From Gayadomonas joobiniege G7 (GTDB lineage Bacteria; Pseudomonadota; Gammaproteobacteria; Enterobacterales; Alteromonadaceae), in contig NZ_AMRX01000008.1 in assembly GCF_000300815.1 (NCBI RefSeq), positions 124,001-188,000 of the forward strand: a DNA stretch of 64,000 nucleotides, given 5' to 3'. Under the pieces are notes generated by a model, which made no database searches, was not told the DNA's origin, and saw only the letters and a program-made list of their open reading frames with translations. The translations under genes and the position numbers were made by a program. This document shows positions 1 through 64,000 of this stretch, one piece after another. Position 1 is the stretch's first letter. Each line of letters begins with the position of its first letter.

Positions 1-271
1 CTACTTTGCTTAATTTGTACATATCTCCCTCAGTCTGTTATGTAATAACATTGATAAATGTAATGTTATAGTGTTGCTAGCACTAAATGCAAGTGCTTTC
101 CTTAACTACGCATTAAATCGTTCTGTTTATGAAAAATATAACTATGACGATTCGTTCGGTTATAACTAAGTGATGATAAATGCATTAACACATTGCTTTG
201 TTTGAGAATTTGGGGTTTGTGCGTATTCAACTTATACTCTCATTTATGACAATTTTATTTTAGGATCCCGA

Positions 272-1174
272 ATGCACGGACATCATCATCATCATCATAA
301 CCAGTCCTCAGACCTTTCAAGTCAACGAATTGGTTGGGCGTTTTTTCTCAACCTGGTTTTTACCATCATTGAGTTTATTGGGGGCTTAATAACCAATAGT
401 ACAGCGATAATGGCGGACGCCGTCCATGATCTGGGTGATACGCTGTCGATTGGTAGTGCTTGGGTTCTGCAAAAGCTTGGTAAGCGCGGTGCAACAGCCG
501 AATATACATACGGTTTTTTACGATTGAGTCTGTTAGGCGCTTTAATCAATGGCGTCATTTTATTAGCGGGCTCAATTTGGGTTTTAATGATTGCAATACC
601 CAGGCTTGCCGAACCGGTGCAGCCTGATGCTGAAGGTATGTTCTGGCTGGCTTTATTAGGTGTTTGTGTAAATGGCTACGCCGCTTATAAATTAAGTTCG
701 GGTAAAACATTAAACGAAAAAGTTTTAAATTGGCACTTGATTGAAGATGTACTCGGTTGGGTGGCAGTTTTAGTGGTTTCTGTTGTGCTCATGTTTGTAA
801 ACTTACCTATTTTAGATCCTCTGTTATCAATAGGTTTTACTTTATTTGTATTGGTTGGGGTTGCACGTGTGCTTTTTAAAACGTTAAACCTTTTTTTGCA
901 AGCGGTGCCGGATCCTCAGATAAAACGAGCAGCAGAAGATGTGTTTATGAAACAAGCCGAAGTGGACGATGTTCATCATCTACATTTGTGGTCACTGGAC
1001 GGCGAACAGCATGTACTCACTGCGCATTTAGTTTTGGCAGAACCATTAAGTTCGTTTGATACTATGGCACTCAAGATACGCCTCGCTGACGAGTTAGCGC
1101 AATTTAAGTTAGCACATACAACGATAGAATTTGAACATCCTGGTGAAACTTGTCGTGATAAGGTAGACGTATAA
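272..1174 (+). CDS. Cation diffusion facilitator (CDF) family metal exporter, probably zinc
   Basis: A 300-residue inner-membrane metal/proton antiporter of the CDF family (ZitB/CzcD type), expected to export Zn2+ or a similar divalent ion from the cytoplasm. The N-terminus carries an unbroken run of six histidines (residues 4-9), a likely metal-sensing tail. About six hydrophobic segments follow. The paired site motifs are visible: H52-x3-D56 in the second membrane helix and H155-x3-D159 in the fifth, the His/Asp pattern usual for zinc transporters. The C-terminal third is the cytoplasmic dimer domain. The stop codon directly abuts a 56-codon ORF. It lies upstream of a copper-type operon, fitting a metal-handling region; zinc specificity is inferred from the motif only. 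Confidence 0.93.
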   Translation: MHGHHHHHHNQSSDLSSQRIGWAFFLNLVFTIIEFIGGLITNSTAIMADAVHDLGDTLSIGSAWVLQKLGKRGATAEYTYGFLRLSLLGALINGVILLAGSIWVLMIAIPRLAEPVQPDAEGMFWLALLGVCVNGYAAYKLSSGKTLNEKVLNWHLIEDVLGWVAVLVVSVVLMFVNLPILDPLLSIGFTLFVLVGVARVLFKTLNLFLQAVPDPQIKRAAEDVFMKQAEVDDVHHLHLWSLDGEQHVLTAHLVLAEPLSSFDTMALKIRLADELAQFKLAHTTIEFEHPGETCRDKVDV

Positions 1175-1345
1175 ATGTCAGATATCATCGTTAGTTTATT
1201 CTTTGAGATGATCTTGTACTACCCTGGACACTATTTAGGAAAAATTCTTAAAAAGAAAAACAATCTGCTTTTTTGTATGAGTCTTAGTCTTATCTTTTGG
1301 GCATTACTGGCGAGCTCTGGTTTTTTGATTTTTACCCATTATTAG
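1175..1345 (+). CDS. Small membrane protein, 56 aa, unknown
   Basis: The ATG follows the stop codon of the CDF gene without a gap, so translation is probably coupled to it. The 56-residue product has an amphipathic N-terminus (about 1-22), a lysine-rich turn (KILKKKNN, about 23-30) and one strong hydrophobic segment (about 31-53). I do not recognise it. It could be a small partner of the exporter or a chance ORF; position is the main argument. Confidence 0.4.
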   Translation: MSDIIVSLFFEMILYYPGHYLGKILKKKNNLLFCMSLSLIFWALLASSGFLIFTHY

Positions 1346-1414
1346 CAGACACATTTATCGTCTTCGATTGTATATTAGCGGTGTCATTTTTACTTGATTG
1401 CAGCTGGAGTGAAT

Positions 1415-2269
1415 TTGCAGCCTTTTGTTGAAAAAATATTTTTAGATGAATCCAAGTCGCTTGCGTTATTTGAGCGGACCGAGCCGGATAGCATACCTTT
1501 TGAATGGCATCACCATCCAGAAATCGAACTGACTTTAACTTTAAATAGTTATGGTCGTCGTTACATCGGTGATCACATCGAAAACTATTACGAAACTGAC
1601 CTAGTGCTTGTTGGCAAAGGTACCCCGCATACTTGGGCATCGTGCGGCAAGTATGATGAAAATAAACCCCATAAAGTTTATGTTGTGTGGTTCAGATCGG
1701 CTTGGTTAAAGTCGTTAATAGAACTCTGCCCTGAGCTCATATCGCTTGCTAAATTAATTGAAACAGCTCAAGGTGCATTGGTTTTTTCACCGGCATTAGC
1801 GCTCAGTGTAAAAGCTCAAATACTCAGTTTATTTGAACTGCCACAAGTTAAGCGACTGCCGGTGTTTATTTCAATTATGACTGAGCTTAGTCAGAGCAGT
1901 GCAAAACGCATTATAAGTCCACTGTGGATAAGGACCAGCCAGGATGAGCGTTTGGATCGGGTCTTAAATTATTTGAACAAAAACTATCACAACAAAGTGT
2001 CAGTAGAAAAACTTGCAGCCCTTGCTAATTTAAGTGAATCTGCTTTTTATAAACTATTCAAGCAGCACACACGTATAACCCCAAAAGCCTACATTAGCCA
2101 ATTGAGAATTGGCCGAGCTTGCCAACTTCTTAGTCACAGCGATAAAAAAATAGCGCTAGTTGCCAACCAAGTGGGTTATTTTAGTCTAGCGCAGTTTAAC
2201 AAAGAGTTTAAACGTCTTAAAAAGCAGACTCCACTTCAGTTTAGAAACCAACAGTCCCCGCAAAATTAA
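1415..2269 (+). CDS. AraC family transcriptional regulator
   Basis: Two-domain regulator. The N-terminal half is a cupin-like ligand domain, with the histidine-rich start FEWHHHPEIELTL. The C-terminal 100 residues are the AraC double helix-turn-helix, including LANLSESAFYKLFKQHTRITP and the second helix IALVANQVGYFSLAQFNKEFK. The effector is unknown; the cupin suggests a small sugar or metabolite. The start is uncertain: TTG at 1394, GTG at 1409 and TTG at 1415 are all in frame. I chose TTG 1415 because GGAG at 1406-1409 stands five bases ahead of it. Confidence 0.85.
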   Translation: MQPFVEKIFLDESKSLALFERTEPDSIPFEWHHHPEIELTLTLNSYGRRYIGDHIENYYETDLVLVGKGTPHTWASCGKYDENKPHKVYVVWFRSAWLKSLIELCPELISLAKLIETAQGALVFSPALALSVKAQILSLFELPQVKRLPVFISIMTELSQSSAKRIISPLWIRTSQDERLDRVLNYLNKNYHNKVSVEKLAALANLSESAFYKLFKQHTRITPKAYISQLRIGRACQLLSHSDKKIALVANQVGYFSLAQFNKEFKRLKKQTPLQFRNQQSPQN

Positions 2270-2365
2270 TAATGTCGAATGGCTGCGACAATTTGTCACA
2301 TTGTATTGATTTGGCCACAAGACTATGATTGTCTGATAAAAATATGGAATACGGACCTACAAAAA

Positions 2366-3349
2366 ATGCATCTTAAACTCTTCAAAGTTAGCGGCGTGGC
2401 CACCTTTCTAACGTTTGTTTTGAGCGCCTGTGGCTCGGACTCTGCAACCGAAAGTGAATTTGAATCGCCGGCAGATAATTACCCTTTTAAACTTGAATTT
2501 GCCGCAAAAAGCCGGGGCGATTCGGCTGATTGTGATACTTTATTGACCGGTTTCGGTAGTGACAATTCACATAGCATTAAAGTCAGTGACCTACGTTTTT
2601 ACGTTAGTAATATCCAGTTATACGATTTGAATGGGGAAAACATTCATGCCTCGTTCGACGACAGTGAATTTCAATTAAATCACCAAAAAGGTTTTGTCGG
2701 TTTAATTGATTTAACCTCAAACACCAGTGGTGCCTGCACAGATGCACAACTGTCGGGTACCCAGCGAGATAATTCTTTCATCAGCGGTGTTAGCCAAGAT
2801 AATGGGATACGAGCGGTTTCGTTCGATATTGGGGTGCCTCAGAGCGTTATGAAATCTGTAATTAATGCTTATTCGGTAGAAGATGCCCCGACCCCATTAA
2901 ATGAAATGTATTGGTCGTGGGCGAGTGGATACCGCCATTTTGTTTTAAATTTTCAAATTGAAACCGATCAAGGTGTTAGTGGGCAAGGCTTGGTTCATAT
3001 TGGAAGTCGAGATTGTGGTGGGGATGGTTTAGTCGCACTAACCGAAAAAGAACAGTGTGATTTTATTAATACTGCAAAGGTTCACTTAGAAAACTTTGAT
3101 CCAAATCTTAACACCATACTAATTGACTTGCCCGCCTTATTAGCCGATGTGCGGTTTACTGCTACTACAATCGAATCATCGAATGGTGAACATACCTTGG
3201 GACATGCATCGGCGTCATCCAGCCCAAGAGTGAGCTGTCACTCTAGCCCTCAGCAAGTAGATTGCCCCGCTATTTTTGAGAACTTAGGTATAAAAATGTC
3301 AGATGGGCGTTCGCAATCAAGCACAAACAAGGTATTTATTAAAAATTGA
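2366..3349 (+). CDS. mbnP: MbnP-type copper-binding lipoprotein
   Basis: This resembles MbnP, the copper-binding periplasmic partner of the di-heme enzyme MbnH (also called the metallo-mystery pair). The start ATG 2366 gives a lipoprotein signal ending in a lipobox (VLSAC) about residue 21; the frame is open further upstream but that part has no signal sequence. Family hallmarks are FYVSNIQLYDLNGE, the tryptophan-rich MYWSWASGYRHFVL, and several cysteines, including SCHSS and DCPAIFENLG near the end. In studied homologues a tryptophan is oxidised to kynurenine by MbnH and helps bind copper; that is inferred here. The stop overlaps the start of the MbnH-like gene (TGATG). Confidence 0.8.
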   Translation: MHLKLFKVSGVATFLTFVLSACGSDSATESEFESPADNYPFKLEFAAKSRGDSADCDTLLTGFGSDNSHSIKVSDLRFYVSNIQLYDLNGENIHASFDDSEFQLNHQKGFVGLIDLTSNTSGACTDAQLSGTQRDNSFISGVSQDNGIRAVSFDIGVPQSVMKSVINAYSVEDAPTPLNEMYWSWASGYRHFVLNFQIETDQGVSGQGLVHIGSRDCGGDGLVALTEKEQCDFINTAKVHLENFDPNLNTILIDLPALLADVRFTATTIESSNGEHTLGHASASSSPRVSCHSSPQQVDCPAIFENLGIKMSDGRSQSSTNKVFIKN

Positions 3350-4536
3350 TGGGTAATATTTCTCGCTGTTCATCGTTGAACACTTATGTATTCGCGTTAG
3401 GCGTCATGTGCCTGTTAGTAGCTTGTTCACCGGAATCATCTAGTGAGCTGATTATCGACCAAAACGAGACTGAACTGCGCAATTTATTAAATTTGCCGGA
3501 ACATATGCCGTTACCTGCAGTGCCAGAATTTAACCCCATTAGCGCCGAAAAAATAAAACTAGGCCGATTTTTATTTTATGATAAATCTTTATCAGCGAAT
3601 CAAACTCAATCTTGTAATAGCTGCCATTTTCAATCGCAGGCATTCGCTGACGGAGCACAAACGCCTGTTGGTTCAACAGGCCATGCGTTGGTGCGCAATA
3701 GCCAAGGTTTAAGTAATGTTGCCTTTAATGCAACTTTTACTTGGGCAAACAATGGTTTTTTAGAGCTTGAAGACCAATTGAATGTGCCAATTCGAGCGGA
3801 TGATCCCATTGAACTAGGGGTAACCGATAGCCACTTGGCCGAAGTTTTGACGAGGTTTGACGTTGATCCGAATTATCAAAAAATGTTTGCGGAGGCTTTT
3901 CCTGACAGTGAATCTGGCGTTACTATAAATAAAATTATTTTCGCTTTGGCGAGTTTTGTTCGTACCCTTAATTCTGGTCAAAGTGCTTATGATAATTATT
4001 TAAATGGTGATAAAAACGCGTTAACTGAACAGCAGAAGTTGGGCCTTAAATTATTTAATGGTGAAAAATTTGAATGTTTTCACTGCCACACCGGGATTAA
4101 TTTTACAGTGTCGTACCGTGATAGAAATACGACTAATTTGACCTATCCCTTTTTTAATAATGGCTTGTATAACTTAGATGACACTGGTAGCTACCCCGAA
4201 TCTGATCAGGGTTTATATGACTTAACCTCAAAAGACATGGATAAGGGGTTATTTAGACCGCCAAGTCTCCGAAATATCGCATTAACAGCGCCTTATATGC
4301 ACGACGGAAGTTTACCAACATTAAGAAGTGTGATTGAACATTATGCTCGGGGCGGTACTTTAACCGCAGCCGGCGAAAATATGGGTGATGGTCGCCTAAA
4401 TCCAAATAAATCTGCGTTATTGAATGGTTTTGACGCCACCGACGAAGAGATAGATGCGCTGATCGCTTTTTTAGAGTCATTAACGGATTACAACTTTATT
4501 TATAATAAAAAACTGTCCGACCCATTTAAGGAATAA
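3349..4536 (+). CDS. mbnH: MbnH-type di-heme enzyme (cytochrome c peroxidase superfamily)
   Basis: Periplasmic di-heme protein related to bacterial cytochrome c peroxidase/MauG. Two CxxCH heme sites are present: CNSCH at about residues 89-93 and CFHCH at about 243-247. A lipobox (LLVAC) ends the signal peptide around residue 26. The region FRPPSLRNIALTAPYMHDGSLPTLRSVIEHY is typical of the family. Its start overlaps the MbnP stop codon, so the two proteins are translationally coupled. In characterised pairs MbnH modifies MbnP rather than acting as a detoxifying peroxidase; that role is inferred from the pairing. Expression is likely shared with the downstream barrel and RegBA genes. Confidence 0.85.
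   Translation: MGNISRCSSLNTYVFALGVMCLLVACSPESSSELIIDQNETELRNLLNLPEHMPLPAVPEFNPISAEKIKLGRFLFYDKSLSANQTQSCNSCHFQSQAFADGAQTPVGSTGHALVRNSQGLSNVAFNATFTWANNGFLELEDQLNVPIRADDPIELGVTDSHLAEVLTRFDVDPNYQKMFAEAFPDSESGVTINKIIFALASFVRTLNSGQSAYDNYLNGDKNALTEQQKLGLKLFNGEKFECFHCHTGINFTVSYRDRNTTNLTYPFFNNGLYNLDDTGSYPESDQGLYDLTSKDMDKGLFRPPSLRNIALTAPYMHDGSLPTLRSVIEHYARGGTLTAAGENMGDGRLNPNKSALLNGFDATDEEIDALIAFLESLTDYNFIYNKKLSDPFKE
3367..3382. other. Near copy of the 16-base palindrome (TGTTCATCGTTGAACA)
   Basis: Fifteen of sixteen bases match TGTTCAACGTTGAACA. It lies within the signal-peptide codons of the MbnH gene. Confidence 0.45.
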
Positions 4537-4541
4537 AAACA

Positions 4542-5723
4542 ATGCGAATATTTATCATATCAACTGGTTTGGTCACTTCGTTGGTGCATGCACATGCGCC
4601 AAGCTCAGCCCATGTCTCTACAGAGATCACAGCGGCAGCGGCTTTTACATGGCGTAGTGGTGAGAGTTTATCGCGAGATGAATATTGGTTGCCTGAGGGT
4701 TTTTTACTGGGTGGCGAAGCCATGCCGTATGAAAAAGGCGCAACGCTGGATGATTTCCAACTGCTCGCAAGCAAAAATTTGAATGATGCTTATTTTGTAA
4801 GAGGTAAACTCAGTGGGCATAACCATTCAGGTGAAAATACGCTAGAAGTCGAAAATTTATGGCTGGGAAAGTCTTGGCAGAGGCAAAATCAAATATGGCT
4901 GATAGAAGTCGGTAAGATGGCGACCGAAGTGACTGAAACAGCAAATTTTCATTCGTCTGATGATGATTTTAGCCAGGCTCATTTATTATCTGATTTTTTT
5001 TTCGGCCGTCATTTTGACGATACAGGGCTGCGAGTCACTTGGCAACAAGGCGATAGTACTGTAGGGATTGAAGTTTTTTCGGGTGAAAATTATCCAGCGA
5101 GTCGCGGTGAGTACAGTCAGAGTATTTATTTTAAAAAAAACACGTATTTGTTAGGCGCTCAGTTGGATTTAGGACTTTTTGCAATGATAAGCCAAGCTGA
5201 ACGTCGCGCCGATGAACGTTATAGCGCACATAATCATAACAATGCTGAGCAACAGCCGGATCAAGTATTTTTTACTGGAGACAGTAAAATCTGGGGCAGC
5301 TATGTGGCACTATATTACCAGATCAATCATTGGCAGTTCGGCTTAGGTGGAGAAATGATTTTACTTGACAATAGTGGCCAAGTTAATCAGACAACACAAT
5401 CGGCAAATATAGACAGCGAACAAACCGGTATACGCCTAACAGGAAAGCTTGGGTATCATGCGCACGAAGTGCTGTTTGACTATCAAAAGGTTGCCATTGA
5501 AAACAAATTTAGTAAAACCAGCAGCAGTTTTTTAACCAGCGCAAATCTATTTAACCAAGGGTTTGAACCAGAAAGAGTACGTATGTCGTGGCTTTACCAT
5601 TTGAATGAGCATATATTGTTGCGCAGCGAATGGAGTCGCGAAGCCCTAACTGCCGCTATGGCAAAACAAAACCATATAGGATTTGGCTTACGGTGGCGCT
5701 ATACTCTCTATTCCGCTCATTAA
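4542..5723 (+). CDS. Putative outer-membrane beta-barrel protein of the MbnPH operon
   Basis: A 393-residue protein with an N-terminal signal (about 1-18), no long hydrophobic helices, many alternating aromatic/polar strands and a charged C-terminal strand (LRWRYTLYSAH), as expected of a porin-like barrel. Histidines are frequent near the mature N-terminus (HAHAPSSAHVS) and in a loop (HNHNNAEQQ), which could bind metal. It starts five bases after the MbnH stop and ends 11 bases before the RegB gene, so it is part of the same transcript. I do not recognise the family. A metal- or redox-linked transport role is a guess from context. Confidence 0.6.
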   Translation: MRIFIISTGLVTSLVHAHAPSSAHVSTEITAAAAFTWRSGESLSRDEYWLPEGFLLGGEAMPYEKGATLDDFQLLASKNLNDAYFVRGKLSGHNHSGENTLEVENLWLGKSWQRQNQIWLIEVGKMATEVTETANFHSSDDDFSQAHLLSDFFFGRHFDDTGLRVTWQQGDSTVGIEVFSGENYPASRGEYSQSIYFKKNTYLLGAQLDLGLFAMISQAERRADERYSAHNHNNAEQQPDQVFFTGDSKIWGSYVALYYQINHWQFGLGGEMILLDNSGQVNQTTQSANIDSEQTGIRLTGKLGYHAHEVLFDYQKVAIENKFSKTSSSFLTSANLFNQGFEPERVRMSWLYHLNEHILLRSEWSREALTAAMAKQNHIGFGLRWRYTLYSAH

Positions 5724-5734
5724 TAGTTTAATTT

Positions 5735-6997
5735 ATGGCCGTTGTTAACCACTTGCTTTTTAATCACTATATTAAAATTCTAATTAGAGTACGTTTTGTT
5801 TTTGTTCTTATTCAATTAGCTGCAGTGTTGGCGGCTAAGTTTTGGTGGTCACTGCCCTACCCAATATTGACGCTATTTATGATAGTAGCAGTCAACTTAA
5901 CGATTAACATGGGGTTTTACTGGCGTTACAGACAAACGCCCAATCCTACGATGGCGGATTTTTTTGTTCAGCTTGCATTCGATATTGTTAGTTTGTCAGT
6001 ATTGTTGTTTTACGCCGGCGGTGCCAGCAACCCGTTTATATCTTTATTACTGCTGCCAGTGGCTGTGGGCGCGGTCGTATTGCCAAAAGCTCAATTGATC
6101 GCTATAAGCTTGATCGCCCTATCTGCGTATTCTTTTTTGCTGCACTCGTTATCGCCGCACATGATGCACCAAATGGATATGAAACAGCATTTTATTGGTA
6201 TGTGGCTTAACTTTGTACTTTCGGCGTTAGTGGTTATCTCGGTTGTTGCGACTATTGCTAAAACCTTGCAAGCGCAACGAGAAAAACTCAGTCGTTTACG
6301 GGAAGAGCAAATGCGGCAGGAGCAATTAGTCGCTTTGGGTACATCCGCTGCACAAATGGCCCACCATTTAGCCACACCACTTGCGACTCTAACTATGTTG
6401 CAAGAGGAACTTGAAGAAACAAATCCGCATGATGAGGCGTTAAATCAGCAAATAAAATATCAAATTGAGCGTTGTGGCCAGCAATTAGACAATTTTAGAA
6501 AGGTCGCTGAAGCCGTAAAAAGCAATAAACGAACTAATTATTTGGTTTTTGAAATAGCAGCAGCACTCCGAGAAGAGACACTATTATTATTTCCGGAGTG
6601 CGATATTCAAATGAAAGTTGAATGCTCTACCGACACCTTTTTACAGACTGATCAAACATTATTACCCGCACTCTTGAACTTAGTACAGAATTCGGTTCAA
6701 GCGAGCCGAAATAATGGTTCTGATAAAATCTTATTGCGTTTTAGCGTGCGCGAACAGAGCTTGGTGTTACAGATCCAAGACTTTGGTGCTGGCATCTCAG
6801 AGCAAGCGCTCATGTCTCTGGGCTCTGAATTATTACCGAGTCAATCAGGTTTAGGCATGGGGGTATTATTAAGTCATGCAACGTTAAATAGATTAAATGC
6901 AGAGTTACGACTTTTTAATGTAAAACCCTGTGGTGCCATTGCAGAAATTGTTTTTAAACAAACTGAGTTTAGCCCTATAGTGACGAACAATGGCTAA
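5735..6997 (+). CDS. regB: RegB/PrrB-type redox-sensing histidine kinase
   Basis: Membrane histidine kinase of the RegB/PrrB/ActS type. About six hydrophobic segments occupy residues 15-175 and include GGASNPF (95-101), matching the GGxxNPF quinone-sensing motif of RegB. The H-box AHHLATPLATL puts the phosphorylated histidine at about H210. A cysteine at about C247, within QIERCGQQL, sits where RegB carries its redox-active cysteine. The C-terminal ATPase domain shows the N-box (NLVQNSVQASRNNG) and G-boxes (DFGAGI, GLGMGV). The gene overlaps regA by eight bases. It closes an operon with MbnP/MbnH, suggesting redox or copper-linked control of that operon. Confidence 0.9.
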   Translation: MAVVNHLLFNHYIKILIRVRFVFVLIQLAAVLAAKFWWSLPYPILTLFMIVAVNLTINMGFYWRYRQTPNPTMADFFVQLAFDIVSLSVLLFYAGGASNPFISLLLLPVAVGAVVLPKAQLIAISLIALSAYSFLLHSLSPHMMHQMDMKQHFIGMWLNFVLSALVVISVVATIAKTLQAQREKLSRLREEQMRQEQLVALGTSAAQMAHHLATPLATLTMLQEELEETNPHDEALNQQIKYQIERCGQQLDNFRKVAEAVKSNKRTNYLVFEIAAALREETLLLFPECDIQMKVECSTDTFLQTDQTLLPALLNLVQNSVQASRNNGSDKILLRFSVREQSLVLQIQDFGAGISEQALMSLGSELLPSQSGLGMGVLLSHATLNRLNAELRLFNVKPCGAIAEIVFKQTEFSPIVTNNG

Positions 6998-7523
6998 GAT
7001 ATTAATCATTGAAGATGAAATTAGTTTTTCGCAAATTTTATGCAAACGCCTTAACCGCCATGGCCACCAATGTTTTCAGGTAGCCTCAATGGAAGCTGCG
7101 TTTGCACAAATTATAGATATTTCGCCGGATGCGGTCGTATTAGATATGAAACTCGGTGAACAGAATAGTTTGTTACAACTCCCTAAACTCAGGCAAAAAT
7201 TACCTGCCGCAAAAATCATTTTGTTAACCGGTTTTGCCAGCATAGCAACCGCTGTTGAAGCGATTAAAGCTGGAGCAGATGATTATCTAGCCAAACCTGT
7301 GGCAACTCAAGCGTTATTAAAATTACTATTTGATGATTCAGATATGAATTCAACGGGCGGGGAGCAGACGGAAGATATAATTCCATCACCTGCTCGAGTT
7401 GAATGGGAGCATATTCAGCAGGTTCTCAAGCTGAATCAGGGCAATATCTCTCAAACGGCTAGACAGCTCGGTATGCACAGGCGCACTTTACAAAGAAAGC
7501 TGTTAAAAAAACCAGCGCGTTAA
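6990..7523 (+). CDS. regA: RegA/PrrA-type response regulator
   Basis: A 177-residue response regulator: receiver domain (about 1-115, phospho-acceptor D52 in VVLDMKLGE, conserved lysine in LAKPV) plus a short C-terminal Fis-type helix-turn-helix (NISQTARQLGMHRRTLQRKL). The HTH and the short linker are characteristic of RegA/PrrA/ActR, the partner of RegB. It would bind DNA when phosphorylated by the overlapping kinase. Likely targets include its own operon, but no operator was identified. Confidence 0.92.
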   Translation: MAKILIIEDEISFSQILCKRLNRHGHQCFQVASMEAAFAQIIDISPDAVVLDMKLGEQNSLLQLPKLRQKLPAAKIILLTGFASIATAVEAIKAGADDYLAKPVATQALLKLLFDDSDMNSTGGEQTEDIIPSPARVEWEHIQQVLKLNQGNISQTARQLGMHRRTLQRKLLKKPAR

Positions 7524-7583
7524 TCTATTTTTTAGCTTATAAGGTAGTAATATCTATAGAACATTAAAAAAGAGATAATAACT

Positions 7584-9422
7584 ATGCTAGGACTTGCGCT
7601 TATTTACCTTTTAGCGGCTATTATTGCAGTGCCTGTTGCTAAACGTTTAGGATTAGGCTCTGTACTTGGTTATATATTAGCCGGTTTGATTATCGGGCCG
7701 TCGATGTTGAGTTTGGTCGGAGAGCAGACTGATGTGATGCATTTCGCCGAATTTGGTGTCGTTATGATGCTGTTTTTGATTGGCTTAGAGCTGCACCCTG
7801 CTCGCCTGTGGCGTTTACGGAAATCTATATTAGGTTTAGGTGGATTACAGGTTATTCTGACAGCCGCTGCAATATTTGTGCTTAGTTTTTGGTCGTTATC
7901 TTTGTCTTGGCAAGCAGCCCTTGCACTTTCATTAATGCTAGCCCTTTCTTCCACTGCCATTGTTATACAAACACTTGAAGAAAAAGGCTGGATCAAACAA
8001 GAAGCCGGTCAAAATGCCTTTTCTGTTTTACTCTTTCAAGATATTGCCGTAATCCCTATGTTAGCGCTTTTGCCATTGTTAGCGGTAAACCCGGATGCTG
8101 CCGATGCGGGTTCTCATGAAAGTCTGATATCGAATATGGCGATCTGGGCTCAGGCGCTAATCGTTGTTGGCGTTATTGGCAGCATTATTTTGGCTGGCCG
8201 ATATATTTCTGCACCTATCTTTAGATATATTGCAGAAACACGGATGAGAGAAATTTTCACGTTATTTGCATTGTTTTTGGTGATTGGAATTTCGTTTTTG
8301 ATGCAAGCGATTGGGCTATCTGCCGCCTTGGGCACTTTTTTAGCCGGTGTGGTGTTAGCTGAAAGTGAGTTTAGGCACGAATTAGAAATTAACATAGAGC
8401 CTTTCAAGGGCCTTTTATTAGGATTGTTTTTTATTACCGTTGGGGCGCAAATAGACTTGTCGCTGCTGGTGAAAGAATGGGCGTTTGTTTTAATTTGTGT
8501 GGTCGCTTTAATCAGCATCAAAGCGGTCATACTTTTTGGTTTGAGCCTGTTATTTAAGTTAACATCTGGTAGCCGGTTATTATTTGCTTTAGCGCTCGCA
8601 CAGGGCGGTGAATTTGCGTTTGTATTACAATCGGCGACTCGTGAATTGGATATTTTAACTGAGTCACAGAATCAATTAGTGACCTTAGTGGTGATCCTGT
8701 CAATGGTATCTGCCCCTTTATTATTGAGTTTGTATGCGCGTTTGGCGGCACATGAAAAGACCCAGAAGAGAGACTATGATGCACCAGAAGAAATACAGCC
8801 ATCAAAAAACGTTATCATTGCGGGTTATGGGCGTTTTGGACAAGTGGTAGGCCGTCTTTTATCTGCTCAAGGTTATGAGGTTACAGTGTTAGATCATAGC
8901 CCAAGCCAGGTTGACTTGTTACGTCGATTTGGCCGTAAAGTGTTTTATGGGGATGCAGGTCGTCCGGATTTGTTAGAAGCAGCGGGCGCAAACCAAGCTC
9001 AATTATTGGTGATTGCGATTGACGACCCTTTTAAAAGTTTAGCAATTGTTGATATAGCAAAACAGCACTTCCCTAATCTAAAACTTGCCGTCCGTGCCAT
9101 TGATCGACGCCACGCTTATCAATTGATAAGTAAAAATGTCGCGGTTTTTAACCGTGAAACATTCGATTCGGCTATTAATGTTGCTGTGGATGCTCTTAAA
9201 TTGTTAGGAAACTCTGAAGATGAAGCAAAACGGGCCGGCGAAATTTTTCGAGCTCATGATATCGAGTCCTTATATGAATTGCAGCAAATGTGGGGCAATG
9301 ATCAAAGTTATGGTGTGGCTGTTAAACAAAGAACCGAAGATCTTGCCCAAGTGTTAGCTGAAGACAAAAAAGCCCGATCAGGATTAAAAACCTGTCAAGA
9401 TCCGGAGAATCAATCACAATAG
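7584..9422 (+). CDS. Kef-type monovalent cation:proton antiporter (CPA2) with TrkA-N domain
   Basis: A 612-residue protein with about 12 membrane segments in the first 390 residues (Na+/H+ exchanger fold, with the GxxFLIGLEL and AxxLFQDIAVIPML motifs) and a cytoplasmic Rossmann domain starting NVIIAGYGRFGQVVGRLL, the RCK/TrkA-N domain. It resembles KefB/KefC, which release potassium during electrophile stress under glutathione control. The ancillary KefF/KefG flavoprotein is not beside it, so glutathione gating cannot be claimed. It begins 60 bases after regA. Confidence 0.88.
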   Translation: MLGLALIYLLAAIIAVPVAKRLGLGSVLGYILAGLIIGPSMLSLVGEQTDVMHFAEFGVVMMLFLIGLELHPARLWRLRKSILGLGGLQVILTAAAIFVLSFWSLSLSWQAALALSLMLALSSTAIVIQTLEEKGWIKQEAGQNAFSVLLFQDIAVIPMLALLPLLAVNPDAADAGSHESLISNMAIWAQALIVVGVIGSIILAGRYISAPIFRYIAETRMREIFTLFALFLVIGISFLMQAIGLSAALGTFLAGVVLAESEFRHELEINIEPFKGLLLGLFFITVGAQIDLSLLVKEWAFVLICVVALISIKAVILFGLSLLFKLTSGSRLLFALALAQGGEFAFVLQSATRELDILTESQNQLVTLVVILSMVSAPLLLSLYARLAAHEKTQKRDYDAPEEIQPSKNVIIAGYGRFGQVVGRLLSAQGYEVTVLDHSPSQVDLLRRFGRKVFYGDAGRPDLLEAAGANQAQLLVIAIDDPFKSLAIVDIAKQHFPNLKLAVRAIDRRHAYQLISKNVAVFNRETFDSAINVAVDALKLLGNSEDEAKRAGEIFRAHDIESLYELQQMWGNDQSYGVAVKQRTEDLAQVLAEDKKARSGLKTCQDPENQSQ

Positions 9423-9488
9423 AGAACGCTTGTAGTTATTCTTATTTAACTTATAGTGAGCACTGAATATGATTAATTATGAGCTAGG

Positions 9489-10673
9489 ATGACATCGCCT
9501 AATTTTTATAAAGAGCTGGTTAGTTTTAAAAATTTTGAAGATTTTTCAAACGCCAGTCATTATCGGGTTCTCCCTGACAGCTGGTATATCGCGGTCGCTG
9601 ATATTAAAAACTCGACTGCCGCAATTGCTGCAGGTAAATATCGAGCCGTGAATGCAATAGGGGTGGCAACAATAGTTGCGGTTCATAATAAATGTGATGG
9701 TTATGAGCTTCCATACATTTTTGCAGGCGACGGAGCTTCGATTGCATTTCCATACAATCTACTACAAGCCGTGAAAGAAGCGCTTGTAAGTGCCCAAGGT
9801 TTAGCAAAAAATGAGTTTTCTTTAGAGCTAATGATAGGGATTGTGCCTGTCAGTTCCGTTTTAAAACAGGGTTATCAAATTAGTGTTGCTAAATTTCAGG
9901 CCAGCGAAGATTATTGCCAAGCTATGTTCAGTGGTGGTGGTTTAGATTATGCTGAGCGTCTCGTTAAACAGCAGGCTCGGCAAGGAACAAGCGACGCCAA
10001 CTTTGTGATTGATGAACAAAGCATGTTACAAACAAACTGTTTTGATGGTTTTGAGTGTCGTTGGAACCGGATAAAAAGCCCTCATGAAGAGGTTATCGCT
10101 TTGTTAGTTAAAGTGCGTGCCGAACATGATGCTAATGTCGTATACTCGGAGTTGAATGAGGCAATTAGCCGCACCTATGGTGATGATAATAACCACCACC
10201 CATTACGCGAAGACGCTTTGCGTCTAACCTTATCGCTGCAGCGTTTATACTTAGAGGGCCATATTAAAAGTGCTCATCAAAAATGGTTTATTCGCTTTTT
10301 GCATTTATGTAAACTGCTTTGCATTTCTTTATTTGGTCGGCTGTTAATGGCATCAGGTATCACTGCTTTTGGTTGTGATTGGAGTAAATATAAAAAGCGA
10401 CTGATGCTGAATACAGACTTTAAAAAATATGACGACGTGCTTCGCATGGTGATTTCAGGTACTAAATCTCAGCGATTAGCGTTACTAAAAGCTTTACAAT
10501 CTCTTCATGAACAGCGAAAAATTTATTACGGGTTAAGCGTGAGTGATGCATCTATTATCACTTGTTTCATTACCGATTACGGTCAAGACCATATTCATTT
10601 TTTAGATTTGGATAAAGGGGGGTATGCGTTAGCTGCAAAAGCACTTAAAGAACAGATGCAAAGTAATAATTAA
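9489..10673 (+). CDS. DUF3095 family protein
   Basis: A 394-residue cytoplasmic protein. The opening (FYKELVSFKNFEDFSNASHYRVLPDSWYIAVADIKNSTAAI) and the stretch YIFAGDGASIAFP match the DUF3095 family. The pattern VADIKNST...GDGASIAFP recalls nucleotide-cyclase-like folds, in which paired acidic residues hold metal ions; whether it has catalytic activity is unknown. It stands alone, 66 bases after the antiporter gene. The middle and C-terminal portions have no feature I can name. Confidence 0.75.
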   Translation: MTSPNFYKELVSFKNFEDFSNASHYRVLPDSWYIAVADIKNSTAAIAAGKYRAVNAIGVATIVAVHNKCDGYELPYIFAGDGASIAFPYNLLQAVKEALVSAQGLAKNEFSLELMIGIVPVSSVLKQGYQISVAKFQASEDYCQAMFSGGGLDYAERLVKQQARQGTSDANFVIDEQSMLQTNCFDGFECRWNRIKSPHEEVIALLVKVRAEHDANVVYSELNEAISRTYGDDNNHHPLREDALRLTLSLQRLYLEGHIKSAHQKWFIRFLHLCKLLCISLFGRLLMASGITAFGCDWSKYKKRLMLNTDFKKYDDVLRMVISGTKSQRLALLKALQSLHEQRKIYYGLSVSDASIITCFITDYGQDHIHFLDLDKGGYALAAKALKEQMQSNN

Positions 10674-10761
10674 TTATTTATTTAGCTTTGTTACCTTGTT
10701 TGTTTTTATTTTATCGGTATCATCACGCCCCCTTTAAGTTGTGCAATGTGGCAGAATCATT

Positions 10762-11910
10762 ATGAAAAAATTATTATCCGCGCCGGTGAAGATGAACTTA
10801 TCTGATTCGGACAATCTTTTATATCAATCAGTTTTGAAGCAGTTAACCAGCCTGAGTTTAAATTTATTAGCGGTAAAAACTGATGAGATTGCGACTGATT
10901 TTTTTCATTGGAACCGTGTGTTACTTGATATTTGTTTGCATCAACTTGATTTTGATTTATTAGAACAGAAACAATATCCTGAGTTAATAGCTTGTATTGA
11001 GCAGTTACATAAAAACTGTTTAATTGGTCAGTTGAAAATGTTGCGTGTTGTGCCCTGGCCAATATTTGCTAGCGAAGTGCAAGCCCGTAGCGGATGGGTG
11101 GAGTCTAGGTTAGCGTTATTAAAAAAGTCTAAATCTTTATTTTTGTGTGGTCTGCAAAATGCGAGTACACCACAACAGAATGCTCTAATTGGAAAGCCTA
11201 CATCAGATTGGCAGGCCCTCGCATTACCCTCATTTAAAAACAGTCGTTTGTTTGCACAATACATTAGTCTGGCCCGTGATGTATTGGATCAAGCTTTGAC
11301 ATTGATCCCACTCAATGGCGAAGTTAAGCGGTCAGATTACGATGCGTTTATCGACCGTTACAAACATAGTTATTGCCAAACAACAGGCGCTAAAACGGCT
11401 CCTTTGTATCCAATCACCCGGATTCTTGCGCTATACCGTCCCGATATTTTTGTTTGTATTGGCGCTATTGAAAGTGATTTAATTGCGGCTGCGTTTAATA
11501 GTGATAGATTAGCGCCAGACGCATATTCGGTTTATTGGGAGCAGGTAATAGAAACCATTCAAAACACTGCATTCTGGCGTGCTACACAACCTAATGATGA
11601 AAGTGAAATAGAAATTTGGCAACATAGGGTTGCCTTAATAGATATATTTATGCAAGCTGAGTTTTTAACGGCAACTGACAACAATTATTATAAAGCGGTG
11701 CAAGCGACGCAAAACGATCCAAAAAAACGAACTGCAAAAATTCCTAAGGTTAGAAAAAAACTTACGCCGGAAGAACTGGTCGATCAAGCCCTTGCGTCAC
11801 CAGATGTTAGCGAATTTGTAAAAAGTCAACGTGATGCGGTTTTGAGTCAAGTAAAAAACGGTAAAAAAGTTGATCAAGTTATTGCAATGATGCAATCAAT
11901 TTTTTCATAA
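10762..11910 (+). CDS. Uncharacterised protein, about 382 aa
   Basis: I do not recognise a named family. The protein is soluble and mostly helical, with a segment (ITRILALYRPDIFVCIGAIESDL...YWEQVIETIQNTAFWRA, roughly residues 215-275) of a style I associate with uncharacterised proteins that pair a nucleic-acid-related N-terminus with a helical domain. A basic, lysine-rich stretch (KKRTAKIPKVRKKL) precedes a short C-terminal helix pair. The frame is open from GTG 10741; ATG 10762 gives the more natural N-terminus (MKKLLSAPVKMNL). It is probably monocistronic. Confidence 0.5.
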   Translation: MKKLLSAPVKMNLSDSDNLLYQSVLKQLTSLSLNLLAVKTDEIATDFFHWNRVLLDICLHQLDFDLLEQKQYPELIACIEQLHKNCLIGQLKMLRVVPWPIFASEVQARSGWVESRLALLKKSKSLFLCGLQNASTPQQNALIGKPTSDWQALALPSFKNSRLFAQYISLARDVLDQALTLIPLNGEVKRSDYDAFIDRYKHSYCQTTGAKTAPLYPITRILALYRPDIFVCIGAIESDLIAAAFNSDRLAPDAYSVYWEQVIETIQNTAFWRATQPNDESEIEIWQHRVALIDIFMQAEFLTATDNNYYKAVQATQNDPKKRTAKIPKVRKKLTPEELVDQALASPDVSEFVKSQRDAVLSQVKNGKKVDQVIAMMQSIFS

Positions 11911-11930
11911 TTTAAATCATTTATGTACTA

Positions 11931-11970
11931 GCTGCCAGATCGGATGAAAAAACTGATTCGATACTGGCAG
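11931..11970. other. Imperfect hairpin after the 10.8-kb gene
   Basis: CTGCCAG and CTGGCAG arms enclose about 25 bases roughly 20 bases after the stop codon. It has no clear T-tract, so terminator function is uncertain. The rest of the 11911-12164 gap shows nothing further. Confidence 0.3.
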
Positions 11971-12164
11971 ACGATTTACCCCCACAAAATGCTGAAAACT
12001 AAAAATCACTGTCAAAACCAAATCGGGCAATTTACCTATATTCATTTAATTTGAACCATTATTTTTCTTAGCAGACAAATTGGTATTTGTGACTTGCCAA
12101 TGACATCTCAGAACAATTGGATAAGTTGGGTTATACTCTTAATTTTGATCATCAGGTAAAAATT

Positions 12165-12683
12165 ATGTTCGTTCGAATTATATTGTTCGTTTTATATTTT
12201 ATTTCAGCCAGTTTAAGCTCTATAGTTACAGCCAGCGAAAAAGCAGTTGAGCTTGCATTTGATAACTGCCAAACCCAAATGGAACGTATTTTTAAAACTC
12301 AGGTTGATTGCACGGTTCAATACGATGCAATGCAGAACAAAGAAGTATCAGCGATTCTTGCGCCTTTTGCATCGTCTTTAAATTGTAAATTGCCACTTAA
12401 ATTTAATAAAAAAGAAGTTTATGGTAATTGGATTCAAGAAAATTTAATTTCTCTGCCGAAGCTTGCCATGCAATGCCAACTCACAGGTAAACAAGGCGAA
12501 GTTTTTTCCCTTACATCGAATATTAAACCTGTTTGTGATAACGCCTCTGGTCGTTGGCTTTGTAATTTAAATGTTCATAACACCCAAGGTTTAGGCGCAC
12601 TAGGCGAAATATTACAAAATGCGCTAAACAAAAATACTAATATTCAGGAATACTTAGGTCGCCAGGTTGCGTCAATGAAATAG
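12165..12683 (+). CDS. Secreted protein of unknown function, about 172 aa
   Basis: ATG 12165 starts a clear signal peptide (MFVRIILFVLYFISASLSSIVTA); the frame is open to 12117 but that extension is polar and unlikely. The mature part has six cysteines (C in FDNCQTQ, VDCTVQ, LNCKLP, MQCQLT, PVCDN, WLCNL), so it is probably a periplasmic disulfide-bonded domain. I do not recognise the family. The TAG stop is followed immediately by a Ter-like site. Confidence 0.55.
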   Translation: MFVRIILFVLYFISASLSSIVTASEKAVELAFDNCQTQMERIFKTQVDCTVQYDAMQNKEVSAILAPFASSLNCKLPLKFNKKEVYGNWIQENLISLPKLAMQCQLTGKQGEVFSLTSNIKPVCDNASGRWLCNLNVHNTQGLGALGEILQNALNKNTNIQEYLGRQVASMK

Positions 12684-12696
12684 CTTCCCAACATAC
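12684..12696 (-). other. Ter-like site 1 (Tus binding, blocks leftward forks)
   Basis: On the minus strand this reads GTATGTTGGGAAG, identical to the two copies flanking the tus promoter. The GTATGTTG core equals that of E. coli Ter sites. By the E. coli rule the non-permissive face is 5' of the core G, here the right side, so a fork moving leftward would stop. Confidence 0.7.
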
Positions 12697-12835
12697 AATT
12701 TGATGCAACATTAACCAAGTATACAAACATTTGCATAAAAACTATTAAGTTTAGAAAATATGCTTAAGTTTTATTTGCATCTTTCAATCAGGTCGCATAG
12801 ATTAACGGCCGACTTTATAAAAAAAGGGGTATAAA

Positions 12836-13111
12836 ATGAATAAAACTGAATTAGTAAAAAAAATCGCAGAAAGTGCTGACATCTCTCAAGCAGCAGCAAG
12901 TAAAACCGTTGATGCATTAATGGCGTCTGTTACACAAGAGCTTGCCGAAGGTGGTAAAGTTGACTTGATCGGTTTTGGTTCTTTCAGTCTGAAACACAGA
13001 GCTGCTCGTAAAGGGCGTAACCCTTCTACCGGCCAAGAAATTGAAATTGCTGCAGCTAATGTTCCTTCTTTTAAACCAGGTAAAGCGTTAAAAGAAGCTG
13101 TAAACAAATAA
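12836..13111 (+). CDS. hup: HU family DNA-binding protein
   Basis: A 91-residue histone-like protein of the HU family: dimerising helices ([28 protein letters not shown]), the family signature [26 protein letters not shown] and the DNA-binding arm, followed by [17 protein letters not shown] bends and compacts DNA and assists origin opening on plasmids. A replicon-borne copy next to the initiator and partition genes is in keeping with that. The SD-like AAGGGG lies ahead of the ATG. About 150 bases upstream, just beyond Ter-like site 1, hold its promoter region. Confidence 0.95.
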
Positions 13112-13162
13112 GTTGATTATTTGTTGGCAGGTGTATTCAGACACCTGCTGCCCTACTCTATT

Positions 13163-13528
13163 ATGACATTCGAACAAAAATTTTGGTTTGTCTATCTCAC
13201 TAATGGCTTAGCTAAAGCGAATCCTTCTCGAATATTTTGTTTATATCATGAGTCAATCTCACATGCCATCGACCTATCGTATCATGAGAGTAAAGCCTAT
13301 ATACGGACAGCCTTAGATAAAGGTGATCATGATCGTCTATTAAATAACTTCCGTGTCGCTCTATACAGGCAAAAACAACAGCAGGTTAATATCACCCTAC
13401 CTGTACAAGTTTATAATAGGTTTATCGCATTACAAGAGGCATTAGAGTTTGATTGTTTAAGCGATACGCTTGAGTTTTTATTATCTATGGATGATAAAGA
13501 TTTTAAACGTTATAAAAAACAAAAATAA
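13163..13528 (+). CDS. Small protein of unknown function with a ribbon-helix-helix-like C-terminus
   Basis: About 121 residues from ATG 13163 (MTFEQKFWFVYLTNG); the frame is open to 13121. The C-terminal part (QQVNITLPVQVYNRFIALQEALEFDCLSDTLEFLLS) has a short strand followed by two helices, the pattern of a ribbon-helix-helix DNA-binding fold, and ends in a basic tail (RYKKQK). It lies between HU and tus, and between Ter-like sites 1 and 2, so a role in replication control or copy number is plausible but unproven. I know no named family for it. Confidence 0.5.
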   Translation: MTFEQKFWFVYLTNGLAKANPSRIFCLYHESISHAIDLSYHESKAYIRTALDKGDHDRLLNNFRVALYRQKQQQVNITLPVQVYNRFIALQEALEFDCLSDTLEFLLSMDDKDFKRYKKQK

Positions 13529-13539
13529 AAAGGCTAAGA

Positions 13540-13552
13540 CTTCCCAACATAC
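13540..13552 (-). other. Ter-like site 2 (overlaps the tus promoter; blocks leftward forks)
   Basis: The minus strand reads GTATGTTGGGAAG. Its non-permissive face points right, toward the putative origin at 16.8-17.3 kb, so a fork leaving that origin leftward meets this site as the first block. It also covers the likely -35 of the tus promoter, giving autorepression. Confidence 0.75.
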
Positions 13553-13569
13553 AAAATATAAACTATAAT
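13541..13569 (+). promoter_or_regulatory. tus promoter
   Basis: A perfect -10 box TATAAT (13564-13569) lies 17 bases after a weak -35 (TTCCCA, 13541-13546) that is inside Ter-like site 2. Site 3 lies about 20 bases downstream. Bound Tus would therefore block its own promoter, as in E. coli where a Ter site overlaps the tus promoter. Confidence 0.6.
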
Positions 13570-13587
13570 ATCAAAACAAACATAAAC

Positions 13588-13600
13588 GTATGTTGGGAAG
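13588..13600 (+). other. Ter-like site 3 (in tus leader; blocks rightward forks)
   Basis: GTATGTTGGGAAG on the plus strand, making an inverted pair with site 2 around the tus promoter. Its non-permissive face points left, so it should stop a rightward fork that has travelled around the circle. Its GGGAAG end also sits 4-9 bases before the tus ATG and may serve as part of the ribosome binding site. Confidence 0.75.
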
Positions 13601-13603
13601 AAG

Positions 13604-14497
13604 ATGCCAAAAAACAAACTAAAAAATCTATATCAAAAATTAACAACAGAAATAAAACAACTTACTATCCCAGAAGACAACTTTAATCTTGTTTACAAAA
13701 TAAGTCCGCTAGATGCACAAAAACAGTTACCTAAAACCATAGAAGAAGGACACCTAGAATTAATTAAAGAGGGACTTCTCCACTTTAAACAAGAAAGTGG
13801 AGAGATAGTAAAACATGTGACTCGTTATCCTGGCGTGATTTGCGTTAAAGATCCCGATGCTTTTATTCGTTTTACCGAGCAAATTAAAATTATAAATGAC
13901 TGCAAAGCAGAGATTAAAGCTTTATTAGCTGATCACGGGAAACCTGCTTATTTAAATGATAAAGAATCCGGCGAAAAACGCTATATAGCAAATGATCTCT
14001 TATTTGAAACTTTGCCTATGGTCAATCAACTGATGTTAACTCGAAAAATAGATACTTATGATGATGACATAAAGTCTGCTTCATTCTCATGGAACCTAGA
14101 TTTTATTCATCAAAATATCGATGACTTTATTCATTATAAAGAAAAGTTAGATAAACGCATCCCCTACCCACCGGAATTATTAACAGCAAATGAGTGGCGA
14201 TTACATATAGAAAAAGTCAAAAATCAAATTGATGCCCATTTAGATAATAATACTTTGGTCAAAATTATCCGCCCTAAACCGATAGAGCCAGTTTTATATT
14301 TAGCATTTAATGATGAAAAACCTAAAACTATTAAACCTAAATTACCAGTGATATTATTTTATAGTGGTCGTGAGTTTCCTGTAAAAAAACTTTTAGGTCA
14401 GCCGCCAAAGCGGCCAGATGAAATTAAAAATGGAAGGAAGTACAGATATAAGAACATAAGTAAGTACTTACATCTGTACGCGTGTTTGAAACAATAA
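13604..14497 (+). CDS. tus: Tus-like replication terminus site-binding protein
   Basis: A 297-residue protein that aligns by eye with E. coli Tus (309 residues) along its length. Matching stretches are TRYPGVICV (E. coli VRLPGVLCY), INDCKAEIKALL, SFSWNLDFIHQNI (RFGWANKHIIKNL), PPELLTANEWRLHIEKVKNQID...LVKIIRPKPIEPV (TREEWQRKLEREYQDI...LKIKRPVKVQPI), and the end YRYKNISKYLHLYACL. Tus binds Ter as a monomer and arrests the replicative helicase from one side. Three Ter-like sites surround this gene, two of them at its own promoter, which supports both the identification and autoregulation. Its 3' end holds a palindrome close to parB. Confidence 0.85.
   Translation: MPKNKLKNLYQKLTTEIKQLTIPEDNFNLVYKISPLDAQKQLPKTIEEGHLELIKEGLLHFKQESGEIVKHVTRYPGVICVKDPDAFIRFTEQIKIINDCKAEIKALLADHGKPAYLNDKESGEKRYIANDLLFETLPMVNQLMLTRKIDTYDDDIKSASFSWNLDFIHQNIDDFIHYKEKLDKRIPYPPELLTANEWRLHIEKVKNQIDAHLDNNTLVKIIRPKPIEPVLYLAFNDEKPKTIKPKLPVILFYSGREFPVKKLLGQPPKRPDEIKNGRKYRYKNISKYLHLYACLKQ
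14440..14479. other. Candidate parS centromere or parAB 3' palindrome
   Basis: A 40-base imperfect palindrome inside the last codons of tus: outer arms GTACAGATATAAG and CTTACATCTGTAC (12 of 13 pair) and an inner perfect 12-base palindrome GTAAGTACTTAC (14460-14471). It lies just beyond the 3' end of parB, the place where P1-type plasmids keep parS. Function is inferred. Confidence 0.4.
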
Positions 14498-14502
14498 AGA
14501 TG

Positions 14503-15438
14503 TTATGATTTTAAAATTTTTAATAACTGAGCCGACAGTTTTTGTTGATTTTTAGCTAACTCTAAAACCAAAGTTCCGTCGGGTTTGACTTTGGTTTTAA
14601 CACCTTTTTTATTCATCGACAGCCATGCAATTTCTTGTTCTGTTTTTTCAACAGGTTCGTTCGGCTCATCAAGTTGCTGTAATACCTTTTTAAACCTGGC
14701 TTGAATTCGATTGGCTTCTTTTTGACAGCTCCCTTCATCGTTTAAATCAATATCCGTGAGTTCTGATTTTATTTGTTGCGCAACATTAATCAGCTTTTGC
14801 TCAGAAATATTGATCAAACTCAGTAAAAATCGAATACTGATATATTTTATCGCTGGAAATAATTTAAACACTGGTTCTGGTATTTTTGTAATAGAAATTG
14901 CATTTTGTGCTGTGCCAGTGCTAACACCAAAATGATCTGCTAATTGTCGAACCGATAAACTAGCGGAATTGTCTTGTATTTGCATTGCTCTAATTGACAA
15001 CGCTAAATCAACTGTTGTCGGCTTTTGGTATTCATCCGCTGATTTAACTAAAATTTTCTCGTCTTCACTCGAAATATTATCGGTTAACCAAACGTAAAAG
15101 TTGGCACCTGGCACTAAAGACACTGCATAAGAACGACGCATACCTTCTAACAAAGTCATTTTGTCTTTACTGCCAATCGCTTTTGCCGGTTCGATATTAC
15201 GCTTCATTTCTTGAATGCTTGGTAAAATATCGTTCACTGCTGCTTTTGTTAAATGTTCGGCGCTGCGTCGGTTAAACGGTGATTTTTTTATTACTTTTGT
15301 TACATCTTCACTGCTTATTTTAACTAACCTAAATTGATAAACACCTTTGCCAGTCGGACTGGGCAAGCTCATGGTATCACCAATATTTGGTCGCTTCATT
15401 TGTGTTCTGGCACTTTTATAAAAAGAATCGTCAACCAT
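14503..15438 (-). CDS. parB: ParB family partition protein
   Basis: A 311-residue ParB of the plasmid type. It has an N-terminal ParB/sulfiredoxin-like region (about 70-140, with LLEGMRRSYAVSLV in place of the GERR motif), a central helix-turn-helix (SVRQLADHFGVSTGTAQNAISITKIP, about 162-187) and a C-terminal dimerisation part. It would bind parS and, with ParA, position replicon copies at division. Its ATG lies four bases after the parA stop, so the two are one operon. It converges on tus, with five bases between stop codons. Confidence 0.9.
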   Translation of the reverse strand: MVDDSFYKSARTQMKRPNIGDTMSLPSPTGKGVYQFRLVKISSEDVTKVIKKSPFNRRSAEHLTKAAVNDILPSIQEMKRNIEPAKAIGSKDKMTLLEGMRRSYAVSLVPGANFYVWLTDNISSEDEKILVKSADEYQKPTTVDLALSIRAMQIQDNSASLSVRQLADHFGVSTGTAQNAISITKIPEPVFKLFPAIKYISIRFLLSLINISEQKLINVAQQIKSELTDIDLNDEGSCQKEANRIQARFKKVLQQLDEPNEPVEKTEQEIAWLSMNKKGVKTKVKPDGTLVLELAKNQQKLSAQLLKILKS

Positions 15439-15441
15439 AAA

Positions 15442-16671
15442 TTAATCCTGCGCAGATGATACTGCTTCTAAAAATCTTAACACTTCGTCTTTGAGGGTTT
15501 CTGTATAAGTTAAAGCTTTATCTAATTGTTTATCTGTACATAATCCTTCGACTTTTTTTATGTCAAAAATTGTACACTGATTGCGAGCCGCAGCTTCAAA
15601 CGCATATGAGCTCACCAACTGGCTACTAAAAATATTTTCCCCTAGTGCACGACGCGCTTCATCCATCATGTGTTTATCACGGCCAAATTCAATATTGTAA
15701 TTTGTCGCTAAGCATTTAAACCATTTAACGTTTTCCCCTTTGTTTGGCAGAGTCGCTAAATGTAATGGTAAATTGCACAAAAAAGAACATGTACTATGCC
15801 AATCTAATTCTCTTGGTGTAAAAGGGACAATGATGCCATCACATGCATATTGTGCAGACCATACTAAAGGGTTGATATGAGGACCAGTATCTATCATGAT
15901 CACATCATAATCATCTCTGATTTCGTCAATGACTTTTTCTTTTAATAAAGAAATATGATCTAATCTACCTTCTTTAGCATAATGCAACCAAGCTTTTTGA
16001 GAAAAGCGCTCATCTTCAGAGTAAGATGGTAAGACATGCAATGAAGGTATATGAGTTTCATGAATGCTATTTTTTAAAATTTGTCGATGAGTATAACCTT
16101 CTTCACGATATGCTTTATAAAGACCATCTTCTTCATCACCTAACATTAAATCGACTGCTGTCAGTATATCAGTACTGTAGTTTTCCTGTGGCAACAAATA
16201 GTTTCTTAACGAGCCTTGGGGATCTAAATCAATTAATAAAACTCGAATACGTTCGTGTAAACCAATTGCAAGTGAAGCGGCTAAAGTTGTTGCCGTTGTT
16301 GATTTTCCAGTGCCACCTTTTTGGTTTTGTAGATTAATTACCTGAGTTTTTAAGTTTCTGTCGGACCATTTAGGTAAACCAAAATGGTTCATTAATACAT
16401 GCATGTGCTTTAGGGTAAACAAATATTTATTTTGTTTTAAAATGGCTGCAGGCACTATGCCGTTTTCAACGGCCTCTTCGTATTTTGCTTTAAAAGTATT
16501 ACGGGACATTTGGCAAACTTTTGCGGCTTCATTCATATTGAGAGAATTGTTTTCAATAATTCTTTCAATATCACCGACCATGCGTTGATTTAATACGCTT
16601 TGATAACGCGAATAATTAAATTCAGTTAACTTTTCGCTTAAATCATTGAGTTTATTGATAACTTTACTCAT
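15442..16671 (-). CDS. parA: ParA family partition ATPase with N-terminal HTH (type Ia)
   Basis: A 409-residue ParA. An N-terminal helix-turn-helix (NMNEAAKVCQMSRNTFKAKYEE, about 45-66) precedes the deviant Walker A QKGGTGKST (about 117-125) and Walker B (VLLIDLDPQGSL). The length and HTH match type Ia ParA (P1/F), which also represses its own promoter. Two inverted repeats just upstream (16708-16760) are likely operators. The gene is divergent from rep; the iteron origin lies between. Confidence 0.93.
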   Translation of the reverse strand: MSKVINKLNDLSEKLTEFNYSRYQSVLNQRMVGDIERIIENNSLNMNEAAKVCQMSRNTFKAKYEEAVENGIVPAAILKQNKYLFTLKHMHVLMNHFGLPKWSDRNLKTQVINLQNQKGGTGKSTTATTLAASLAIGLHERIRVLLIDLDPQGSLRNYLLPQENYSTDILTAVDLMLGDEEDGLYKAYREEGYTHRQILKNSIHETHIPSLHVLPSYSEDERFSQKAWLHYAKEGRLDHISLLKEKVIDEIRDDYDVIMIDTGPHINPLVWSAQYACDGIIVPFTPRELDWHSTCSFLCNLPLHLATLPNKGENVKWFKCLATNYNIEFGRDKHMMDEARRALGENIFSSQLVSSYAFEAAARNQCTIFDIKKVEGLCTDKQLDKALTYTETLKDEVLRFLEAVSSAQD

Positions 16672-16707
16672 ATTAATGATCTTAAAACAATTAGTAAAAG
16701 ATTATAT

Positions 16708-16760
16708 TATCAATGATATTGATACTTAACAAGTGTTTTTGATGGTTGTAAGTATCAATA
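16708..16760. promoter_or_regulatory. parA operator region: nested inverted repeats
   Basis: TATCAAT-GAT-ATTGATA (16708-16724) is a perfect 17-base palindrome. Overlapping it, TATTGATACTTA (16717-16728) is repeated in inverted form as TAAGTATCAATA (16749-16760). They lie 37-89 bases before the parA start, where a type Ia ParA would bind. Confidence 0.5.
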
Positions 16761-16782
16761 TAGACATTCATTATTATACTGA

Positions 16783-17254
16783 TAAGGTGGCAATTTGTGC
16801 GTGTTTTATAAAAGCTCAACTGTTTTTTATTAAGGTGGCATAACGTGCTGTTCATGTGTCTGATCTGATCAATATATATAGAGTTATATATATGATCTGA
16901 TCGATCTACGGATTAGAACTAAAAATCAATAACTTAAACTATTAAAGTGGCTAATTGTAATAGTAAAGAGACAGGTTGTACTTAGTTAAAGTGGCGTCTT
17001 GTACATCTTGAGTGGCCTTAGGTACTTAAACAAGTGGCTAACTGTACCTGGTTAAGTGGCTCTATGTACGAGTTTAGTTAGATTAATATCCTTTATTTAT
17101 AGTACTTGTAGCCACCTTTACCCGTACATAGGGCCTCTTTTTTAAATTAATTTAGTACATTACGCCACCTATAGAGCTTGCATTTATCCGTTTAGTACAT
17201 ATTGCCACCTTAGTATTTTATGATACATTTAATTAACAAGGTGGCGCTTTTTAC
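16783..17254. repeat. Iteron array, putative replication origin
   Basis: Copies of a motif of about 18 bases, roughly AAGGTGGC-N5-TGTAC. Forward copies start near 16783, 16831, 16943, 16964 (degenerate), 16987, 17008, 17030, 17052 and 17237. Those from 16943 to 17052 are spaced 21-23 bases, two helical turns. Inverted copies start near 17102, 17124 (degenerate), 17155 and 17195. Rep_3 initiators bind such iterons, and the rep gene starts 63 bases after the last copy. The opposed group next to rep may serve autoregulation or handcuffing. Confidence 0.85.
16862..16906. other. GATC cluster around an AT-rich stretch in the origin
   Basis: Five GATC sites (16862, 16867, 16894, 16899, 16903) flank a block made almost only of A and T (16871-16893). 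Such a layout fits a DNA-unwinding element under Dam methylation control. It lies between the second and third iterons. No convincing DnaA box was seen. Confidence 0.5.
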
Positions 17255-17316
17255 GTGTTTATTGACAAAGTTACAATTTAAATATATAACACCGTTAGTT
17301 TTATTGGGGGAACAAG

Positions 17317-18810
17317 ATGACAGAGTTTGTAGGCTACGGTGAAGAAACAGAACACGGCAATATAGTAACTAAATCTGAACGTGTGATATCGTTTCGGTCA
17401 AAAAACGGATCTCTGACATCTGCTTTATATAAATGCATGAACGCAGTTATGATGGCCCTGCAAAATGATGTAACCAAACGTTATGATTCAATAGAAAATG
17501 TTGAAGCTCTGCTAGGTAATAGCCATTACGATATTGAATTACCATTATCTAAATTCTGTCAATATATGGAATGGAAGTCTAACAATCTAACAAAAGCTAA
17601 AAAAGCCATCTCGTTATTAAAAAACCTTCACATTGAATGGGGCGTTTCAGAAACTCAAGATGGCAAAGGAAATCGACTTGCGGGCGAAGAAGTGGGCTTT
17701 CAACAGTATGTGACACGTGCCGAAGTTCTAAATGGGATGCTGACAATACGCTTAGATGCAGACGTTAGACGTGAACTTTTAAATCATGAAGGTCTAAAAT
17801 CCCTGGCCGTAAATTTAAGAATTGCAAACGGTGCTTGGTCTGATAAATATACTCCTAGGTTGTATGAACTTGCATTGTTTGCCTCTTCAGAGCGAAAAAG
17901 ACGTTTTTCATATACGGTAGAAAAGTTCCGCGAACTAATGAATGTTAGTTATACTTATGAAAATGGTGAAAAAAAGTGGTCTCACGAAAAGTTCAAAGAT
18001 TTCAATAAACGAGTGATATCGCCGGCCGTTAAAAATATCAACAATGCTGACTTTGTTGATTTTACTATCACTCCGCAGTTTGTTGGCAAACCAATTCGAG
18101 AGATAGTATTCTTCATTCGTGAAAAAGAAGACTTAAGTGATCTTTCTGATAGTAATGAATTTAAGGATGACGTTTTAGAATTGTTAGAAGATTTTGGTTT
18201 ATTGCACGTTACCCGCCAATTATTAAACGAAACTAACGAAGACCCCAAGTACTTTGACGAACATATTAGTTTAAAAGATCTTCATTATATTAGCTTTAAT
18301 CTCGATTTATATGAAAAATATGGTCGCAATAAAGACAACCCTGCCCGCTATTTCAAAAAAATGTTGATTAGTAACATTGATAGTTTCGAATCACGTTGGA
18401 AGATCATCGAAAAAGAAGAACGAGATAAACTTAAACAAGAAAAAACACGTTTAAAAGCAGCACAAGCTAAATTGAATGAAGACTTGGAACGAGTTGAAGT
18501 TAATGTCATTAAAGAATATCGCTGTGAGATAGTTGATAAATATTTAAGTGAGCTTTCGGCGGATGAATTGCTCGAAGTGGAAGCGGCGTGTCGTAAACAT
18601 CAGCTTAAAAATAACCCGTCAAGTAGTTATATGTACGATAACCTGCCGGTTAAAGCACTGGAAGCTAACTTACGTGAGTTTATTATTAAACACTACGCAC
18701 CAGAGATATATGTGCGCAGTGAAGTCGATAAACGGGTAAAAAAAGCTCAAAAACTATTTTTAGAAAACCCAGACATTGATGTTGAGTGTTTAACTGACTT
18801 TAATAATTAG
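17317..18810 (+). CDS. rep: Rep_3 family replication initiator protein
   Basis: A 497-residue plasmid-type initiator with two winged-helix domains. The first (about 20-150) includes LTSALYKCMNAVMMALQND and IELPLSKFCQYMEWKSNN. The second (about 160-270) includes NGAWSDKYTPRLYELALFASSERKRRFSYTVEKFRELMNV, typical of Rep_3. A long, charged, partly coiled C-terminal extension (about 300-497) exceeds the usual length of about 230-330. It should bind the upstream iterons and load the replication machinery. GGGGGAAC stands ahead of the ATG. It is divergent from parA. Confidence 0.9.
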   Translation: MTEFVGYGEETEHGNIVTKSERVISFRSKNGSLTSALYKCMNAVMMALQNDVTKRYDSIENVEALLGNSHYDIELPLSKFCQYMEWKSNNLTKAKKAISLLKNLHIEWGVSETQDGKGNRLAGEEVGFQQYVTRAEVLNGMLTIRLDADVRRELLNHEGLKSLAVNLRIANGAWSDKYTPRLYELALFASSERKRRFSYTVEKFRELMNVSYTYENGEKKWSHEKFKDFNKRVISPAVKNINNADFVDFTITPQFVGKPIREIVFFIREKEDLSDLSDSNEFKDDVLELLEDFGLLHVTRQLLNETNEDPKYFDEHISLKDLHYISFNLDLYEKYGRNKDNPARYFKKMLISNIDSFESRWKIIEKEERDKLKQEKTRLKAAQAKLNEDLERVEVNVIKEYRCEIVDKYLSELSADELLEVEAACRKHQLKNNPSSSYMYDNLPVKALEANLREFIIKHYAPEIYVRSEVDKRVKKAQKLFLENPDIDVECLTDFNN

Positions 18811-18927
18811 CGTTAATTTTACCTAATAGCAAAACAAGTTAATGCTATGTGTGCATTTTGAGATTTAAATCTGTTAATATATAAATAGTTATAACTAGGT
18901 TTATATTTTTAGTGCAAGGCTCAATTA

Positions 18928-20100
18928 ATGCAAAATGTTAAAAAAGTGGCTGTTCTTTTTAACGCTAATAAGGGGTATGACAGAAAAATAATCAAGGGAA
19001 TATCAGCTTATATGCGAGAGGTCAGTAACTGGCATATTTGTATTGAGGATGATTTTGTTACCCGACTCGATAATTTGGTCAGCTGGGTTGGAGATGGGAT
19101 AATTGCAGATTTTGATGATCCTGAGGTCGCAACTTTTATCAAACAAAAATCTTTGCCCTGTGTGGCGGTTGGTGGTTCTTACCGTGATCCTGAGCACTAC
19201 CCTAAACAGATCCCTTATGTTGCCACGAATAATCAAAAAATCTCTGAATTAGGCGCTAAACACCTACTAAATTTGGGGTTTAAAACATTTGCTTTTTTCA
19301 CTGGTTTTGTGGGCGAACATTCTCGTTGGGCTGCAGAACGGGAGGTATCTTTTTGCCAGTTTTTAAATCAAAACGGCATTCAAGATAAAGATATTTTTAT
19401 CTATCGCAGCAGTGAACCAAACAGAGATAGAGTGTTGACGATTAATCTGTTGGCCCGCTGGTTAGTTAGTTTGCCAAAACCTGTTGCTGTGATGGCGCCT
19501 TGCGATATGCGTGCCTGGCAGGTTTATGAGGCTTGTCACCAAACTGGGTGTAAAGTCCCTACCGACGTGTCGATTTTAGGTGTTGATGGCGATGAGCTAA
19601 TTTTGGATATCACAGGAAATCAGCTCAGTACTGTGATGCAAGGTAGCGAGCATATGGGTTATCTGGCTGCTAAATTGTTAGATGGTATGTTAACGGGTAG
19701 TAAAACAGAGCCCAGTATCCATATTATAGATCCGATTGGTGTACAGGCGTCTAAGAGTACAGATATTGAAGTTGTGCAAGATAATATAGTGCGTGATGCT
19801 ATCGCATACATTAAAGAAAATGTCAGGAAAGGTATAAAAGTCGTTCATGTGCTTGAGTATTTGCAGGTTTCTCGGTCTAATTTAGACAAAAGATTTAAAC
19901 GGGAGATTGGCTCAACAGTTCACGATGTTATTTTTAATGCGCAATTAGAATTAGTTTGCGAGTACCTGCTTAATAGTAAACTGACATTGGCCGAAATTGC
20001 CAAAATCCTTGGGTTTAAGTCATCGCAATATATGATTATGGTGTTTAAAAAAACCTTTAATATGACCCCTAGTGAATATCGGAAACGAAATTTAGTTTAA
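18928..20100 (+). CDS. XylR-like regulator: periplasmic-binding-type sensor plus AraC HTH
   Basis: The N-terminal 270 residues form a LacI/periplasmic-binding-protein-like sugar sensor (VAVLFNANKGYDRKIIKGISAYMRE; VSILGVDGDELILDITGNQLSTVMQGSEHMGYLAAKLL). The C-terminal 100 residues form an AraC-type double HTH (VLEYLQVSRSNLDKRFKREIG; LTLAEIAKILGFKSSQYMIMVFKKTFNMTPSEYRKRN). This order is that of the xylose regulator XylR. It lies 64 bases upstream of the ebo cluster in the same direction and could control it or the agar genes. The ligand is unknown. Confidence 0.85.
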   Translation: MQNVKKVAVLFNANKGYDRKIIKGISAYMREVSNWHICIEDDFVTRLDNLVSWVGDGIIADFDDPEVATFIKQKSLPCVAVGGSYRDPEHYPKQIPYVATNNQKISELGAKHLLNLGFKTFAFFTGFVGEHSRWAAEREVSFCQFLNQNGIQDKDIFIYRSSEPNRDRVLTINLLARWLVSLPKPVAVMAPCDMRAWQVYEACHQTGCKVPTDVSILGVDGDELILDITGNQLSTVMQGSEHMGYLAAKLLDGMLTGSKTEPSIHIIDPIGVQASKSTDIEVVQDNIVRDAIAYIKENVRKGIKVVHVLEYLQVSRSNLDKRFKREIGSTVHDVIFNAQLELVCEYLLNSKLTLAEIAKILGFKSSQYMIMVFKKTFNMTPSEYRKRNLV

Positions 20101-20141
20101 CTGTTAACAACCGTCATTTTTTGCTAAATTAACAGTTTTTA
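20099..20141 (+). terminator. Possible terminator after the XylR-like gene
   Basis: AACTGTTAA (20099-20107) pairs with TTAACAGTT (20129-20137), followed by TTT. The left arm includes the end of the stop codon. It also contains TGTTAACAA, a match to the palindrome seen upstream of the agar genes, so it could be an operator instead. Confidence 0.35.
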
Positions 20142-20164
20142 ACCCTATCGAGTTTGTATCTTAT

Positions 20165-21052
20165 ATGGCTTATTTAAAAGCTTTTTTTCAGTTATGTAGA
20201 GGCCCGAACGGGTTTTCTGCAGTGTCAAATATTTTGGCAGCGTCAGCCATTGCCACCGCTAGTACTTATGATTTTAGCATCGTATCTTTGATCATGGCTA
20301 GTTTGTGTTTATTTTATTCAGGCATGATATTAAACGATTGTTTTGATTATCCAGAAGATAAGATTTATAGACCTAATAGGCCATTAGTAGACGGGCGTAT
20401 TCGTTTATCGACAGCCTGGGGACTTGGTGCGCTTTTTATGGTTTGCGGTGTTATGTTAGCCTTTTGGTTCAACCCATTGTCTGGTGTTATTGCGAGTATG
20501 CTTGCAGGGTTGATTCTTTTATATAACTATCGTTTAAAAAATGGTGTGATTGGTGCATTTATGATGGCCAATTGTCGTTTGTATAACTATTTGTTAGGCG
20601 CAAGTTTTGCTGTTGGAATATTCAGTCAATGGCAAGATCTGGTTTTCTGCTTACCTATTGCGCTCTACATATTTGGTTTAACTTATTTAGCCAAACAAGA
20701 AGAAGAAGCCAGAGACAAAAGTGCTGTCGCAGTAACTGTATTTTTCGTTTGTGCCGTGATAGCCGCCCTACTTACACTTTTGTGGGTTGTTGGGCCATTT
20801 GAGCATTTAAGCAAAATTGGTTTGAGCTTGGCGATTTTGGCTGTTTTCATTCCTTTGTTCCGCGGTATTTTACAAGTTTACGCTGATTTTAAACCGCAAA
20901 AAATCCAGCAATTTATCGGTAAAATGCTGATCTATATTATTCCGCTAGATGCCTTGTTAGCCGCTGTTTATGGTCAATTTTTAATTGCTGCTGTTATTTT
21001 ATCTTTTATCCCGATTTGTCGCTGGTTAGCTTCAAAAACCTATTTAAGTTGA
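20165..21052 (+). CDS. eboC: EboC, UbiA-like prenyltransferase
   Basis: A 295-residue integral membrane protein with about eight hydrophobic helices. The UbiA aspartate motif N57-D-x2-D61-x3-D65 (NDCFDYPED) is present, followed by RPNRPLVDGRI. UbiA enzymes attach a prenyl chain to an aromatic or other acceptor at the inner membrane. Its place beside EboA, EboB, EboE and EboF identifies it as EboC. The acceptor is unknown; ebo genes are linked to export or membrane handling of metabolites in cyanobacteria. Confidence 0.85.
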   Translation: MAYLKAFFQLCRGPNGFSAVSNILAASAIATASTYDFSIVSLIMASLCLFYSGMILNDCFDYPEDKIYRPNRPLVDGRIRLSTAWGLGALFMVCGVMLAFWFNPLSGVIASMLAGLILLYNYRLKNGVIGAFMMANCRLYNYLLGASFAVGIFSQWQDLVFCLPIALYIFGLTYLAKQEEEARDKSAVAVTVFFVCAVIAALLTLLWVVGPFEHLSKIGLSLAILAVFIPLFRGILQVYADFKPQKIQQFIGKMLIYIIPLDALLAAVYGQFLIAAVILSFIPICRWLASKTYLS

Positions 21053-21059
21053 TATAACT

Positions 21060-21797
21060 ATGAAAGATTCAAATCTATTTGAACGGCCTGCTGAACAGGT
21101 GCTCAACGTTGAACAGGTCGAACACTGGTTGAAACAAGCGACAGAAAGCCTAGCTTGTTCCAGCTATGACTTTGATCATTTTTTAACTTTATCTACACAA
21201 AGTAAAAGAGCATTAGGGGATTTTTCAGCTCAGAATCTACCTTCTTTAATGCTGACAAATGTAGATTATTGCCGTGGTGTTTTATTTTATTTATTTATTA
21301 AACATTCAGATGAGCAAATTAAACAAAGTGTCGCAGATTATTACCGCTTTGCAGATCCGTCGGAAAAGATATCTTTACTGCGTAGCTTGTATTATCTTGA
21401 TGAATCAGGTGAGGCGGTTGCAACCGCCCAACGTGCTGCACGAACGAATCAGGTTGATGAATTTTCTGCCCTGGCTTTTGACAACCCCTACCCTGCCGCT
21501 CATTTTGAAGATTTAAACTTTAATCAACTGGTCCTTAAGTCCTTGTTTATGGGGTTAGATATTAGTCGCGTTCTGGGCTTATCTAAGCGCCTTAACCCTG
21601 CCCTCTCCAATATGGTGTTTTCATACGCAATCGAACAAATGAATGCATCAAGAGATGTCCCTGCTTCGTTATGGTTAGCGGTTATTAAACAAGACTTAGA
21701 GACCGCGAATTTATCACTTTCAGATAAGGTTTACCGTTATTACAGCCAAAAAGATCCGGAACATAAACAACAGATGAATGGTCTTAACCTTATTTAA
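21060..21797 (+). CDS. eboA: EboA domain protein
   Basis: A 245-residue soluble, helical protein. The pattern ALGDFSAQ, YYRFADPSEKISLLRSLYYL, ARTNQVDEFSALAFDNPYPAAHFEDLNFNQLVLKSLFMGLDI and the late MVFSYAIEQMNASRDVPASLWLAV is that of EboA. No catalytic motif is known to me. It starts seven bases after eboC, so the genes are co-transcribed. The TGCTCAACGTTGAACA palindrome lies within its fifteenth to twentieth codons. Confidence 0.8.
   Translation: MKDSNLFERPAEQVLNVEQVEHWLKQATESLACSSYDFDHFLTLSTQSKRALGDFSAQNLPSLMLTNVDYCRGVLFYLFIKHSDEQIKQSVADYYRFADPSEKISLLRSLYYLDESGEAVATAQRAARTNQVDEFSALAFDNPYPAAHFEDLNFNQLVLKSLFMGLDISRVLGLSKRLNPALSNMVFSYAIEQMNASRDVPASLWLAVIKQDLETANLSLSDKVYRYYSQKDPEHKQQMNGLNLI
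21100..21115. other. Near copy of the 16-base palindrome (TGCTCAACGTTGAACA)
   Basis: Fifteen of sixteen bases match TGTTCAACGTTGAACA. It lies within the early codons of eboA. Confidence 0.45.
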
Positions 21798-21813
21798 TTT
21801 ATAGGAATTTTTT

Positions 21814-22692
21814 ATGAACTATTTCGATCCGCATATTCATATGCTTTCGCGTACGACAGATGATTACCAAAACATGGCCGATGCCGGTATTGTTGGTGTT
21901 ATCGAGCCAGCATTTTGGCTCGGACAACCACGTACTCAAGTGGGTTCTTTTATTGATTATTTTGATACCTTAATCGGTTGGGAGCATTTTAGAGCATCTC
22001 AATTTGGCATTATGCATTTTTGTACCATGGGATTGAACCCTAAAGAATCTAATGATGTCGAGCTTGCAGAAGCTGTGATGAAAATTTTACCTAGATACTG
22101 CCACAAAGAGAATGTTGTTGGTATTGGTGAAATTGGATATGACGATATGACGCCTGAAGAACACAGATTTTTAATGGAACAATTGGCGCTTGCAAAAGAA
22201 TTAAATTTACCAGTTTTAATTCACACACCCCATAGAGACAAAGTAAATGGAACTAAAAAAACAATAGATGCGATACGCGAAAGTGGTATTGCTGAGGAAA
22301 TGGTTTTAATTGATCACCTAAATGAACAAACGCTTCCCCTTGTATTAGAGACTGACTGCTGGCGTGGCCATAGTATATATCCAAATACCAAAATGTCTGA
22401 ACCTCGTATGGTTGCATTGTTAAAAGAATATGGTTTAGAAAAAATGATTGTGAACAGTGCTGCTGACTGGGGCATTAGTGATCCGCTAAAAGTCCCAAAG
22501 ACGGCCCAGGCCATGTTGGAGTCTGGTTTTAGTGAGGAAGAAGTTGAATTAGTGACGTTCAAAAACCCAATCAATTTTTTTGCGCAAAGTGGTCGCATCT
22601 CGTTAGATAGTGTTCGTAGAGCACGGATTGATCAAACTAAAACTTATAATGACAACAGAGTCACTCGTGGTCAGGACCCAATCATTGAATGA
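21814..22692 (+). CDS. eboB: EboB, TatD-family metal-dependent hydrolase
   Basis: A 292-residue TIM-barrel hydrolase of the TatD kind. Metal-binding motifs are DPHIHML at the start, GEIGYDD (about 109-115), HTPHRDK in the middle and a C-terminal NSAADWG. GAATTTTT with a weak SD stands before the ATG. Its last four bases overlap eboE (ATGA), giving translational coupling. The substrate is unknown. TatD homologues are nucleases or phosphoesterases, but the Ebo-associated type may act on a small metabolite. Confidence 0.82.
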   Translation: MNYFDPHIHMLSRTTDDYQNMADAGIVGVIEPAFWLGQPRTQVGSFIDYFDTLIGWEHFRASQFGIMHFCTMGLNPKESNDVELAEAVMKILPRYCHKENVVGIGEIGYDDMTPEEHRFLMEQLALAKELNLPVLIHTPHRDKVNGTKKTIDAIRESGIAEEMVLIDHLNEQTLPLVLETDCWRGHSIYPNTKMSEPRMVALLKEYGLEKMIVNSAADWGISDPLKVPKTAQAMLESGFSEEEVELVTFKNPINFFAQSGRISLDSVRRARIDQTKTYNDNRVTRGQDPIIE

Positions 22693-23894
22693 GAAAAGTC
22701 GCATATTCCCGTGAAGCGTTAGCCTATTGTGCTAACGTACATCCTTGTGCCAATTTAACTCAGTTACAGGAAAACTTAGCTGATTATTCGGCTAAAGTGC
22801 GCAATAAAAGAAGCCTGGAATATATGGAAGCCGGCTTGTGGTTATCTGAATCAGTTGCAAATGAATTATATGGATCTGCTGAGCGTATGGATGAGTTTAA
22901 AGCAGTTTTGCAAGACAGAGGTATTCAGTTGACTAGTTTAAATGGTTTTCCACAGGTTGACTTTCATCAAGCGGTGGTCAAAGAAAAAGTTTATTTACCC
23001 AATTGGTCGGATATTCGACGTTTAAATTATACCGTTAAATTGGCTAAAATTTTGGCTCAATGTCTACCAGACGATAACATCGTTGGCGTAATATCTAGTT
23101 TACCCTTGGGTTACGGTAAACATTGGTCGGCCAGATCACAGCAAAATGCTTTTGACCATTTGTTGCTTTTGTTACAACAACTTTTAATGTTAGAAGAACA
23201 AACTGGTAAACAGATAGTGATAGCATTAGAAATGGAGCCAGATTGTGTTTTGGAAACGACTGATCAACTATGTGAGTTTTTCAGTTATTTGTACGCCTTT
23301 ATGGAAAAAGCTGGTTATGCTCCTACGCAAGTTAATAGGCATATAGGGGTTTGTTACGATACCTGTCATCAAGCCGTCATGGCAGAAGATATCACGACTT
23401 CACTATCTCGTATTAATCAGTTAGGTATCCATATTGCTAAAGTGCAAATTTCCAGTGCTTTAAAGTTACATGTAACAAATGAAAACCAATTGCTCGAGCT
23501 ATGCAATACCTTCAACGAGCCAAAATTTTTACATCAAACTCTACTCAAATCTGGCCATAATAATTCGGTGAGATTAAGTGATTTACAAACGGATCCCTTG
23601 TTTGAATTTTTTAAGCATCATCCCAAAGGATTTGACTGTTATGTACACTTTCACTTACCGATCTTTTTAGCATCATTACCGGTTAATTATTTTTCGACCA
23701 CACAAAATCAAATTTTAGAAACACTCGATTTTATTGCCGAGCATTCTCTTAAACCTGTATTAGAAATTGAAACTTATACTTGGCTGGTTTATTTAAGGGA
23801 TTCTTTCGATAAAGATATCGAAATGATAGATGGAATCGTTAAAGAGTTTGCATGGTTAGAGTCTGCGCTATCAGAGCGTGATTTGTTAAGCTAG
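22689..23894 (+). CDS. eboE: EboE, metabolite traffic protein (TIM-barrel, sugar isomerase-like)
   Basis: A 401-residue protein starting MRKVAYSREALAYCANVHPCANLTQLQENL, as in EboE. The fold resembles xylose isomerase-like TIM barrels: LNGFPQVDFH, IALEMEPDCVLETTDQL, GVCYDTCHQAVMAED and CYVHFHLPIF contain the carboxylates and histidines that usually hold a metal ion. It overlaps eboB by four bases and precedes eboF by nine. The chemical step is unknown. Confidence 0.85.
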   Translation: MRKVAYSREALAYCANVHPCANLTQLQENLADYSAKVRNKRSLEYMEAGLWLSESVANELYGSAERMDEFKAVLQDRGIQLTSLNGFPQVDFHQAVVKEKVYLPNWSDIRRLNYTVKLAKILAQCLPDDNIVGVISSLPLGYGKHWSARSQQNAFDHLLLLLQQLLMLEEQTGKQIVIALEMEPDCVLETTDQLCEFFSYLYAFMEKAGYAPTQVNRHIGVCYDTCHQAVMAEDITTSLSRINQLGIHIAKVQISSALKLHVTNENQLLELCNTFNEPKFLHQTLLKSGHNNSVRLSDLQTDPLFEFFKHHPKGFDCYVHFHLPIFLASLPVNYFSTTQNQILETLDFIAEHSLKPVLEIETYTWLVYLRDSFDKDIEMIDGIVKEFAWLESALSERDLLS

Positions 23895-23903
23895 GAGAGT
23901 ATT

Positions 23904-25310
23904 ATGGTTAACCAACAAGGGAAACATCTTGTTGTATTAAATGTTGTCGCCCTTAGCCCATGGATGTTAGGTGAAGATACCCCTAACCTTAATCGTTTAT
24001 TAGAGTCGGGTTATAAAAAGAATCATTTAAAAGAGGTCGTTCCAGCAGTGACCACAACGTCTCAGGCTTGTATGTTAACAGGCGAAATGCCGAACAAACA
24101 TGGCATAGTCGCAAATGGTTGGTATTTTAAAGATTTAGCCGAGGTCATGTTTTGGAAACAACCGAATCATCTTGTACAAGCAGAAAAAGTTTGGCATCCG
24201 CTTAAAAAGCGTTATCAAAACTTTAAGGTGTCTAAGTTATTTTGGTGGTACAACATGTACGCTGAGGTTGACGCCAGCATCACACCTAGACCTCACTATC
24301 TAGCAGACGGCAATAAAATATTTGACCTGTATTCAAGCCCGAGTGGCTTGCATGAGTCGATTGAAAAAAAGATAGGTAAGTTCCCATTTTTTAACTTTTG
24401 GGGGCCAAAAGCTGGAATAGGCGCTAGTAAATGGATAGCTGATTGTGCGATAGAAGAATTTAAACGTAACCGCCCTAACCTTCAATTAGTTTATTTGCCA
24501 CACCTTGACTATAGTTTGCAAAAGTTTGGGCCTGAGAGTCCGCAAGCAAAAGCTGAAATTAAAGCGATTGATGCGGTTATCGGTGAACTCATTCATGAGT
24601 TGAGTAGCGAAGGAGCCGAGTTTATATTGTTGTCTGAATATGGCATTACTGAAGTTTCACAAGCTGTCCCAGTGAATCAGATCCTACGAAAATCTGGTTA
24701 CATTAATGTTCGCCGTACTCATCATATGGAAAATCTAGATTGTGGTGCTTCACGTGCGTTTGCCGCGGTTGACCACCAGGTTGCTCACGTATATATCAAA
24801 AACAGCCAAGATATAGCAGCTGTAGAGGCGTTATTACGCGAACAGCCAGGTATTGAATCCGTGTTAAATAAAAGCCAACAGGAAGCATTAGGGTTAGCCC
24901 ATGAACGTAGCGGTGAATTGCTGTTAATTGCAAAACCGAATGTTTGGTTTACTTACTATTATTGGCTTGATGACGCCAATGCTCCTGAATTTGCACGTAC
25001 GGTCGATATACATCGTAAACCTGGTTATGACCCTTGTGAAATGTTTATCGACCCTGATTTGAAGTTTCCTTTGCTGTCGGTTGCTAAACGAGTCGCTAAG
25101 AAAAAACTGGGTTTCCGTTATCTAATGGATGTGATACCGATTAAACCTGAGCTGATTAAAGGAAGTCACGGACGGCCAGTTGATGATCCTGAACATGGAC
25201 CTATTCTTATTCTGCCGGAAAAATTACAGCAAAAAATACAAGGTGGAGTCACAACATCCTATTATCATATGACGCAAATCAAATCATTGATTGAGGCGTA
25301 TTTTAGTTAA
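23904..25310 (+). CDS. eboF: EboF, alkaline phosphatase-superfamily nucleotide pyrophosphatase-like
   Basis: A 468-residue member of the type I phosphodiesterase/nucleotide pyrophosphatase family. Metal and nucleophile positions fit the superfamily: VPAVTTTSQACMLTGEMPNKHGIVANGW (threonine nucleophile region), PHLDYSLQKFGPES, LLSEYGIT and GSHGRPVDDPEHGP. No signal peptide is visible, so it is probably cytoplasmic or membrane-associated. It ends the ebo operon. EboD, the dehydroquinate synthase-like member of the classical cluster, is not found. Confidence 0.8.
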   Translation: MVNQQGKHLVVLNVVALSPWMLGEDTPNLNRLLESGYKKNHLKEVVPAVTTTSQACMLTGEMPNKHGIVANGWYFKDLAEVMFWKQPNHLVQAEKVWHPLKKRYQNFKVSKLFWWYNMYAEVDASITPRPHYLADGNKIFDLYSSPSGLHESIEKKIGKFPFFNFWGPKAGIGASKWIADCAIEEFKRNRPNLQLVYLPHLDYSLQKFGPESPQAKAEIKAIDAVIGELIHELSSEGAEFILLSEYGITEVSQAVPVNQILRKSGYINVRRTHHMENLDCGASRAFAAVDHQVAHVYIKNSQDIAAVEALLREQPGIESVLNKSQQEALGLAHERSGELLLIAKPNVWFTYYYWLDDANAPEFARTVDIHRKPGYDPCEMFIDPDLKFPLLSVAKRVAKKKLGFRYLMDVIPIKPELIKGSHGRPVDDPEHGPILILPEKLQQKIQGGVTTSYYHMTQIKSLIEAYFS

Positions 25311-25317
25311 TTTAAGT

Positions 25318-25333
25318 TGTTCAACGTTGAACA
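25318..25333. other. 16-base palindrome TGTTCAACGTTGAACA
   Basis: A perfect palindrome in the gap between the converging eboF and GH50 genes. Near-identical copies occur at 3367-3382, 21100-21115 and 31723-31738, and a weaker one at 36426-36441. See findings. Confidence 0.6.
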
Positions 25334-25348
25334 CTAGTATAGGTGAAT

Positions 25349-25385
25349 AGAAAAAGGGTGACCGGAATTAAACCGAGTCACCCTT
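25349..25385 (-). terminator. Rho-independent terminator of the GH50 gene
   Basis: AAGGGTGAC and GTCACCCTT arms with an inner CGG/CCG pair enclose a short loop. Read on the minus strand the stem is followed by TTTTTC, just after the agarase stop codon. Confidence 0.75.
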
Positions 25386-25397
25386 GGATGGGGAGTC

Positions 25398-27812
25398 TTA
25401 TTGTTGTTTCAGTATTAGTTCTTTAACTTCGGGCACATCTTTAAATCGTCTTTCATATAAGTTGCCATGCAGTTCTCTGGCGGCATCGACCATAGCGTTA
25501 TATGGGATATCAGTCACAGACACAAAACCAACATTATAGTTTTCACCGTCGTAAGCACGCCCGGTAATCGGTGAATCAAGATATTGGAACCAGTGAGCAC
25601 CAATAAAGTAATTATTGTCTATAACGGACTTCATATAATCTTGATACATACGTGCCCTATCCTCTTGATTCGCTGCGTGGATCAAACCAGGATGGAAAAA
25701 GCCTGAAGCTGTAGTACCCATGTGGAACTCCCCAATAATGGTCGGCATGTCTAAATCCTCTAAAAATGCCCATTTTTTCGGGGTAACACCTTCTTTATAT
25801 AGATTAAAACTTACAACATCGACAAACTCAGCAGATGCTTTGACAACCGGCATAGGCATGCCCCAATCGGCAAAACGAACCCCCATATACATGTGATTTG
25901 GGAGGTGTTTTTCTAATGTTTGATCAACAATACGGAAATATTCATGGGCGTATGAATAAAGTAGTTGTTCATAGTCCGCTACTTGTTGGGCATTGTTTGC
26001 ATCAATCTTGCTATTAAATTCACCTTTATGAAATTGAGCCCAATCTTTAATCTGGGTATTCCAAGCTGTGTTTAATTGTGTGATTGTTTGATATTTTTCA
26101 CGCATTTTTTGCGTAAACATATTTTTAGTTGGTGATTCATCACCATTTCTGGTTAGCGTATGAATCACTATGCCTAACTCACTGGTTTTTGTTTCAGGAC
26201 GACCCCAGCTCTTTTCATTATCGATAAACACGCCCACACACCAAGGACTATTTTGCACTTCTTCAGCAATCTTTTTGATGGTCACCTCTGCCCTTTCGGC
26301 AAATTTAGGATCGAACACATCTGGTAAACCGCCCCAAAAATCATTGCCGCTAGATACCGTTTTAAAGTCACCAATTATCCAACCGTTAGCAAAATACGGA
26401 ATGCGTTGGTTATCGTAAAACATAGGGTCAATCCAGTTACCAAAAGAAGTAAAACCCCAACTTAACATACGATCTACGGTCACTTTAGACCAGTCTTTAA
26501 GGTAAGAATAAGGGGTTGTTTCACCATATTTACGCTCTAAATTCGCCATATAAAAACTAAATACTTCACCTCTTTCAAGTGGTCCAGAGTGAGCAGCACG
26601 ACGGTAGCCAAAGTTGTTAGCTAACGGGTCATTATGGTCGGCAGGTAACCATTCAAACATATTTGCGCGCGTTTCAGATACCAAATGTCGGGTACTATGA
26701 GCGCGTGCCGGCGGCGGGTTTAAACCTTGTGAATCTTCAGGAGTGACCTCCCCTGCCGTTCTTTGATTAATTGCAGACTGATCATAATCATAACCAGTCA
26801 GCGTGGTTGCATTAGACATACGAACGTTGTCGATTCCGGTCGTGAAATATAAATAACCTTCCGGATCAACTAATGTCCACTTGTCACCAATTTTTTCAGT
26901 ACGAAAATAACCAGTTGCTTCTAATTTAGGGCCATTTCTCCAACCACTATATTTGGATCTATCCCCAAGTTTTTCTCCGCCATTTAAGCGGGCTAACTCA
27001 GCGTCTCTTGCTGCATGAAGTTCATCTAACGAGTGAATTTTTTCTTCATATTCTAATCGGGTCGGTTGACCAAATTTATCAACAATATGTTTTAAATAGT
27101 CCGGGTCCATCTTAGGGTTGGCCATCACTCGCACATTATCTAACGTAATTTCTTTGTCATGTAAGTTATATTGCACGCTTAAAGAAATTTCTTTTATACC
27201 TTTTATATTTAGATTTTTAGTGCCCCACATCCATATAAATTGCACATCGTCAGAATCCCAAGTGGCTGGGTTTGAACGTAAACCCGAGCTTAAGTTTAAT
27301 TCAACTTTTTCATCATCGGACTCTGAAGGGCTGCCTAAGTCATGCCCTGCCATCTTTGAATAATAAGTTTTACTATCACCAACAGGCACAGTAACGCTTC
27401 TGGTATACACTTGCCCGTCGATATCATAAACATTTAAAAACAATTGAGTTGAATACTGGCCATGGTTGGCAATATCAAAAGCTATGCTAAAACTGTCATA
27501 GTTTGACCAATCCCATGCTTGTTGTGGTTTAAAATTTACTGCTGAGTATTCATGGTTAGACGAGTCAAAGTTAACCTGCAGAGCTTGTTTTCCTTTAGTT
27601 GCTGATTGCTGTACTAAACGCCCTTTTGCATTAACAAAATCGACTGTCATAGGGATTTGCTGGCTTTCGAAGCTAAAGAGGGTTTGTTCCGGTAATTGAG
27701 GGACACTGCTTTTTTGTGTTTGTGATTGACAGGCTAAAACAAGCCCGCATAGTGCTGGGATAACCGCTAATTTAAACCCGTTAAATGGATTAACTTGTGT
27801 AAGTGATGGCAT
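25398..27812 (-). CDS. GH50 beta-agarase (lipoprotein-like)
   Basis: An 804-residue GH50 family beta-agarase that cleaves beta-1,4 links of agarose, usually releasing neoagarobiose. The leader ends in LVLAC (C28), so it may be anchored in the outer membrane. A carbohydrate-binding-like beta domain spans about 45-235 and the catalytic TIM barrel about 295-790. The two catalytic glutamates are visible: E533 in FIDNEKSWG (acid/base) and E695 in IIGEFHMG (nucleophile). Divergent from the GH117 gene across a 327-base region with a TTGTTAACAA operator, so the pair is likely co-regulated. Confidence 0.93.
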   Translation of the reverse strand: MPSLTQVNPFNGFKLAVIPALCGLVLACQSQTQKSSVPQLPEQTLFSFESQQIPMTVDFVNAKGRLVQQSATKGKQALQVNFDSSNHEYSAVNFKPQQAWDWSNYDSFSIAFDIANHGQYSTQLFLNVYDIDGQVYTRSVTVPVGDSKTYYSKMAGHDLGSPSESDDEKVELNLSSGLRSNPATWDSDDVQFIWMWGTKNLNIKGIKEISLSVQYNLHDKEITLDNVRVMANPKMDPDYLKHIVDKFGQPTRLEYEEKIHSLDELHAARDAELARLNGGEKLGDRSKYSGWRNGPKLEATGYFRTEKIGDKWTLVDPEGYLYFTTGIDNVRMSNATTLTGYDYDQSAINQRTAGEVTPEDSQGLNPPPARAHSTRHLVSETRANMFEWLPADHNDPLANNFGYRRAAHSGPLERGEVFSFYMANLERKYGETTPYSYLKDWSKVTVDRMLSWGFTSFGNWIDPMFYDNQRIPYFANGWIIGDFKTVSSGNDFWGGLPDVFDPKFAERAEVTIKKIAEEVQNSPWCVGVFIDNEKSWGRPETKTSELGIVIHTLTRNGDESPTKNMFTQKMREKYQTITQLNTAWNTQIKDWAQFHKGEFNSKIDANNAQQVADYEQLLYSYAHEYFRIVDQTLEKHLPNHMYMGVRFADWGMPMPVVKASAEFVDVVSFNLYKEGVTPKKWAFLEDLDMPTIIGEFHMGTTASGFFHPGLIHAANQEDRARMYQDYMKSVIDNNYFIGAHWFQYLDSPITGRAYDGENYNVGFVSVTDIPYNAMVDAARELHGNLYERRFKDVPEVKELILKQQ

Positions 27813-28139
27813 TGACTACCTCTGTTTAATGACGTAATAAAACAATTGGCTATTTGCAAACAACTAATTAAGTGCATCAAGCGATGATATTTTTTATAAT
27901 TGTTAACAATTAACTTTAATTGGTATATAGTGCAATATAAACTTAATATCTATTGAGTCAATAATTTTTGAAAAAAAGTTATAGATAATGAGGATTTTTA
28001 GGGGAGTTGTAATACACCTTTTTCGGCTGTCAATTTAATATAAGAAATTACGATAAAATATTTTAGTTATGTTTATGTATACGCCGATTCCGTTTACAAT
28101 ATAGTGACAAACGGGGTCGCAAGATGAGGAATCACTATT
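27813..28139. promoter_or_regulatory. Divergent promoter region of GH50 and GH117 genes
   Basis: This 327-base AT-rich gap must contain both promoters. It holds the palindrome AATTGTTAACAATT at 27898-27911. Otherwise I see only AT-rich DNA and no further repeat. Confidence 0.6.
27898..27911. promoter_or_regulatory. Operator-like palindrome AATTGTTAACAATT
   Basis: A perfect 14-base palindrome about 86 bases before the GH50 start. A 12-base copy stands before the anhydrogalactose operon (53745) and a near copy before the GH86 operon (36151). A site for the GntR regulator at 52.8 kb is the leading guess. Confidence 0.55.
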
Positions 28140-29219
28140 ATGTCTGAAAAAAAATTAAGTCTTGCAAGTAAACGCGCCATCGAACGTGGTTATGATAACA
28201 AAGGTCCCGAATGGTTGATCGAATTTGAAGAAGAACCGTTACAAGGTGATTTTGCTTACGAAGAAGGTGTTATCAGACGAGATCCGACTGCTGTCATACA
28301 GGTTGATGGAAAATATCATGTTTGGTATACAAAGGGGACAGGCGAAACTGTTGGTTTTGGTTCTACCAATCCTTGTGATAAAGTATTCCCGTGGGATTTG
28401 ACTGAAGTTTGGCATGCGACCTCAGATGATGGTTTAGTATGGCATGAAGAAGGTTGTGCAATTGCCCGTGGTGAAAGTGGTCGTTACGATGATAGGGCTG
28501 TTTTTACGCCAGAGGTTCTAGCTCACGATGGGCGATATTATCTGGTCTATCAGACAGTTCAGTATCCGTATACTAACCGCCAATATGAAGAAATAGCGAT
28601 AGCACATGCGGATAGCCCTTATGGTCCATGGTTAAAATCTGAACAGCCTATTTTGAGCCCATCAAAAGATGGTGAATGGGACGGTGATGAAGATAATCGT
28701 TTTAAAGTTAAATCAAAAGGTAGCTTTGATAGTCACAAAGTTCACGACCCTTGTTTAATGTTTTTTAACGGCCAGTTTTATTTATATTATAAAGGCGAAA
28801 CTATGGGCGAGGGTATGAATTTTGGTGGTCGAGAAATTAAACATGGTGTTGCCATCGCAGACGATATTTTAGGTCCGTATACTAAGTCTGAATACAACCC
28901 AATTAGTAATTCGGGCCATGAAGTTGCAGTTTGGCACTATAATGGTGGTATAGCGTCATTGATTACGACGGATGGGCCAGAAAAAAATACCATTCAATGG
29001 GCAAAAGACGGTATTAACTTTGAAATAATGTCGCATATTAAAGGTGCACCAGAAGCTTTAGGTATATTCAGAGACCCACAAGATCGCGAGATAGAGGCAC
29101 CTGGTTTATACTGGGGCTTATGTCACAAATATGATGATTCTTGGAACTGGAATTATATTTGCCGATATCGGGTAAAGCGTCAGATATTAGATGCAGGGAC
29201 ATTTCAGAACTCCAACTAA
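28140..29219 (+). CDS. GH117 alpha-1,3-(3,6-anhydro-L-galactosidase)
   Basis: A 359-residue five-bladed beta-propeller enzyme of family GH117, which removes 3,6-anhydro-L-galactose from the non-reducing end of neoagarooligosaccharides. Family features are [20 protein letters not shown] at the N-terminus (dimer-swap region), [65 protein letters not shown] and [11 protein letters not shown]. No signal peptide: it works in the cytoplasm. It leads an operon with a KDG kinase and 6-phosphogluconate dehydrogenase. Confidence 0.93.
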
Positions 29220-29244
29220 AAATAAATAAACCTGTGGAGGTTAA

Positions 29245-30177
29245 ATGGGAAGTATATTAGCGCTCGGCGAGGGCATGGTTGAATTAAAAATGAATGACGG
29301 CAAACTCGAACATAAGTTTGCCGGAGACACTTTAAACGCTGCAATTTACGCAAAGCGTTGGGCACCTGAATTAGATATCTATTTTTACTCTGCAGTGGGC
29401 TCAGATTTGTTTAGTGAACAAATGCTAGCCTACTTGGGGACAGAAGATATTGGCACAGATGCCATGCTAACAACAGACCTTGCAAACATTGGCATATATG
29501 CCATTCAGACGGATGAGACAGGCGAGCGCTCATTTACTTACTGGAGAAAAGATTCTGCCGCAACTCGGATGGTAGAGCTATTAACCTCCGCTGGCGGTAC
29601 TGACAAGTTGCCGAAAGCTGACTGCATCTTTTTAAGCGGTATTTCATTGGGTATTCTATCTGATGAAAATAAAAAAACTCTGTTCGAAATGTTAACAAAG
29701 CTAAAAAGTGCTGGCGCAAAAATCGCTTTTGATCCTAACTTTCGCCCTCGTATGTGGCGAAACACAGAACATGCTGTAGAATGGATCGTTAAAGCGTATC
29801 AGTTAGCTGATATTGCTCTACCTGGTTTAGACGAGCATGAAGACATTTTTGGTCATAAAACGGTTGAAGATGTACGTGATTTTATGCAATCTCACCAGGT
29901 AAACGAGTTTGTGATCAAAGCAGGTAAAGCTGGGGTATACGCGTTTTCTGGTCAAGAAGAATGTCATATTCCGTTTAATCCAGCGCCTAAACAAGTAGAT
30001 TCAACCGCGGCAGGGGACTCTTTTGCTGGTACTTATTTAGCTTCTCGTGTCGCCGGTAGTAGCTTAGTAAACTCGATTAAAAATGCCGATTCTGTTGCCA
30101 GAGAAGTGGTTCAACATAGCGGTGCAATCATAGATAAACAGTTGTATCAACAAACGTTTAACGCCAACAACAAGTAG
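29245..30177 (+). CDS. kdgK: 2-keto-3-deoxygluconate kinase (PfkB family)
   Basis: A 310-residue sugar kinase of the PfkB family. The start ILALGEGMVELKM, the middle FDPNFRPRMWRN and the C-terminal signature DSTAAGDSFAGTYLA (catalytic Asp in AAGDS) fit KDG kinases. It phosphorylates 2-keto-3-deoxygluconate to KDPG, the entry into the lower Entner-Doudoroff path. A strong GGAGG precedes the ATG. It links anhydrogalactose oxidation (operon at 53.8-58.2 kb) to central metabolism. A KDPG aldolase is not in the window. Confidence 0.88.
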   Translation: MGSILALGEGMVELKMNDGKLEHKFAGDTLNAAIYAKRWAPELDIYFYSAVGSDLFSEQMLAYLGTEDIGTDAMLTTDLANIGIYAIQTDETGERSFTYWRKDSAATRMVELLTSAGGTDKLPKADCIFLSGISLGILSDENKKTLFEMLTKLKSAGAKIAFDPNFRPRMWRNTEHAVEWIVKAYQLADIALPGLDEHEDIFGHKTVEDVRDFMQSHQVNEFVIKAGKAGVYAFSGQEECHIPFNPAPKQVDSTAAGDSFAGTYLASRVAGSSLVNSIKNADSVAREVVQHSGAIIDKQLYQQTFNANNK

Positions 30178-30185
30178 AGATTAAA

Positions 30186-31652
30186 ATGAAAGAACTTTCA
30201 GATATCGCGGTCGTCGGTTTGGCCGTAATGGGTGAAAACCTGATTTTAAACATGGCTAGTAAAGGATTTACAGTAACTGCATTTAACCGCAGCTACGACA
30301 AAGTTGAAAGATTTTTGTCTGGTCGTGCTCAAGGAAAAACAATTCGTGGCGCTGATTCGATTGAATCACTCGTTGCTTCGTTAGAAAAACCTCGCAAAAT
30401 TATGTTAATGGTGAAATCGGGTCAGCCAGTTGATGATTTCATCGAAAAACTAGTACCCCACTTAGACGAAGGTGACATCATTATTGATGGCGGCAACAGT
30501 CAGTTTGAAGATTCAGATCGCCGCACTGCCGCGTTAGCTGAAAAAGGTCTGTTGTACGTTGGTTCTGGTGTGTCTGGCGGCGAAGAAGGCGCATTAAAAG
30601 GTCCTTCAATCATGCCTGGAGGTGATGAGCGTGCTTGGCCTTCACTTAAACCAATTTTCCAAGGTATTTCAGCAAAAGTTGCAGACGAAAACGGTGAGTT
30701 AACTGCACCTTGTTGTGACTGGGTCGGAGATGGCGGTTCTGGTCACTTTGTAAAAATGGTTCACAACGGCATCGAATACGGCGATATGCAGCTAATTTGT
30801 GAAGCCTATTTATTAATGCGCGACCTGTTAGGCATGACAGCTGACGAAATTAAAGAGGTTTTTGTTGAGTGGAACAACACTGAATTAAGCAGTTATTTGA
30901 TTGAAATTACTGCCGACATCTTTGGATATAAAGAAGATGGTAAAGCATTAGTTGAAAGCATTTTAGATACGGCTGGCCAAAAAGGTACAGGTAAATGGAC
31001 AGGCGTTACTGCGTTGCACTTAGGTGTACCATTAACCTTAATCGGTGAAGCTGTATTTGCACGTTGTTTATCAGCCATTAAAGAAGAGCGTGTAGATGCG
31101 TCTTCGGTATTAAAAGGTCCAAAACCTGAATTTAAAGGTGACCGTCAGGCCTTTTTAAACAGCTTAAAAGATGCACTTTTAGCCTCTAAAATCGTTTCTT
31201 ACGCACAAGGTTTTGCTTTAATGCGTGAAGCGGCAAAAGAATACAACTGGAAATTAAACTATGGTGCTATCGCATTAATGTGGCGTGGTGGTTGTATCAT
31301 ACGTTCAGTATTTTTAGACAACATTAAAACTGCGTTTGATAAAGACGAGAACTTACGTAACTTATTATTAGACGAATATTTTGCCGACGTTGTTCAAAAC
31401 GCACAGCAGGGCTGGCGTGAAGTGATTGCTCAGGCTGCTGTTAACGGTATTAGCGTACCTTGTTTAGCCTCTGCATTAACTTATTTTGACGGTTATCGTA
31501 CGGCTAACTTGCCAGCTAATTTGTTACAAGCTCAGCGTGACTACTTTGGTGCGCATACCTATGAGCGTAAAGACAAAAACCGTGGTGAGTTCTTCCATAC
31601 TAACTGGACAGGCCGTGGCGGCGACACAGCCTCTACTACTTACGACGTTTAA
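30186..31652 (+). CDS. gnd: 6-phosphogluconate dehydrogenase, decarboxylating
   Basis: A 488-residue classic Gnd. The NADP site GLAVMGENLILNMASKGF and the motifs GGNSQFEDSDRR, GVSGGEEGALKGPSIMPGG, VKMVHNGIEYGDMQLICEAY and GQKGTGKWT are all present. It oxidises and decarboxylates 6-phosphogluconate to ribulose 5-phosphate, making NADPH. It starts eight bases after kdgK. Its presence in an agar operon is unusual; it may supply NADPH for a KduD-like reductase, or process sugar entering through gluconate. Confidence 0.95.
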   Translation: MKELSDIAVVGLAVMGENLILNMASKGFTVTAFNRSYDKVERFLSGRAQGKTIRGADSIESLVASLEKPRKIMLMVKSGQPVDDFIEKLVPHLDEGDIIIDGGNSQFEDSDRRTAALAEKGLLYVGSGVSGGEEGALKGPSIMPGGDERAWPSLKPIFQGISAKVADENGELTAPCCDWVGDGGSGHFVKMVHNGIEYGDMQLICEAYLLMRDLLGMTADEIKEVFVEWNNTELSSYLIEITADIFGYKEDGKALVESILDTAGQKGTGKWTGVTALHLGVPLTLIGEAVFARCLSAIKEERVDASSVLKGPKPEFKGDRQAFLNSLKDALLASKIVSYAQGFALMREAAKEYNWKLNYGAIALMWRGGCIIRSVFLDNIKTAFDKDENLRNLLLDEYFADVVQNAQQGWREVIAQAAVNGISVPCLASALTYFDGYRTANLPANLLQAQRDYFGAHTYERKDKNRGEFFHTNWTGRGGDTASTTYDV

Positions 31653-31673
31653 TATAATCTCGCGTTAAAAAAT

Positions 31674-31708
31674 AAAAAAGCCGCACAATTTAATGTGCGG
31701 CTTTTTTT
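31674..31708 (+). terminator. Rho-independent terminator after gnd
   Basis: AAGCCGCAC and GTGCGGCTT form a strong GC stem around AATTTAAT, followed by a run of T. Located 22 bases after the gnd stop. Confidence 0.92.
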
Positions 31709-31722
31709 GATATCTAGCTTGT

Positions 31723-31738
31723 TATTCAACGTTGAACA
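31723..31738. other. Near copy of the 16-base palindrome (TATTCAACGTTGAACA)
   Basis: Fifteen of sixteen bases match TGTTCAACGTTGAACA. Like the copy at 25318 it lies between two converging genes (gnd and GH86), between their terminators. Confidence 0.55.
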
Positions 31739-31739
31739 G

Positions 31740-31767
31740 TAAAAAAACAAGCGGCTTGCGCCGCTTG
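31740..31767 (-). terminator. Rho-independent terminator of the GH86 gene
   Basis: CAAGCGGC and GCCGCTTG arms with a TTGC loop. On the minus strand a run of seven T follows, shortly after the GH86 stop codon. Confidence 0.85.
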
Positions 31768-31771
31768 AGCT

Positions 31772-34700
31772 TTATTCTGCACAGCGAGGTTTAGTACATA
31801 AATCTCTTAGTTTTCGGACATCATTTCTGTGCACTTGACCGTCGCCATCAAAATCGAATTCGATATGTCGTTTTTGTGGATCGCGAATATAACGAACAAA
31901 TAGAGCGAGATCTTTGCGGTCGACATCTGCGTCCTTGTCAAAATCACCTAAAATTCCAAGCTGGGCATTGAACGGGAATGCATCATTAACATCTAATACG
32001 CCGTCATTGTCATCATCGTCATCATGCTTATCTGCGACACCATCTGAATCAAAATCAGCTAAAATACTAATAGGATGTGCAGTTGTTTGATATACAGTGC
32101 CGTTGCTGGATTTAAATCGCACAAATAAAAAGTAAAAGTGACCATCCGCTAGCTTTTTGCTTGGCGTGACCCCAGCGAGTGGTACTTGTACGGTAACTTG
32201 TCCGTTTTGTTCACCGATCACCGAGTTGTCGTCAACTACAATATCCTTAACGACCGACCAATCAGCTCTAAGGTGGCGCAACATGACTTTAATCCCGTTG
32301 AGATCGCCTGATACGGTTTGCCCAGTGCCAGCTGCAAAATCTATTTCGACCGATAACTGGCTATTAGCCGAATAGTCGCTGTTTAGTAGCGTTTGTTTGT
32401 TGATTAAGGTTAACCCTGCTGGCACCTCGCTCGCTTCGATATGAATGGGTTGCAAACCAGCGGTATTTACTTGCTTTCCGTTCGAGTCAGCAAAGCGAAC
32501 AAATAAAAAGTAAAAGTGGCCATCCGGTAGTTCATCACTGGCTGGCACACCTTGCAATGAGATACTGGCAGTTGAGGTACCTTGAGACTGACCAATCACA
32601 GTGTCGTCAACGGCAAGGTAGTCTTTTACCACAGACCAATCAGGGCGAAGCTCACGCAACATATATTGAATGCCGTTAAACTTATCGCCTATGGTTTGGC
32701 CCGTACCGGCATGAAAATCAGTCGTGACCTGCATTGCGCTGCCACTTTGATAGCTTTGATTAAGGTATTTTGCTGGATCATCTAAGGCTAATGAGGCCTG
32801 GATAGCGTCTGGGTCACTAATAATGGTAATTGGATTAACGCCAATAGATTTAGTTTCGCCCGAGGTTGAGCCAAATCGCACAAATAAAAAGTAAAAATGG
32901 CCATCCGGTAACTCTGAACTTGGGGTGATGCCCGCCAATGGTAAATTGACCATAGAGGTGCCTCTTTGCTTGCCGATAACTTGGTTGTCATTGAACACAA
33001 GATCCTTCACAACAGTCCAGTCGGATCTTAATTCGCGCAACATATAGCTGATACCCGAAAAGCGCTCGTCAATGCGATAACCTGTGCCAGCGTCATAATT
33101 GATGCTTACGGGCAAAGTCTGAGTATTAACATATTCAGTGGCGATATACTGATTTCTGTTGTCAAAGCTAATAGAAGCAGGCACAGGATCTTCAACTTGA
33201 ACATCGGCGGTATCAGAGAAGCCATTGTTTGAACTCGCTGTAATAGTGGCAGTGCCGGGCGATATCGCAGTGACTAAACCTGAGCTATCAACAGTAGCTA
33301 CAGAAGGATCGCTAGAAACAAAGCTCAACGCCTTGTCTTGAGCATAAAAGGGTAGGGCATAGGCCTCTAGTTGGCTTTGATTATTGGCTGCCAGAATTTG
33401 CGTTTGTGGCGTTATTATAACGTTTTGGACGTCGGCTGTTTTATTGCGAATGTCACTGCTAAATTGGTAGGCTTGCATGGTGACGCTGCTGACATGTCCG
33501 CCTGAGTCTGAAAAGCGGATTTTTATTTGGTTATCGGTTTGTATTTGCGACATTGGAACGGGCACACGGACTAAACCAAAAAACGCAGGTCGCTGGTTTT
33601 GATCATCCCCTTGGATTTCTTGCTCTACCATAACCGAGTTGCCGTTTAACCAAACTTCTGGTTTTAGCGATAATCCATGTTCACGACCTAAACCAATACG
33701 AATAACAGCTTCACCAAAAGCTGACGTATTTACTCCATTGATATTAAAAGTTATATCTTGGCCAGCTTGGATTGGAGTTAAATACTCATTTGCATAATAT
33801 TTTGTTTCATTACTGGTTTGATCAATCACTAACTCATTGGCAAAAGTTAATTTAACGATGGCACTGGCTTCACTGCCTAGCGTAAACATAGGCTCATCAT
33901 TTGCTAGCTCAAAGGTGTTTAGTACTGGAGCGCCTGTGTTATCAGCATGCAAGTGTCGTACTTGGATAGATTGTGGCGTTAAACCATAGTCTTCAAAATA
34001 GTTTAAAAATACTGGCTCTTCTTGGTTATCTAAATTGGCCAATACCACCCAGGCTGTGTTGCCGTCTACGTATGTGTTAAGCATAACGTCAGGATTGGTA
34101 GAACGGCTATCTACACGGGTTCCATTAACGCCTTGCCAAAGTTGATATAGTTTTACTAACTCGGTAAATACCCAGTCGTCGCCGACTTCACCTTCTGCTT
34201 CGTGTTCTTGTCTTAATAAGCGCCAGTTATAAGGCACCCCATCTACATAACCCCAAGTTGCTTTTGATGTAATAAATGGAATGGTTTTAAGGATTTGGTC
34301 GGGACGGTCTAAAAAGCTCATCATTAACGGCGTCATGGCTTTCATAAATACCCAGTCGCGCTGTGGCGTCCAGGGTTTTCCTTCTAATGAATGATCACGG
34401 CCACCATATTCCGAAATTAATAATGGTTTGGTCTCACCTAAGGCAATTTTGCTATAGTTTTCGAGCATATCTAACGTGGCTTCTATACGACTGCCTTTAA
34501 AGTTAACCGGGCTATCAAATCCCGCTTTGTTCGCGTTGCCTTTTTTATTAAAGTCGTAAAAATGTAGCGAAAAATAATCCATGTATTCGCCACTGGTATC
34601 AACAAATAATTTCATCCTGTCGTGCCAGCGCTGGAAGTTATTTTCTTCAAAAATAGGAAATGCCGTTGTATAGCCGCCGATTTTGACTTCGCTATTGACC

Positions 34701-35389
34701 CGTCTGATGCCTTCAGCCACCTCGTTGTGCAAGTTAAAAACTTGCAACGGCTGCCAACTGCCTGTGGTCACTAACTCCCAAAGCGGCTCGTTTAATATCT
34801 CTAAATATTCAGGTCGTTCGTGCCCCATCTCGACTGGTTGGCCGGGGTTGCGATAAAATTCGTTTAAATAATGCCCCATATATTCGCCAATGGCATCGCC
34901 GCTGCCTATAGTCCAGCTGGTACCGCCGCAGCATGGTGTGGTGATATGGCCTGGGATATGGGCATGAGCTTGACCCCCAATCATCAAATTTTCGTTGTTT
35001 TCATAAGCATGCAAATGCTGGCTATTTTGACCCCAGATAACTTCACGTTGCCGTTTACCGGCAGTTGACATCCAATTAGGGTCAACATATCCAGGCCGAT
35101 TGGGATCTTCTTGAGACTGATTGAGTTGCCAAACCATACTGCCATTATCGCGGCCAAAATAAACATCGAGTTCATTCACTAGATAGTCAATGACTTGATT
35201 TTCGCCTTTGAGATCATTTTCTGTTAACGACGCATGTATGGTAACGAAACGCTCGCGATCAAAGGTATCTGCACCATTGGTATTGTGGCGAACGTTAAGG
35301 TTAATTTCGGTTTCTGTCACCGCATAAACTGGGTTAAATGCGCTGCAAACCAAAATAGCAAGCAAGCTGCTGAGCTTTTTAGTTTTCAT
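31772..35389 (-). CDS. GH86 beta-agarase/porphyranase with repeat, TSP3 and dockerin-like domains
   Basis: A 1205-residue secreted enzyme: signal peptide 1-23; GH86 barrel about 25-430 with candidate catalytic E201 (LEILNEPLWE) and E327 (LLISEYGG); beta domains to about 650; BIG2-like domain about 655-733; three tandem repeats of about 120 residues (737-857, 862-985, 990-1110); a calcium-binding thrombospondin-3-like stretch (1112-1142, DFDSDGVAD...DDDNDGVLDVND); and a dockerin-like end (1147-1200) with two EF-hand loops, DFDKDADVDRKDLALF and DFDGDGQVHRNDVRKL. It degrades agar or porphyran outside the cell. It lies 64 bases after the cohesin-like PEP-CTERM gene, probably in one operon. Confidence 0.9.
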   Translation of the reverse strand: MKTKKLSSLLAILVCSAFNPVYAVTETEINLNVRHNTNGADTFDRERFVTIHASLTENDLKGENQVIDYLVNELDVYFGRDNGSMVWQLNQSQEDPNRPGYVDPNWMSTAGKRQREVIWGQNSQHLHAYENNENLMIGGQAHAHIPGHITTPCCGGTSWTIGSGDAIGEYMGHYLNEFYRNPGQPVEMGHERPEYLEILNEPLWELVTTGSWQPLQVFNLHNEVAEGIRRVNSEVKIGGYTTAFPIFEENNFQRWHDRMKLFVDTSGEYMDYFSLHFYDFNKKGNANKAGFDSPVNFKGSRIEATLDMLENYSKIALGETKPLLISEYGGRDHSLEGKPWTPQRDWVFMKAMTPLMMSFLDRPDQILKTIPFITSKATWGYVDGVPYNWRLLRQEHEAEGEVGDDWVFTELVKLYQLWQGVNGTRVDSRSTNPDVMLNTYVDGNTAWVVLANLDNQEEPVFLNYFEDYGLTPQSIQVRHLHADNTGAPVLNTFELANDEPMFTLGSEASAIVKLTFANELVIDQTSNETKYYANEYLTPIQAGQDITFNINGVNTSAFGEAVIRIGLGREHGLSLKPEVWLNGNSVMVEQEIQGDDQNQRPAFFGLVRVPVPMSQIQTDNQIKIRFSDSGGHVSSVTMQAYQFSSDIRNKTADVQNVIITPQTQILAANNQSQLEAYALPFYAQDKALSFVSSDPSVATVDSSGLVTAISPGTATITASSNNGFSDTADVQVEDPVPASISFDNRNQYIATEYVNTQTLPVSINYDAGTGYRIDERFSGISYMLRELRSDWTVVKDLVFNDNQVIGKQRGTSMVNLPLAGITPSSELPDGHFYFLFVRFGSTSGETKSIGVNPITIISDPDAIQASLALDDPAKYLNQSYQSGSAMQVTTDFHAGTGQTIGDKFNGIQYMLRELRPDWSVVKDYLAVDDTVIGQSQGTSTASISLQGVPASDELPDGHFYFLFVRFADSNGKQVNTAGLQPIHIEASEVPAGLTLINKQTLLNSDYSANSQLSVEIDFAAGTGQTVSGDLNGIKVMLRHLRADWSVVKDIVVDDNSVIGEQNGQVTVQVPLAGVTPSKKLADGHFYFLFVRFKSSNGTVYQTTAHPISILADFDSDGVADKHDDDDDNDGVLDVNDAFPFNAQLGILGDFDKDADVDRKDLALFVRYIRDPQKRHIEFDFDGDGQVHRNDVRKLRDLCTKPRCAE

Positions 35390-35428
35390 AACATATCCTG
35401 AAGTTTGTTTTTGCTAAGGGGAGGAGGT

Positions 35429-35450
35429 AATGCGGCGCATCGGCCGCATT
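35429..35450 (-). other. Intercistronic hairpin between the PEP-CTERM and GH86 genes
   Basis: AATGCGGC and GCCGCATT pair around a six-base loop. There is no T-run on the minus strand, so it may be an mRNA-stability or attenuating stem that allows different expression of the two genes. Confidence 0.45.
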
Positions 35451-35453
35451 GAT

Positions 35454-36071
35454 TTATTTTTTAAATTTTCGTCGATGGGCGAACAATAAAGTTAAAAACG
35501 CCGCCAAACCTAAAGGTTCAGGTACTTGAGTGGTGATGCTGGTTTGCATTTGGTCGCCAGCACTCGCCGATAATATATGTTCCTCAAAACTCGAATCGTA
35601 TAAATTAAAGCTGGTTATTTCAAAATCACCGATGCCCGCTGTTAATGCGGTGAAGTTGATTTCGAACAGTTCATAACTTGTTTTGCCACTGGCAAAAGGT
35701 GCAGCTGTGCTTGGATCAACAAAATAAAACAGGCTGGCAAAGACTTCACCAATGTCTTTATCATCGTCGATTAACACCAGATCCCAATCATTAAAACCAT
35801 CCGCATCCGCATCTAGCGACTGATAGGGTTCGGCCAATAACAGATTGTTAAACGCAATACGACTGGCATCAAAGTTAAAATCGACGTCATACTCAATAAT
35901 GCTGTCGATTGTCTCGTCTCCATCAAACAGATAACTCACTTGCAACGCAATATTGTCGCCAGGTTGGTAATTGGTTTGATCTGGGGTTATGGTTAAACCA
36001 GCTTGGGCAGATAGACTGGTGCCAAGTAATAAACAACTGGTTAATAAAATATTTAGTTTTTTCACAAGCAT
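35454..36071 (-). CDS. PEP-CTERM sorting protein with cohesin-like domain
   Basis: About 205 residues from ATG 36071 (the frame is open to 36140; a GTG at 36065 is also possible). A signal peptide (MLVKKLNILLTSCLLLGTSLSAQA) precedes a beta domain beginning GLTITPDQTNYQPGDNIALQVSY and continuing YDVDFNFDASRIAFNNLLL. That pattern resembles cohesin domains (an early hydrophobic strand, then a F/Y-D-x-x-x-L/I-x-F turn). The C-terminus VPEPLGLAAFLTLLFAHRRK is a PEP-CTERM anchor. The protein would be exported and held at or released from the surface. It is encoded just upstream of the dockerin-ended GH86. Confidence 0.75.
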   Translation of the reverse strand: MLVKKLNILLTSCLLLGTSLSAQAGLTITPDQTNYQPGDNIALQVSYLFDGDETIDSIIEYDVDFNFDASRIAFNNLLLAEPYQSLDADADGFNDWDLVLIDDDKDIGEVFASLFYFVDPSTAAPFASGKTSYELFEINFTALTAGIGDFEITSFNLYDSSFEEHILSASAGDQMQTSITTQVPEPLGLAAFLTLLFAHRRKFKK

Positions 36072-36150
36072 TCTCCAAAAGGTAGAGGATGACTCGCCTA
36101 ACGACAACATAACTGAGAGGGGCCACACAAAAGTAAACATAATAAAGATT

Positions 36151-36162
36151 ATTGTTAACAGT
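36151..36162. promoter_or_regulatory. Operator-like ATTGTTAACAGT before the GH86 operon
   Basis: Matches ATTGTTAACAAT at 11 of 12 positions and is followed by a half site TTGTTAAT at 36170-36177. It lies about 80-90 bases upstream of the PEP-CTERM start. Confidence 0.45.
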
Positions 36163-36282
36163 TATGTTAATTGTTAATTTGTTTTTGTCAATGATTTGTT
36201 TTTTGTATGTGGCAAGAGAAGCGGGGCGTGCCCCGCATTAATAATGATTAATAAACCAAAATTATGTCTATTATGTTTGCGT

Positions 36283-37095
36283 TTATAAACGCCCGAAAGA
36301 CGCTTCTATGTCAGCAAAAAACGCGATTGTCGTTTGCACATGTTGATGCCAGTAATCCCAACTATGTTCGCCGTCAAAGGTTGTAAACTCATAGTTAAAC
36401 TCATGCTGAGTTAACCAGTTATTCAGTTCAACGTTGGACGCGTATAAAACATCATCTTTGCCGCAATCAAACCTTAGGGGCGGCAGTTGTGCTTGATGTA
36501 ACTTGAACCAGTACTCTAATTCGGCTTCTTGACTGAATAGCGTTTTATATTCAGATAAGTTGGTTGATGTGAAGTGGGCTAGGTCAGTTAATTGACAGAT
36601 AGAGGAGTGGGCTGATATGCCGCTAAATTTATCTGCATATTTTGCGCCCAAGCGCAGCGCACCATAACCACCCATAGACAAACCGGAAATATACCAACGA
36701 CTGCTTTCACTCACTTGGCGCACTGTTTGTTTTGTCGCTTGTACCACATCATCAACAATCCATTTTTCAAAGTCGCCATATTGTGGCAGCGGCAAGTAGG
36801 CACTGCCGTCCATCAACCCTCCGTCTGACGGCATGGCTAAGATAAAATCAATGCCGCCAAGCTCGGCTTTAATATTTTGATAAGCTTTGTCGACTCCCCC
36901 TAGATGCAACCAGACCCAGGCATTACCATACACCCCGTGCAATAAAATGATCACCGGCAGATTTTTACCGTCGGCGTTGACATTGTAATAGAGAATATCT
37001 TGGCGACGATTTAAATAAGACGAAAAAACCGTAACAAATTGACAGTTGTCCGGCGTGTGGGCCGGATTAGACACTTCAGTTCTTAAAATAGCCAC
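36283..37095 (-). CDS. Esterase of the esterase D / S-formylglutathione hydrolase type
   Basis: A 270-residue alpha/beta hydrolase without a signal peptide. The oxyanion region VIILLHGVYGNAWVW and the nucleophile elbow GLSMGGYGALRLG (G-x-S-x-G) are present; the late Asp (FDCGKDDVLY) and His (DGEHSWDYW) complete a triad. It is related to esterase D, FrmB and feruloyl esterases. It begins three bases after the alcohol dehydrogenase stop, so the two act together. Formaldehyde detoxification is possible by analogy with FrmA/FrmB; deacylation of a sugar is the alternative. Confidence 0.8.
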   Translation of the reverse strand: MAILRTEVSNPAHTPDNCQFVTVFSSYLNRRQDILYYNVNADGKNLPVIILLHGVYGNAWVWLHLGGVDKAYQNIKAELGGIDFILAMPSDGGLMDGSAYLPLPQYGDFEKWIVDDVVQATKQTVRQVSESSRWYISGLSMGGYGALRLGAKYADKFSGISAHSSICQLTDLAHFTSTNLSEYKTLFSQEAELEYWFKLHQAQLPPLRFDCGKDDVLYASNVELNNWLTQHEFNYEFTTFDGEHSWDYWHQHVQTTIAFFADIEASFGRL

Positions 37096-37098
37096 AGT

Positions 37099-38211
37099 TT
37101 ATTCCTCACAAATCCTAATAACACCTTTTGCGATACGGCCATTAAGCATGTCATCAAACCCTTGTGCTAATTCATCCATGCTGTAGGTTTTGGTCACTAA
37201 TTCGTCTAATTTTAATTGGCCAGATTCGTATAACGACATCAAACGCGGGAAGTCTCGGTCGGGATTACACTGTCCATATAATGGGTTGATATAAATTTTA
37301 TCCCACTCAAACAATTCACAATCAAAGTCGATTCTTTGTTCTATGCCGCTCGCTTGAACAGCCGTACCTGCACTACGGATAAGCGCTAACGGTGCTGATC
37401 CTAATGCAGGGATTGCTGTACACTCAAATGCATAATCAGCACCACGACCGCCGTTAAGCGCTTTTACATCAGCTGCGACATCAACAAAATCTATGTCTTC
37501 TTTTTTGGCGATAATGCCGTGTGTTGCACCAAACTTTTTAGCTTGCTCTAATCGCTCTTGGCTAATATCAATGGCAATAATTTTTGCCGCGCCTGAGTGT
37601 GCTACACCTTGAATCACATTTAAACCAACACCGCCACAGCCGATCACACAGGCGGTAGAGCCGGCTTTAACATTGGCCGCGTTAACCGCAGAACCCCAAC
37701 CTGTCATAACACCGCAGCCAACAATAGACGCAGATGAAAACGGCATATCTGTGGTGAGTTTTACGACTGCTTGTTGTTTAACGACGGTATACTCGCACAT
37801 GGTGCCAAGGTGAAAGGAACGTTCAAGCGGGCCATGCTCGTTGGTGGTAGCCGCTTCGTGTGCGTGGCCCTTTAAACCACAGCCACAAACAGGCGAGTTG
37901 TTTTCGCATATGTGCGGGTTACCCTCTAAACATTGAAAACACTCTCCGCACGGGATGGCCCAATTTAAAATAACTTTATCGCCTTTTGCGACTTTAGTCA
38001 CTCCGTCGCCTACTGCAGTCACCACACCGGCCCCTTCGTGCCCAACAATAAAGGTTTTATTCCAGTTTTGCACCGAATCCCAATCAGTATGACAAATGCC
38101 AGACGCGTAAATTTTTACCTGTACTTCGCCTGGACCCGGATCGCCTACTTGCACTTGAGTTAATTCAAACTGGCCTTGGCCGTTAGATACAATTGCTTTT
38201 GCCGTCAGCAT
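37099..38211 (-). CDS. Zinc-dependent alcohol dehydrogenase, class III-like
   Basis: About 370 residues from ATG 38211, chosen because CGGAGAA stands seven bases ahead of it (the frame is open to 38241). Catalytic zinc ligands are visible in GICHTDWD and GHEGAGVV; the structural zinc cysteines lie in CGECFQCLEGNPHIC. The Rossmann motif is VIGCGGVGLNVIQG. Class III members oxidise S-hydroxymethylglutathione; this one could also take other alcohols or aldehydes. Operon with the esterase, divergent from an AraC regulator. Confidence 0.85.
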   Translation of the reverse strand: MLTAKAIVSNGQGQFELTQVQVGDPGPGEVQVKIYASGICHTDWDSVQNWNKTFIVGHEGAGVVTAVGDGVTKVAKGDKVILNWAIPCGECFQCLEGNPHICENNSPVCGCGLKGHAHEAATTNEHGPLERSFHLGTMCEYTVVKQQAVVKLTTDMPFSSASIVGCGVMTGWGSAVNAANVKAGSTACVIGCGGVGLNVIQGVAHSGAAKIIAIDISQERLEQAKKFGATHGIIAKKEDIDFVDVAADVKALNGGRGADYAFECTAIPALGSAPLALIRSAGTAVQASGIEQRIDFDCELFEWDKIYINPLYGQCNPDRDFPRLMSLYESGQLKLDELVTKTYSMDELAQGFDDMLNGRIAKGVIRICEE

Positions 38212-38352
38212 ACATTTCTCCGAATAGTAAATGACGAGCATTTAAACATGGAGTTAACAAAGGTTCTGTAAAAGATGCGTCGGTAAATGTCAAATATTTG
38301 CTATTTTTGACTATTATGTGCGATCCTTAGTGTTCCCATCCGCGGAGGTCAA

Positions 38353-39228
38353 ATGACAACAGCAAAAGTATATTGTGAACCTTTTTGTATTAAGCAAGGT
38401 TATAACTTCGAAATTCACGAAGTGAGCTATAACGCTGACGATTTTTATAGTTGTTTTATGCATTTTCACGAAGTGCATGAAATTATTATTTTTAAGCAAG
38501 TTGAAGGGACTTATTTTTATAGCCAAGGCCAATCGGTTATAAAAAATAATGACATAGTATTTACACCTTGTTTAGAAACCCACGATTTTTCGTTAGCAGA
38601 TGGCGCTAAAAGTTGGTATATCATTCAGTTTTTACCTGAATTGTTAAGTGCTAAGTCGTTAATGAATGCTCGGCTGTTTTTTCAGCGCGGAATGCATTTG
38701 CGATTAAATCAAACCGACCGAGCCGCATTGCAACAGCAAGTTAATTGGCTACTTGAGGCTTATCAAAACGATCCGCATAGCGAGCTATGCAAAGCATTAT
38801 TAGATGTGATTTTATTATGGTTGGCCGACAAAGCTAAAGCTTTGAACTCAGATAAAGCTGCACCGATAAAACAAAAACAAAATTATCAAAGATTACAACC
38901 AGTTATTGAACAGTTTCGAAACCAGTCTGCGGTCAATTTGCCGTTAGAGCAGGCGGCTGAGTTGTGCCATTTATCACCGTCGTATTTTTCGCGTTTGTTT
39001 AAAAGCGTTTTTCGCTGCAATTATTCTGAGTATGTCAATCAGCACAAGTTATACAGCGCAGCGCGGCTATTGAGCCAATCGAACAAAAGTGTGACTGAAA
39101 TTAGTTATGAGTTGGATTTTTCCAGCCCGTCACATTTTATTGCACTGTTTAAAAAACAATTTAACGTGACACCAAAAAAATACAAAAGTCAGTTAAATGA
39201 TCATTTATTGGCAAAAGCAGTTGATTAG
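38353..39228 (+). CDS. AraC family transcriptional regulator
   Basis: A 291-residue regulator with an N-terminal cupin (FYSCFMHFHEVHEIIIFKQVEGTYFYSQGQ) and a C-terminal AraC HTH pair (LPLEQAAELCHLSPSYFSRLFKSVF; KSVTEISYELDFSSPSHFIALFKKQFNVTPKKYK). It is divergent from the alcohol dehydrogenase/esterase operon, 141 bases away, and is the likely controller of it. GTTAACAA (38253-38260) lies in the shared region, as part of the wider TTGTTAACAA pattern. Confidence 0.88.
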   Translation: MTTAKVYCEPFCIKQGYNFEIHEVSYNADDFYSCFMHFHEVHEIIIFKQVEGTYFYSQGQSVIKNNDIVFTPCLETHDFSLADGAKSWYIIQFLPELLSAKSLMNARLFFQRGMHLRLNQTDRAALQQQVNWLLEAYQNDPHSELCKALLDVILLWLADKAKALNSDKAAPIKQKQNYQRLQPVIEQFRNQSAVNLPLEQAAELCHLSPSYFSRLFKSVFRCNYSEYVNQHKLYSAARLLSQSNKSVTEISYELDFSSPSHFIALFKKQFNVTPKKYKSQLNDHLLAKAVD

Positions 39229-39460
39229 TTGCCTTTTATAACAAACCCTAGTTATGAAATGAGCGAGGATTTTGCATAAATGCTTATTGAGCAAGGTGAT
39301 TAAAGAAAGTTTATAGGTTGCGGGCAAGAGGTGATAATTTATTAGCAAAAAGTATTGCCCGCAAATCAAAAAACGCAGTGGCGACATTGCTTAGAAGTTT
39401 TCCGAACAATTGTGCGGATTGTGCCGCTAGCGGGACTAAAGACGTAGCTCGTTTCTGCCC
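39229..39460. other. Gap between AraC gene and intron fragment
   Basis: Contains a perfect inverted repeat TTGCGGGCAA / TTGCCCGCAA (about 39317-39363). The rest, up to the intron start, is open in one + frame from TTG 39318 but the product is not recognised; it may be the 5' exon of whatever gene the intron entered. Confidence 0.3.
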
Positions 39461-40029
39461 GTGCGACTTGAAGTCGTATGAAGCGCTGTTCACCGCGATA
39501 AGAGTGGACCATCTGTATCACCAGATGACCCTATGGCTCTGAATAAAACAGCGAGCCAGACAATGTAACAAAGCCAATTTGGTGGGAAACAAATCGTGAG
39601 AGGCGTTTCTTCCTGATAACCACAATCGGGTAAGTGCTAGGGAATCAGTATGATGAACGTATGTGAATCCATGTAAGGTGCGTTATACGAGAAGCAGCGG
39701 AAGTGGTTTATACGCTGTGGCCAAACGGCAATGAGAGTAGGAAAGAGCTTGGGCAGTTATCTTTCGTGATCAATACGCTCTCCGCACTAGAGTGGGCATC
39801 TAACCCGATATTGCGTGACATACGGAACAAGGTAAGCCTGTATTTCTCCCTATCAAAAGACACATCAAGATCCGAAGTGGGTCAACTCCTTATGATCCTG
39901 ACTATCAGGAATATCTGGAGAATAGGAGGACCAACAATTACAGACGAAACACATGGGTTCAACCTGTCTTAACTGCATTGTGATATTGCTGGGTAACATT
40001 AGGTTGCCTTAGTGGAGGCTTGAGCCGTA
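39461..40029 (+). mobile_element. Group II intron 5' fragment without its ORF
   Basis: Starts with the group II 5' consensus GTGCGAC (39461). Characteristic domain I sequences follow: GGTAAGCCTGTATTTCTCCC near 39833 and GGAGGCTTGAGCCGTATG near 40013-40031, the stretch that normally precedes the reverse-transcriptase part. The intron breaks off at 40029, where an IS3-like element begins. No maturase and no domain V/VI were found on the other side, so it is a dead fragment. Confidence 0.65.
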
Positions 40030-40037
40030 TGTAGTGG

Positions 40038-40475
40038 TCAAGTTAAATTGGCCACAGTTTTATAGTTTAGCCAGAAATTGTCTTCTGACTTGTTTGGTGT
40101 CAACCCGTCATTATGTTGATGTGGTCTAACTTGGCTGTAATAATAACCAATGATATATCTTTGTCGAGCCAATAAATTTGGAATAGCGACATGCTCTTTC
40201 GCTGCTTTTTTATAAGCATGTTGCAGCGGTAATTGGCAACTTACTAAACCAAGGTTTTTCATCAACTTACTGGCTCGGTAGCGACTTAAGGTTATATCAC
40301 TTTCATCTTGAGTAATTATGTCACTAATCGTCCGAGCACCAGCCGAGCCGCAGCTTAATTCGTGAGCTTCCCTGACTTTTTCTTGTAATACGAGTTGTTC
40401 TGTTGAGGGTAAATTATCTCGTACTAACCAATACTTATAACTGCTTCGGTGAACGCCAAAAACTTCACATAGCAT
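40038..40475 (-). pseudogene. IS3-family transposase OrfB, internal deletion
   Basis: The N-terminal part is normal (MLCEVFGVHRSSYKYW...GAARTISDI-like region, here GSAGARTISDIITQ; YRASKLMKNLGLVSCQ). It then jumps from KKAAKEHVAIPNLLARQRY directly to the C-terminal GYYYSQVRPHQHNDGLTPNK. The whole DDE catalytic centre between them is lost, yet the frame is kept. The product cannot transpose; it might act as an inhibitor. Confidence 0.8.
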
Positions 40476-40519
40476 CTTAACTGGATATCGATTTTTATGG
40501 CTCTGATTGAGTTTTTCGA

Positions 40520-40837
<318 letters not shown>

Positions 40838-40907
40838 TCACCTAATTCTGCTATGAATTAATCATAACATCCTCTAATTAGGTGGCCAAAATCACTCTAC
40901 CACTACA

Positions 40908-41081
40908 TACATTGAACGATTTAACCGCACCTATCGTGACGAGGTGCTCGATTGCTACATTTTCACCAACCTAAATGAAGTGAAGCAAATCACCCATGAT
41001 TGGAAAGAACTTTATAACAACGAACGGCCGCATGATTCACTTGATGATATGACGCCCATTGAGTTTAAGAATGCAGCATAA
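40908..41081 (+). pseudogene. C-terminal fragment of another IS3-family transposase
   Basis: Translates in the + frame to about 57 residues, ERFNRTYRDEVLDCYIF and then NNERPHDSLDDMTPIEF before TAA: the end of an IS3 OrfB integrase core, with the last catalytic Glu region. Its 5' part is cut off by the IS3-like element whose end is at 40907. Confidence 0.8.
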
Positions 41082-41103
41082 AATTCTACGATAAAGCTGT
41101 TAC

Positions 41104-41241
41104 CTAAATGGGATATTTACACCCCAACTCTTGCTCTACCAATACAGCTAAACCATGGGCTTGTTTACGAAAATCAATGGGCTCTCGATAGAGGTAAATC
41201 TGTGGCAATGTCAGTGCTGGTCGAAAATAGCGTGTTTTCAT
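41104..41241 (-). pseudogene. IS66-family TnpB, N-terminal fragment
   Basis: Forty-five codons beginning MKTRYFRPALTLPQIYLYREPIDFRKQ, the usual N-terminus of IS66 TnpB (normally about 115 residues). It breaks off at TAG 41104. Its start overlaps the tnpA stop as in intact IS66 elements. Confidence 0.75.
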
Positions 41242-41546
41242 AACAGCCTCAACAACTGCGTAACGGTTTGCACATTGGCTGAGGTCACGTCACGAATAAC
41301 GATGCCATTGGGGAGTTGTAATTGTAGGGGTGCGGTATTCGCAGTTGCTTGATGCGTGAGCTGAACTGGGATAAGTTGTTTGGCCTCTGCATCTGACGGA
41401 TGCTTTTCTCTCTGTTGCACTTTATGCTGCCAATACAAAAATTGGTGATAGACGAGGCCTTGCGCGCGGCAAAAAGCTGCGCCGGATAAATTGGAAGTTT
41501 GCCATGCCTCGTTGAGGGTTTGCCATTTTTGTTCGCGTTCACTCAT
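41238..41546 (-). CDS. IS66-family accessory protein TnpA
   Basis: A 102-residue protein (MSEREQKWQTLNEAWQTSNLSGAAFCRAQGLVYHQFLYWQHKVQQ) with the HTH typical of IS66 TnpA. It is complete, but TnpB is truncated and TnpC absent, so the element is a remnant. The outer IS66 end is probably near 41630 (minus strand GTAAGCGTCA). Confidence 0.78.
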   Translation of the reverse strand: MSEREQKWQTLNEAWQTSNLSGAAFCRAQGLVYHQFLYWQHKVQQREKHPSDAEAKQLIPVQLTHQATANTAPLQLQLPNGIVIRDVTSANVQTVTQLLRLL

Positions 41547-41630
41547 ATCTTTTTTCCTGCGGAATTAATGTGGAATAGAGTGTTACGCGAGTTCGTTTGA
41601 AAGTATAGAGGTTGATTTAGTGACGCTTAC

Positions 41631-41677
41631 GCTTCGCTAATATGCCCTACGTGCCTGCGCCCAAAGCTTAGCGTTAG
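41631..41677. other. Truncated integron attC site (3' part)
   Basis: Ends with the core GCTTAGC-GTTAGG (crossover between G41673 and T41674), the R' box form of attC sites. The 5' half is missing because the IS66 remnant abuts it. It marks the left border of the bacteriocin cassette. Confidence 0.5.
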
Positions 41678-41688
41678 GTTTACAGGTG

Positions 41689-41916
41689 CTATTCGTTAGC
41701 CTCATTGGTCCTGCCTCTTGTCATCTTATAACCAATATGACAAATCTCCGCTATAACAAATAATACTATTATTGCACCGAATTCCGATTGGCAAAATTGG
41801 CCGAACATAGTTTGTGGAAAAACTTTATAACCAAGTAAAAGCAATAGTCCTGTTATGAAAAAAGCTAAAACAATCCATAGTATCTCAGCTTTTGTTACGT
41901 TTTTCTTCAAATTCAC
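41689..41916 (-). CDS. Small two-helix membrane protein, possible bacteriocin immunity protein
   Basis: A 75-residue protein with two hydrophobic helices (about 10-30 and 46-65) and charged ends (MNLKKNVTKAE; KMTRGRTNEANE). It follows the double-glycine peptide gene by 56 bases on the same strand inside one cassette. Small membrane proteins in this position are usually immunity factors. I do not recognise a named family, and the role is by context only. Confidence 0.5.
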   Translation of the reverse strand: MNLKKNVTKAEILWIVLAFFITGLLLLLGYKVFPQTMFGQFCQSEFGAIIVLFVIAEICHIGYKMTRGRTNEANE

Positions 41917-41972
41917 GATTACTTCCTTTATAGGACTTTTATCTGATTTAGTTGAAAGCCCTTAGATTATAT

Positions 41973-42221
41973 TTAATTAAATGTATCGTACAGCCAGCTT
42001 CCAATAGCTCTGCCAAGATCGTCTGCACCAAGTGCCGTGGCTCCGTAATAACCTAATGCAAATGCACCTGTCGCAACCCTTAATGGATTTCCAAATAGCA
42101 TTCCTGTACCAGTTTGGTATGCTGCCAATCCAATTCGACTTGCTTCATATGCATCTCCTCCGCAAACTTCGTTTAATTCAGTTAAAGTAAGCTCTCTTAT
42201 ATCACATTGTTGAGTATTCAT
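41973..42221 (-). CDS. Double-glycine leader peptide, class II bacteriocin/microcin-like
   Basis: An 82-residue precursor. The leader MNTQQCDIRELTLTELNEVCGG has the pattern L-x2-x-E-L-x2-V-x-G-G seen before cleavage by C39-peptidase ABC exporters. Cleavage after G22 would give a mature peptide of 60 residues, rich in Gly and Ala (IGLAAYQTGTGMLFG; ATGAFALGYYGATALG), without cysteine, likely membrane-active. AAGGGAA precedes the ATG. No exporter lies in the window. It is carried in reverse orientation within an integron cassette. Confidence 0.7.
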   Translation of the reverse strand: MNTQQCDIRELTLTELNEVCGGDAYEASRIGLAAYQTGTGMLFGNPLRVATGAFALGYYGATALGADDLGRAIGSWLYDTFN

Positions 42222-42336
42222 AATATTCCCTTGTAAGAAAAGTTGAATATCAATTCTATTATAAATGTCAACGCGTTATACCTACACTTTAGTATAGTTT
42301 TTAATTCTTATTTCTTATATTATCCAGCAATAAAAA

Positions 42337-42433
42337 CCTAACAAAGCAATAATGAAAGGGACGCAAAAAGCTTGGCTGGCGTCACTTCGTTCCTAATTAT
42401 AGCCAAGCCTTTTGCGCCTGTTAAGCGGGCGTT
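42337..42433 (+). other. Integron attC site, interrupted at its crossover point
   Basis: Begins with CCTAACAAAGC (R'' box). Long arms CGCAAAAAGCTTGGCT (42362-42377) and AGCCAAGCCTTTTGCG (42401-42416) pair with one mismatch. It ends GCGGGC-GTT at 42433; the missing end of the core (GTTAG) lies at 44286-44290, on the far side of an IS. The architecture is that of chromosomal-integron attC sites such as VCR. Confidence 0.8.
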
Positions 42434-44285
42434 GAGACTGTAGAAAAACCTCAAAATATTGCTTTAACCACAGATCGGTTTGTGATCTAATAGGTGTATC
42501 AAATCTTCACAGGAGATTGATTTTGCCTAAGTTTATCCCCACCAACTACAACCAAACTAGCATGGTTGTTATTAATTACGAAGACCAACTGCAAGCCGGT
42601 ACATTTGAACATGCCATCCACTATTTAATTGAGCACAAACTCGATTTAAGCGTGTTTTATCCTAAATATAAAAATGATGAAAATGGCCGACCTGCCTACG
42701 ACCCAGCTGTGTTGCTAAAAATCATTCTATTCGCTTATTCTAAAGGTATTACCTCAAGTCGCCAGATCCAATGGTGCTGCGAAACCAACATTATTTTTAA
42801 AGCGCTAAGCTGTGACAGCGTGCCGCATTTTACAACGATAGCCGCATTTGTATCTGGGCGTTCGCAAGAAATAGAAAACCTGTTTGAACAGATTTTATTG
42901 ATATGCCATCAACAAGGGTTACTAGGCAACGAACTGTTTGCCATTGATGGCTGCAAAATGTCATCAAACGCGGCCAAAGAATGGTCTTATACGTTTAAAG
43001 AGCTTGAACAAAAACGCGATAAAATAAAACGGCAGCTCCGTCACTATTTAAACAAACACCAGGCAGAAGATAATAACGAACAAACAACAGAGGATGCTCA
43101 GCAAAAACGCCACGCGCAAATGATAGCCACGCTCAATCAAGCACACGATAAAATAGATAAATTTTTAAACACAAATAAGCCAAGACAAGGGCGAAGAAAC
43201 AAAGAAGTAAAAAGCAATATAACAGATAATCAGTCGGCAAAAATGACCACAAGCAAAGGTACGATCCAAGGCTATAACGGACTGGCAACTGTGGATAAAA
43301 AACACCAAATTATAGTGGATGCACAAGCCTTTGGTGAAGGGCAAGAGCACTACAGTTTGCAACCTATCTTAAATGCAGTAAAAGCAAGATATAAACGCTT
43401 AAATATCAGCGACAATATTTATCAAACAGGCACAATCGTGACAGCAGATACCGGTTTTACGAACGAAGCCAATATGAAATATTTACACGAAAACCAAATT
43501 AACGGTTATATACCGGATAACCAGTTCAGAAGCCGCGATCCCAAGTTTAGCGAGCAAAAAACAAAATATGGCAAACGCCATCAAGATGGTAAAAATAAAA
43601 AGCGTAAACAGACCATACCTGCGAGTGAATTTGACTTTGATCCAACCGCGCTTAGCTGTACTTGTCCGTCAGGCGAACGTTTAAGTTTTCGTGGTATTAA
43701 AGACAATGGCTCAGGTCTGACAACCATTTATTTTGAAGGTCGATTGTTGCAATGCAGGCATTGCCCAATTAAAAGCCACTGTATGCATAATCCAGACTCG
43801 GCTAATCATAGAAAAGGCAACGGTAGACAAGTATCATTTAGCTTTAAAAACGATAAAAAGCCGAATTATACAGACTGGATGAAACATAGGGTAGACAGCG
43901 AAAAAGGCAAACATATCTACAGCCACAGAATGTCGACGGTAGAGCCCGTGTTTGCCAATATAGGCACACAAAAACGGTTACACCAGTTTAGCTTGCGGGG
44001 GCAAACTAAAGTACAAGGCCAATGGCAGTTGTATTGTTTAGTGCATAATATAGAAAAACTGACGAATTATGGAACATTAAGGCATTAATGGGGGGGATAT
44101 GCCTAAAACCGCGCTTAACAAAGCTGAATACAAGGTTTAAACGCTGTTCAGTTTATTTATCGATTGGATATTATTTATCAAATGGTTGATCAATTAAAAA
44201 AAATAGGTAAAAGTGAGTTATAAATTAACAATTAAATAGATTGTGGTTGAACTCTAGTTTAAAAAAAGGGTTTTTCTACAGTCTC
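42434..44285 (+). mobile_element. IS1182-like insertion sequence in the attC core
   Basis: An 1852-base element with perfect 17-base terminal repeats: GAGACTGTAGAAAAACC (42434-42450) and GGTTTTTCTACAGTCTC (44269-44285). GTT is present on both sides, consistent with a 3-base target duplication. It carries a single transposase gene. Removing it rebuilds GCGGGCGTTAGCTG, an intact attC end. The element looks complete and possibly active. Confidence 0.85.
42523..44088 (+). CDS. IS1182 family transposase
   Basis: About 521 residues. TTG 42523 is preferred because AGGAG (42511-42515) stands seven bases before it; TTG 42517 is also in frame. The N-terminal DUF772-type domain (GRPAYDPAVLLKIILFAYSKGITSSRQIQWCCETN) is followed by a DDE domain: AIDGCKMSSNAAKEWS (first Asp), VTADTGFTNEANMKYL (second Asp) and a late Glu near HRMSTVEPVFANIG. 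A zinc-type CPSGERL...CRHCPIKSHC segment is present, as in the family. Confidence 0.9.
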   Translation: MPKFIPTNYNQTSMVVINYEDQLQAGTFEHAIHYLIEHKLDLSVFYPKYKNDENGRPAYDPAVLLKIILFAYSKGITSSRQIQWCCETNIIFKALSCDSVPHFTTIAAFVSGRSQEIENLFEQILLICHQQGLLGNELFAIDGCKMSSNAAKEWSYTFKELEQKRDKIKRQLRHYLNKHQAEDNNEQTTEDAQQKRHAQMIATLNQAHDKIDKFLNTNKPRQGRRNKEVKSNITDNQSAKMTTSKGTIQGYNGLATVDKKHQIIVDAQAFGEGQEHYSLQPILNAVKARYKRLNISDNIYQTGTIVTADTGFTNEANMKYLHENQINGYIPDNQFRSRDPKFSEQKTKYGKRHQDGKNKKRKQTIPASEFDFDPTALSCTCPSGERLSFRGIKDNGSGLTTIYFEGRLLQCRHCPIKSHCMHNPDSANHRKGNGRQVSFSFKNDKKPNYTDWMKHRVDSEKGKHIYSHRMSTVEPVFANIGTQKRLHQFSLRGQTKVQGQWQLYCLVHNIEKLTNYGTLRH

Positions 44286-44294
44286 GTTAGCTGA

Positions 44295-45080
44295 ATGAGC
44301 ATGTATCGACCTCCGAGTGTTAGAAACTTTAAGTTGTTTATCGGCGAACTCACGGCTGAGGCCGCCGCTGTCCACGTTTCTCTGCTTGCATCTCAAAAGT
44401 GTGAGAGCATTAATAAAAATTACTGGGTTCAAAAATCTGAAGAGGCAGGAATAAAGCTTGAAGGGGTAGCTTCCGAAAAAATAATCAACTCTCAGACAAG
44501 GTTTTCATTGGTGTCAATTTACAGTGGTTTTGACTTGTTTTTAGAAGAGTTAGAATTAGAATGTAAGCGCTTTGGTTTCAATTGGAAAAGCCTCGAAAAA
44601 GTGTCTCCAATAGAAGTTCTTGAAAAGAACTTCACTAAAGAGCCAGAAAGTAAGACCCGCTTTAGATACGAGACCGACGCAGTTAACTATTTCAGAATAT
44701 TACGGAATTCTGTAGTTCATCCGAGTGATGAAAATAAGAAAAAGGCAATTGATTTTTACAAATCGAAAAAGGTATCTATCGAATTTATTCGGAATAAATA
44801 TAGAATGATTACGGCGCCAAACGATCCAGACAGTGTAACCTTCCATGATATAAAATTTTGGTGTCAATTCCTTTTAGATTACACGGAAATCATTGCGGGG
44901 TTACTAGAGCCAACGGAAAGTATGATCTATGCTACAGTTCCATTCGGAAATTGGCGAAAGTATGGGAAGAATCATGAGAAACTGAAAAGGGTTGCTCAAA
45001 ATTACATACATTCTCAATATGCCTATGATTTGGATAAATCCGCCAAAATTATAGAAGAAAATTATGATCCACTCGCTTAA
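44295..45080 (+). CDS. HEPN-like protein in an integron cassette
   Basis: A 261-residue soluble, helical protein. YFRILRNSVVHPSDENKKK holds R137-N-x3-H142, the R-x4-H motif of HEPN ribonucleases, in the setting (a helix ending in NSVVHPS) seen in RiboL-PSP/MAE_28990-type HEPN proteins. The first 100 residues are also helical (LVSIYSGFDLFLEELELEC). The ATG is nine bases after the attC crossover. Its last codons overlap a tRNA-shaped RNA (45066-45164). A toxin or phage-defence role is inferred; a structural, non-catalytic HEPN domain is the alternative. Confidence 0.6.
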   Translation: MSMYRPPSVRNFKLFIGELTAEAAAVHVSLLASQKCESINKNYWVQKSEEAGIKLEGVASEKIINSQTRFSLVSIYSGFDLFLEELELECKRFGFNWKSLEKVSPIEVLEKNFTKEPESKTRFRYETDAVNYFRILRNSVVHPSDENKKKAIDFYKSKKVSIEFIRNKYRMITAPNDPDSVTFHDIKFWCQFLLDYTEIIAGLLEPTESMIYATVPFGNWRKYGKNHEKLKRVAQNYIHSQYAYDLDKSAKIIEENYDPLA

Positions 45081-45164
45081 TCGGTAAAGCAACTCCCTTC
45101 ATAAACACCTTGTTGCAGGGTGTTTATGAAGGAGTAGCTCTGAGTTCGAGTCTCAGGTGGGTCT
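45066..45164 (+). ncRNA. tRNA-like RNA with a long anticodon arm
   Basis: All tRNA hallmarks fold: acceptor GATCCAC (45066-45072) with GTGGGTC (45157-45163); T8; D-arm GCTTAATCGGTAAAGC with A14, G18-G19 and A21; T-arm CTGAG-TTCGAGT-CTCAG (45140-45156) with G53, TTC, A58 and C61. In place of a 17-base anticodon arm there is an arm of about 44 bases: ACTCC/GGAGT continues, after one bulged C, into TTCATAAACACC/GGTGTTTATGAA with a 9-base top loop. No CCA is encoded (TCAG follows). It starts inside the last codons of the HEPN-like gene and ends three bases before the attC R'' box. Function unknown. Confidence 0.6.
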
Positions 45165-45167
45165 CAG

Positions 45168-45245
45168 CTAACAAAGCCATCAAATCGATGCTTTTTCCGT
45201 TGCTTGGTTTATGGCTGCATTGGACATGCCTCGCAAGCTCGGGGA
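45168..45245 (+). other. Probable degraded attC of the HEPN cassette
   Basis: CTAACAAAGCC (45168-45178) equals the R'' start of the attC at 42337. AGCCAT and ATGGCT could form a short stem. No R' core with GTTAG was found before the IS91 remnant, so the site is incomplete. Confidence 0.4.
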
Positions 45246-45303
45246 AGTTATTAAACGGCAACTATAACTGGATAAAAATCCAGTTATATTCTATCTTATT
45301 TAG

Positions 45304-45556
45304 ATGGAAACATATTCAATACAATCCCTATTTCAATCTCAATTGAGCGATACCAACATTCGACTCAATGTGCCGCTTTATCAATTAAAAGCAGCTCAAG
45401 CTATCAGTCGCTGTCGAACTGCAGCAATGGGAAGTCATGCCCAATATTGTGAGAATGGTCACTTATGCGGGGTGCACTTTAACTCTTGCCGACATCGCGG
45501 TTGCCCTCAATGTCAATATACGGTAACTAACCTTGAGTACCATTTTATTTTCGCTC
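45304..45556 (+). pseudogene. IS91-family transposase, N-terminal fragment
   Basis: About 80 residues in frame, METYSIQSLFQSQL then AAMGSHAQYCENGHLCGVHF and NSCRHRGCPQCQ: the N-terminal zinc-binding region of IS91-type HUH transposases. It breaks off where the neighbouring peroxiredoxin gene begins on the other strand. The HUH/tyrosine catalytic parts are lost. Confidence 0.75.
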
Positions 45557-46102
45557 TCACTGGTGCATGCCACGAATTGGATAGTGATTATTCGGGTCGC
45601 GTATCCATGCCAAGCCGTTAACTAAAGTCATTAAATCCGGTCTGACAAAGGGGTTATTCGAAATATCAACAACCTGGATTTTACCCTCGGCATTAACGAC
45701 GAATACACCCGGCTCGGCAAACGGATGGTCGGTTTCCTGCGGCGATCTTGGATCAGAGATGAACAAGCCAAGCACCTTCATCTGATCCAGCGTCAAACCA
45801 TAAGCGATAGGAAATGAGATATTTAGCTGCTCCAGATGCGCTTGCAGTTGTGATTTGCTGTCACTCGATACCGCGATGATATCGACCTTAATATCCGCTA
45901 GGCTCGATTTCATTTTTTCCAGTGCATTTAAATAGCGTGTGCACATGGGGCAATGACGGCCCCGATATACCACAACGAGTTGCCAGTCTGCGCCGTTTTG
46001 GGGCATACCCAAGGTTACTGTTTCGCCATTTAACAGAGTTGCCATTATTTCAGGAAAGGCGCTGCCAGGGTGCAACTTTTGGGTGTAGTTTAATGTGGTC
46101 AT
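45557..46102 (-). CDS. Peroxiredoxin-like (AhpC/TSA) family protein
   Basis: About 181 residues. ATG 46102 is preferred over ATG 46111 because AAGGA lies eight bases before it. Thioredoxin-fold protein: VVVYRGRHCPMCTRYLNAL carries a CPMC motif where peroxiredoxins have the peroxidatic Cys. The second half (EPGVFVVNAEGKIQVVDISNNPFVRPDL) is typical of the peroxiredoxin-like family. It probably reduces peroxides or disulfides. It lies 12 bases after a quinone reductase gene on the same strand, in one operon under the divergent HxlR regulator. Confidence 0.82.
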   Translation of the reverse strand: MTTLNYTQKLHPGSAFPEIMATLLNGETVTLGMPQNGADWQLVVVYRGRHCPMCTRYLNALEKMKSSLADIKVDIIAVSSDSKSQLQAHLEQLNISFPIAYGLTLDQMKVLGLFISDPRSPQETDHPFAEPGVFVVNAEGKIQVVDISNNPFVRPDLMTLVNGLAWIRDPNNHYPIRGMHQ

Positions 46103-46114
46103 TACAATCATCCT

Positions 46115-46696
46115 TTAGAAATGTGCATTGAGGTGCTGTTCGAAACGCTTTAGATCATTCTCTACATCGGCATTTTTCATTACGTCAAAACACGCGAAGG
46201 TTGGCATCGGCGCCATACCAAAGAACTTGAAGTTCATATGCATCGGGAACAACAAATCATCGACACTCTTACCATCAAAGAACTCTTTGGCATCATCAAA
46301 AGATTCAGCAGGGGCGTTAAAGGTTAATGACATCATGTATTTTGTGTTGGTAAGCGTGCCGCCACGGCCATAGTTGGCTTTTGGGTTATCCTGATGGCGA
46401 CCATCGCCATTACACAGTGCACCACCCATACCCGCAGTGTAAACCTCGTCCATGTATTTTTTAAACGACCAAGGCACGCCCATCCAGTTAACCGGAGTTT
46501 GCAGCAATACAACGTCTGCCCATTGGTGATGCTGCAGTTCCTGCTCAACATTGAAATCTTCTTTGATTGCCACTACCCGGGTTGAATAGCCTTTGCTTTC
46601 TAATATAGATACGGCATTGTCAACAAGCGTCGCGTTAAGGCGACCTTGAGCAAATGGGTAGTAATGGTGTGCATTAATAATTAATACATTTTTCAT
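46115..46696 (-). CDS. Flavodoxin-fold NAD(P)H:quinone reductase (MdaB-like)
   Basis: A 193-residue flavoprotein: [25 protein letters not shown] at the FMN-binding start, [22 protein letters not shown] and [22 protein letters not shown], as in MdaB/KefF-type quinone reductases. Two-electron reduction of quinones prevents radical formation. The gene is divergent from an HxlR regulator, a common arrangement in which the regulator senses quinones or electrophiles and represses the reductase. Confidence 0.88.
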
Positions 46697-46820
46697 TGTT
46701 ATAACTCCACTAAACAGATAAACACTATGTTATTGAATACTCCAGGTGTATAATAGTAACCTGAGAACAAAGTTCAACTAGTATACTTTTGGTTACCACC
46801 TATTTGCCGGAGGGTTTATT

Positions 46821-47183
46821 TTGGAAAGTGAAGTAAAAACAGATAGTAAGGGGCGAAAAAAAGTTTTAAACGCCTGCATGGAACCCTGTGCTATTGAGAA
46901 GGGGATGAGGTTAATTGGTGGCAAATGGACAGGCTCTATCATTTACCATTTGAAAGATGAGCCTGTCAGGTTCAACGATTTAACCCGCATGTTGGGCGGG
47001 GCCAGTAAAAAAATGATTGATCAGCGGCTGAAAGAACTGGAAGGCAATGGCATGGTTATTCGAAAAGTCGTTTCAACACGGCCTATTGGGGTGACTTATG
47101 AGCTTACGGAATTTGGGCGCTCAGCTTTACACATACTTGATGAATTACGTATATGGTCTACTTCTAATAAAATAGATTTGTGA
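46821..47183 (+). CDS. HxlR family transcriptional regulator
   Basis: A 120-residue winged-helix protein with the family pattern CAIEKGMRLIGGKWTGSIIYHLKDEPVRFNDLTRML...KKMIDQRLKELEGNGMVIRKV. The TTG start is supported by GGAGGG at 46809-46814. Cysteines at CMEPCAIEKG may sense electrophiles, as in QorR/YodB regulators. It is divergent from the quinone reductase and peroxiredoxin-like genes, its probable targets. Confidence 0.9.
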   Translation: MESEVKTDSKGRKKVLNACMEPCAIEKGMRLIGGKWTGSIIYHLKDEPVRFNDLTRMLGGASKKMIDQRLKELEGNGMVIRKVVSTRPIGVTYELTEFGRSALHILDELRIWSTSNKIDL

Positions 47184-47293
47184 ACCCCCTCAATTTTTAA
47201 ACCTACGCTCACATAGACAAATGCTTACAAGCGTTGTGTAGTGATTTTTAGAACTTTCCTAAACACTGGGGTTATTTAGTCAGCTTTTGGCAC

Positions 47294-47312
47294 AGAGCCG
47301 CCCTTCGGCTCT
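47294..47312. other. GC hairpin AGAGCCG-CCCTT-CGGCTCT
   Basis: A seven-pair stem between the HxlR gene and the TonB-like gene, without a T-tract. It may be a weak terminator or part of a transposase remnant on the minus strand. The remaining 47184-47456 gap shows no supported gene. Confidence 0.3.
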
Positions 47313-47456
47313 AAATTGTTTACGTCCAAACACGTGTTTGAGTGAGTTTTCGACCCTCGCACATTCTCGAAATTGTTGTATAAAGCTCGCTCTACTTACT
47401 ATAATTTAGTACCTAATATCTAGTTTTTGCCGATTGCAGACAATTACCTAATTGAA

Positions 47457-47843
47457 CTAATTCCGATTAAAGTCCAACCGTGTTTCTAGCTTGTATTCTT
47501 TTGGGTATTGAACACAATCCTTGAACGTATCTTGGTATTTCCATTTTTGCAGGGCTGCTATCGATACTTTATCAAAAACACCTTCGGGCGAAGACTCTAT
47601 TATCTGTATGTTCGAAACTGAGCCATTCATTACACTATACGAGAGTTTAACAAAGCCAGTAACCCCATCTTCATATGCTTTTTTGGGGTATCTCGGTTCA
47701 ATTCTAACAATCGGCTGTATCTCATCAGGTATATAAGTATAGTTTGCCGGATACGAACCGGGATAGGTCTCACATACGTTCATAGGTGTTGTTTTACAGC
47801 CTGAAATCACTAATAAAACTGCTGTTATCCCTAATATTCTCAT
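47457..47843 (-). CDS. TonB C-terminal domain lipoprotein
   Basis: A 128-residue protein. The leader MRILGITAVLLVISGC ends in a lipobox (C16). The domain RIEPRYPKKAYEDGVTGFVKLSYSVMNGSVSNIQIIESSPEGVFDKVSIAALQKWKYQ is the TonB C-terminal fold, which in TonB contacts outer-membrane receptors. It lacks the proline-rich spanning part and the membrane anchor of full TonB. A helper or stand-alone periplasmic protein is most likely. Confidence 0.82.
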   Translation of the reverse strand: MRILGITAVLLVISGCKTTPMNVCETYPGSYPANYTYIPDEIQPIVRIEPRYPKKAYEDGVTGFVKLSYSVMNGSVSNIQIIESSPEGVFDKVSIAALQKWKYQDTFKDCVQYPKEYKLETRLDFNRN

Positions 47844-48099
47844 TTATAACTCCAGTGCAAATAACGCTTTAATGTTCATACACATTGAATGTGGATGAAT
47901 CTCTTGTTGAACGGGCAAACGAGACAACAGGTATAATCAGATGCTGCTAGTTTGGTTTAATTTAAGTCAAAATAATCACTTATTGCAATTTTATTTTTAT
48001 ATGCACAGTGAGGCGGGCACAACTTGCTTTGTTTTTATGGGGATGTTGATTTACAAAGGGTAGAAAAAGCAGCTGATAAATAGGCCAGCTGCTTATTGG

Positions 48100-48759
48100 T
48101 TATAGATCTTGCAGTAAAAACAAAGCGTCTTCAAAACTATTGAGCACATGGGCACAGCGCTTTAATAGCTCAGGTTCAACCGGTAAATAGTCAGGAATGC
48201 AAACGGTTTGGCAGCCTGCTTCAAGCGCGGCTGTTACACCAGCCGTTGAATCTTCAAACACTAACATCTCATTGCAAGGTACAGCTAACTTTTGACTGGC
48301 TAATTGGTAACATTCGGGAGAAGGTTTAGGGTTTGCAACTTGGTCGCCGGTCACCACTTGATCAAAAAACTGACGAAAATCTGTGCCGGTAAAGCTATGC
48401 TCAGCCGATTCTTTAGCACTAGAAGTCACTAAAGCTAATGGTAAGCCGGTTTTTTTTGCTGCGTCAAAAAATTCAACAAACCCCGGTTTTATTGGCATGC
48501 CAGCGTTTTTACGTTCATCAATCCAAGCTCGGTTGTACTTTATAAAGTCTTGCATTGGAAAATCTGGCCCAAACATTTTATGGGCACGTTCAAAACATTC
48601 GGCTGCGCGTACGCCGACAAATTCGTCGTACATTTGTGCGGTAAAATGTACATTAAATGCTCTGGCTGACTCAACCCATGATTGGCAATAAATCTGCTCA
48701 CTGTCAAAAATAGTACCGTCTTTATCAAATACGATAGCGGAGATTTTATTTTGCGTCAT
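48100..48759 (-). CDS. HAD-superfamily phosphatase (beta-phosphoglucomutase/phosphatase type)
   Basis: A 219-residue HAD hydrolase with all four motifs: FDKDGTIFDSE (nucleophile Asp and acid/base Asp), LVTSSAKESAEH (motif II), the lysine in VANPKPSPECY, and VFEDSTAGVTAALEAG (motif IV). The cap domain follows motif I. It hydrolyses a small phosphorylated substrate, perhaps a sugar phosphate. It lies alone, downstream of and in the same direction as the YdeP-type gene, with 65 bases between. Confidence 0.88.
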   Translation of the reverse strand: MTQNKISAIVFDKDGTIFDSEQIYCQSWVESARAFNVHFTAQMYDEFVGVRAAECFERAHKMFGPDFPMQDFIKYNRAWIDERKNAGMPIKPGFVEFFDAAKKTGLPLALVTSSAKESAEHSFTGTDFRQFFDQVVTGDQVANPKPSPECYQLASQKLAVPCNEMLVFEDSTAGVTAALEAGCQTVCIPDYLPVEPELLKRCAHVLNSFEDALFLLQDL

Positions 48760-48824
48760 ATGATCCTTAATGATTATTGAGTGTCGATAAAATTGTAAAC
48801 AAAAGTCTGCTTAAATCACAGTGC

Positions 48825-51065
48825 TTATTGTTTAATTCTTATCGATTGCTCTGCCGATTTATGCAAACTGACTTCAACCCACTTTGACGTTGGTGTATAT
48901 GAAGCTTCACCAAAACTGTCTATTGGTATTAATGGGTTAGTTTCTGGGTAATAGGCCGCTAAATTTCCACAGGGTATCTGGTAAGGATACAGCTTAAATC
49001 CTGTGACTTTACGAACTTTACCATCTGGCCAATGCGAAGTGATATCGACCTGTTGACCTGATTCAAAACCCAGTGCTTGCATATCTTTTTCGTTAATAAA
49101 AATAACATCACGTTCGTTTTGAATGCCTCTGTACCTATCATTTAAACCATAAATGGTCGTATTGTATTGGTCGTGTGCCCGTAAGGTTTGCAAAACAAAT
49201 TTATCGGTATTGAGATCTGGTAGTTGGCTAGCCAAAAAGTTAGCTTTTTTATTATCAGTGCGCCAGTTGAGTTCAGCCGCCGAGTTGCTTAGATGAAACC
49301 CGTGCGGTTGTTTGATTTGGTTTTCAAAATCGGCAAAACCTTCAATCACATGGCTTATTTCTTTGCGGATCAGTCGATAATCATCACGCCAAGCTAACCA
49401 ATCTATATTTTTGTTCGTTAAAGTTGCTTGGGCAATATTTGCAATAATATCGGTTTCTGAGCGCAATTGTGGACTGATGGGTTCGCTGCGACCTATAGAC
49501 GCGTGAACCATGCTAAAAGTATCTTCCACAGTGACCGCCTGTGGGCCGCTTTTTTGCTTATCTATTTCGGTGCGACCTAAACAGGGTAAAATTAACGCCT
49601 GCTGTCCCGGAGTCACATGGCTACGGTTTAGCTTGGTACTAATTTGCACCGTGAGCTGGGCATTTTTTAATGCGCTTTGCGTAAATTCAGTGTCGGGCGA
49701 AGCTGCGGCTATATTGCCACCTAGGCAAATTAATATTTTGCTGTGGCCACTCGCAAGCGCTTTTAGCGCAAAGTGCACATTATGGCCAGGCTGACGGGGC
49801 ATACTCTGGTGGTATCTTTGTTCAAGTGCGTTTAATAAAGCCGCTGGAGGATTTTCGTTAATGCCCATAGTTCTATTGCCTTGCACATTACTATGACCAC
49901 GGACAGGGCAGAGTCCAGCACCCGGTCGTCCAAGTTGCCCAGTGAGTAGGTGCAAATTAACAATTTCTCGAATGGTTGCCACCGAATGTTTATGCTGGGT
50001 GATGCCCATTGCCCAGCAGGTGATGACATTTTCGCCAGATAAAAATAAGTTAGCTGCATCTGCTATCTGATCTTTGTCGACACCGCTTTGTGCAATAATA
50101 TCTTGCCAGTTGGTATTTTTTACTTGCGTAACAAACTCAGCAAACCCTGTGGTATTTTGTTCTATAAAGGCTTTGGCAATGGCATCTGGATGGGTTTCTA
50201 AAATCATCTTGTTAATACCGCGTAAAATTGCCATGTCCCCGCCTAGTTTAGGGGTTAAATATAAATGGCTAATGTTGGTCGATGACTTTGTTAAAATAGC
50301 AACAGGATCTTGTGGGCTGGTAAATTTTTCTAACGCCACTTCTTTTAAATTATTAAAGCTAATAATTTTAGCCCCGCGTTGAGCTGCTTTTTTTAAACTA
50401 TTCAGCATGCGAGGGTGGTTGGTCCCAGGGTTTTGCCCTAATACAAAAATCCGGTCGGCGGCGTCAAAGTCTGCTAATGTTACTGTTCCTTTGCCCACCC
50501 CAATTGCTTGATTAAGCGCCAGGCCACTTGCTTCATGGCACAGGTTACTGCAATCAGGAAAGTTATTGGTACCAAATAAACGGCCAAATAGTTGATAAAG
50601 GTACGACACCTCATTGCTGGCCCGACCCGAGGTATATAACTCCAGCTGGTTAGCATCAGAGAGCGCATTGAGCTGTTTGGCGATTAATCCAAATGCATCC
50701 GACCAGCTAATGGGTTGGTAATGGTCGCTGTCTCTATCGTAAACCATAGGCTCAGCTAGTCGGCCTTGATATTCTAGCCAATAGTCACTTTGTTTGGCTA
50801 AATCAGAGACTGCATGCTGGGCAAAAAATTGTCTATCGATGGTTTTTTCGGTCGACTCCCACGCAATCGCTTTTGCACCATTTTCGCAAAACTTAAAATA
50901 ACCATCTTTAGCGTCACCCCAAGCACATCCGGGGCAATCAAAACCTTTGTCTTTATTAACGCGCACAAGGTTTTTAATGTTTTCTTTACTGCGTTGACTT
51001 TGCAATAGGTGTTTTAACGTTGCTTGAATTGACGGTAAACCGCCGGCTTTATCAGGTTTTTGCAT
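48825..51065 (-). CDS. FdhF/YdeP family molybdopterin oxidoreductase
   Basis: A 746-residue bis-MGD molybdoenzyme. Motifs are GFDCPGCAWGDAKDG near the N-terminus, CHEASGLALNQAIGVGKGTVTLADFDAADRIFVLGQNPGTNHPRML, CWAMGITQHKHSV, GRPGAGLCPVRGHSNVQG and the C-terminal RDVIFINEKDMQALGFESGQQVDI. It matches YdeP-type proteins, distant relatives of formate dehydrogenase linked to acid resistance in E. coli; the substrate is unknown. It overlaps fdhD by 14 bases. Confidence 0.9.
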   Translation of the reverse strand: MQKPDKAGGLPSIQATLKHLLQSQRSKENIKNLVRVNKDKGFDCPGCAWGDAKDGYFKFCENGAKAIAWESTEKTIDRQFFAQHAVSDLAKQSDYWLEYQGRLAEPMVYDRDSDHYQPISWSDAFGLIAKQLNALSDANQLELYTSGRASNEVSYLYQLFGRLFGTNNFPDCSNLCHEASGLALNQAIGVGKGTVTLADFDAADRIFVLGQNPGTNHPRMLNSLKKAAQRGAKIISFNNLKEVALEKFTSPQDPVAILTKSSTNISHLYLTPKLGGDMAILRGINKMILETHPDAIAKAFIEQNTTGFAEFVTQVKNTNWQDIIAQSGVDKDQIADAANLFLSGENVITCWAMGITQHKHSVATIREIVNLHLLTGQLGRPGAGLCPVRGHSNVQGNRTMGINENPPAALLNALEQRYHQSMPRQPGHNVHFALKALASGHSKILICLGGNIAAASPDTEFTQSALKNAQLTVQISTKLNRSHVTPGQQALILPCLGRTEIDKQKSGPQAVTVEDTFSMVHASIGRSEPISPQLRSETDIIANIAQATLTNKNIDWLAWRDDYRLIRKEISHVIEGFADFENQIKQPHGFHLSNSAAELNWRTDNKKANFLASQLPDLNTDKFVLQTLRAHDQYNTTIYGLNDRYRGIQNERDVIFINEKDMQALGFESGQQVDITSHWPDGKVRKVTGFKLYPYQIPCGNLAAYYPETNPLIPIDSFGEASYTPTSKWVEVSLHKSAEQSIRIKQ

Positions 51066-51813
51066 GGTTCAAATCCTGCCAGAGATAATAGTTTATCGTG
51101 TTTTGACGACCAATATGAATCAGATTCAGTTGATGTGCTGCGGCCATCTTAACCGCCATTTTTGACGGCGATGCTAAGCTAATTAAATTGCCATAACCGG
51201 ATTTAATGGCCTTTTGCACTAACTCGCTGCTGCATCGGCTGGAGATTAAAACAGTTCGTGTAACTGGTGAGTTTTTAGCGAGTAACATAGCGCCGGTTAC
51301 TTTATCCAGTGCATTGTGACGGCCGATATCCTGCTGAAAAAAATCGAACTCACCTTGTTTATTTACCACCGCAGCGGCGTGGATAGCAGCACCGTTGTGA
51401 GCGGCTTGATGGCGCTTAGAAAATTTGTCTCGCAAGCCGAGTAAAAGTGCTTGGTCGGGCGCAGGGGCTGGTTTTACTAAAGGCAATTTTGGAAAGGCAT
51501 AAGTAAGTGCTTGCTTTCCGCATATGCCACATCCTGAAGTGCCTTTTAAGCTTCTCTTGGTTTGTTTAAAAGCCGAAAAACTGCGCTGACTTAGGGTCAC
51601 TTGTAGTTCAATAAAATCACCGTCGCTGATCACTTCAAATTCATGTAAATCATATAGCCTGGTCAGTAAACCTTCATGGTATAAAAAGCCGATAGCAAAA
51701 TTTTCTAGCTGAAATGGGCTGATCATCATTACAGCATAGTTAATGCCGTTGATCGTAATTGCAGCTGCAACTTCTTCGGTTAATTGGGCGAGAGACGGGT
51801 GGTCTGCTGACAT
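51052..51813 (-). CDS. fdhD: FdhD, formate dehydrogenase sulfurtransferase
   Basis: A 253-residue FdhD. The CGICG pair (GTSGCGICGKQAL) holds the two cysteines that pass sulfur from IscS to the molybdenum cofactor, and AVVNKQGEFDFFQQDIGRHNALDKVTGAML is the conserved core. It is needed to activate formate dehydrogenases; here it probably activates the overlapping YdeP-type enzyme. Its gene is divergent from a LysR-type regulator. Confidence 0.93.
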   Translation of the reverse strand: MSADHPSLAQLTEEVAAAITINGINYAVMMISPFQLENFAIGFLYHEGLLTRLYDLHEFEVISDGDFIELQVTLSQRSFSAFKQTKRSLKGTSGCGICGKQALTYAFPKLPLVKPAPAPDQALLLGLRDKFSKRHQAAHNGAAIHAAAVVNKQGEFDFFQQDIGRHNALDKVTGAMLLAKNSPVTRTVLISSRCSSELVQKAIKSGYGNLISLASPSKMAVKMAAAHQLNLIHIGRQNTINYYLWQDLNHAKT

Positions 51814-51943
51814 ATATTTTGCTTTACGCGATTATTAAATAACGAGTAAGACTAAAAGAGTATGCTCCCAGTCGCTAATTAATAATTTTTATCTTATGAT
51901 AGGGCTTGTCTATCATAATTAACGAGGTTAATAACTTTTATCA

Positions 51944-52825
51944 ATGAACCTTAAGCACCTAAATTATTTTTATCAACTCTCTATTCATCAGCATTATGGT
52001 AAAGCCGCAAAAGCATGTTTTATTACGCAACCGACATTATCGGCCTGTATTCATAGTTTAGAAAAAGAATTAGGGGTTGGTTTGGTCGTGCGAGATAAAC
52101 ATTTTATCGGTTTAACCGAAGAGGGATATCTACTCGCTAAGTTTGCAGAACAAACTTTAACTGCGCAGGCTTCTTTTTCTCAAGCATTAAGTTTATACCG
52201 GGGAGAGTTAAGTGGTCTCCTGAGAATCGCTGTGGTGCCACAATCCAGTACTGAAATCATCGAACATATAACAAATTTTAAATCACGCTATAAAAACGTA
52301 AAAATACGATTAAATGTGATGCAAAACAGTAGTGTTATTCAGCAACTAAAAGCGCATCAAATAGATTTGGCAGTTGCTTTTAGGCAGAGTTTTAGTGAAG
52401 AAAACTTGGCCGAATTTAATGTTCATTCGATAGGTGCAACCGAGATCGCATTGTTGGTGGCGAAAGATAAAAAACATGACTTTGCGGAGAACTCAAAGTG
52501 GACACTTGTTGACCTAAAAAAGACTCCGCTGGCTTTGTTAAGTCCAGAAATGCAATTTAGACAGACTTTAGACAAGCAGTTTGAAAGTTTTGGTATATAC
52601 CCAAAAGTTGAGTTTGAAACGGACTCGTTATTTCATCTGGTTAGTGCAGTAACCAAAATGAAACTAGCCGCGATAGTATCATTAAATACCGCTAAAGTAT
52701 TAGCGCAGGATCATCCGTTAATTTATTATAAATTAGATTGTCAGAGCTTGGGAGAAACGGCAATCTTTCACCGTAAAAAGCATGTTTCTCCCGTGATTGA
52801 TAAATTTATTCAAACACTGCTCTAA
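51944..52825 (+). CDS. LysR family transcriptional regulator
   Basis: A 293-residue LysR protein: the winged HTH (MNLKHLNYFYQLSIHQHYGKAAKACFITQPTLSACIHSLEKELGVGLVVRD) is followed by the substrate-binding-like effector domain. It reads away from fdhD and the YdeP-type gene with a 130-base shared promoter region, so it is the likely regulator of that pair. It converges on the GntR gene with three bases between stops. An OxyR-type cysteine pair was not seen. Confidence 0.9.
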   Translation: MNLKHLNYFYQLSIHQHYGKAAKACFITQPTLSACIHSLEKELGVGLVVRDKHFIGLTEEGYLLAKFAEQTLTAQASFSQALSLYRGELSGLLRIAVVPQSSTEIIEHITNFKSRYKNVKIRLNVMQNSSVIQQLKAHQIDLAVAFRQSFSEENLAEFNVHSIGATEIALLVAKDKKHDFAENSKWTLVDLKKTPLALLSPEMQFRQTLDKQFESFGIYPKVEFETDSLFHLVSAVTKMKLAAIVSLNTAKVLAQDHPLIYYKLDCQSLGETAIFHRKKHVSPVIDKFIQTLL

Positions 52826-52828
52826 AAA

Positions 52829-53437
52829 TTATTTTATGTTTTTACGTAATGCTGCGGTGGCCGCTTTAACGTCTTGGGCACGAATACCGTCTAAAATCGT
52901 TTTATGTTCATCTACTAAGGTTTGCGATGTTTTTATACGTTGGTAATTCATGCGCATTCTTAAAACGATCGGATACCAGATATTAACCAAGTCTTCGCCG
53001 CCTGCTAGGCGAACCAAAAACTGGTGAAATTCGATATCGACTTTTGTCAATTCGGTATATTCTTCATTATCGAAATGAGATTGCATGCGTTCAATTATGC
53101 TATCCATCTCTTTTAAATGATTTTCAGTCATCTTGTCCATGACGTTTTTGATCGCAAATTCTTCAATTTTACGACGAATGTCAATTGACAGCTTTTGCAT
53201 CTCGGCTGACAAAGGGCTACTAACAGATGAACCAATATTGTTTTTGCTAACCACTAAACCCTCTTTGGTTAACTTTAAAAGCACATCTCGGATTGGGCCT
53301 CGAGATACACCAAACCGTTCTGCTAATTGCTGTTCATTTAATTTTGTATTGGCCGCCAATTCACCAGAAATGATGTCAGAGCGCAATGCATCAGCAATTT
53401 GTTCCCGAACTGGAATAATTTTATTTGTTCTATTCAT
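52829..53437 (-). CDS. GntR family regulator, FadR/FCD type
   Basis: A 202-residue regulator. The N-terminal winged HTH (VREQIADALRSDIISGELAANTKLNEQQLAERFGVSRGPIRDVLLKLTKEGLVV) is followed by an all-helical FCD effector domain (EFHQFLVRLAGGEDLVNIWYPIVLRMRMNY). It is divergent from the anhydrogalactose operon. FCD regulators of sugar acids (UxuR/ExuR type) bind palindromes. The perfect ATTGTTAACAAT at 53745 lies in the shared gap, so it is the best candidate regulator of agar use here. Confidence 0.88.
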   Translation of the reverse strand: MNRTNKIIPVREQIADALRSDIISGELAANTKLNEQQLAERFGVSRGPIRDVLLKLTKEGLVVSKNNIGSSVSSPLSAEMQKLSIDIRRKIEEFAIKNVMDKMTENHLKEMDSIIERMQSHFDNEEYTELTKVDIEFHQFLVRLAGGEDLVNIWYPIVLRMRMNYQRIKTSQTLVDEHKTILDGIRAQDVKAATAALRKNIK

Positions 53438-53799
53438 TTTAACAACCGATTATTAAGTTACTAACTGTTTGGCAAAAATCGAGCTGATAGTCCATTTAAC
53501 TTGCCTCCCGCCCATCCAAGTTAAATATTCAGCCAATCTGACAAACCCGATATATCAAGACATTTTACTACAAAGATAAGCTTAAAACAGCTTTTTGTCT
53601 TAAAAACAGGCAATTGAGCGCCTATTTTTGGTCAAAATATAAGTTTAAAACTGTAATTTTATATTTAATATGTTGACTTAGTTTTAATACTATACTTTTA
53701 TTTTGTAAATAATTAAAAAAAGATCAACTAAATGTTTGAAATGAATTGTTAACAATGTACAATGGTTTAAAAGCTTAGATTAGTTTAGGAATCAATCCC
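53438..53799. promoter_or_regulatory. Control region between the GntR gene and the anhydrogalactose operon
   Basis: A 362-base AT-rich gap holding ATTGTTAACAAT (53745-53756) 44 bases before the cycloisomerase start. Apart from long A/T runs nothing else stands out. Confidence 0.6.
53745..53756. promoter_or_regulatory. Operator-like palindrome ATTGTTAACAAT
   Basis: A perfect 12-base palindrome shortly upstream of the operon for anhydrogalactose oxidation. It is the same sequence as the core of the site between GH50 and GH117. Confidence 0.6.
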
Positions 53800-54951
53800 G
53801 TGAAAAGTGTAACTAAAACAGCGCCAGTTTCAGCTATATCTGAAGCCCAAGGCTCACTGATTAAATCAGTAAAAGCAGAATATTATCAAATCCCTTTAGC
53901 GGAAGTCTTAAGTGACGCTAAACACGGGGACCATACCCATTTTGAACTGGTTGTATGCCGAGTGCTCACGCACGATGGTTTCGAAGGCGTTGGCTATACC
54001 TATACAGGTGGCACAGGTGGCCGCGCCATTTATTCATTGATAGACGATGAATTTAAAACATTTTTAATTGGCCAAGACTCAGCAAGGGTTGAGTATATTT
54101 GGGAGAGCATGCTTTACAAGCTGCATTATATCGGCCGCGGCGGCTTATTGAGTTTTGCGATGTCAGCAATAGATATTGCATTGTGGGATATCCGTTGCAA
54201 GCGATTAAACCAACCCTTATGGAAAGTGGCCGGCGGGCAAAACAATCGCACGCGTTGTTATGCAGGCGGCATCGATCTTAATTTCAGCGAAGAAAAGCTC
54301 TTAAATAATATTCAAGGGTATCTAGATGCTGGGTTTAAAGGTGTGAAAATAAAAGTTGGTAAAACCGACTATCGCGAAGATGTTGCACGAGTTGCTGCCG
54401 TTCGAAAACTGATCGGTGATGATACTACTTTTATGGTTGATGCCAACTATTCATTAACGGTGGAAACCGCCATTCGTTTTTCTCGTGCAATCGATCAGTA
54501 TGACATCAAATGGTTTGAAGAGCCGACGATCCCAGATGACTATTTAGGTTACGCTAGAATTGCAGAAGCCACTAACATCCCGATAGCTATGGGTGAAAAT
54601 CTTCATACGGTATACGAATTTAATTATGCAGTGCAACAGGCCAAGTTGGGCTTTTTACAACCGGATGCATCAAATATCGGGGGCATCACAGGCTGGTTAA
54701 AGGTGGCTAATTTAGCTTACGTAAACAACTTACCTCTGTGTACCCATGGTATGCATGAGTTGCATGTGTCATTGATGTCTTCACAAGCCAATGCAGGTTA
54801 TATGGAAGTGCATTCATTCCCAATCCATCAATATATCACAGAAAAATTTTCGCTAGACGCCGAAGGCTGTGCACTTGCACCCAATGTTGCCGGCACAGGG
54901 GTCGATTTCGATCAGGCTCTGATCGGAAAGTATTTAATTAAACAATCTTAA
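53800..54951 (+). CDS. 3,6-anhydro-alpha-L-galactonate cycloisomerase (enolase superfamily)
   Basis: A 383-residue mandelate racemase/muconate lactonizing-type enzyme. Long stretches match what I recall of the Vibrio cycloisomerase: LSDAKHGDHTHFELV, YTYTGGTGGRAIY, HYIGRGGLLSFAMSAIDIALWD, GGIDLNFSEEKLLNNI, DANYSLTVE, MGENLHTVYEFNYA and CTHGMHELHVSL. Catalytic Lys (KIKVG), three metal acids (DANYS, FEEPT, GENLH) and the late His (THGM) are in place. It opens the anhydro ring to give 2-keto-3-deoxy-L-galactonate. The first 20 residues are extra and could be trimmed by a later start. Confidence 0.9.
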   Translation: MKSVTKTAPVSAISEAQGSLIKSVKAEYYQIPLAEVLSDAKHGDHTHFELVVCRVLTHDGFEGVGYTYTGGTGGRAIYSLIDDEFKTFLIGQDSARVEYIWESMLYKLHYIGRGGLLSFAMSAIDIALWDIRCKRLNQPLWKVAGGQNNRTRCYAGGIDLNFSEEKLLNNIQGYLDAGFKGVKIKVGKTDYREDVARVAAVRKLIGDDTTFMVDANYSLTVETAIRFSRAIDQYDIKWFEEPTIPDDYLGYARIAEATNIPIAMGENLHTVYEFNYAVQQAKLGFLQPDASNIGGITGWLKVANLAYVNNLPLCTHGMHELHVSLMSSQANAGYMEVHSFPIHQYITEKFSLDAEGCALAPNVAGTGVDFDQALIGKYLIKQS

Positions 54952-54962
54952 GGTGAAATAAA

Positions 54963-55991
54963 ATGACCGCAGCACAATATATAGGTAACAAGTCTTTTAC
55001 CATAGTACCAGGTACTGAGCAGCAACCGAAAGCGGATGAAGTAAAAGTAGCTGTGGGTTATGTGGGTATCTGTGGTACCGATATGCACATATATCACGGC
55101 GTAATGGACAAACGAGTTTCTATTCCACAAACCATTGGTCATGAAATGTCTGGCACCGTAGTTGAAGTGGGTGCAGATGTGACCAGTCACAAAGTGGGTG
55201 ACCGAGTGGTGGTTAGGCCTTTAGACTGGTGTGGTGAGTGTCCAACATGCAATGCCGGCTTTACACATATTTGTCAAAACCTTAAATTTATGGGCATAGA
55301 CACCCCAGGGGCATTCCAAAATTATTGGACAGTTAAAGCCCGTACATTGCACGATCTGCCGGATAATGTAAGTTTGAAACAAGGCGCGTTAATCGAGCCT
55401 TTATCAGTGGCGTGCCACGATATTTCCCGCTCTCGTTTAAAAGCCGGTGAAAAAGCAGTGGTTCTTGGTGGTGGTCCTATCGGCCAGTTAGTCGCAGCGG
55501 TTGCCAAAAGTGTTGGTGCCGAAGTATTGGTCTCTGAACCAAACGAAGCGCGTCGTGAATTTGCTGAAAAACAATTAGGTGTTAAAGCAGTTAACCCAAT
55601 TGAGCAAGATTTGACAGCTTACGTCGATGAATGGACGGATACTAAAGGGGCAGATGTTGTTTTTGAAGTATCAGGTGTACAGCCAGCGATTGATGCAATG
55701 ACTGCTATTGCCGCACGCCGTGGTCGTATTGTCATGGTCGCTATACATTCGCAAAAACCTCAAGTCGATCTTTTCCAATTTTTCTGGAAAGAATTAGAGC
55801 TGTTAGGCGCGCGTGTTTATGAGGCCGCTGACTTTGATATGGCCATTGAGTTAATTAGCTCGGGTAAAGTTGATGTTGACCCTTTTATTACGTCAGTGAG
55901 CAAACTTGATGAAATCGGTCAAGCTTTTGCCAATATGGACAATAATCCACAGGGTATGAAAGCATTAGTTTCTTGCAGTGACGAAGAATAA
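54963..55991 (+). CDS. Zinc-type medium-chain dehydrogenase, likely 2-keto-3-deoxy-L-galactonate 5-dehydrogenase
   Basis: A 342-residue medium-chain dehydrogenase. Catalytic zinc ligands lie in GICGTDMHIYHG and GHEMSGTVVEVG; the structural zinc cysteines in CGECPTCNAGFTHIC; the Rossmann motif in VLGGGPIGQLVAAVAKSVG. It begins 11 bases after the cycloisomerase. In described anhydrogalactose pathways 2-keto-3-deoxy-L-galactonate is oxidised to a 2,5-diketo acid, then reduced to KDG; the position suits the first of these steps. Specificity is inferred. Confidence 0.75.
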   Translation: MTAAQYIGNKSFTIVPGTEQQPKADEVKVAVGYVGICGTDMHIYHGVMDKRVSIPQTIGHEMSGTVVEVGADVTSHKVGDRVVVRPLDWCGECPTCNAGFTHICQNLKFMGIDTPGAFQNYWTVKARTLHDLPDNVSLKQGALIEPLSVACHDISRSRLKAGEKAVVLGGGPIGQLVAAVAKSVGAEVLVSEPNEARREFAEKQLGVKAVNPIEQDLTAYVDEWTDTKGADVVFEVSGVQPAIDAMTAIAARRGRIVMVAIHSQKPQVDLFQFFWKELELLGARVYEAADFDMAIELISSGKVDVDPFITSVSKLDEIGQAFANMDNNPQGMKALVSCSDEE

Positions 55992-56000
55992 GGAATCTCC

Positions 56001-56765
56001 ATGTTAGATAAATTTAGTTTAAAAGGTAAAGTTGCATTAGTAACAGGTTGTAGTCGTGGTATTGGTTTAGCGATGGCGGAAGCTTTAGCAGAAGCTGGCG
56101 CTGACGTGATTGGTGTTTCAGCAAGCTTAAAAAGTGAAGGTTCAGCGCCTGAAAAAGCAGTCACTGCTGCCGGACAAAAGTTCTCTGCATATCAGTGTGA
56201 TTTTTCTGACCGCAAAAGTTTGTATGCATTTATTGAAAAAGTAAAAGCAGATCATCCTAAAATTGACATTTTAGTCAATAATGCAGGGAACATCTTACGT
56301 GACCCTGCGGTTCAGCACAGTGATGAATATTGGGATCAAATCATTGAAATTAACCTGAACTCTCAATTTATCTTAAGCCGTGAATTAGGTAAAGAGATGG
56401 TCGAGCGAGGTGAAGGTAAAATTATCTTTACCGCATCTTTGTTAACTTTCCAAGGTGGTATCACTGTACCAGGTTATGCAGCGAGTAAAGGTGCAATCGG
56501 CCAATTGACCAAGGCATTGGCAAACGAGTGGGCGAGCAAAGGTGTTAATGTTAATGCAATTGCCCCAGGTTATATTGCCACTGACAATACAGAAGCACTG
56601 CGTAATAACCCAGAACGAGCTAAATCTATTTTAGAACGTATTCCACAAGGCCGCTGGGGTGAACCTGAAGACTTTAAAGGTCCGACTGTATTTTTAGCAT
56701 CAGAAGCTTCTAACTATATGAATGGCGCTGTTGTATTAGTTGACGGCGGTTGGATGGGGAGATAA
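56001..56765 (+). CDS. KduD-like short-chain dehydrogenase, likely 2,5-diketo-3-deoxy-L-galactonate reductase
   Basis: A 254-residue SDR. The cofactor motif is TGCSRGIG, then [11 protein letters not shown], with the catalytic Ser in [10 protein letters not shown] and YAASKGA (Tyr-x3-Lys). Similar to KduD (2-deoxy-D-gluconate 3-dehydrogenase). In the bridging path it would reduce the diketo acid to 2-keto-3-deoxy-D-gluconate, the substrate of KdgK at 29.2 kb. It starts nine bases after the dehydrogenase and ends four bases before the aldehyde dehydrogenase ATG. Confidence 0.8.
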
Positions 56766-56769
56766 AACC

Positions 56770-58221
56770 ATGCAAATTCGTAACAATGTAAATTTCATCA
56801 ATGGTGAATATGTTAAGTCAAGCTCGGCAGAAACCATTGATATCTTGTGCCCTAGCTCGGGTGAGCTAGTGGGCACTATCCCTGCGGGTAGCGTTGAAGA
56901 TGCTCAGCAAGCATTAGAAATTGCACAAACCGCACAAAAAGGGTGGGCTAAACAAACGGCTCGTGAGCGCGCGACAGTACTGCGTAAATTTGCCGCGTTA
57001 ATCCGCGAAAATACTGAGCAGTTAGCTGAAATCTTAGTAAAAGAGCAAGGCAAACTCATTGCTGTTGCCCGTATGGAAGTTGGTGCGACAGCAACCTTTA
57101 TCGAATATGCTTGTGACAATGCACTGACATTGCAAGGCGATATCTTGCCATCTGATAACCCGAACGAAAAAATCTTTATTCATAAAGTACCTCGTGGCGT
57201 TGTGGTTGCTATTACTGCGTGGAACTTTCCGCTGGCATTAGCCGGTAGAAAAATAGGTCCTGCGTTAATTACTGGGAACAGCATTGTTGTTAAACCAACT
57301 CAAGAAACCCCATTAGCAACAATGGAATTAGGCCGCTTAGCAAATGAAGCAGGCATTCCAGCGGGTGTTTTAAACATTGTTAATGGCACAGGTTCAGTGG
57401 TTGGTCAAACCTTATGCGAAAGCCCAATTACTAAGCTAATTACTATGACGGGCAGTACAAGAGCCGGTAAGATCATCTATAAAACCAGCGCGGAACACCT
57501 AACCCCAACCATGTTGGAGCTTGGTGGTAAAGCCCCTATGGTGGTGATGGAAGATGCAGATTTAGACAAAGCAGTTGATGATGCTGTGGTCACTCGCTAT
57601 TTAAACTGTGGTCAAGTCTGTACTTGTGCTGAGCGCTTATATGTACATGAATCTGTTTATGATGAGTTCATCGAAAAATTTGTACCAAAAGTTAAAGCGC
57701 TAAAAGTTGGTGATCCAATGGATCCCTCTGTTGATATGGGACCGAAAGTCAATAAAACAGAGATAGAAAACATCGAAAATATCCTTCGTGAAGGTCTTGA
57801 GCAAGGCGGTAAACTTATTCTTGGTGGTCAACAAGCCAAAGTTGCTGGATTCGAAGGTGGTAACTGGTTTGAACCAACCATTGTTGCGGATGTTGCGCAA
57901 GACAATGTTTTGGTTCACGAAGAAACATTTGGCCCTATTTTACCTATTGTAAAAATCAGCAGTATAGAGCAAGCCATTGAATATACTAATGATAGTGAAT
58001 ACGGTTTATCTGCTTATTTGTATACTGAAAATTTACGCTATATCCATAAAGCGATTGCTGAAATGGAAGTCGGTGAGGTATATGTTAACCGCGGCATAGG
58101 TGAGCAACACCAAGGCTTCCACAATGGCTGGAAACAAAGTGGATTTGGCGGCGAAGACGGCAAATATGGTTTAGAACAGTATGTTGAAAAGAAAACCGTC
58201 TATTTTAGTGAAAACTACTGA
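56770..58221 (+). CDS. Aldehyde dehydrogenase, likely 3,6-anhydro-L-galactose dehydrogenase
   Basis: About 483 residues from ATG 56770 (the frame is open to 56740 inside the SDR gene). It resembles AldA-type lactaldehyde dehydrogenases: [38 protein letters not shown] (general base Glu), [15 protein letters not shown] (catalytic Cys) and the end [35 protein letters not shown]. In this operon it should oxidise 3,6-anhydro-L-galactose to the anhydrogalactonate used by the cycloisomerase. A terminator follows. Confidence 0.85.
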
Positions 58222-58254
58222 TCGTTTTTAGTAAATAAAATCTAGTCGTGTATC

Positions 58255-58284
58255 AAGCCCACCTAGTTGTGGGCTTTTTTTTAG
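58255..58284 (+). terminator. Rho-independent terminator of the anhydrogalactose operon
   Basis: AAGCCCAC (58255-58262) pairs with GTGGGCTT (58269-58276) followed by a T-run, 33 bases after the aldehyde dehydrogenase stop. Confidence 0.92.
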
Positions 58285-58348
58285 CTGTTGTTAAATTATT
58301 TTTGTGTTATCTTTTAAAAGATATGATGTTTTGGTTTTGAGGTTGCAT

Positions 58349-59221
58349 ATGAAAACTCTGTATAAAACTTTTTTGTTTGCCTTAGCTGTTTTGTCTATGC
58401 CAGTTGCGGCAGTTACAAAAGTGACGTTTGCCACAGGCGTGTCAGGAAATATAAAAGAACAATACGAATATAATGTTGTAAAGCTAGCGTTAGACTATTC
58501 AAAAGATAGGTACGGGGATTATGAGTTGAGTATCCGGCCTGGAGATGATGTCCCTAGTTATACGAGATTAAGGATTGAAGCAGAGAACAATGATTATACT
58601 AACATGGTTTATAAAGACTCAGTTTCTAATGATCTCGTTGAGCGTTTAAAGCCAGTACCTTTTCCTGTGGAGTTAGGGGTTTCCAGCTATCGTGTTGGTC
58701 TGACGTCTGTCGAAAAAAAAGCTAAATTACAAAATATTGCTTCGCGAAGTCAGGCAAGTGAGTTAAAAATTATTCAGGGTCGTGGTTGGTTAGATGGTGA
58801 CATTTTGCGTTCACAAGGGTTTACCGTTGTTGAAGGGCGTTATATAGAAGGATTATTTTATATGGCTGCTAACGGCCGAGGTGATCTTTTCCCACTCGGC
58901 GCGCATGAATTAAAACGAGAATTGGATAAATTTTCTTATATTGATGGTCTGACCTACGACACTGAAATTTGTATATATTATCCGTTACCAAAGTTTTTAT
59001 TTACTAATAAAAACAATACTGCACTAGCAGATCGACTTGAGTATGGTTTAAAAGCAGCGTTTGAAAGTGGTTCTTTAACCCACTTATGGAAAAAATTCTT
59101 TTATGAGCGGCTACAGTTTGCCGATCTTAAAAATCGTAAAATATTCCGTTTTCAGAACCCACACCTGAGTAAAATTGACCCCTCGTACGAAGCTTACATA
59201 ATAGATCCGAATATTTTATAA
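58349..59221 (+). CDS. Periplasmic solute-binding-like protein
   Basis: About 290 residues from ATG 58349, which has GAGG seven bases ahead (the frame is open to 58304). The signal peptide is MKTLYKTFLFALAVLSMPVAA. The mature part resembles family 3 amino-acid-type binding proteins in the degenerate form common in Alteromonadales (ELSIRPGDDVPSYTRLRIEAENN; LKIIQGRGWLDGDILRSQGFTVVEG; LADRLEYGLKAAFESGSLTHLWKKFF). No ABC permease is nearby. It may be a stand-alone sensor or binding protein; the ligand is unknown. Confidence 0.65.
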   Translation: MKTLYKTFLFALAVLSMPVAAVTKVTFATGVSGNIKEQYEYNVVKLALDYSKDRYGDYELSIRPGDDVPSYTRLRIEAENNDYTNMVYKDSVSNDLVERLKPVPFPVELGVSSYRVGLTSVEKKAKLQNIASRSQASELKIIQGRGWLDGDILRSQGFTVVEGRYIEGLFYMAANGRGDLFPLGAHELKRELDKFSYIDGLTYDTEICIYYPLPKFLFTNKNNTALADRLEYGLKAAFESGSLTHLWKKFFYERLQFADLKNRKIFRFQNPHLSKIDPSYEAYIIDPNIL

Positions 59222-59247
59222 ACATTCATACGGTTTAAAGCAGTTTT

Positions 59248-59273
59248 AAAAAGGGCTAATTAGCCCTTTTTTT
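59248..59273 (+). terminator. Rho-independent terminator after the solute-binding-like gene
   Basis: AAAGGGCTAATTAGCCCTTT forms a near-perfect stem followed by T-rich sequence, 27 bases after the stop codon. Confidence 0.88.
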
Positions 59274-59591
59274 ATGACCATTTACTGAGGGGAAAAACTC
59301 TATTTGAAAAGGGGTGTTCACTTATGATTTTTGTTTATTGTATGCAATTTTGGTTTATTATTTTGTTTTAAGAGGTTTTTATTTGATTTTTAATTTTTTA
59401 TTAAAAAGTTTAAATCGATGTTTTTTAAACAAAAATAAATATTTTAAACAAATTGAATACAATTAATTGCAATTGCATATTGTTGACATTATTATGTTAA
59501 TGGTTTGTGGTTGCTGTTGCGGTTAACCATAATTTAAGCCTGGCTTGGAACAAGGTTTAACCAGCCAGACGTATCATTAACGGAGATCATA
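59274..59591. other. AT-rich leader region of the TonB-dependent receptor gene
   Basis: A 318-base gap. TTGACA (59483-59488) is a possible -35; TTGTTGACATT there also loosely resembles the TTGTTAACAA motif. GGAG at 59582-59585 is the ribosome binding site. No gene seen. Confidence 0.45.
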
Positions 59592-62500
59592 ATGTCAGTA
59601 TTGAATGCTCAATTTAGATTAAATACTCTGTCGTTGGCGGTTTTGACCAGTATGAGCATGCACACAGTTGCAGCCGAGGCGCCAGAAGACGAAGAAAAAG
59701 CCGAAGACGTTGAAGTCATTGAAATTCAGGGTTTTCGTGGCAGTTTGGCAAAATCCATTAACGATAAGCGATACTCTAAAAATATCGCTGATACCATTAA
59801 CGCCGAAGATATAGGTAAAAATACTGACCAGAATATCGCAGATGCGTTAGGGCGAGTGACTGGGGTGTCTATTGTTAGTCGTGATGGTGAAGGCTCACAG
59901 ATTACTGTTCGTGGTGCCACCTCACAGCAAAACAATATTTCAATTAATGGTCAGAAAATGACCACTACCGATTTCAGTCAAGCAGTGGATTTAAGCACTT
60001 TTTCGTCGGACATATTATCGCGCTTAGAAGTTGTTAAAACGCCCAGTGCAGATCATGACGAAGGTTCATTAGGTGGCAGTGTAAACCTGGTAACTGTAAA
60101 ACCTTTAGACATTCCTTACAAGATAAAAAACATGAGTTTGCAAGGTCGTTATAACGATTTTGCTGATGAGACGGATTATAAATTACAATTTTCGGTTTCA
60201 GAAAAGTTTTTACAAGACACTTTGGGCGTTGTGTTAACGGCTTATAGCGAAACCAATACAACTCGCCGTGACCAATACAGAGCTGAAAACTTTGTAGCTT
60301 CTGAAACTCATGCAGTGGCGTCTGACCTTGATGGAAATCTCCTGTCGAATGTACGAGCAATTGAACCACAAACGACCATGTACGAGCTAAACCAGTCTGA
60401 TACTGACCGCAAAGGCTTGACGTTAGGTGTGCAATGGTTGCCGACCGACAATAGCCAACTAACTTTTGATCTGACTTATACCAAGCAGACAAAAGAAACA
60501 ATGTATGATGCGGTGTTAACGCGTAAAACAGGGGCTAACCAATCAAATAATGTTGAAGGCGAAGCCCCCCTTAGTAATTATTCTAACTTAATTGCAGATT
60601 CAACAGATCCTCAAGCCGACTGGTATGTGATAGATGCACAAACCAATACTTTTGTTAAAAAATTAGATCGATACGGGGCTGGTGATATTCGCCGCTCAGA
60701 AGGGGGCACAGATCAAGAAAACCTGAATATCTCAATTAAATACGATATCGACTTGACCGATGATCTGAGAATGGGTGTACAAGTAGGGCATTCAAATAGC
60801 CAGTCGAGTAACTTGCCAAATGCCTGGACGGCGATGCAAAACTACCAGCAAGTTGCGTCTCCTCTATTATTTGATGTGCCACTAGATGAATTGCAGCCAG
60901 TGGGTTTTGATTGTACCTCGGGTCGTTGCGAAATGGTCACTGGTGATCAATTTATTGGTTTAGGTGAGCACACCGACAATTATACAGATGAAAACGGTGA
61001 GTTACAGGCGGGCTGGAATGACAATACTAATGTGGTAACTGGTTACAACCCTGCAGATTTAGAGTCGTACCATCTTGGGTTTATTTCGGTGAATGACACC
61101 GAAGTTGAAGATACTTTAAACAATGTTCAAGTCGATTTTGATTATTATCTAGATTTTGGTCCTATCACCTCAATCGAATTTGGTGGTAAATTAAGTCAAC
61201 GCGAAAAGTTTGTTGATAACCAGCAATATACATTTACCTCATCAACTCAAACCGAAGTGATCACCGACGATTTTGGCAATACTATTGTATTACCTAGTGG
61301 CCCTCTGTCTGGTATTCGTGGTTCTATGATTGCGGATGAAAGTGGTTTAGCTTACGACGATTTTATGGAGTCATTAGGTTATGGGCGCAGCCCAGCAACT
61401 CAAGGTTGGACGCCAATTGATGTTATCGAAGCGCGTGATCTAGTTTTAGACAACGAAAACACAGTCCCGAATGTTGATAATACTAAAACCCGGAATACAG
61501 ATCTTGATACTCAGGCAGTTTATTTTAAAACAAACTTTGAGTTGATGGACGGGCGTTTAACCGGTGACATTGGCGTGCGCTATGTTAAAACAGAGGTTGA
61601 AACAACGGGTTATGCCGGCGCTAATTTTTGGTCGCACAGTGACTTCAACTTAGAGCGCGAATATGACCATGTAAAACTACGAGAATTAAGAGACACCTCA
61701 TTGCCTGAGTGTCGCCCACTGAGTTCAGATGACCCTTTAGGTTACACTAAAAAGTTTGAACGGGTTGATGGTTTAGGTTGGGATACTTCATCAGGCCCCG
61801 ATCCTTCAAACTGGACACGTATTGCCGATCAAGGGGCTTGTCACGATCCAGCTTATGCCGAGTGGTATAGCTTAGTAACAGACAATGTGCCTAACACAGA
61901 GCAGGAATTGCCTGCTATCGCGTGGGATTCAATGTGGCGTTATGCGGACGTTTCGACTTCGCATATTTATGGTTGGGACAGCGATGTTATCAATTGGGAT
62001 GGTTCAACACCGGGTGAACGTGATTATGTTGGCTTTTTACCTGAAACTGTCACGAACCAAAGAACAAAATCTACGCCAGCAGCGGGTACTCACAGTTATA
62101 GCAACGTATTACCCAGCTTAAACCTGAACTATGCATTTTCAGACGAATTTGTTGGTCGCTTTGCAATTTCAAAAACCATGACTCGACCTGAAATTGATCA
62201 ACTAAGACCAGGATTTGCTTTACGTGAAGGCGGCTACTGGGGTGGGGGCAGTTCGTTCTACGGTAGTGAAGTAGATATGTTTAACACTCAGTTAGAGCCA
62301 TTAGAATCTAACAACTTAGACTTGTCACTTGAGTGGTACTTTAATCCAACGTCTATGTTAAGTGTGGCTTTATTCCACAAAGACATGAAAAACTTTACTG
62401 ACATCAGTACCGAAATAACCTACTTGCAAGATCTGCGCGAATTTGAAGGTACGATTGATGCCTCTACTATCACTATGCTGGCTGATGACGCTTTGCCTGA

Positions 62501-63239
62501 TAGTGGTTTAGAAGGCTGTATGCCGGTACGTTCCACTGCGGATACTTTCAGAAACGTAAATGATCCTCTGGTATTAAGTAATGACTTAAAAGATCTGTGC
62601 CAGCAATTTCAAATCAATAAAGTGGTCAACGGTAAAGGCGCAAAAATCACAGGTTTAGAATTTGGTTATTCGCAGACGTATGATTTTCTACCAGGATTTT
62701 TAAGTGGTTTGGGCATGTCAGCTAACTATACCTATCAAGATAGTGAATATGACGCTGATAATTCTGCAGTCACTGGCAAACCGTTACCACAATACCCAGT
62801 GGCCGATACCCCTGAGCATACTTATAACTTGACGACTTTCTGGGAGCAAGATGGCCACCAAGTCAGGTTAAGTTATCGTGGTTCATCTGACTCTTTGGTT
62901 GGCACTGACTGGAATACTGGTTTTAGAGGGCGAACTTGGAATCAAGGTTCAATTTGGAACGAGGGGCGTGATAGTTTAGATCTGTCTATGTCATACAAGA
63001 TGAATGAACAAATCAGCTTCACTTTCCAAGCGGTGAATCTAACAGATGAGGCGTACCGAACTTACTTCACAAGCCGAACTTTAGAAGTTGAACGCGTCTA
63101 TGCAGACAATGAATTGGGTTACGATTTTGTCGCATTTGAAGAAGGCAACCCACTTGAAGGGGATGCGCCTAAATCCCGAACATACACCGAATATAAAGTG
63201 GGCACCACTTATCGTTTTGGTATGCGCGTTAACTTCTAA
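59592..63239 (+). CDS. TonB-dependent receptor, large carbohydrate-uptake type
   Basis: A 1215-residue outer-membrane receptor. After the signal peptide (about 1-28) comes a TonB-box-like segment EVIEIQGFRGSLAKSINDKR, the plug (NIADTINAEDIGKNTDQNIADALGRVTGVSI...ITVRGATSQQNNISINGQKM) and a 22-strand barrel ending YKVGTTYRFGMRVNF. Opening and size match the TonB receptors of Alteromonadales that import oligosaccharides. It lies after the anhydrogalactose operon, so neoagarooligosaccharide uptake is likely. It is followed by a lipoprotein gene 62 bases later. Confidence 0.92.
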   Translation: MSVLNAQFRLNTLSLAVLTSMSMHTVAAEAPEDEEKAEDVEVIEIQGFRGSLAKSINDKRYSKNIADTINAEDIGKNTDQNIADALGRVTGVSIVSRDGEGSQITVRGATSQQNNISINGQKMTTTDFSQAVDLSTFSSDILSRLEVVKTPSADHDEGSLGGSVNLVTVKPLDIPYKIKNMSLQGRYNDFADETDYKLQFSVSEKFLQDTLGVVLTAYSETNTTRRDQYRAENFVASETHAVASDLDGNLLSNVRAIEPQTTMYELNQSDTDRKGLTLGVQWLPTDNSQLTFDLTYTKQTKETMYDAVLTRKTGANQSNNVEGEAPLSNYSNLIADSTDPQADWYVIDAQTNTFVKKLDRYGAGDIRRSEGGTDQENLNISIKYDIDLTDDLRMGVQVGHSNSQSSNLPNAWTAMQNYQQVASPLLFDVPLDELQPVGFDCTSGRCEMVTGDQFIGLGEHTDNYTDENGELQAGWNDNTNVVTGYNPADLESYHLGFISVNDTEVEDTLNNVQVDFDYYLDFGPITSIEFGGKLSQREKFVDNQQYTFTSSTQTEVITDDFGNTIVLPSGPLSGIRGSMIADESGLAYDDFMESLGYGRSPATQGWTPIDVIEARDLVLDNENTVPNVDNTKTRNTDLDTQAVYFKTNFELMDGRLTGDIGVRYVKTEVETTGYAGANFWSHSDFNLEREYDHVKLRELRDTSLPECRPLSSDDPLGYTKKFERVDGLGWDTSSGPDPSNWTRIADQGACHDPAYAEWYSLVTDNVPNTEQELPAIAWDSMWRYADVSTSHIYGWDSDVINWDGSTPGERDYVGFLPETVTNQRTKSTPAAGTHSYSNVLPSLNLNYAFSDEFVGRFAISKTMTRPEIDQLRPGFALREGGYWGGGSSFYGSEVDMFNTQLEPLESNNLDLSLEWYFNPTSMLSVALFHKDMKNFTDISTEITYLQDLREFEGTIDASTITMLADDALPDSGLEGCMPVRSTADTFRNVNDPLVLSNDLKDLCQQFQINKVVNGKGAKITGLEFGYSQTYDFLPGFLSGLGMSANYTYQDSEYDADNSAVTGKPLPQYPVADTPEHTYNLTTFWEQDGHQVRLSYRGSSDSLVGTDWNTGFRGRTWNQGSIWNEGRDSLDLSMSYKMNEQISFTFQAVNLTDEAYRTYFTSRTLEVERVYADNELGYDFVAFEEGNPLEGDAPKSRTYTEYKVGTTYRFGMRVNF

Positions 63240-63301
63240 TTAAATAAAATCGCTGGCAGTGATTAAGGTGCCAGCGAGTATAGATTATAGGATGTTTTGT
63301 T

Positions 63302-64000
63302 ATGAAATTATTTAAACAGTCTCTGTTGGTTGCCGCCATTCTTGCAGGTTTATCGGCTTGTTCAGAAGAAGATTATTCACCGCAAGAAAAGCTTAACGAG
63401 AATGCCCCAAGCCACGGCGGTAATATCAATGTTACCGTTAGTGAAAACGACGACTTTCAGTTTTTGTATATGTTAGGTACGCCAACTGGTGCCAAATCGG
63501 GCGATGGGGTGGCTGTTGATCTAGATGGGAATACTTTAAGTGTGAGTGACGTAGAAGTGGTTGCTGATGATGCCACAGGGATAGAATTGGGGGACTTAAA
63601 AGTCGGCGTTCGTCCGCAGCTTTTAAAAGACCAGTTAGATACTGGTGATACCCGTACTGTGACTATTAACTACAAAGTGACAGACGGCAGTAATGAGGTT
63701 GATCGAAGCATGATCATTAATATAGAAGGGGTTGATTATGCGCCAGAAGTACAAGGTGATTTAACCGCAAACTTCACCAAAGATTCAGCTTCGGCAGAAG
63801 TGGATCTCTTGGCGAGCGCCAGTGATGCAGACGGTGAAGTATTAACTGTGGCTAACTTAGTTGCCGATGCGAACAACCCCTTCGAGCTGCCAGTAACGGT
63901 AACTGATGGCATTTTAACGGTCGATATTGTCTCAGTTAAAGATCAGATCCCAGATGGGAGCAAGCTGACCTTTAATTACACCTATGATGTGAAAGATCAT
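63302..64000 (+). CDS. Lipoprotein with Ig/cadherin-like repeats, cut by the window end
   Basis: Open for 233 codons to the last base, so the 3' end is missing. The leader MKLFKQSLLVAAILAGLSAC has a lipobox (LSAC, C20). Two beta domains of about 90 residues are visible (INVTVSENDDFQFLYMLG...VTINYKVTDGSNEVDRSMIINIEG; APEVQGDLTANFTKD...LTFNYTYDVKD), like Ig/cadherin repeats in surface glycan-binding proteins. Position after the receptor suggests a surface sugar-binding partner. The start has a weak SD only. Confidence 0.75.
   Translation, partial: MKLFKQSLLVAAILAGLSACSEEDYSPQEKLNENAPSHGGNINVTVSENDDFQFLYMLGTPTGAKSGDGVAVDLDGNTLSVSDVEVVADDATGIELGDLKVGVRPQLLKDQLDTGDTRTVTINYKVTDGSNEVDRSMIINIEGVDYAPEVQGDLTANFTKDSASAEVDLLASASDADGEVLTVANLVADANNPFELPVTVTDGILTVDIVSVKDQIPDGSKLTFNYTYDVKDH

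Follow-up and report, generated by a model that had tools for sequence, protein, structure and literature searches.

How does replication end on a second chromosome that carries the terminator gene tus next to its own origin? Do one or two forks leave such an origin? Unidirectional chromids of Pseudoalteromonas with tus beside ori2 have been described by Xie et al. 2021, who, in the available parts of PMC7858055, searched for ter with the E. coli consensus without success and did not decide between one fork and two. One-way copying of P. translucida Chr2 has since been confirmed, according to the accessible text of PMC13342612 (2026). Galli et al. 2019 proposed that tus was domesticated from plasmids (PMC6549158), and Goodall et al. 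2023 compared the chromids with plasmid R1, the ter site being marked '?' in the legend of their Fig. 3B (PMC10331603). A Tus/ter trap on unidirectional chromids and a plasmid origin of the E. coli trap have thus been proposed before, and by the available parts of these three papers (PMC7858055, PMC6549158, PMC10331603) the ter sites of such chromids had yet to be identified. What is accessible of PMC10272867 refers to the second replicon of Catenovulum as a single multipartite genome.

The window, by which we mean the whole stretch of 64,000 bp analysed here, is C1:124001-188000 of Gayadomonas joobiniege G7, whose assembly comprises 3.91 Mb in 8 contigs. The contig C1, of 769,523 bp, is very probably a plasmid-derived second chromosome (chromid); it carries genes for RepA, ParA and ParB as well as iterons and a dif site. 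The original prediction, made from the letters of the window, was of a Tus/Ter fork trap beside a plasmid-type origin. In the open-licence literature searched we found no report of the Ter sites described below, nor of a chromid Tus that serves a main chromosome. What appears to be new is the identification of candidate Ter sites in chromids of two genera, a predicted trap that tracks the terminus, and a single Tus that probably serves the main chromosome as well. With concrete sites in two genera, the idea of Tus/ter on chromids becomes directly testable.

Tus, predicted Ter sites and origin in the window

The features between the outermost predicted Ter site and the initiator gene are as follows.

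12684..12696, - strand: predicted Ter site 1; exact GTATGTTGGGAAG, profile E 4.5e-5 (a training site); would be the back-up block to leftward forks
12836..13111, + strand: HU-family DNA-binding protein (PF00216, E 9.6e-35), between sites 1 and 2
13121..13528, + strand: small protein; C. sediminis and C. agarivorans YM01 have distant homologues (24-27% identity) beside tus and the predicted Ter pair
13540..13552, - strand: predicted Ter site 2; exact GTATGTTGGGAAG, profile E 2.0e-4 (a training site); would be the main block to the leftward fork
13588..13600, + strand: predicted Ter site 3; exact GTATGTTGGGAAG, profile E 5.2e-4 (a training site); would block the rightward fork
13604..14497, + strand: tus, replication terminus site-binding protein, 297 aa (PF05472)
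14503..15438, - strand: parB (NCBIfam plasmid ParB, E 1.1e-8)
15442..16671, - strand: parA (PF13614, E 3.2e-23; NCBIfam partition RepA/ParA type, E 4.5e-36)
~16787..17210, no strand: iteron origin, nine GTGGC...GTA repeats (six +, three -), 3.2 kb to the right of site 3
17317..18810, + strand: repA, Rep3-type initiator (PF21205, E 1e-8)

The original prediction named three copies of a motif with their strands, a Tus-like gene, an iteron origin about 3.2 kb to the right, and ParA and ParB between the two. All of these stand. An exact search of the window for GTATGTTGGGAAG returns those three sites alone, in the order -,-,+; the ORF at 13604-14497 scores 50.2 bits against PF05472, where the cut-off is 22; nine iteron-like repeats are present; and the partition genes have family matches at the positions expected. 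When three mismatches are allowed, the window holds 16 matches to GTATGTTGGGAAG against 15.8 expected, so looser copies are meaningless. One further exact copy is present in the whole genome, at C7:592335. A MatP identity for the ORF at 13121-13528 found no support, with an hhalign probability of 0.2% to E. coli MatP and no Pfam MatP match.

The Tus of the window has the Tus fold with its DNA cleft, and PF05472 is matched by five of the seven members of the Tus alignment at E <= 0.001. Its score of 28.3 bits against the E. coli-type equivalog NF002810 is below the cut-off of 323 bits, which makes it a distant homologue and not an enterobacterial equivalog. The residues that we take to form the base-flip pocket of E. 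coli Tus (F140, H144, G149 and L150) align to N, F, M and V in the window protein, at 21% identity overall; this lack of conservation counts against a trap of the E. coli type. The Ter core starts with a G whose partner C (position 6) flips in the lock. This core, GTATGTTG, is common to E. coli TerB and the window sites, and the site types listed below for Catenovulum and Pseudoalteromonas all retain its initial G. A phmmer search of the PDB sequences gave no Tus match. A genome scan with PF05472 found tus in 2 of the 8 genomes of the genus and a protein query in 7 of 8; the PF05472 scan missed the window's own tus, so absences from it mean little.

Skew along the second chromosome

The original prediction expected a single replichore with no second skew reversal, and C1 examined over its whole length bears this out. 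Taken in 20-kb bins, GC skew comes out positive in 38 of 39, and the cumulative skew rises by 17,158 in total with a largest fall of 259, giving one sign over 769.5 kb. The agreement that had been seen between gene direction and one-way copying holds as a bias to the + strand, but a modest one (321 of 493 ORFs of at least 150 aa). Top-strand skew is +0.094 in + ORFs and only -0.023 in - ORFs, so the positive skew persists once gene direction is balanced. There is a local cumulative maximum at window position 13133, on the trap side, and a minimum at 16017, on the iteron side; the minus-strand parAB alone could cause this short counter-slope.

The dif site of C1, dif2, is at C1:116624, about 24 kb to the left of the origin, with one mismatch to the dif pattern of the genus. 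Both dif sites of this genome were found with a second dif pattern, the first having missed them. The single skew sign and the dif near the origin are as expected of a unidirectional chromid, and the replicon should be copied in one direction only. At C1:114546(-), window position -9454 and 2 kb from dif2, there is a copy of GTGTGTTGGGAAG, one base off the Ter motif; it is a possible weak fourth Ter site with the polarity of sites 1 and 2.

Polarity of the sites and a model for one-way replication

In E. coli, TerB stops the clockwise fork. We checked the sequence and found GTATGTTG on the + strand just upstream of tus, in agreement with the E. coli polarity rule on which the original prediction relied. 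By this rule the -,-,+ order in the window, which had also been foreseen as an opposed orientation beside the iteron origin, is one that forks may enter and not leave. Around dif1 on the main chromosome the order is the same.

The product of tus would bind the three oriented Ter sites. A fork sent leftwards from the origin would pass site 3 from its permissive side and be halted at site 2 after ~3.2 kb, with site 1 as a back-up. The rightward fork would copy the remaining ~99.5%, pass sites 1 and 2 and be halted at site 3, and so would not re-enter the part that has been replicated. The 5' leader of tus is covered by site 3 as well, the ATG coming 3 bases past the end of the site, so Tus probably limits its own synthesis.

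We put at about 0.83 the probability that Tus and Ter at this locus form a replication fork trap, placed to the left of the origin of a second chromosome that derives from a plasmid. The trap predicted here resembles that of the E. coli chromosome in the family and fold of Tus, in the 8 identical bases of the core GTATGTTG, in having a Ter site immediately before tus, and in the opposed sites around dif, here on C7. It differs in that Tus identity is only 21%, the second half of the site is GGGAAG where E. coli has TAACTA, and tus is on a secondary replicon. A second likeness is to the terRL/terRR sites of plasmid R1, which lie near the origin in opposed orientation and make copying one-way, as stated in the accessible part of PMC10331603. 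The R1 sites are between the minimal origin and the leading-strand start, whereas those of the window are at a distance of 3.2 kb, have tus in cis and belong to a replicon of ~770 kb.

Sites around dif of the main chromosome

Does Tus serve only the chromid? Exact GTATGTTGGGAWG, in which W was allowed after the sites had been seen, occurs six times in the genome: at the three window sites and at C7:592335(-), 599747(-) and 620638(+). All three copies away from tus are within 16 kb of dif1 and have trap polarity. A perfect dif1 is present at C7:607,719, between the - and the + sites. The cumulative-skew maximum of a 400-kb stretch of C7 is at 607,454, 265 bp from dif1, where the skew turns from + to -; to the left of the dif1 region 81 of 106 ORFs are on the + strand, and to the right 53 of 129.

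A profile was trained on five chromid sites only, three from the window and two from C. sediminis. In the whole genome it gave six matches at E <= 10 among the best 150 of 595 candidates scored: the three training sites and the three around dif1, with E values of 8.6e-4 (C7:592335), 0.027 (C7:620638) and 1.17 (C7:599747). A weight matrix made from the same five sites was run over C1 and C7:400001-800000, and in the C7 stretch it ranked the dif1 trio at the top, with 28.4, 24.4 and 19.9 bits. In one simulated 4-Mb Markov sequence no match reached at least 24 bits and two reached at least 20 bits. By this null C7:592335 and C7:620638 are strong, and C7:599747, at 19.9 bits, is weak alone and at chance level.

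Two other matches were seen. At C1:619913(+) a copy of GCATGTTAGGAAG has 19.9 bits, again chance level in the null, and the polarity to stop a rightward fork. At C7:577190(+), 30 kb from dif1, GTATGTTGTGATG has one mismatch and the wrong polarity for the trap; it is outside the 12 best matrix matches. KOPS, an abundant motif of the terminus region, and other such motifs were considered as the source of the dif1 sites and rejected, as six exact copies of GTATGTTGGGAWG are too rare.

Could the three dif1 matches be a coincidence in coding sequence, with Tus serving the chromid only? All three are inside ORFs, annotated by eye as a low-molecular-weight phosphatase, an aldose epimerase and a cobyric acid synthase. 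They are absent from the corresponding positions in C. sediminis, and in six relatives the stretches examined around dif1 contained neither GNATGTTGGGA nor GCGTGTTGGGA; the sites on the main chromosome therefore appear to be a novelty of this lineage. These points, and the weakness of the third site, are what a coincidence would leave behind. Against it stand two sites with scores that the 4-Mb null does not reach and the placement of three out of three within 16 kb of dif1, for which the chance is ~5.5e-7, or 6.8e-8 with polarity, W having been chosen post hoc. We think a coincidence unlikely. Tus from the chromid would apparently act in trans at the three dif1 sites as a conventional trap. 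It is a likely reading, given where the sites are and how they score, that the one Tus of a one-way chromid also traps forks of the main chromosome, and that a plasmid trap has here been caught during its adoption by a chromosome.

The predicted trap and the terminus among relatives

Opposed [-,+] pairs are found beside tus, ~50-116 bp apart, in five replicons.

This genome: 48 bp apart
C. sediminis chromosome 2: 116 bp apart
Saccharobesus litoralis plasmid: about 100 bp apart
C. agarivorans YM01: 112 bp apart, downstream of tus
C. agarivorans DS-2: 99 bp apart, downstream of tus

Chromosome 2 of C. sediminis, which carries tus, is complete at 759,041 bp and has one skew sign in 19 of 20 samples (here and in C. 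adriaticum, 20 samples of 10 kb each were taken). No counterpart of the window RepA was found in C. sediminis, and the initiator of chromosome 2 there is probably a different one. At ~418-430 kb the skew is opposite, and ORFs there look by eye like transposase and Rhs genes.

On pCadTS8_2 of C. adriaticum the arrangement is another. The skew is positive in 10 of 10 samples to the left of ~319 kb and negative in 10 of 10 to the right, and tus is at 322-323 kb. Here dif2, at 307358 and opposite the origin, lies between TTGCATGTTGGGATTTT at 292556(-) and TTGCGTGTTGGGATTAT at 323476(+), and within two mismatches there is no other match in the 136 kb scanned. In C. agarivorans YM01 a second pair, without tus, is present at C9:181810(-) and 181925(+). 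It is at a skew switch, with 7 of 8 bins positive to the left and 8 of 8 negative to the right. Contig C9 of this draft assembly has a second RepA, tus was found only on C11, and the two are likely to be different replicons. To the left of the trap on C11 there is no clear one-sign skew.

Thus the predicted trap follows the terminus among these relatives, as far as sites and skew can tell. They form a natural series, in which the trap is beside the origin (one-way copying), opposite the origin around dif2 (two-way copying), in trans on another replicon, or around dif1 of the main chromosome. The series bears on whether one or two forks leave ori2, on the purpose of a fork trap and on the route from plasmid to chromosome.

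Might the sites instead be operators for the control of tus, with a single fork loaded at the origin giving one-way copying and the trap irrelevant to direction? Site 3 is directly before the tus ATG, as TerB is in E. coli. Operators would leave unexplained the pairs downstream of tus in YM01 and DS-2, the tus-less pair at the YM01 skew switch, and the sites around dif2 in C. adriaticum and dif1 in this genome; the rightward fork, on its return, would still be in need of a stop. We regard this explanation as quite improbable, and autoregulation and a fork trap are not mutually exclusive. That C1 is an arm of the main chromosome, for which one-sign skew would be expected, is a very remote prospect: the assembly is in 8 contigs, and a check of the whole of C1 found no overlap between its ends and did not establish a circle, but C1 is equipped with a separate RepA, ParAB, iterons and dif, its C. 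sediminis counterpart is a complete 'chromosome 2' with the same one-sign skew, and the main chromosome switches skew at its own dif1.

A fork trap remains our preferred reading of the window, and further genomes gave the following observations. In C. maritimum no site was found within 6 kb of its tus. Matches are present in that genome at C2:124442(+), C27:32355(-) and C8:151202(-); they comprise GCATGTTGGGAAG on two unplaced contigs and AGATGTTGGGATAAT at 249 bp from dif1. Genome G007 yielded no tus, no match to the window RepA and one dif by pattern; it may be a relative in Catenovulum that lacks this chromid. A search for GGGA-type sites around four tus loci from other genera (L152-L154, L156) gave none. 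At two other tus loci of the order (L155, L157) an E. coli-type site, GTATGTTGTAACTA, is beside tus.

Probable Ter sites of Pseudoalteromonas chromids

An inverted-repeat search found an opposed pair upstream of tus in two loci retrieved with the Tus alignment, one of which is 73-77% identical to Pseudoalteromonas chromids over most of its length. These two loci, together with 8 of the 12 chromid-type records that headed the listing (H19-H30), made a set of ten. All ten tus loci have one + copy and one to four - copies of GTATGATGTGTTC with at most two mismatches. In nine of the ten the nearest - and + copies are 100-112 bp apart; in the other, NC201, they flank tus. GTATGATGTGTTC probably represents the ter sites that had eluded earlier authors.

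The Pseudoalteromonas chromids share with C1 a one-way skew with tus and dif near the origin (available parts of PMC7858055 and PMC6549158) and the [-,+] arrangement of sites. They differ in genus, gene order and Ter motif. The gene order suggests that ori2 is located between parA and repA; if so, Pseudoalteromonas would have the same trap to the left of the origin. On the chromid of Pseudoalteromonas sp. NC201 (L308, 1.24 Mb), the four - copies are on one side of tus and the + copy is on the other, giving a wider predicted trap.
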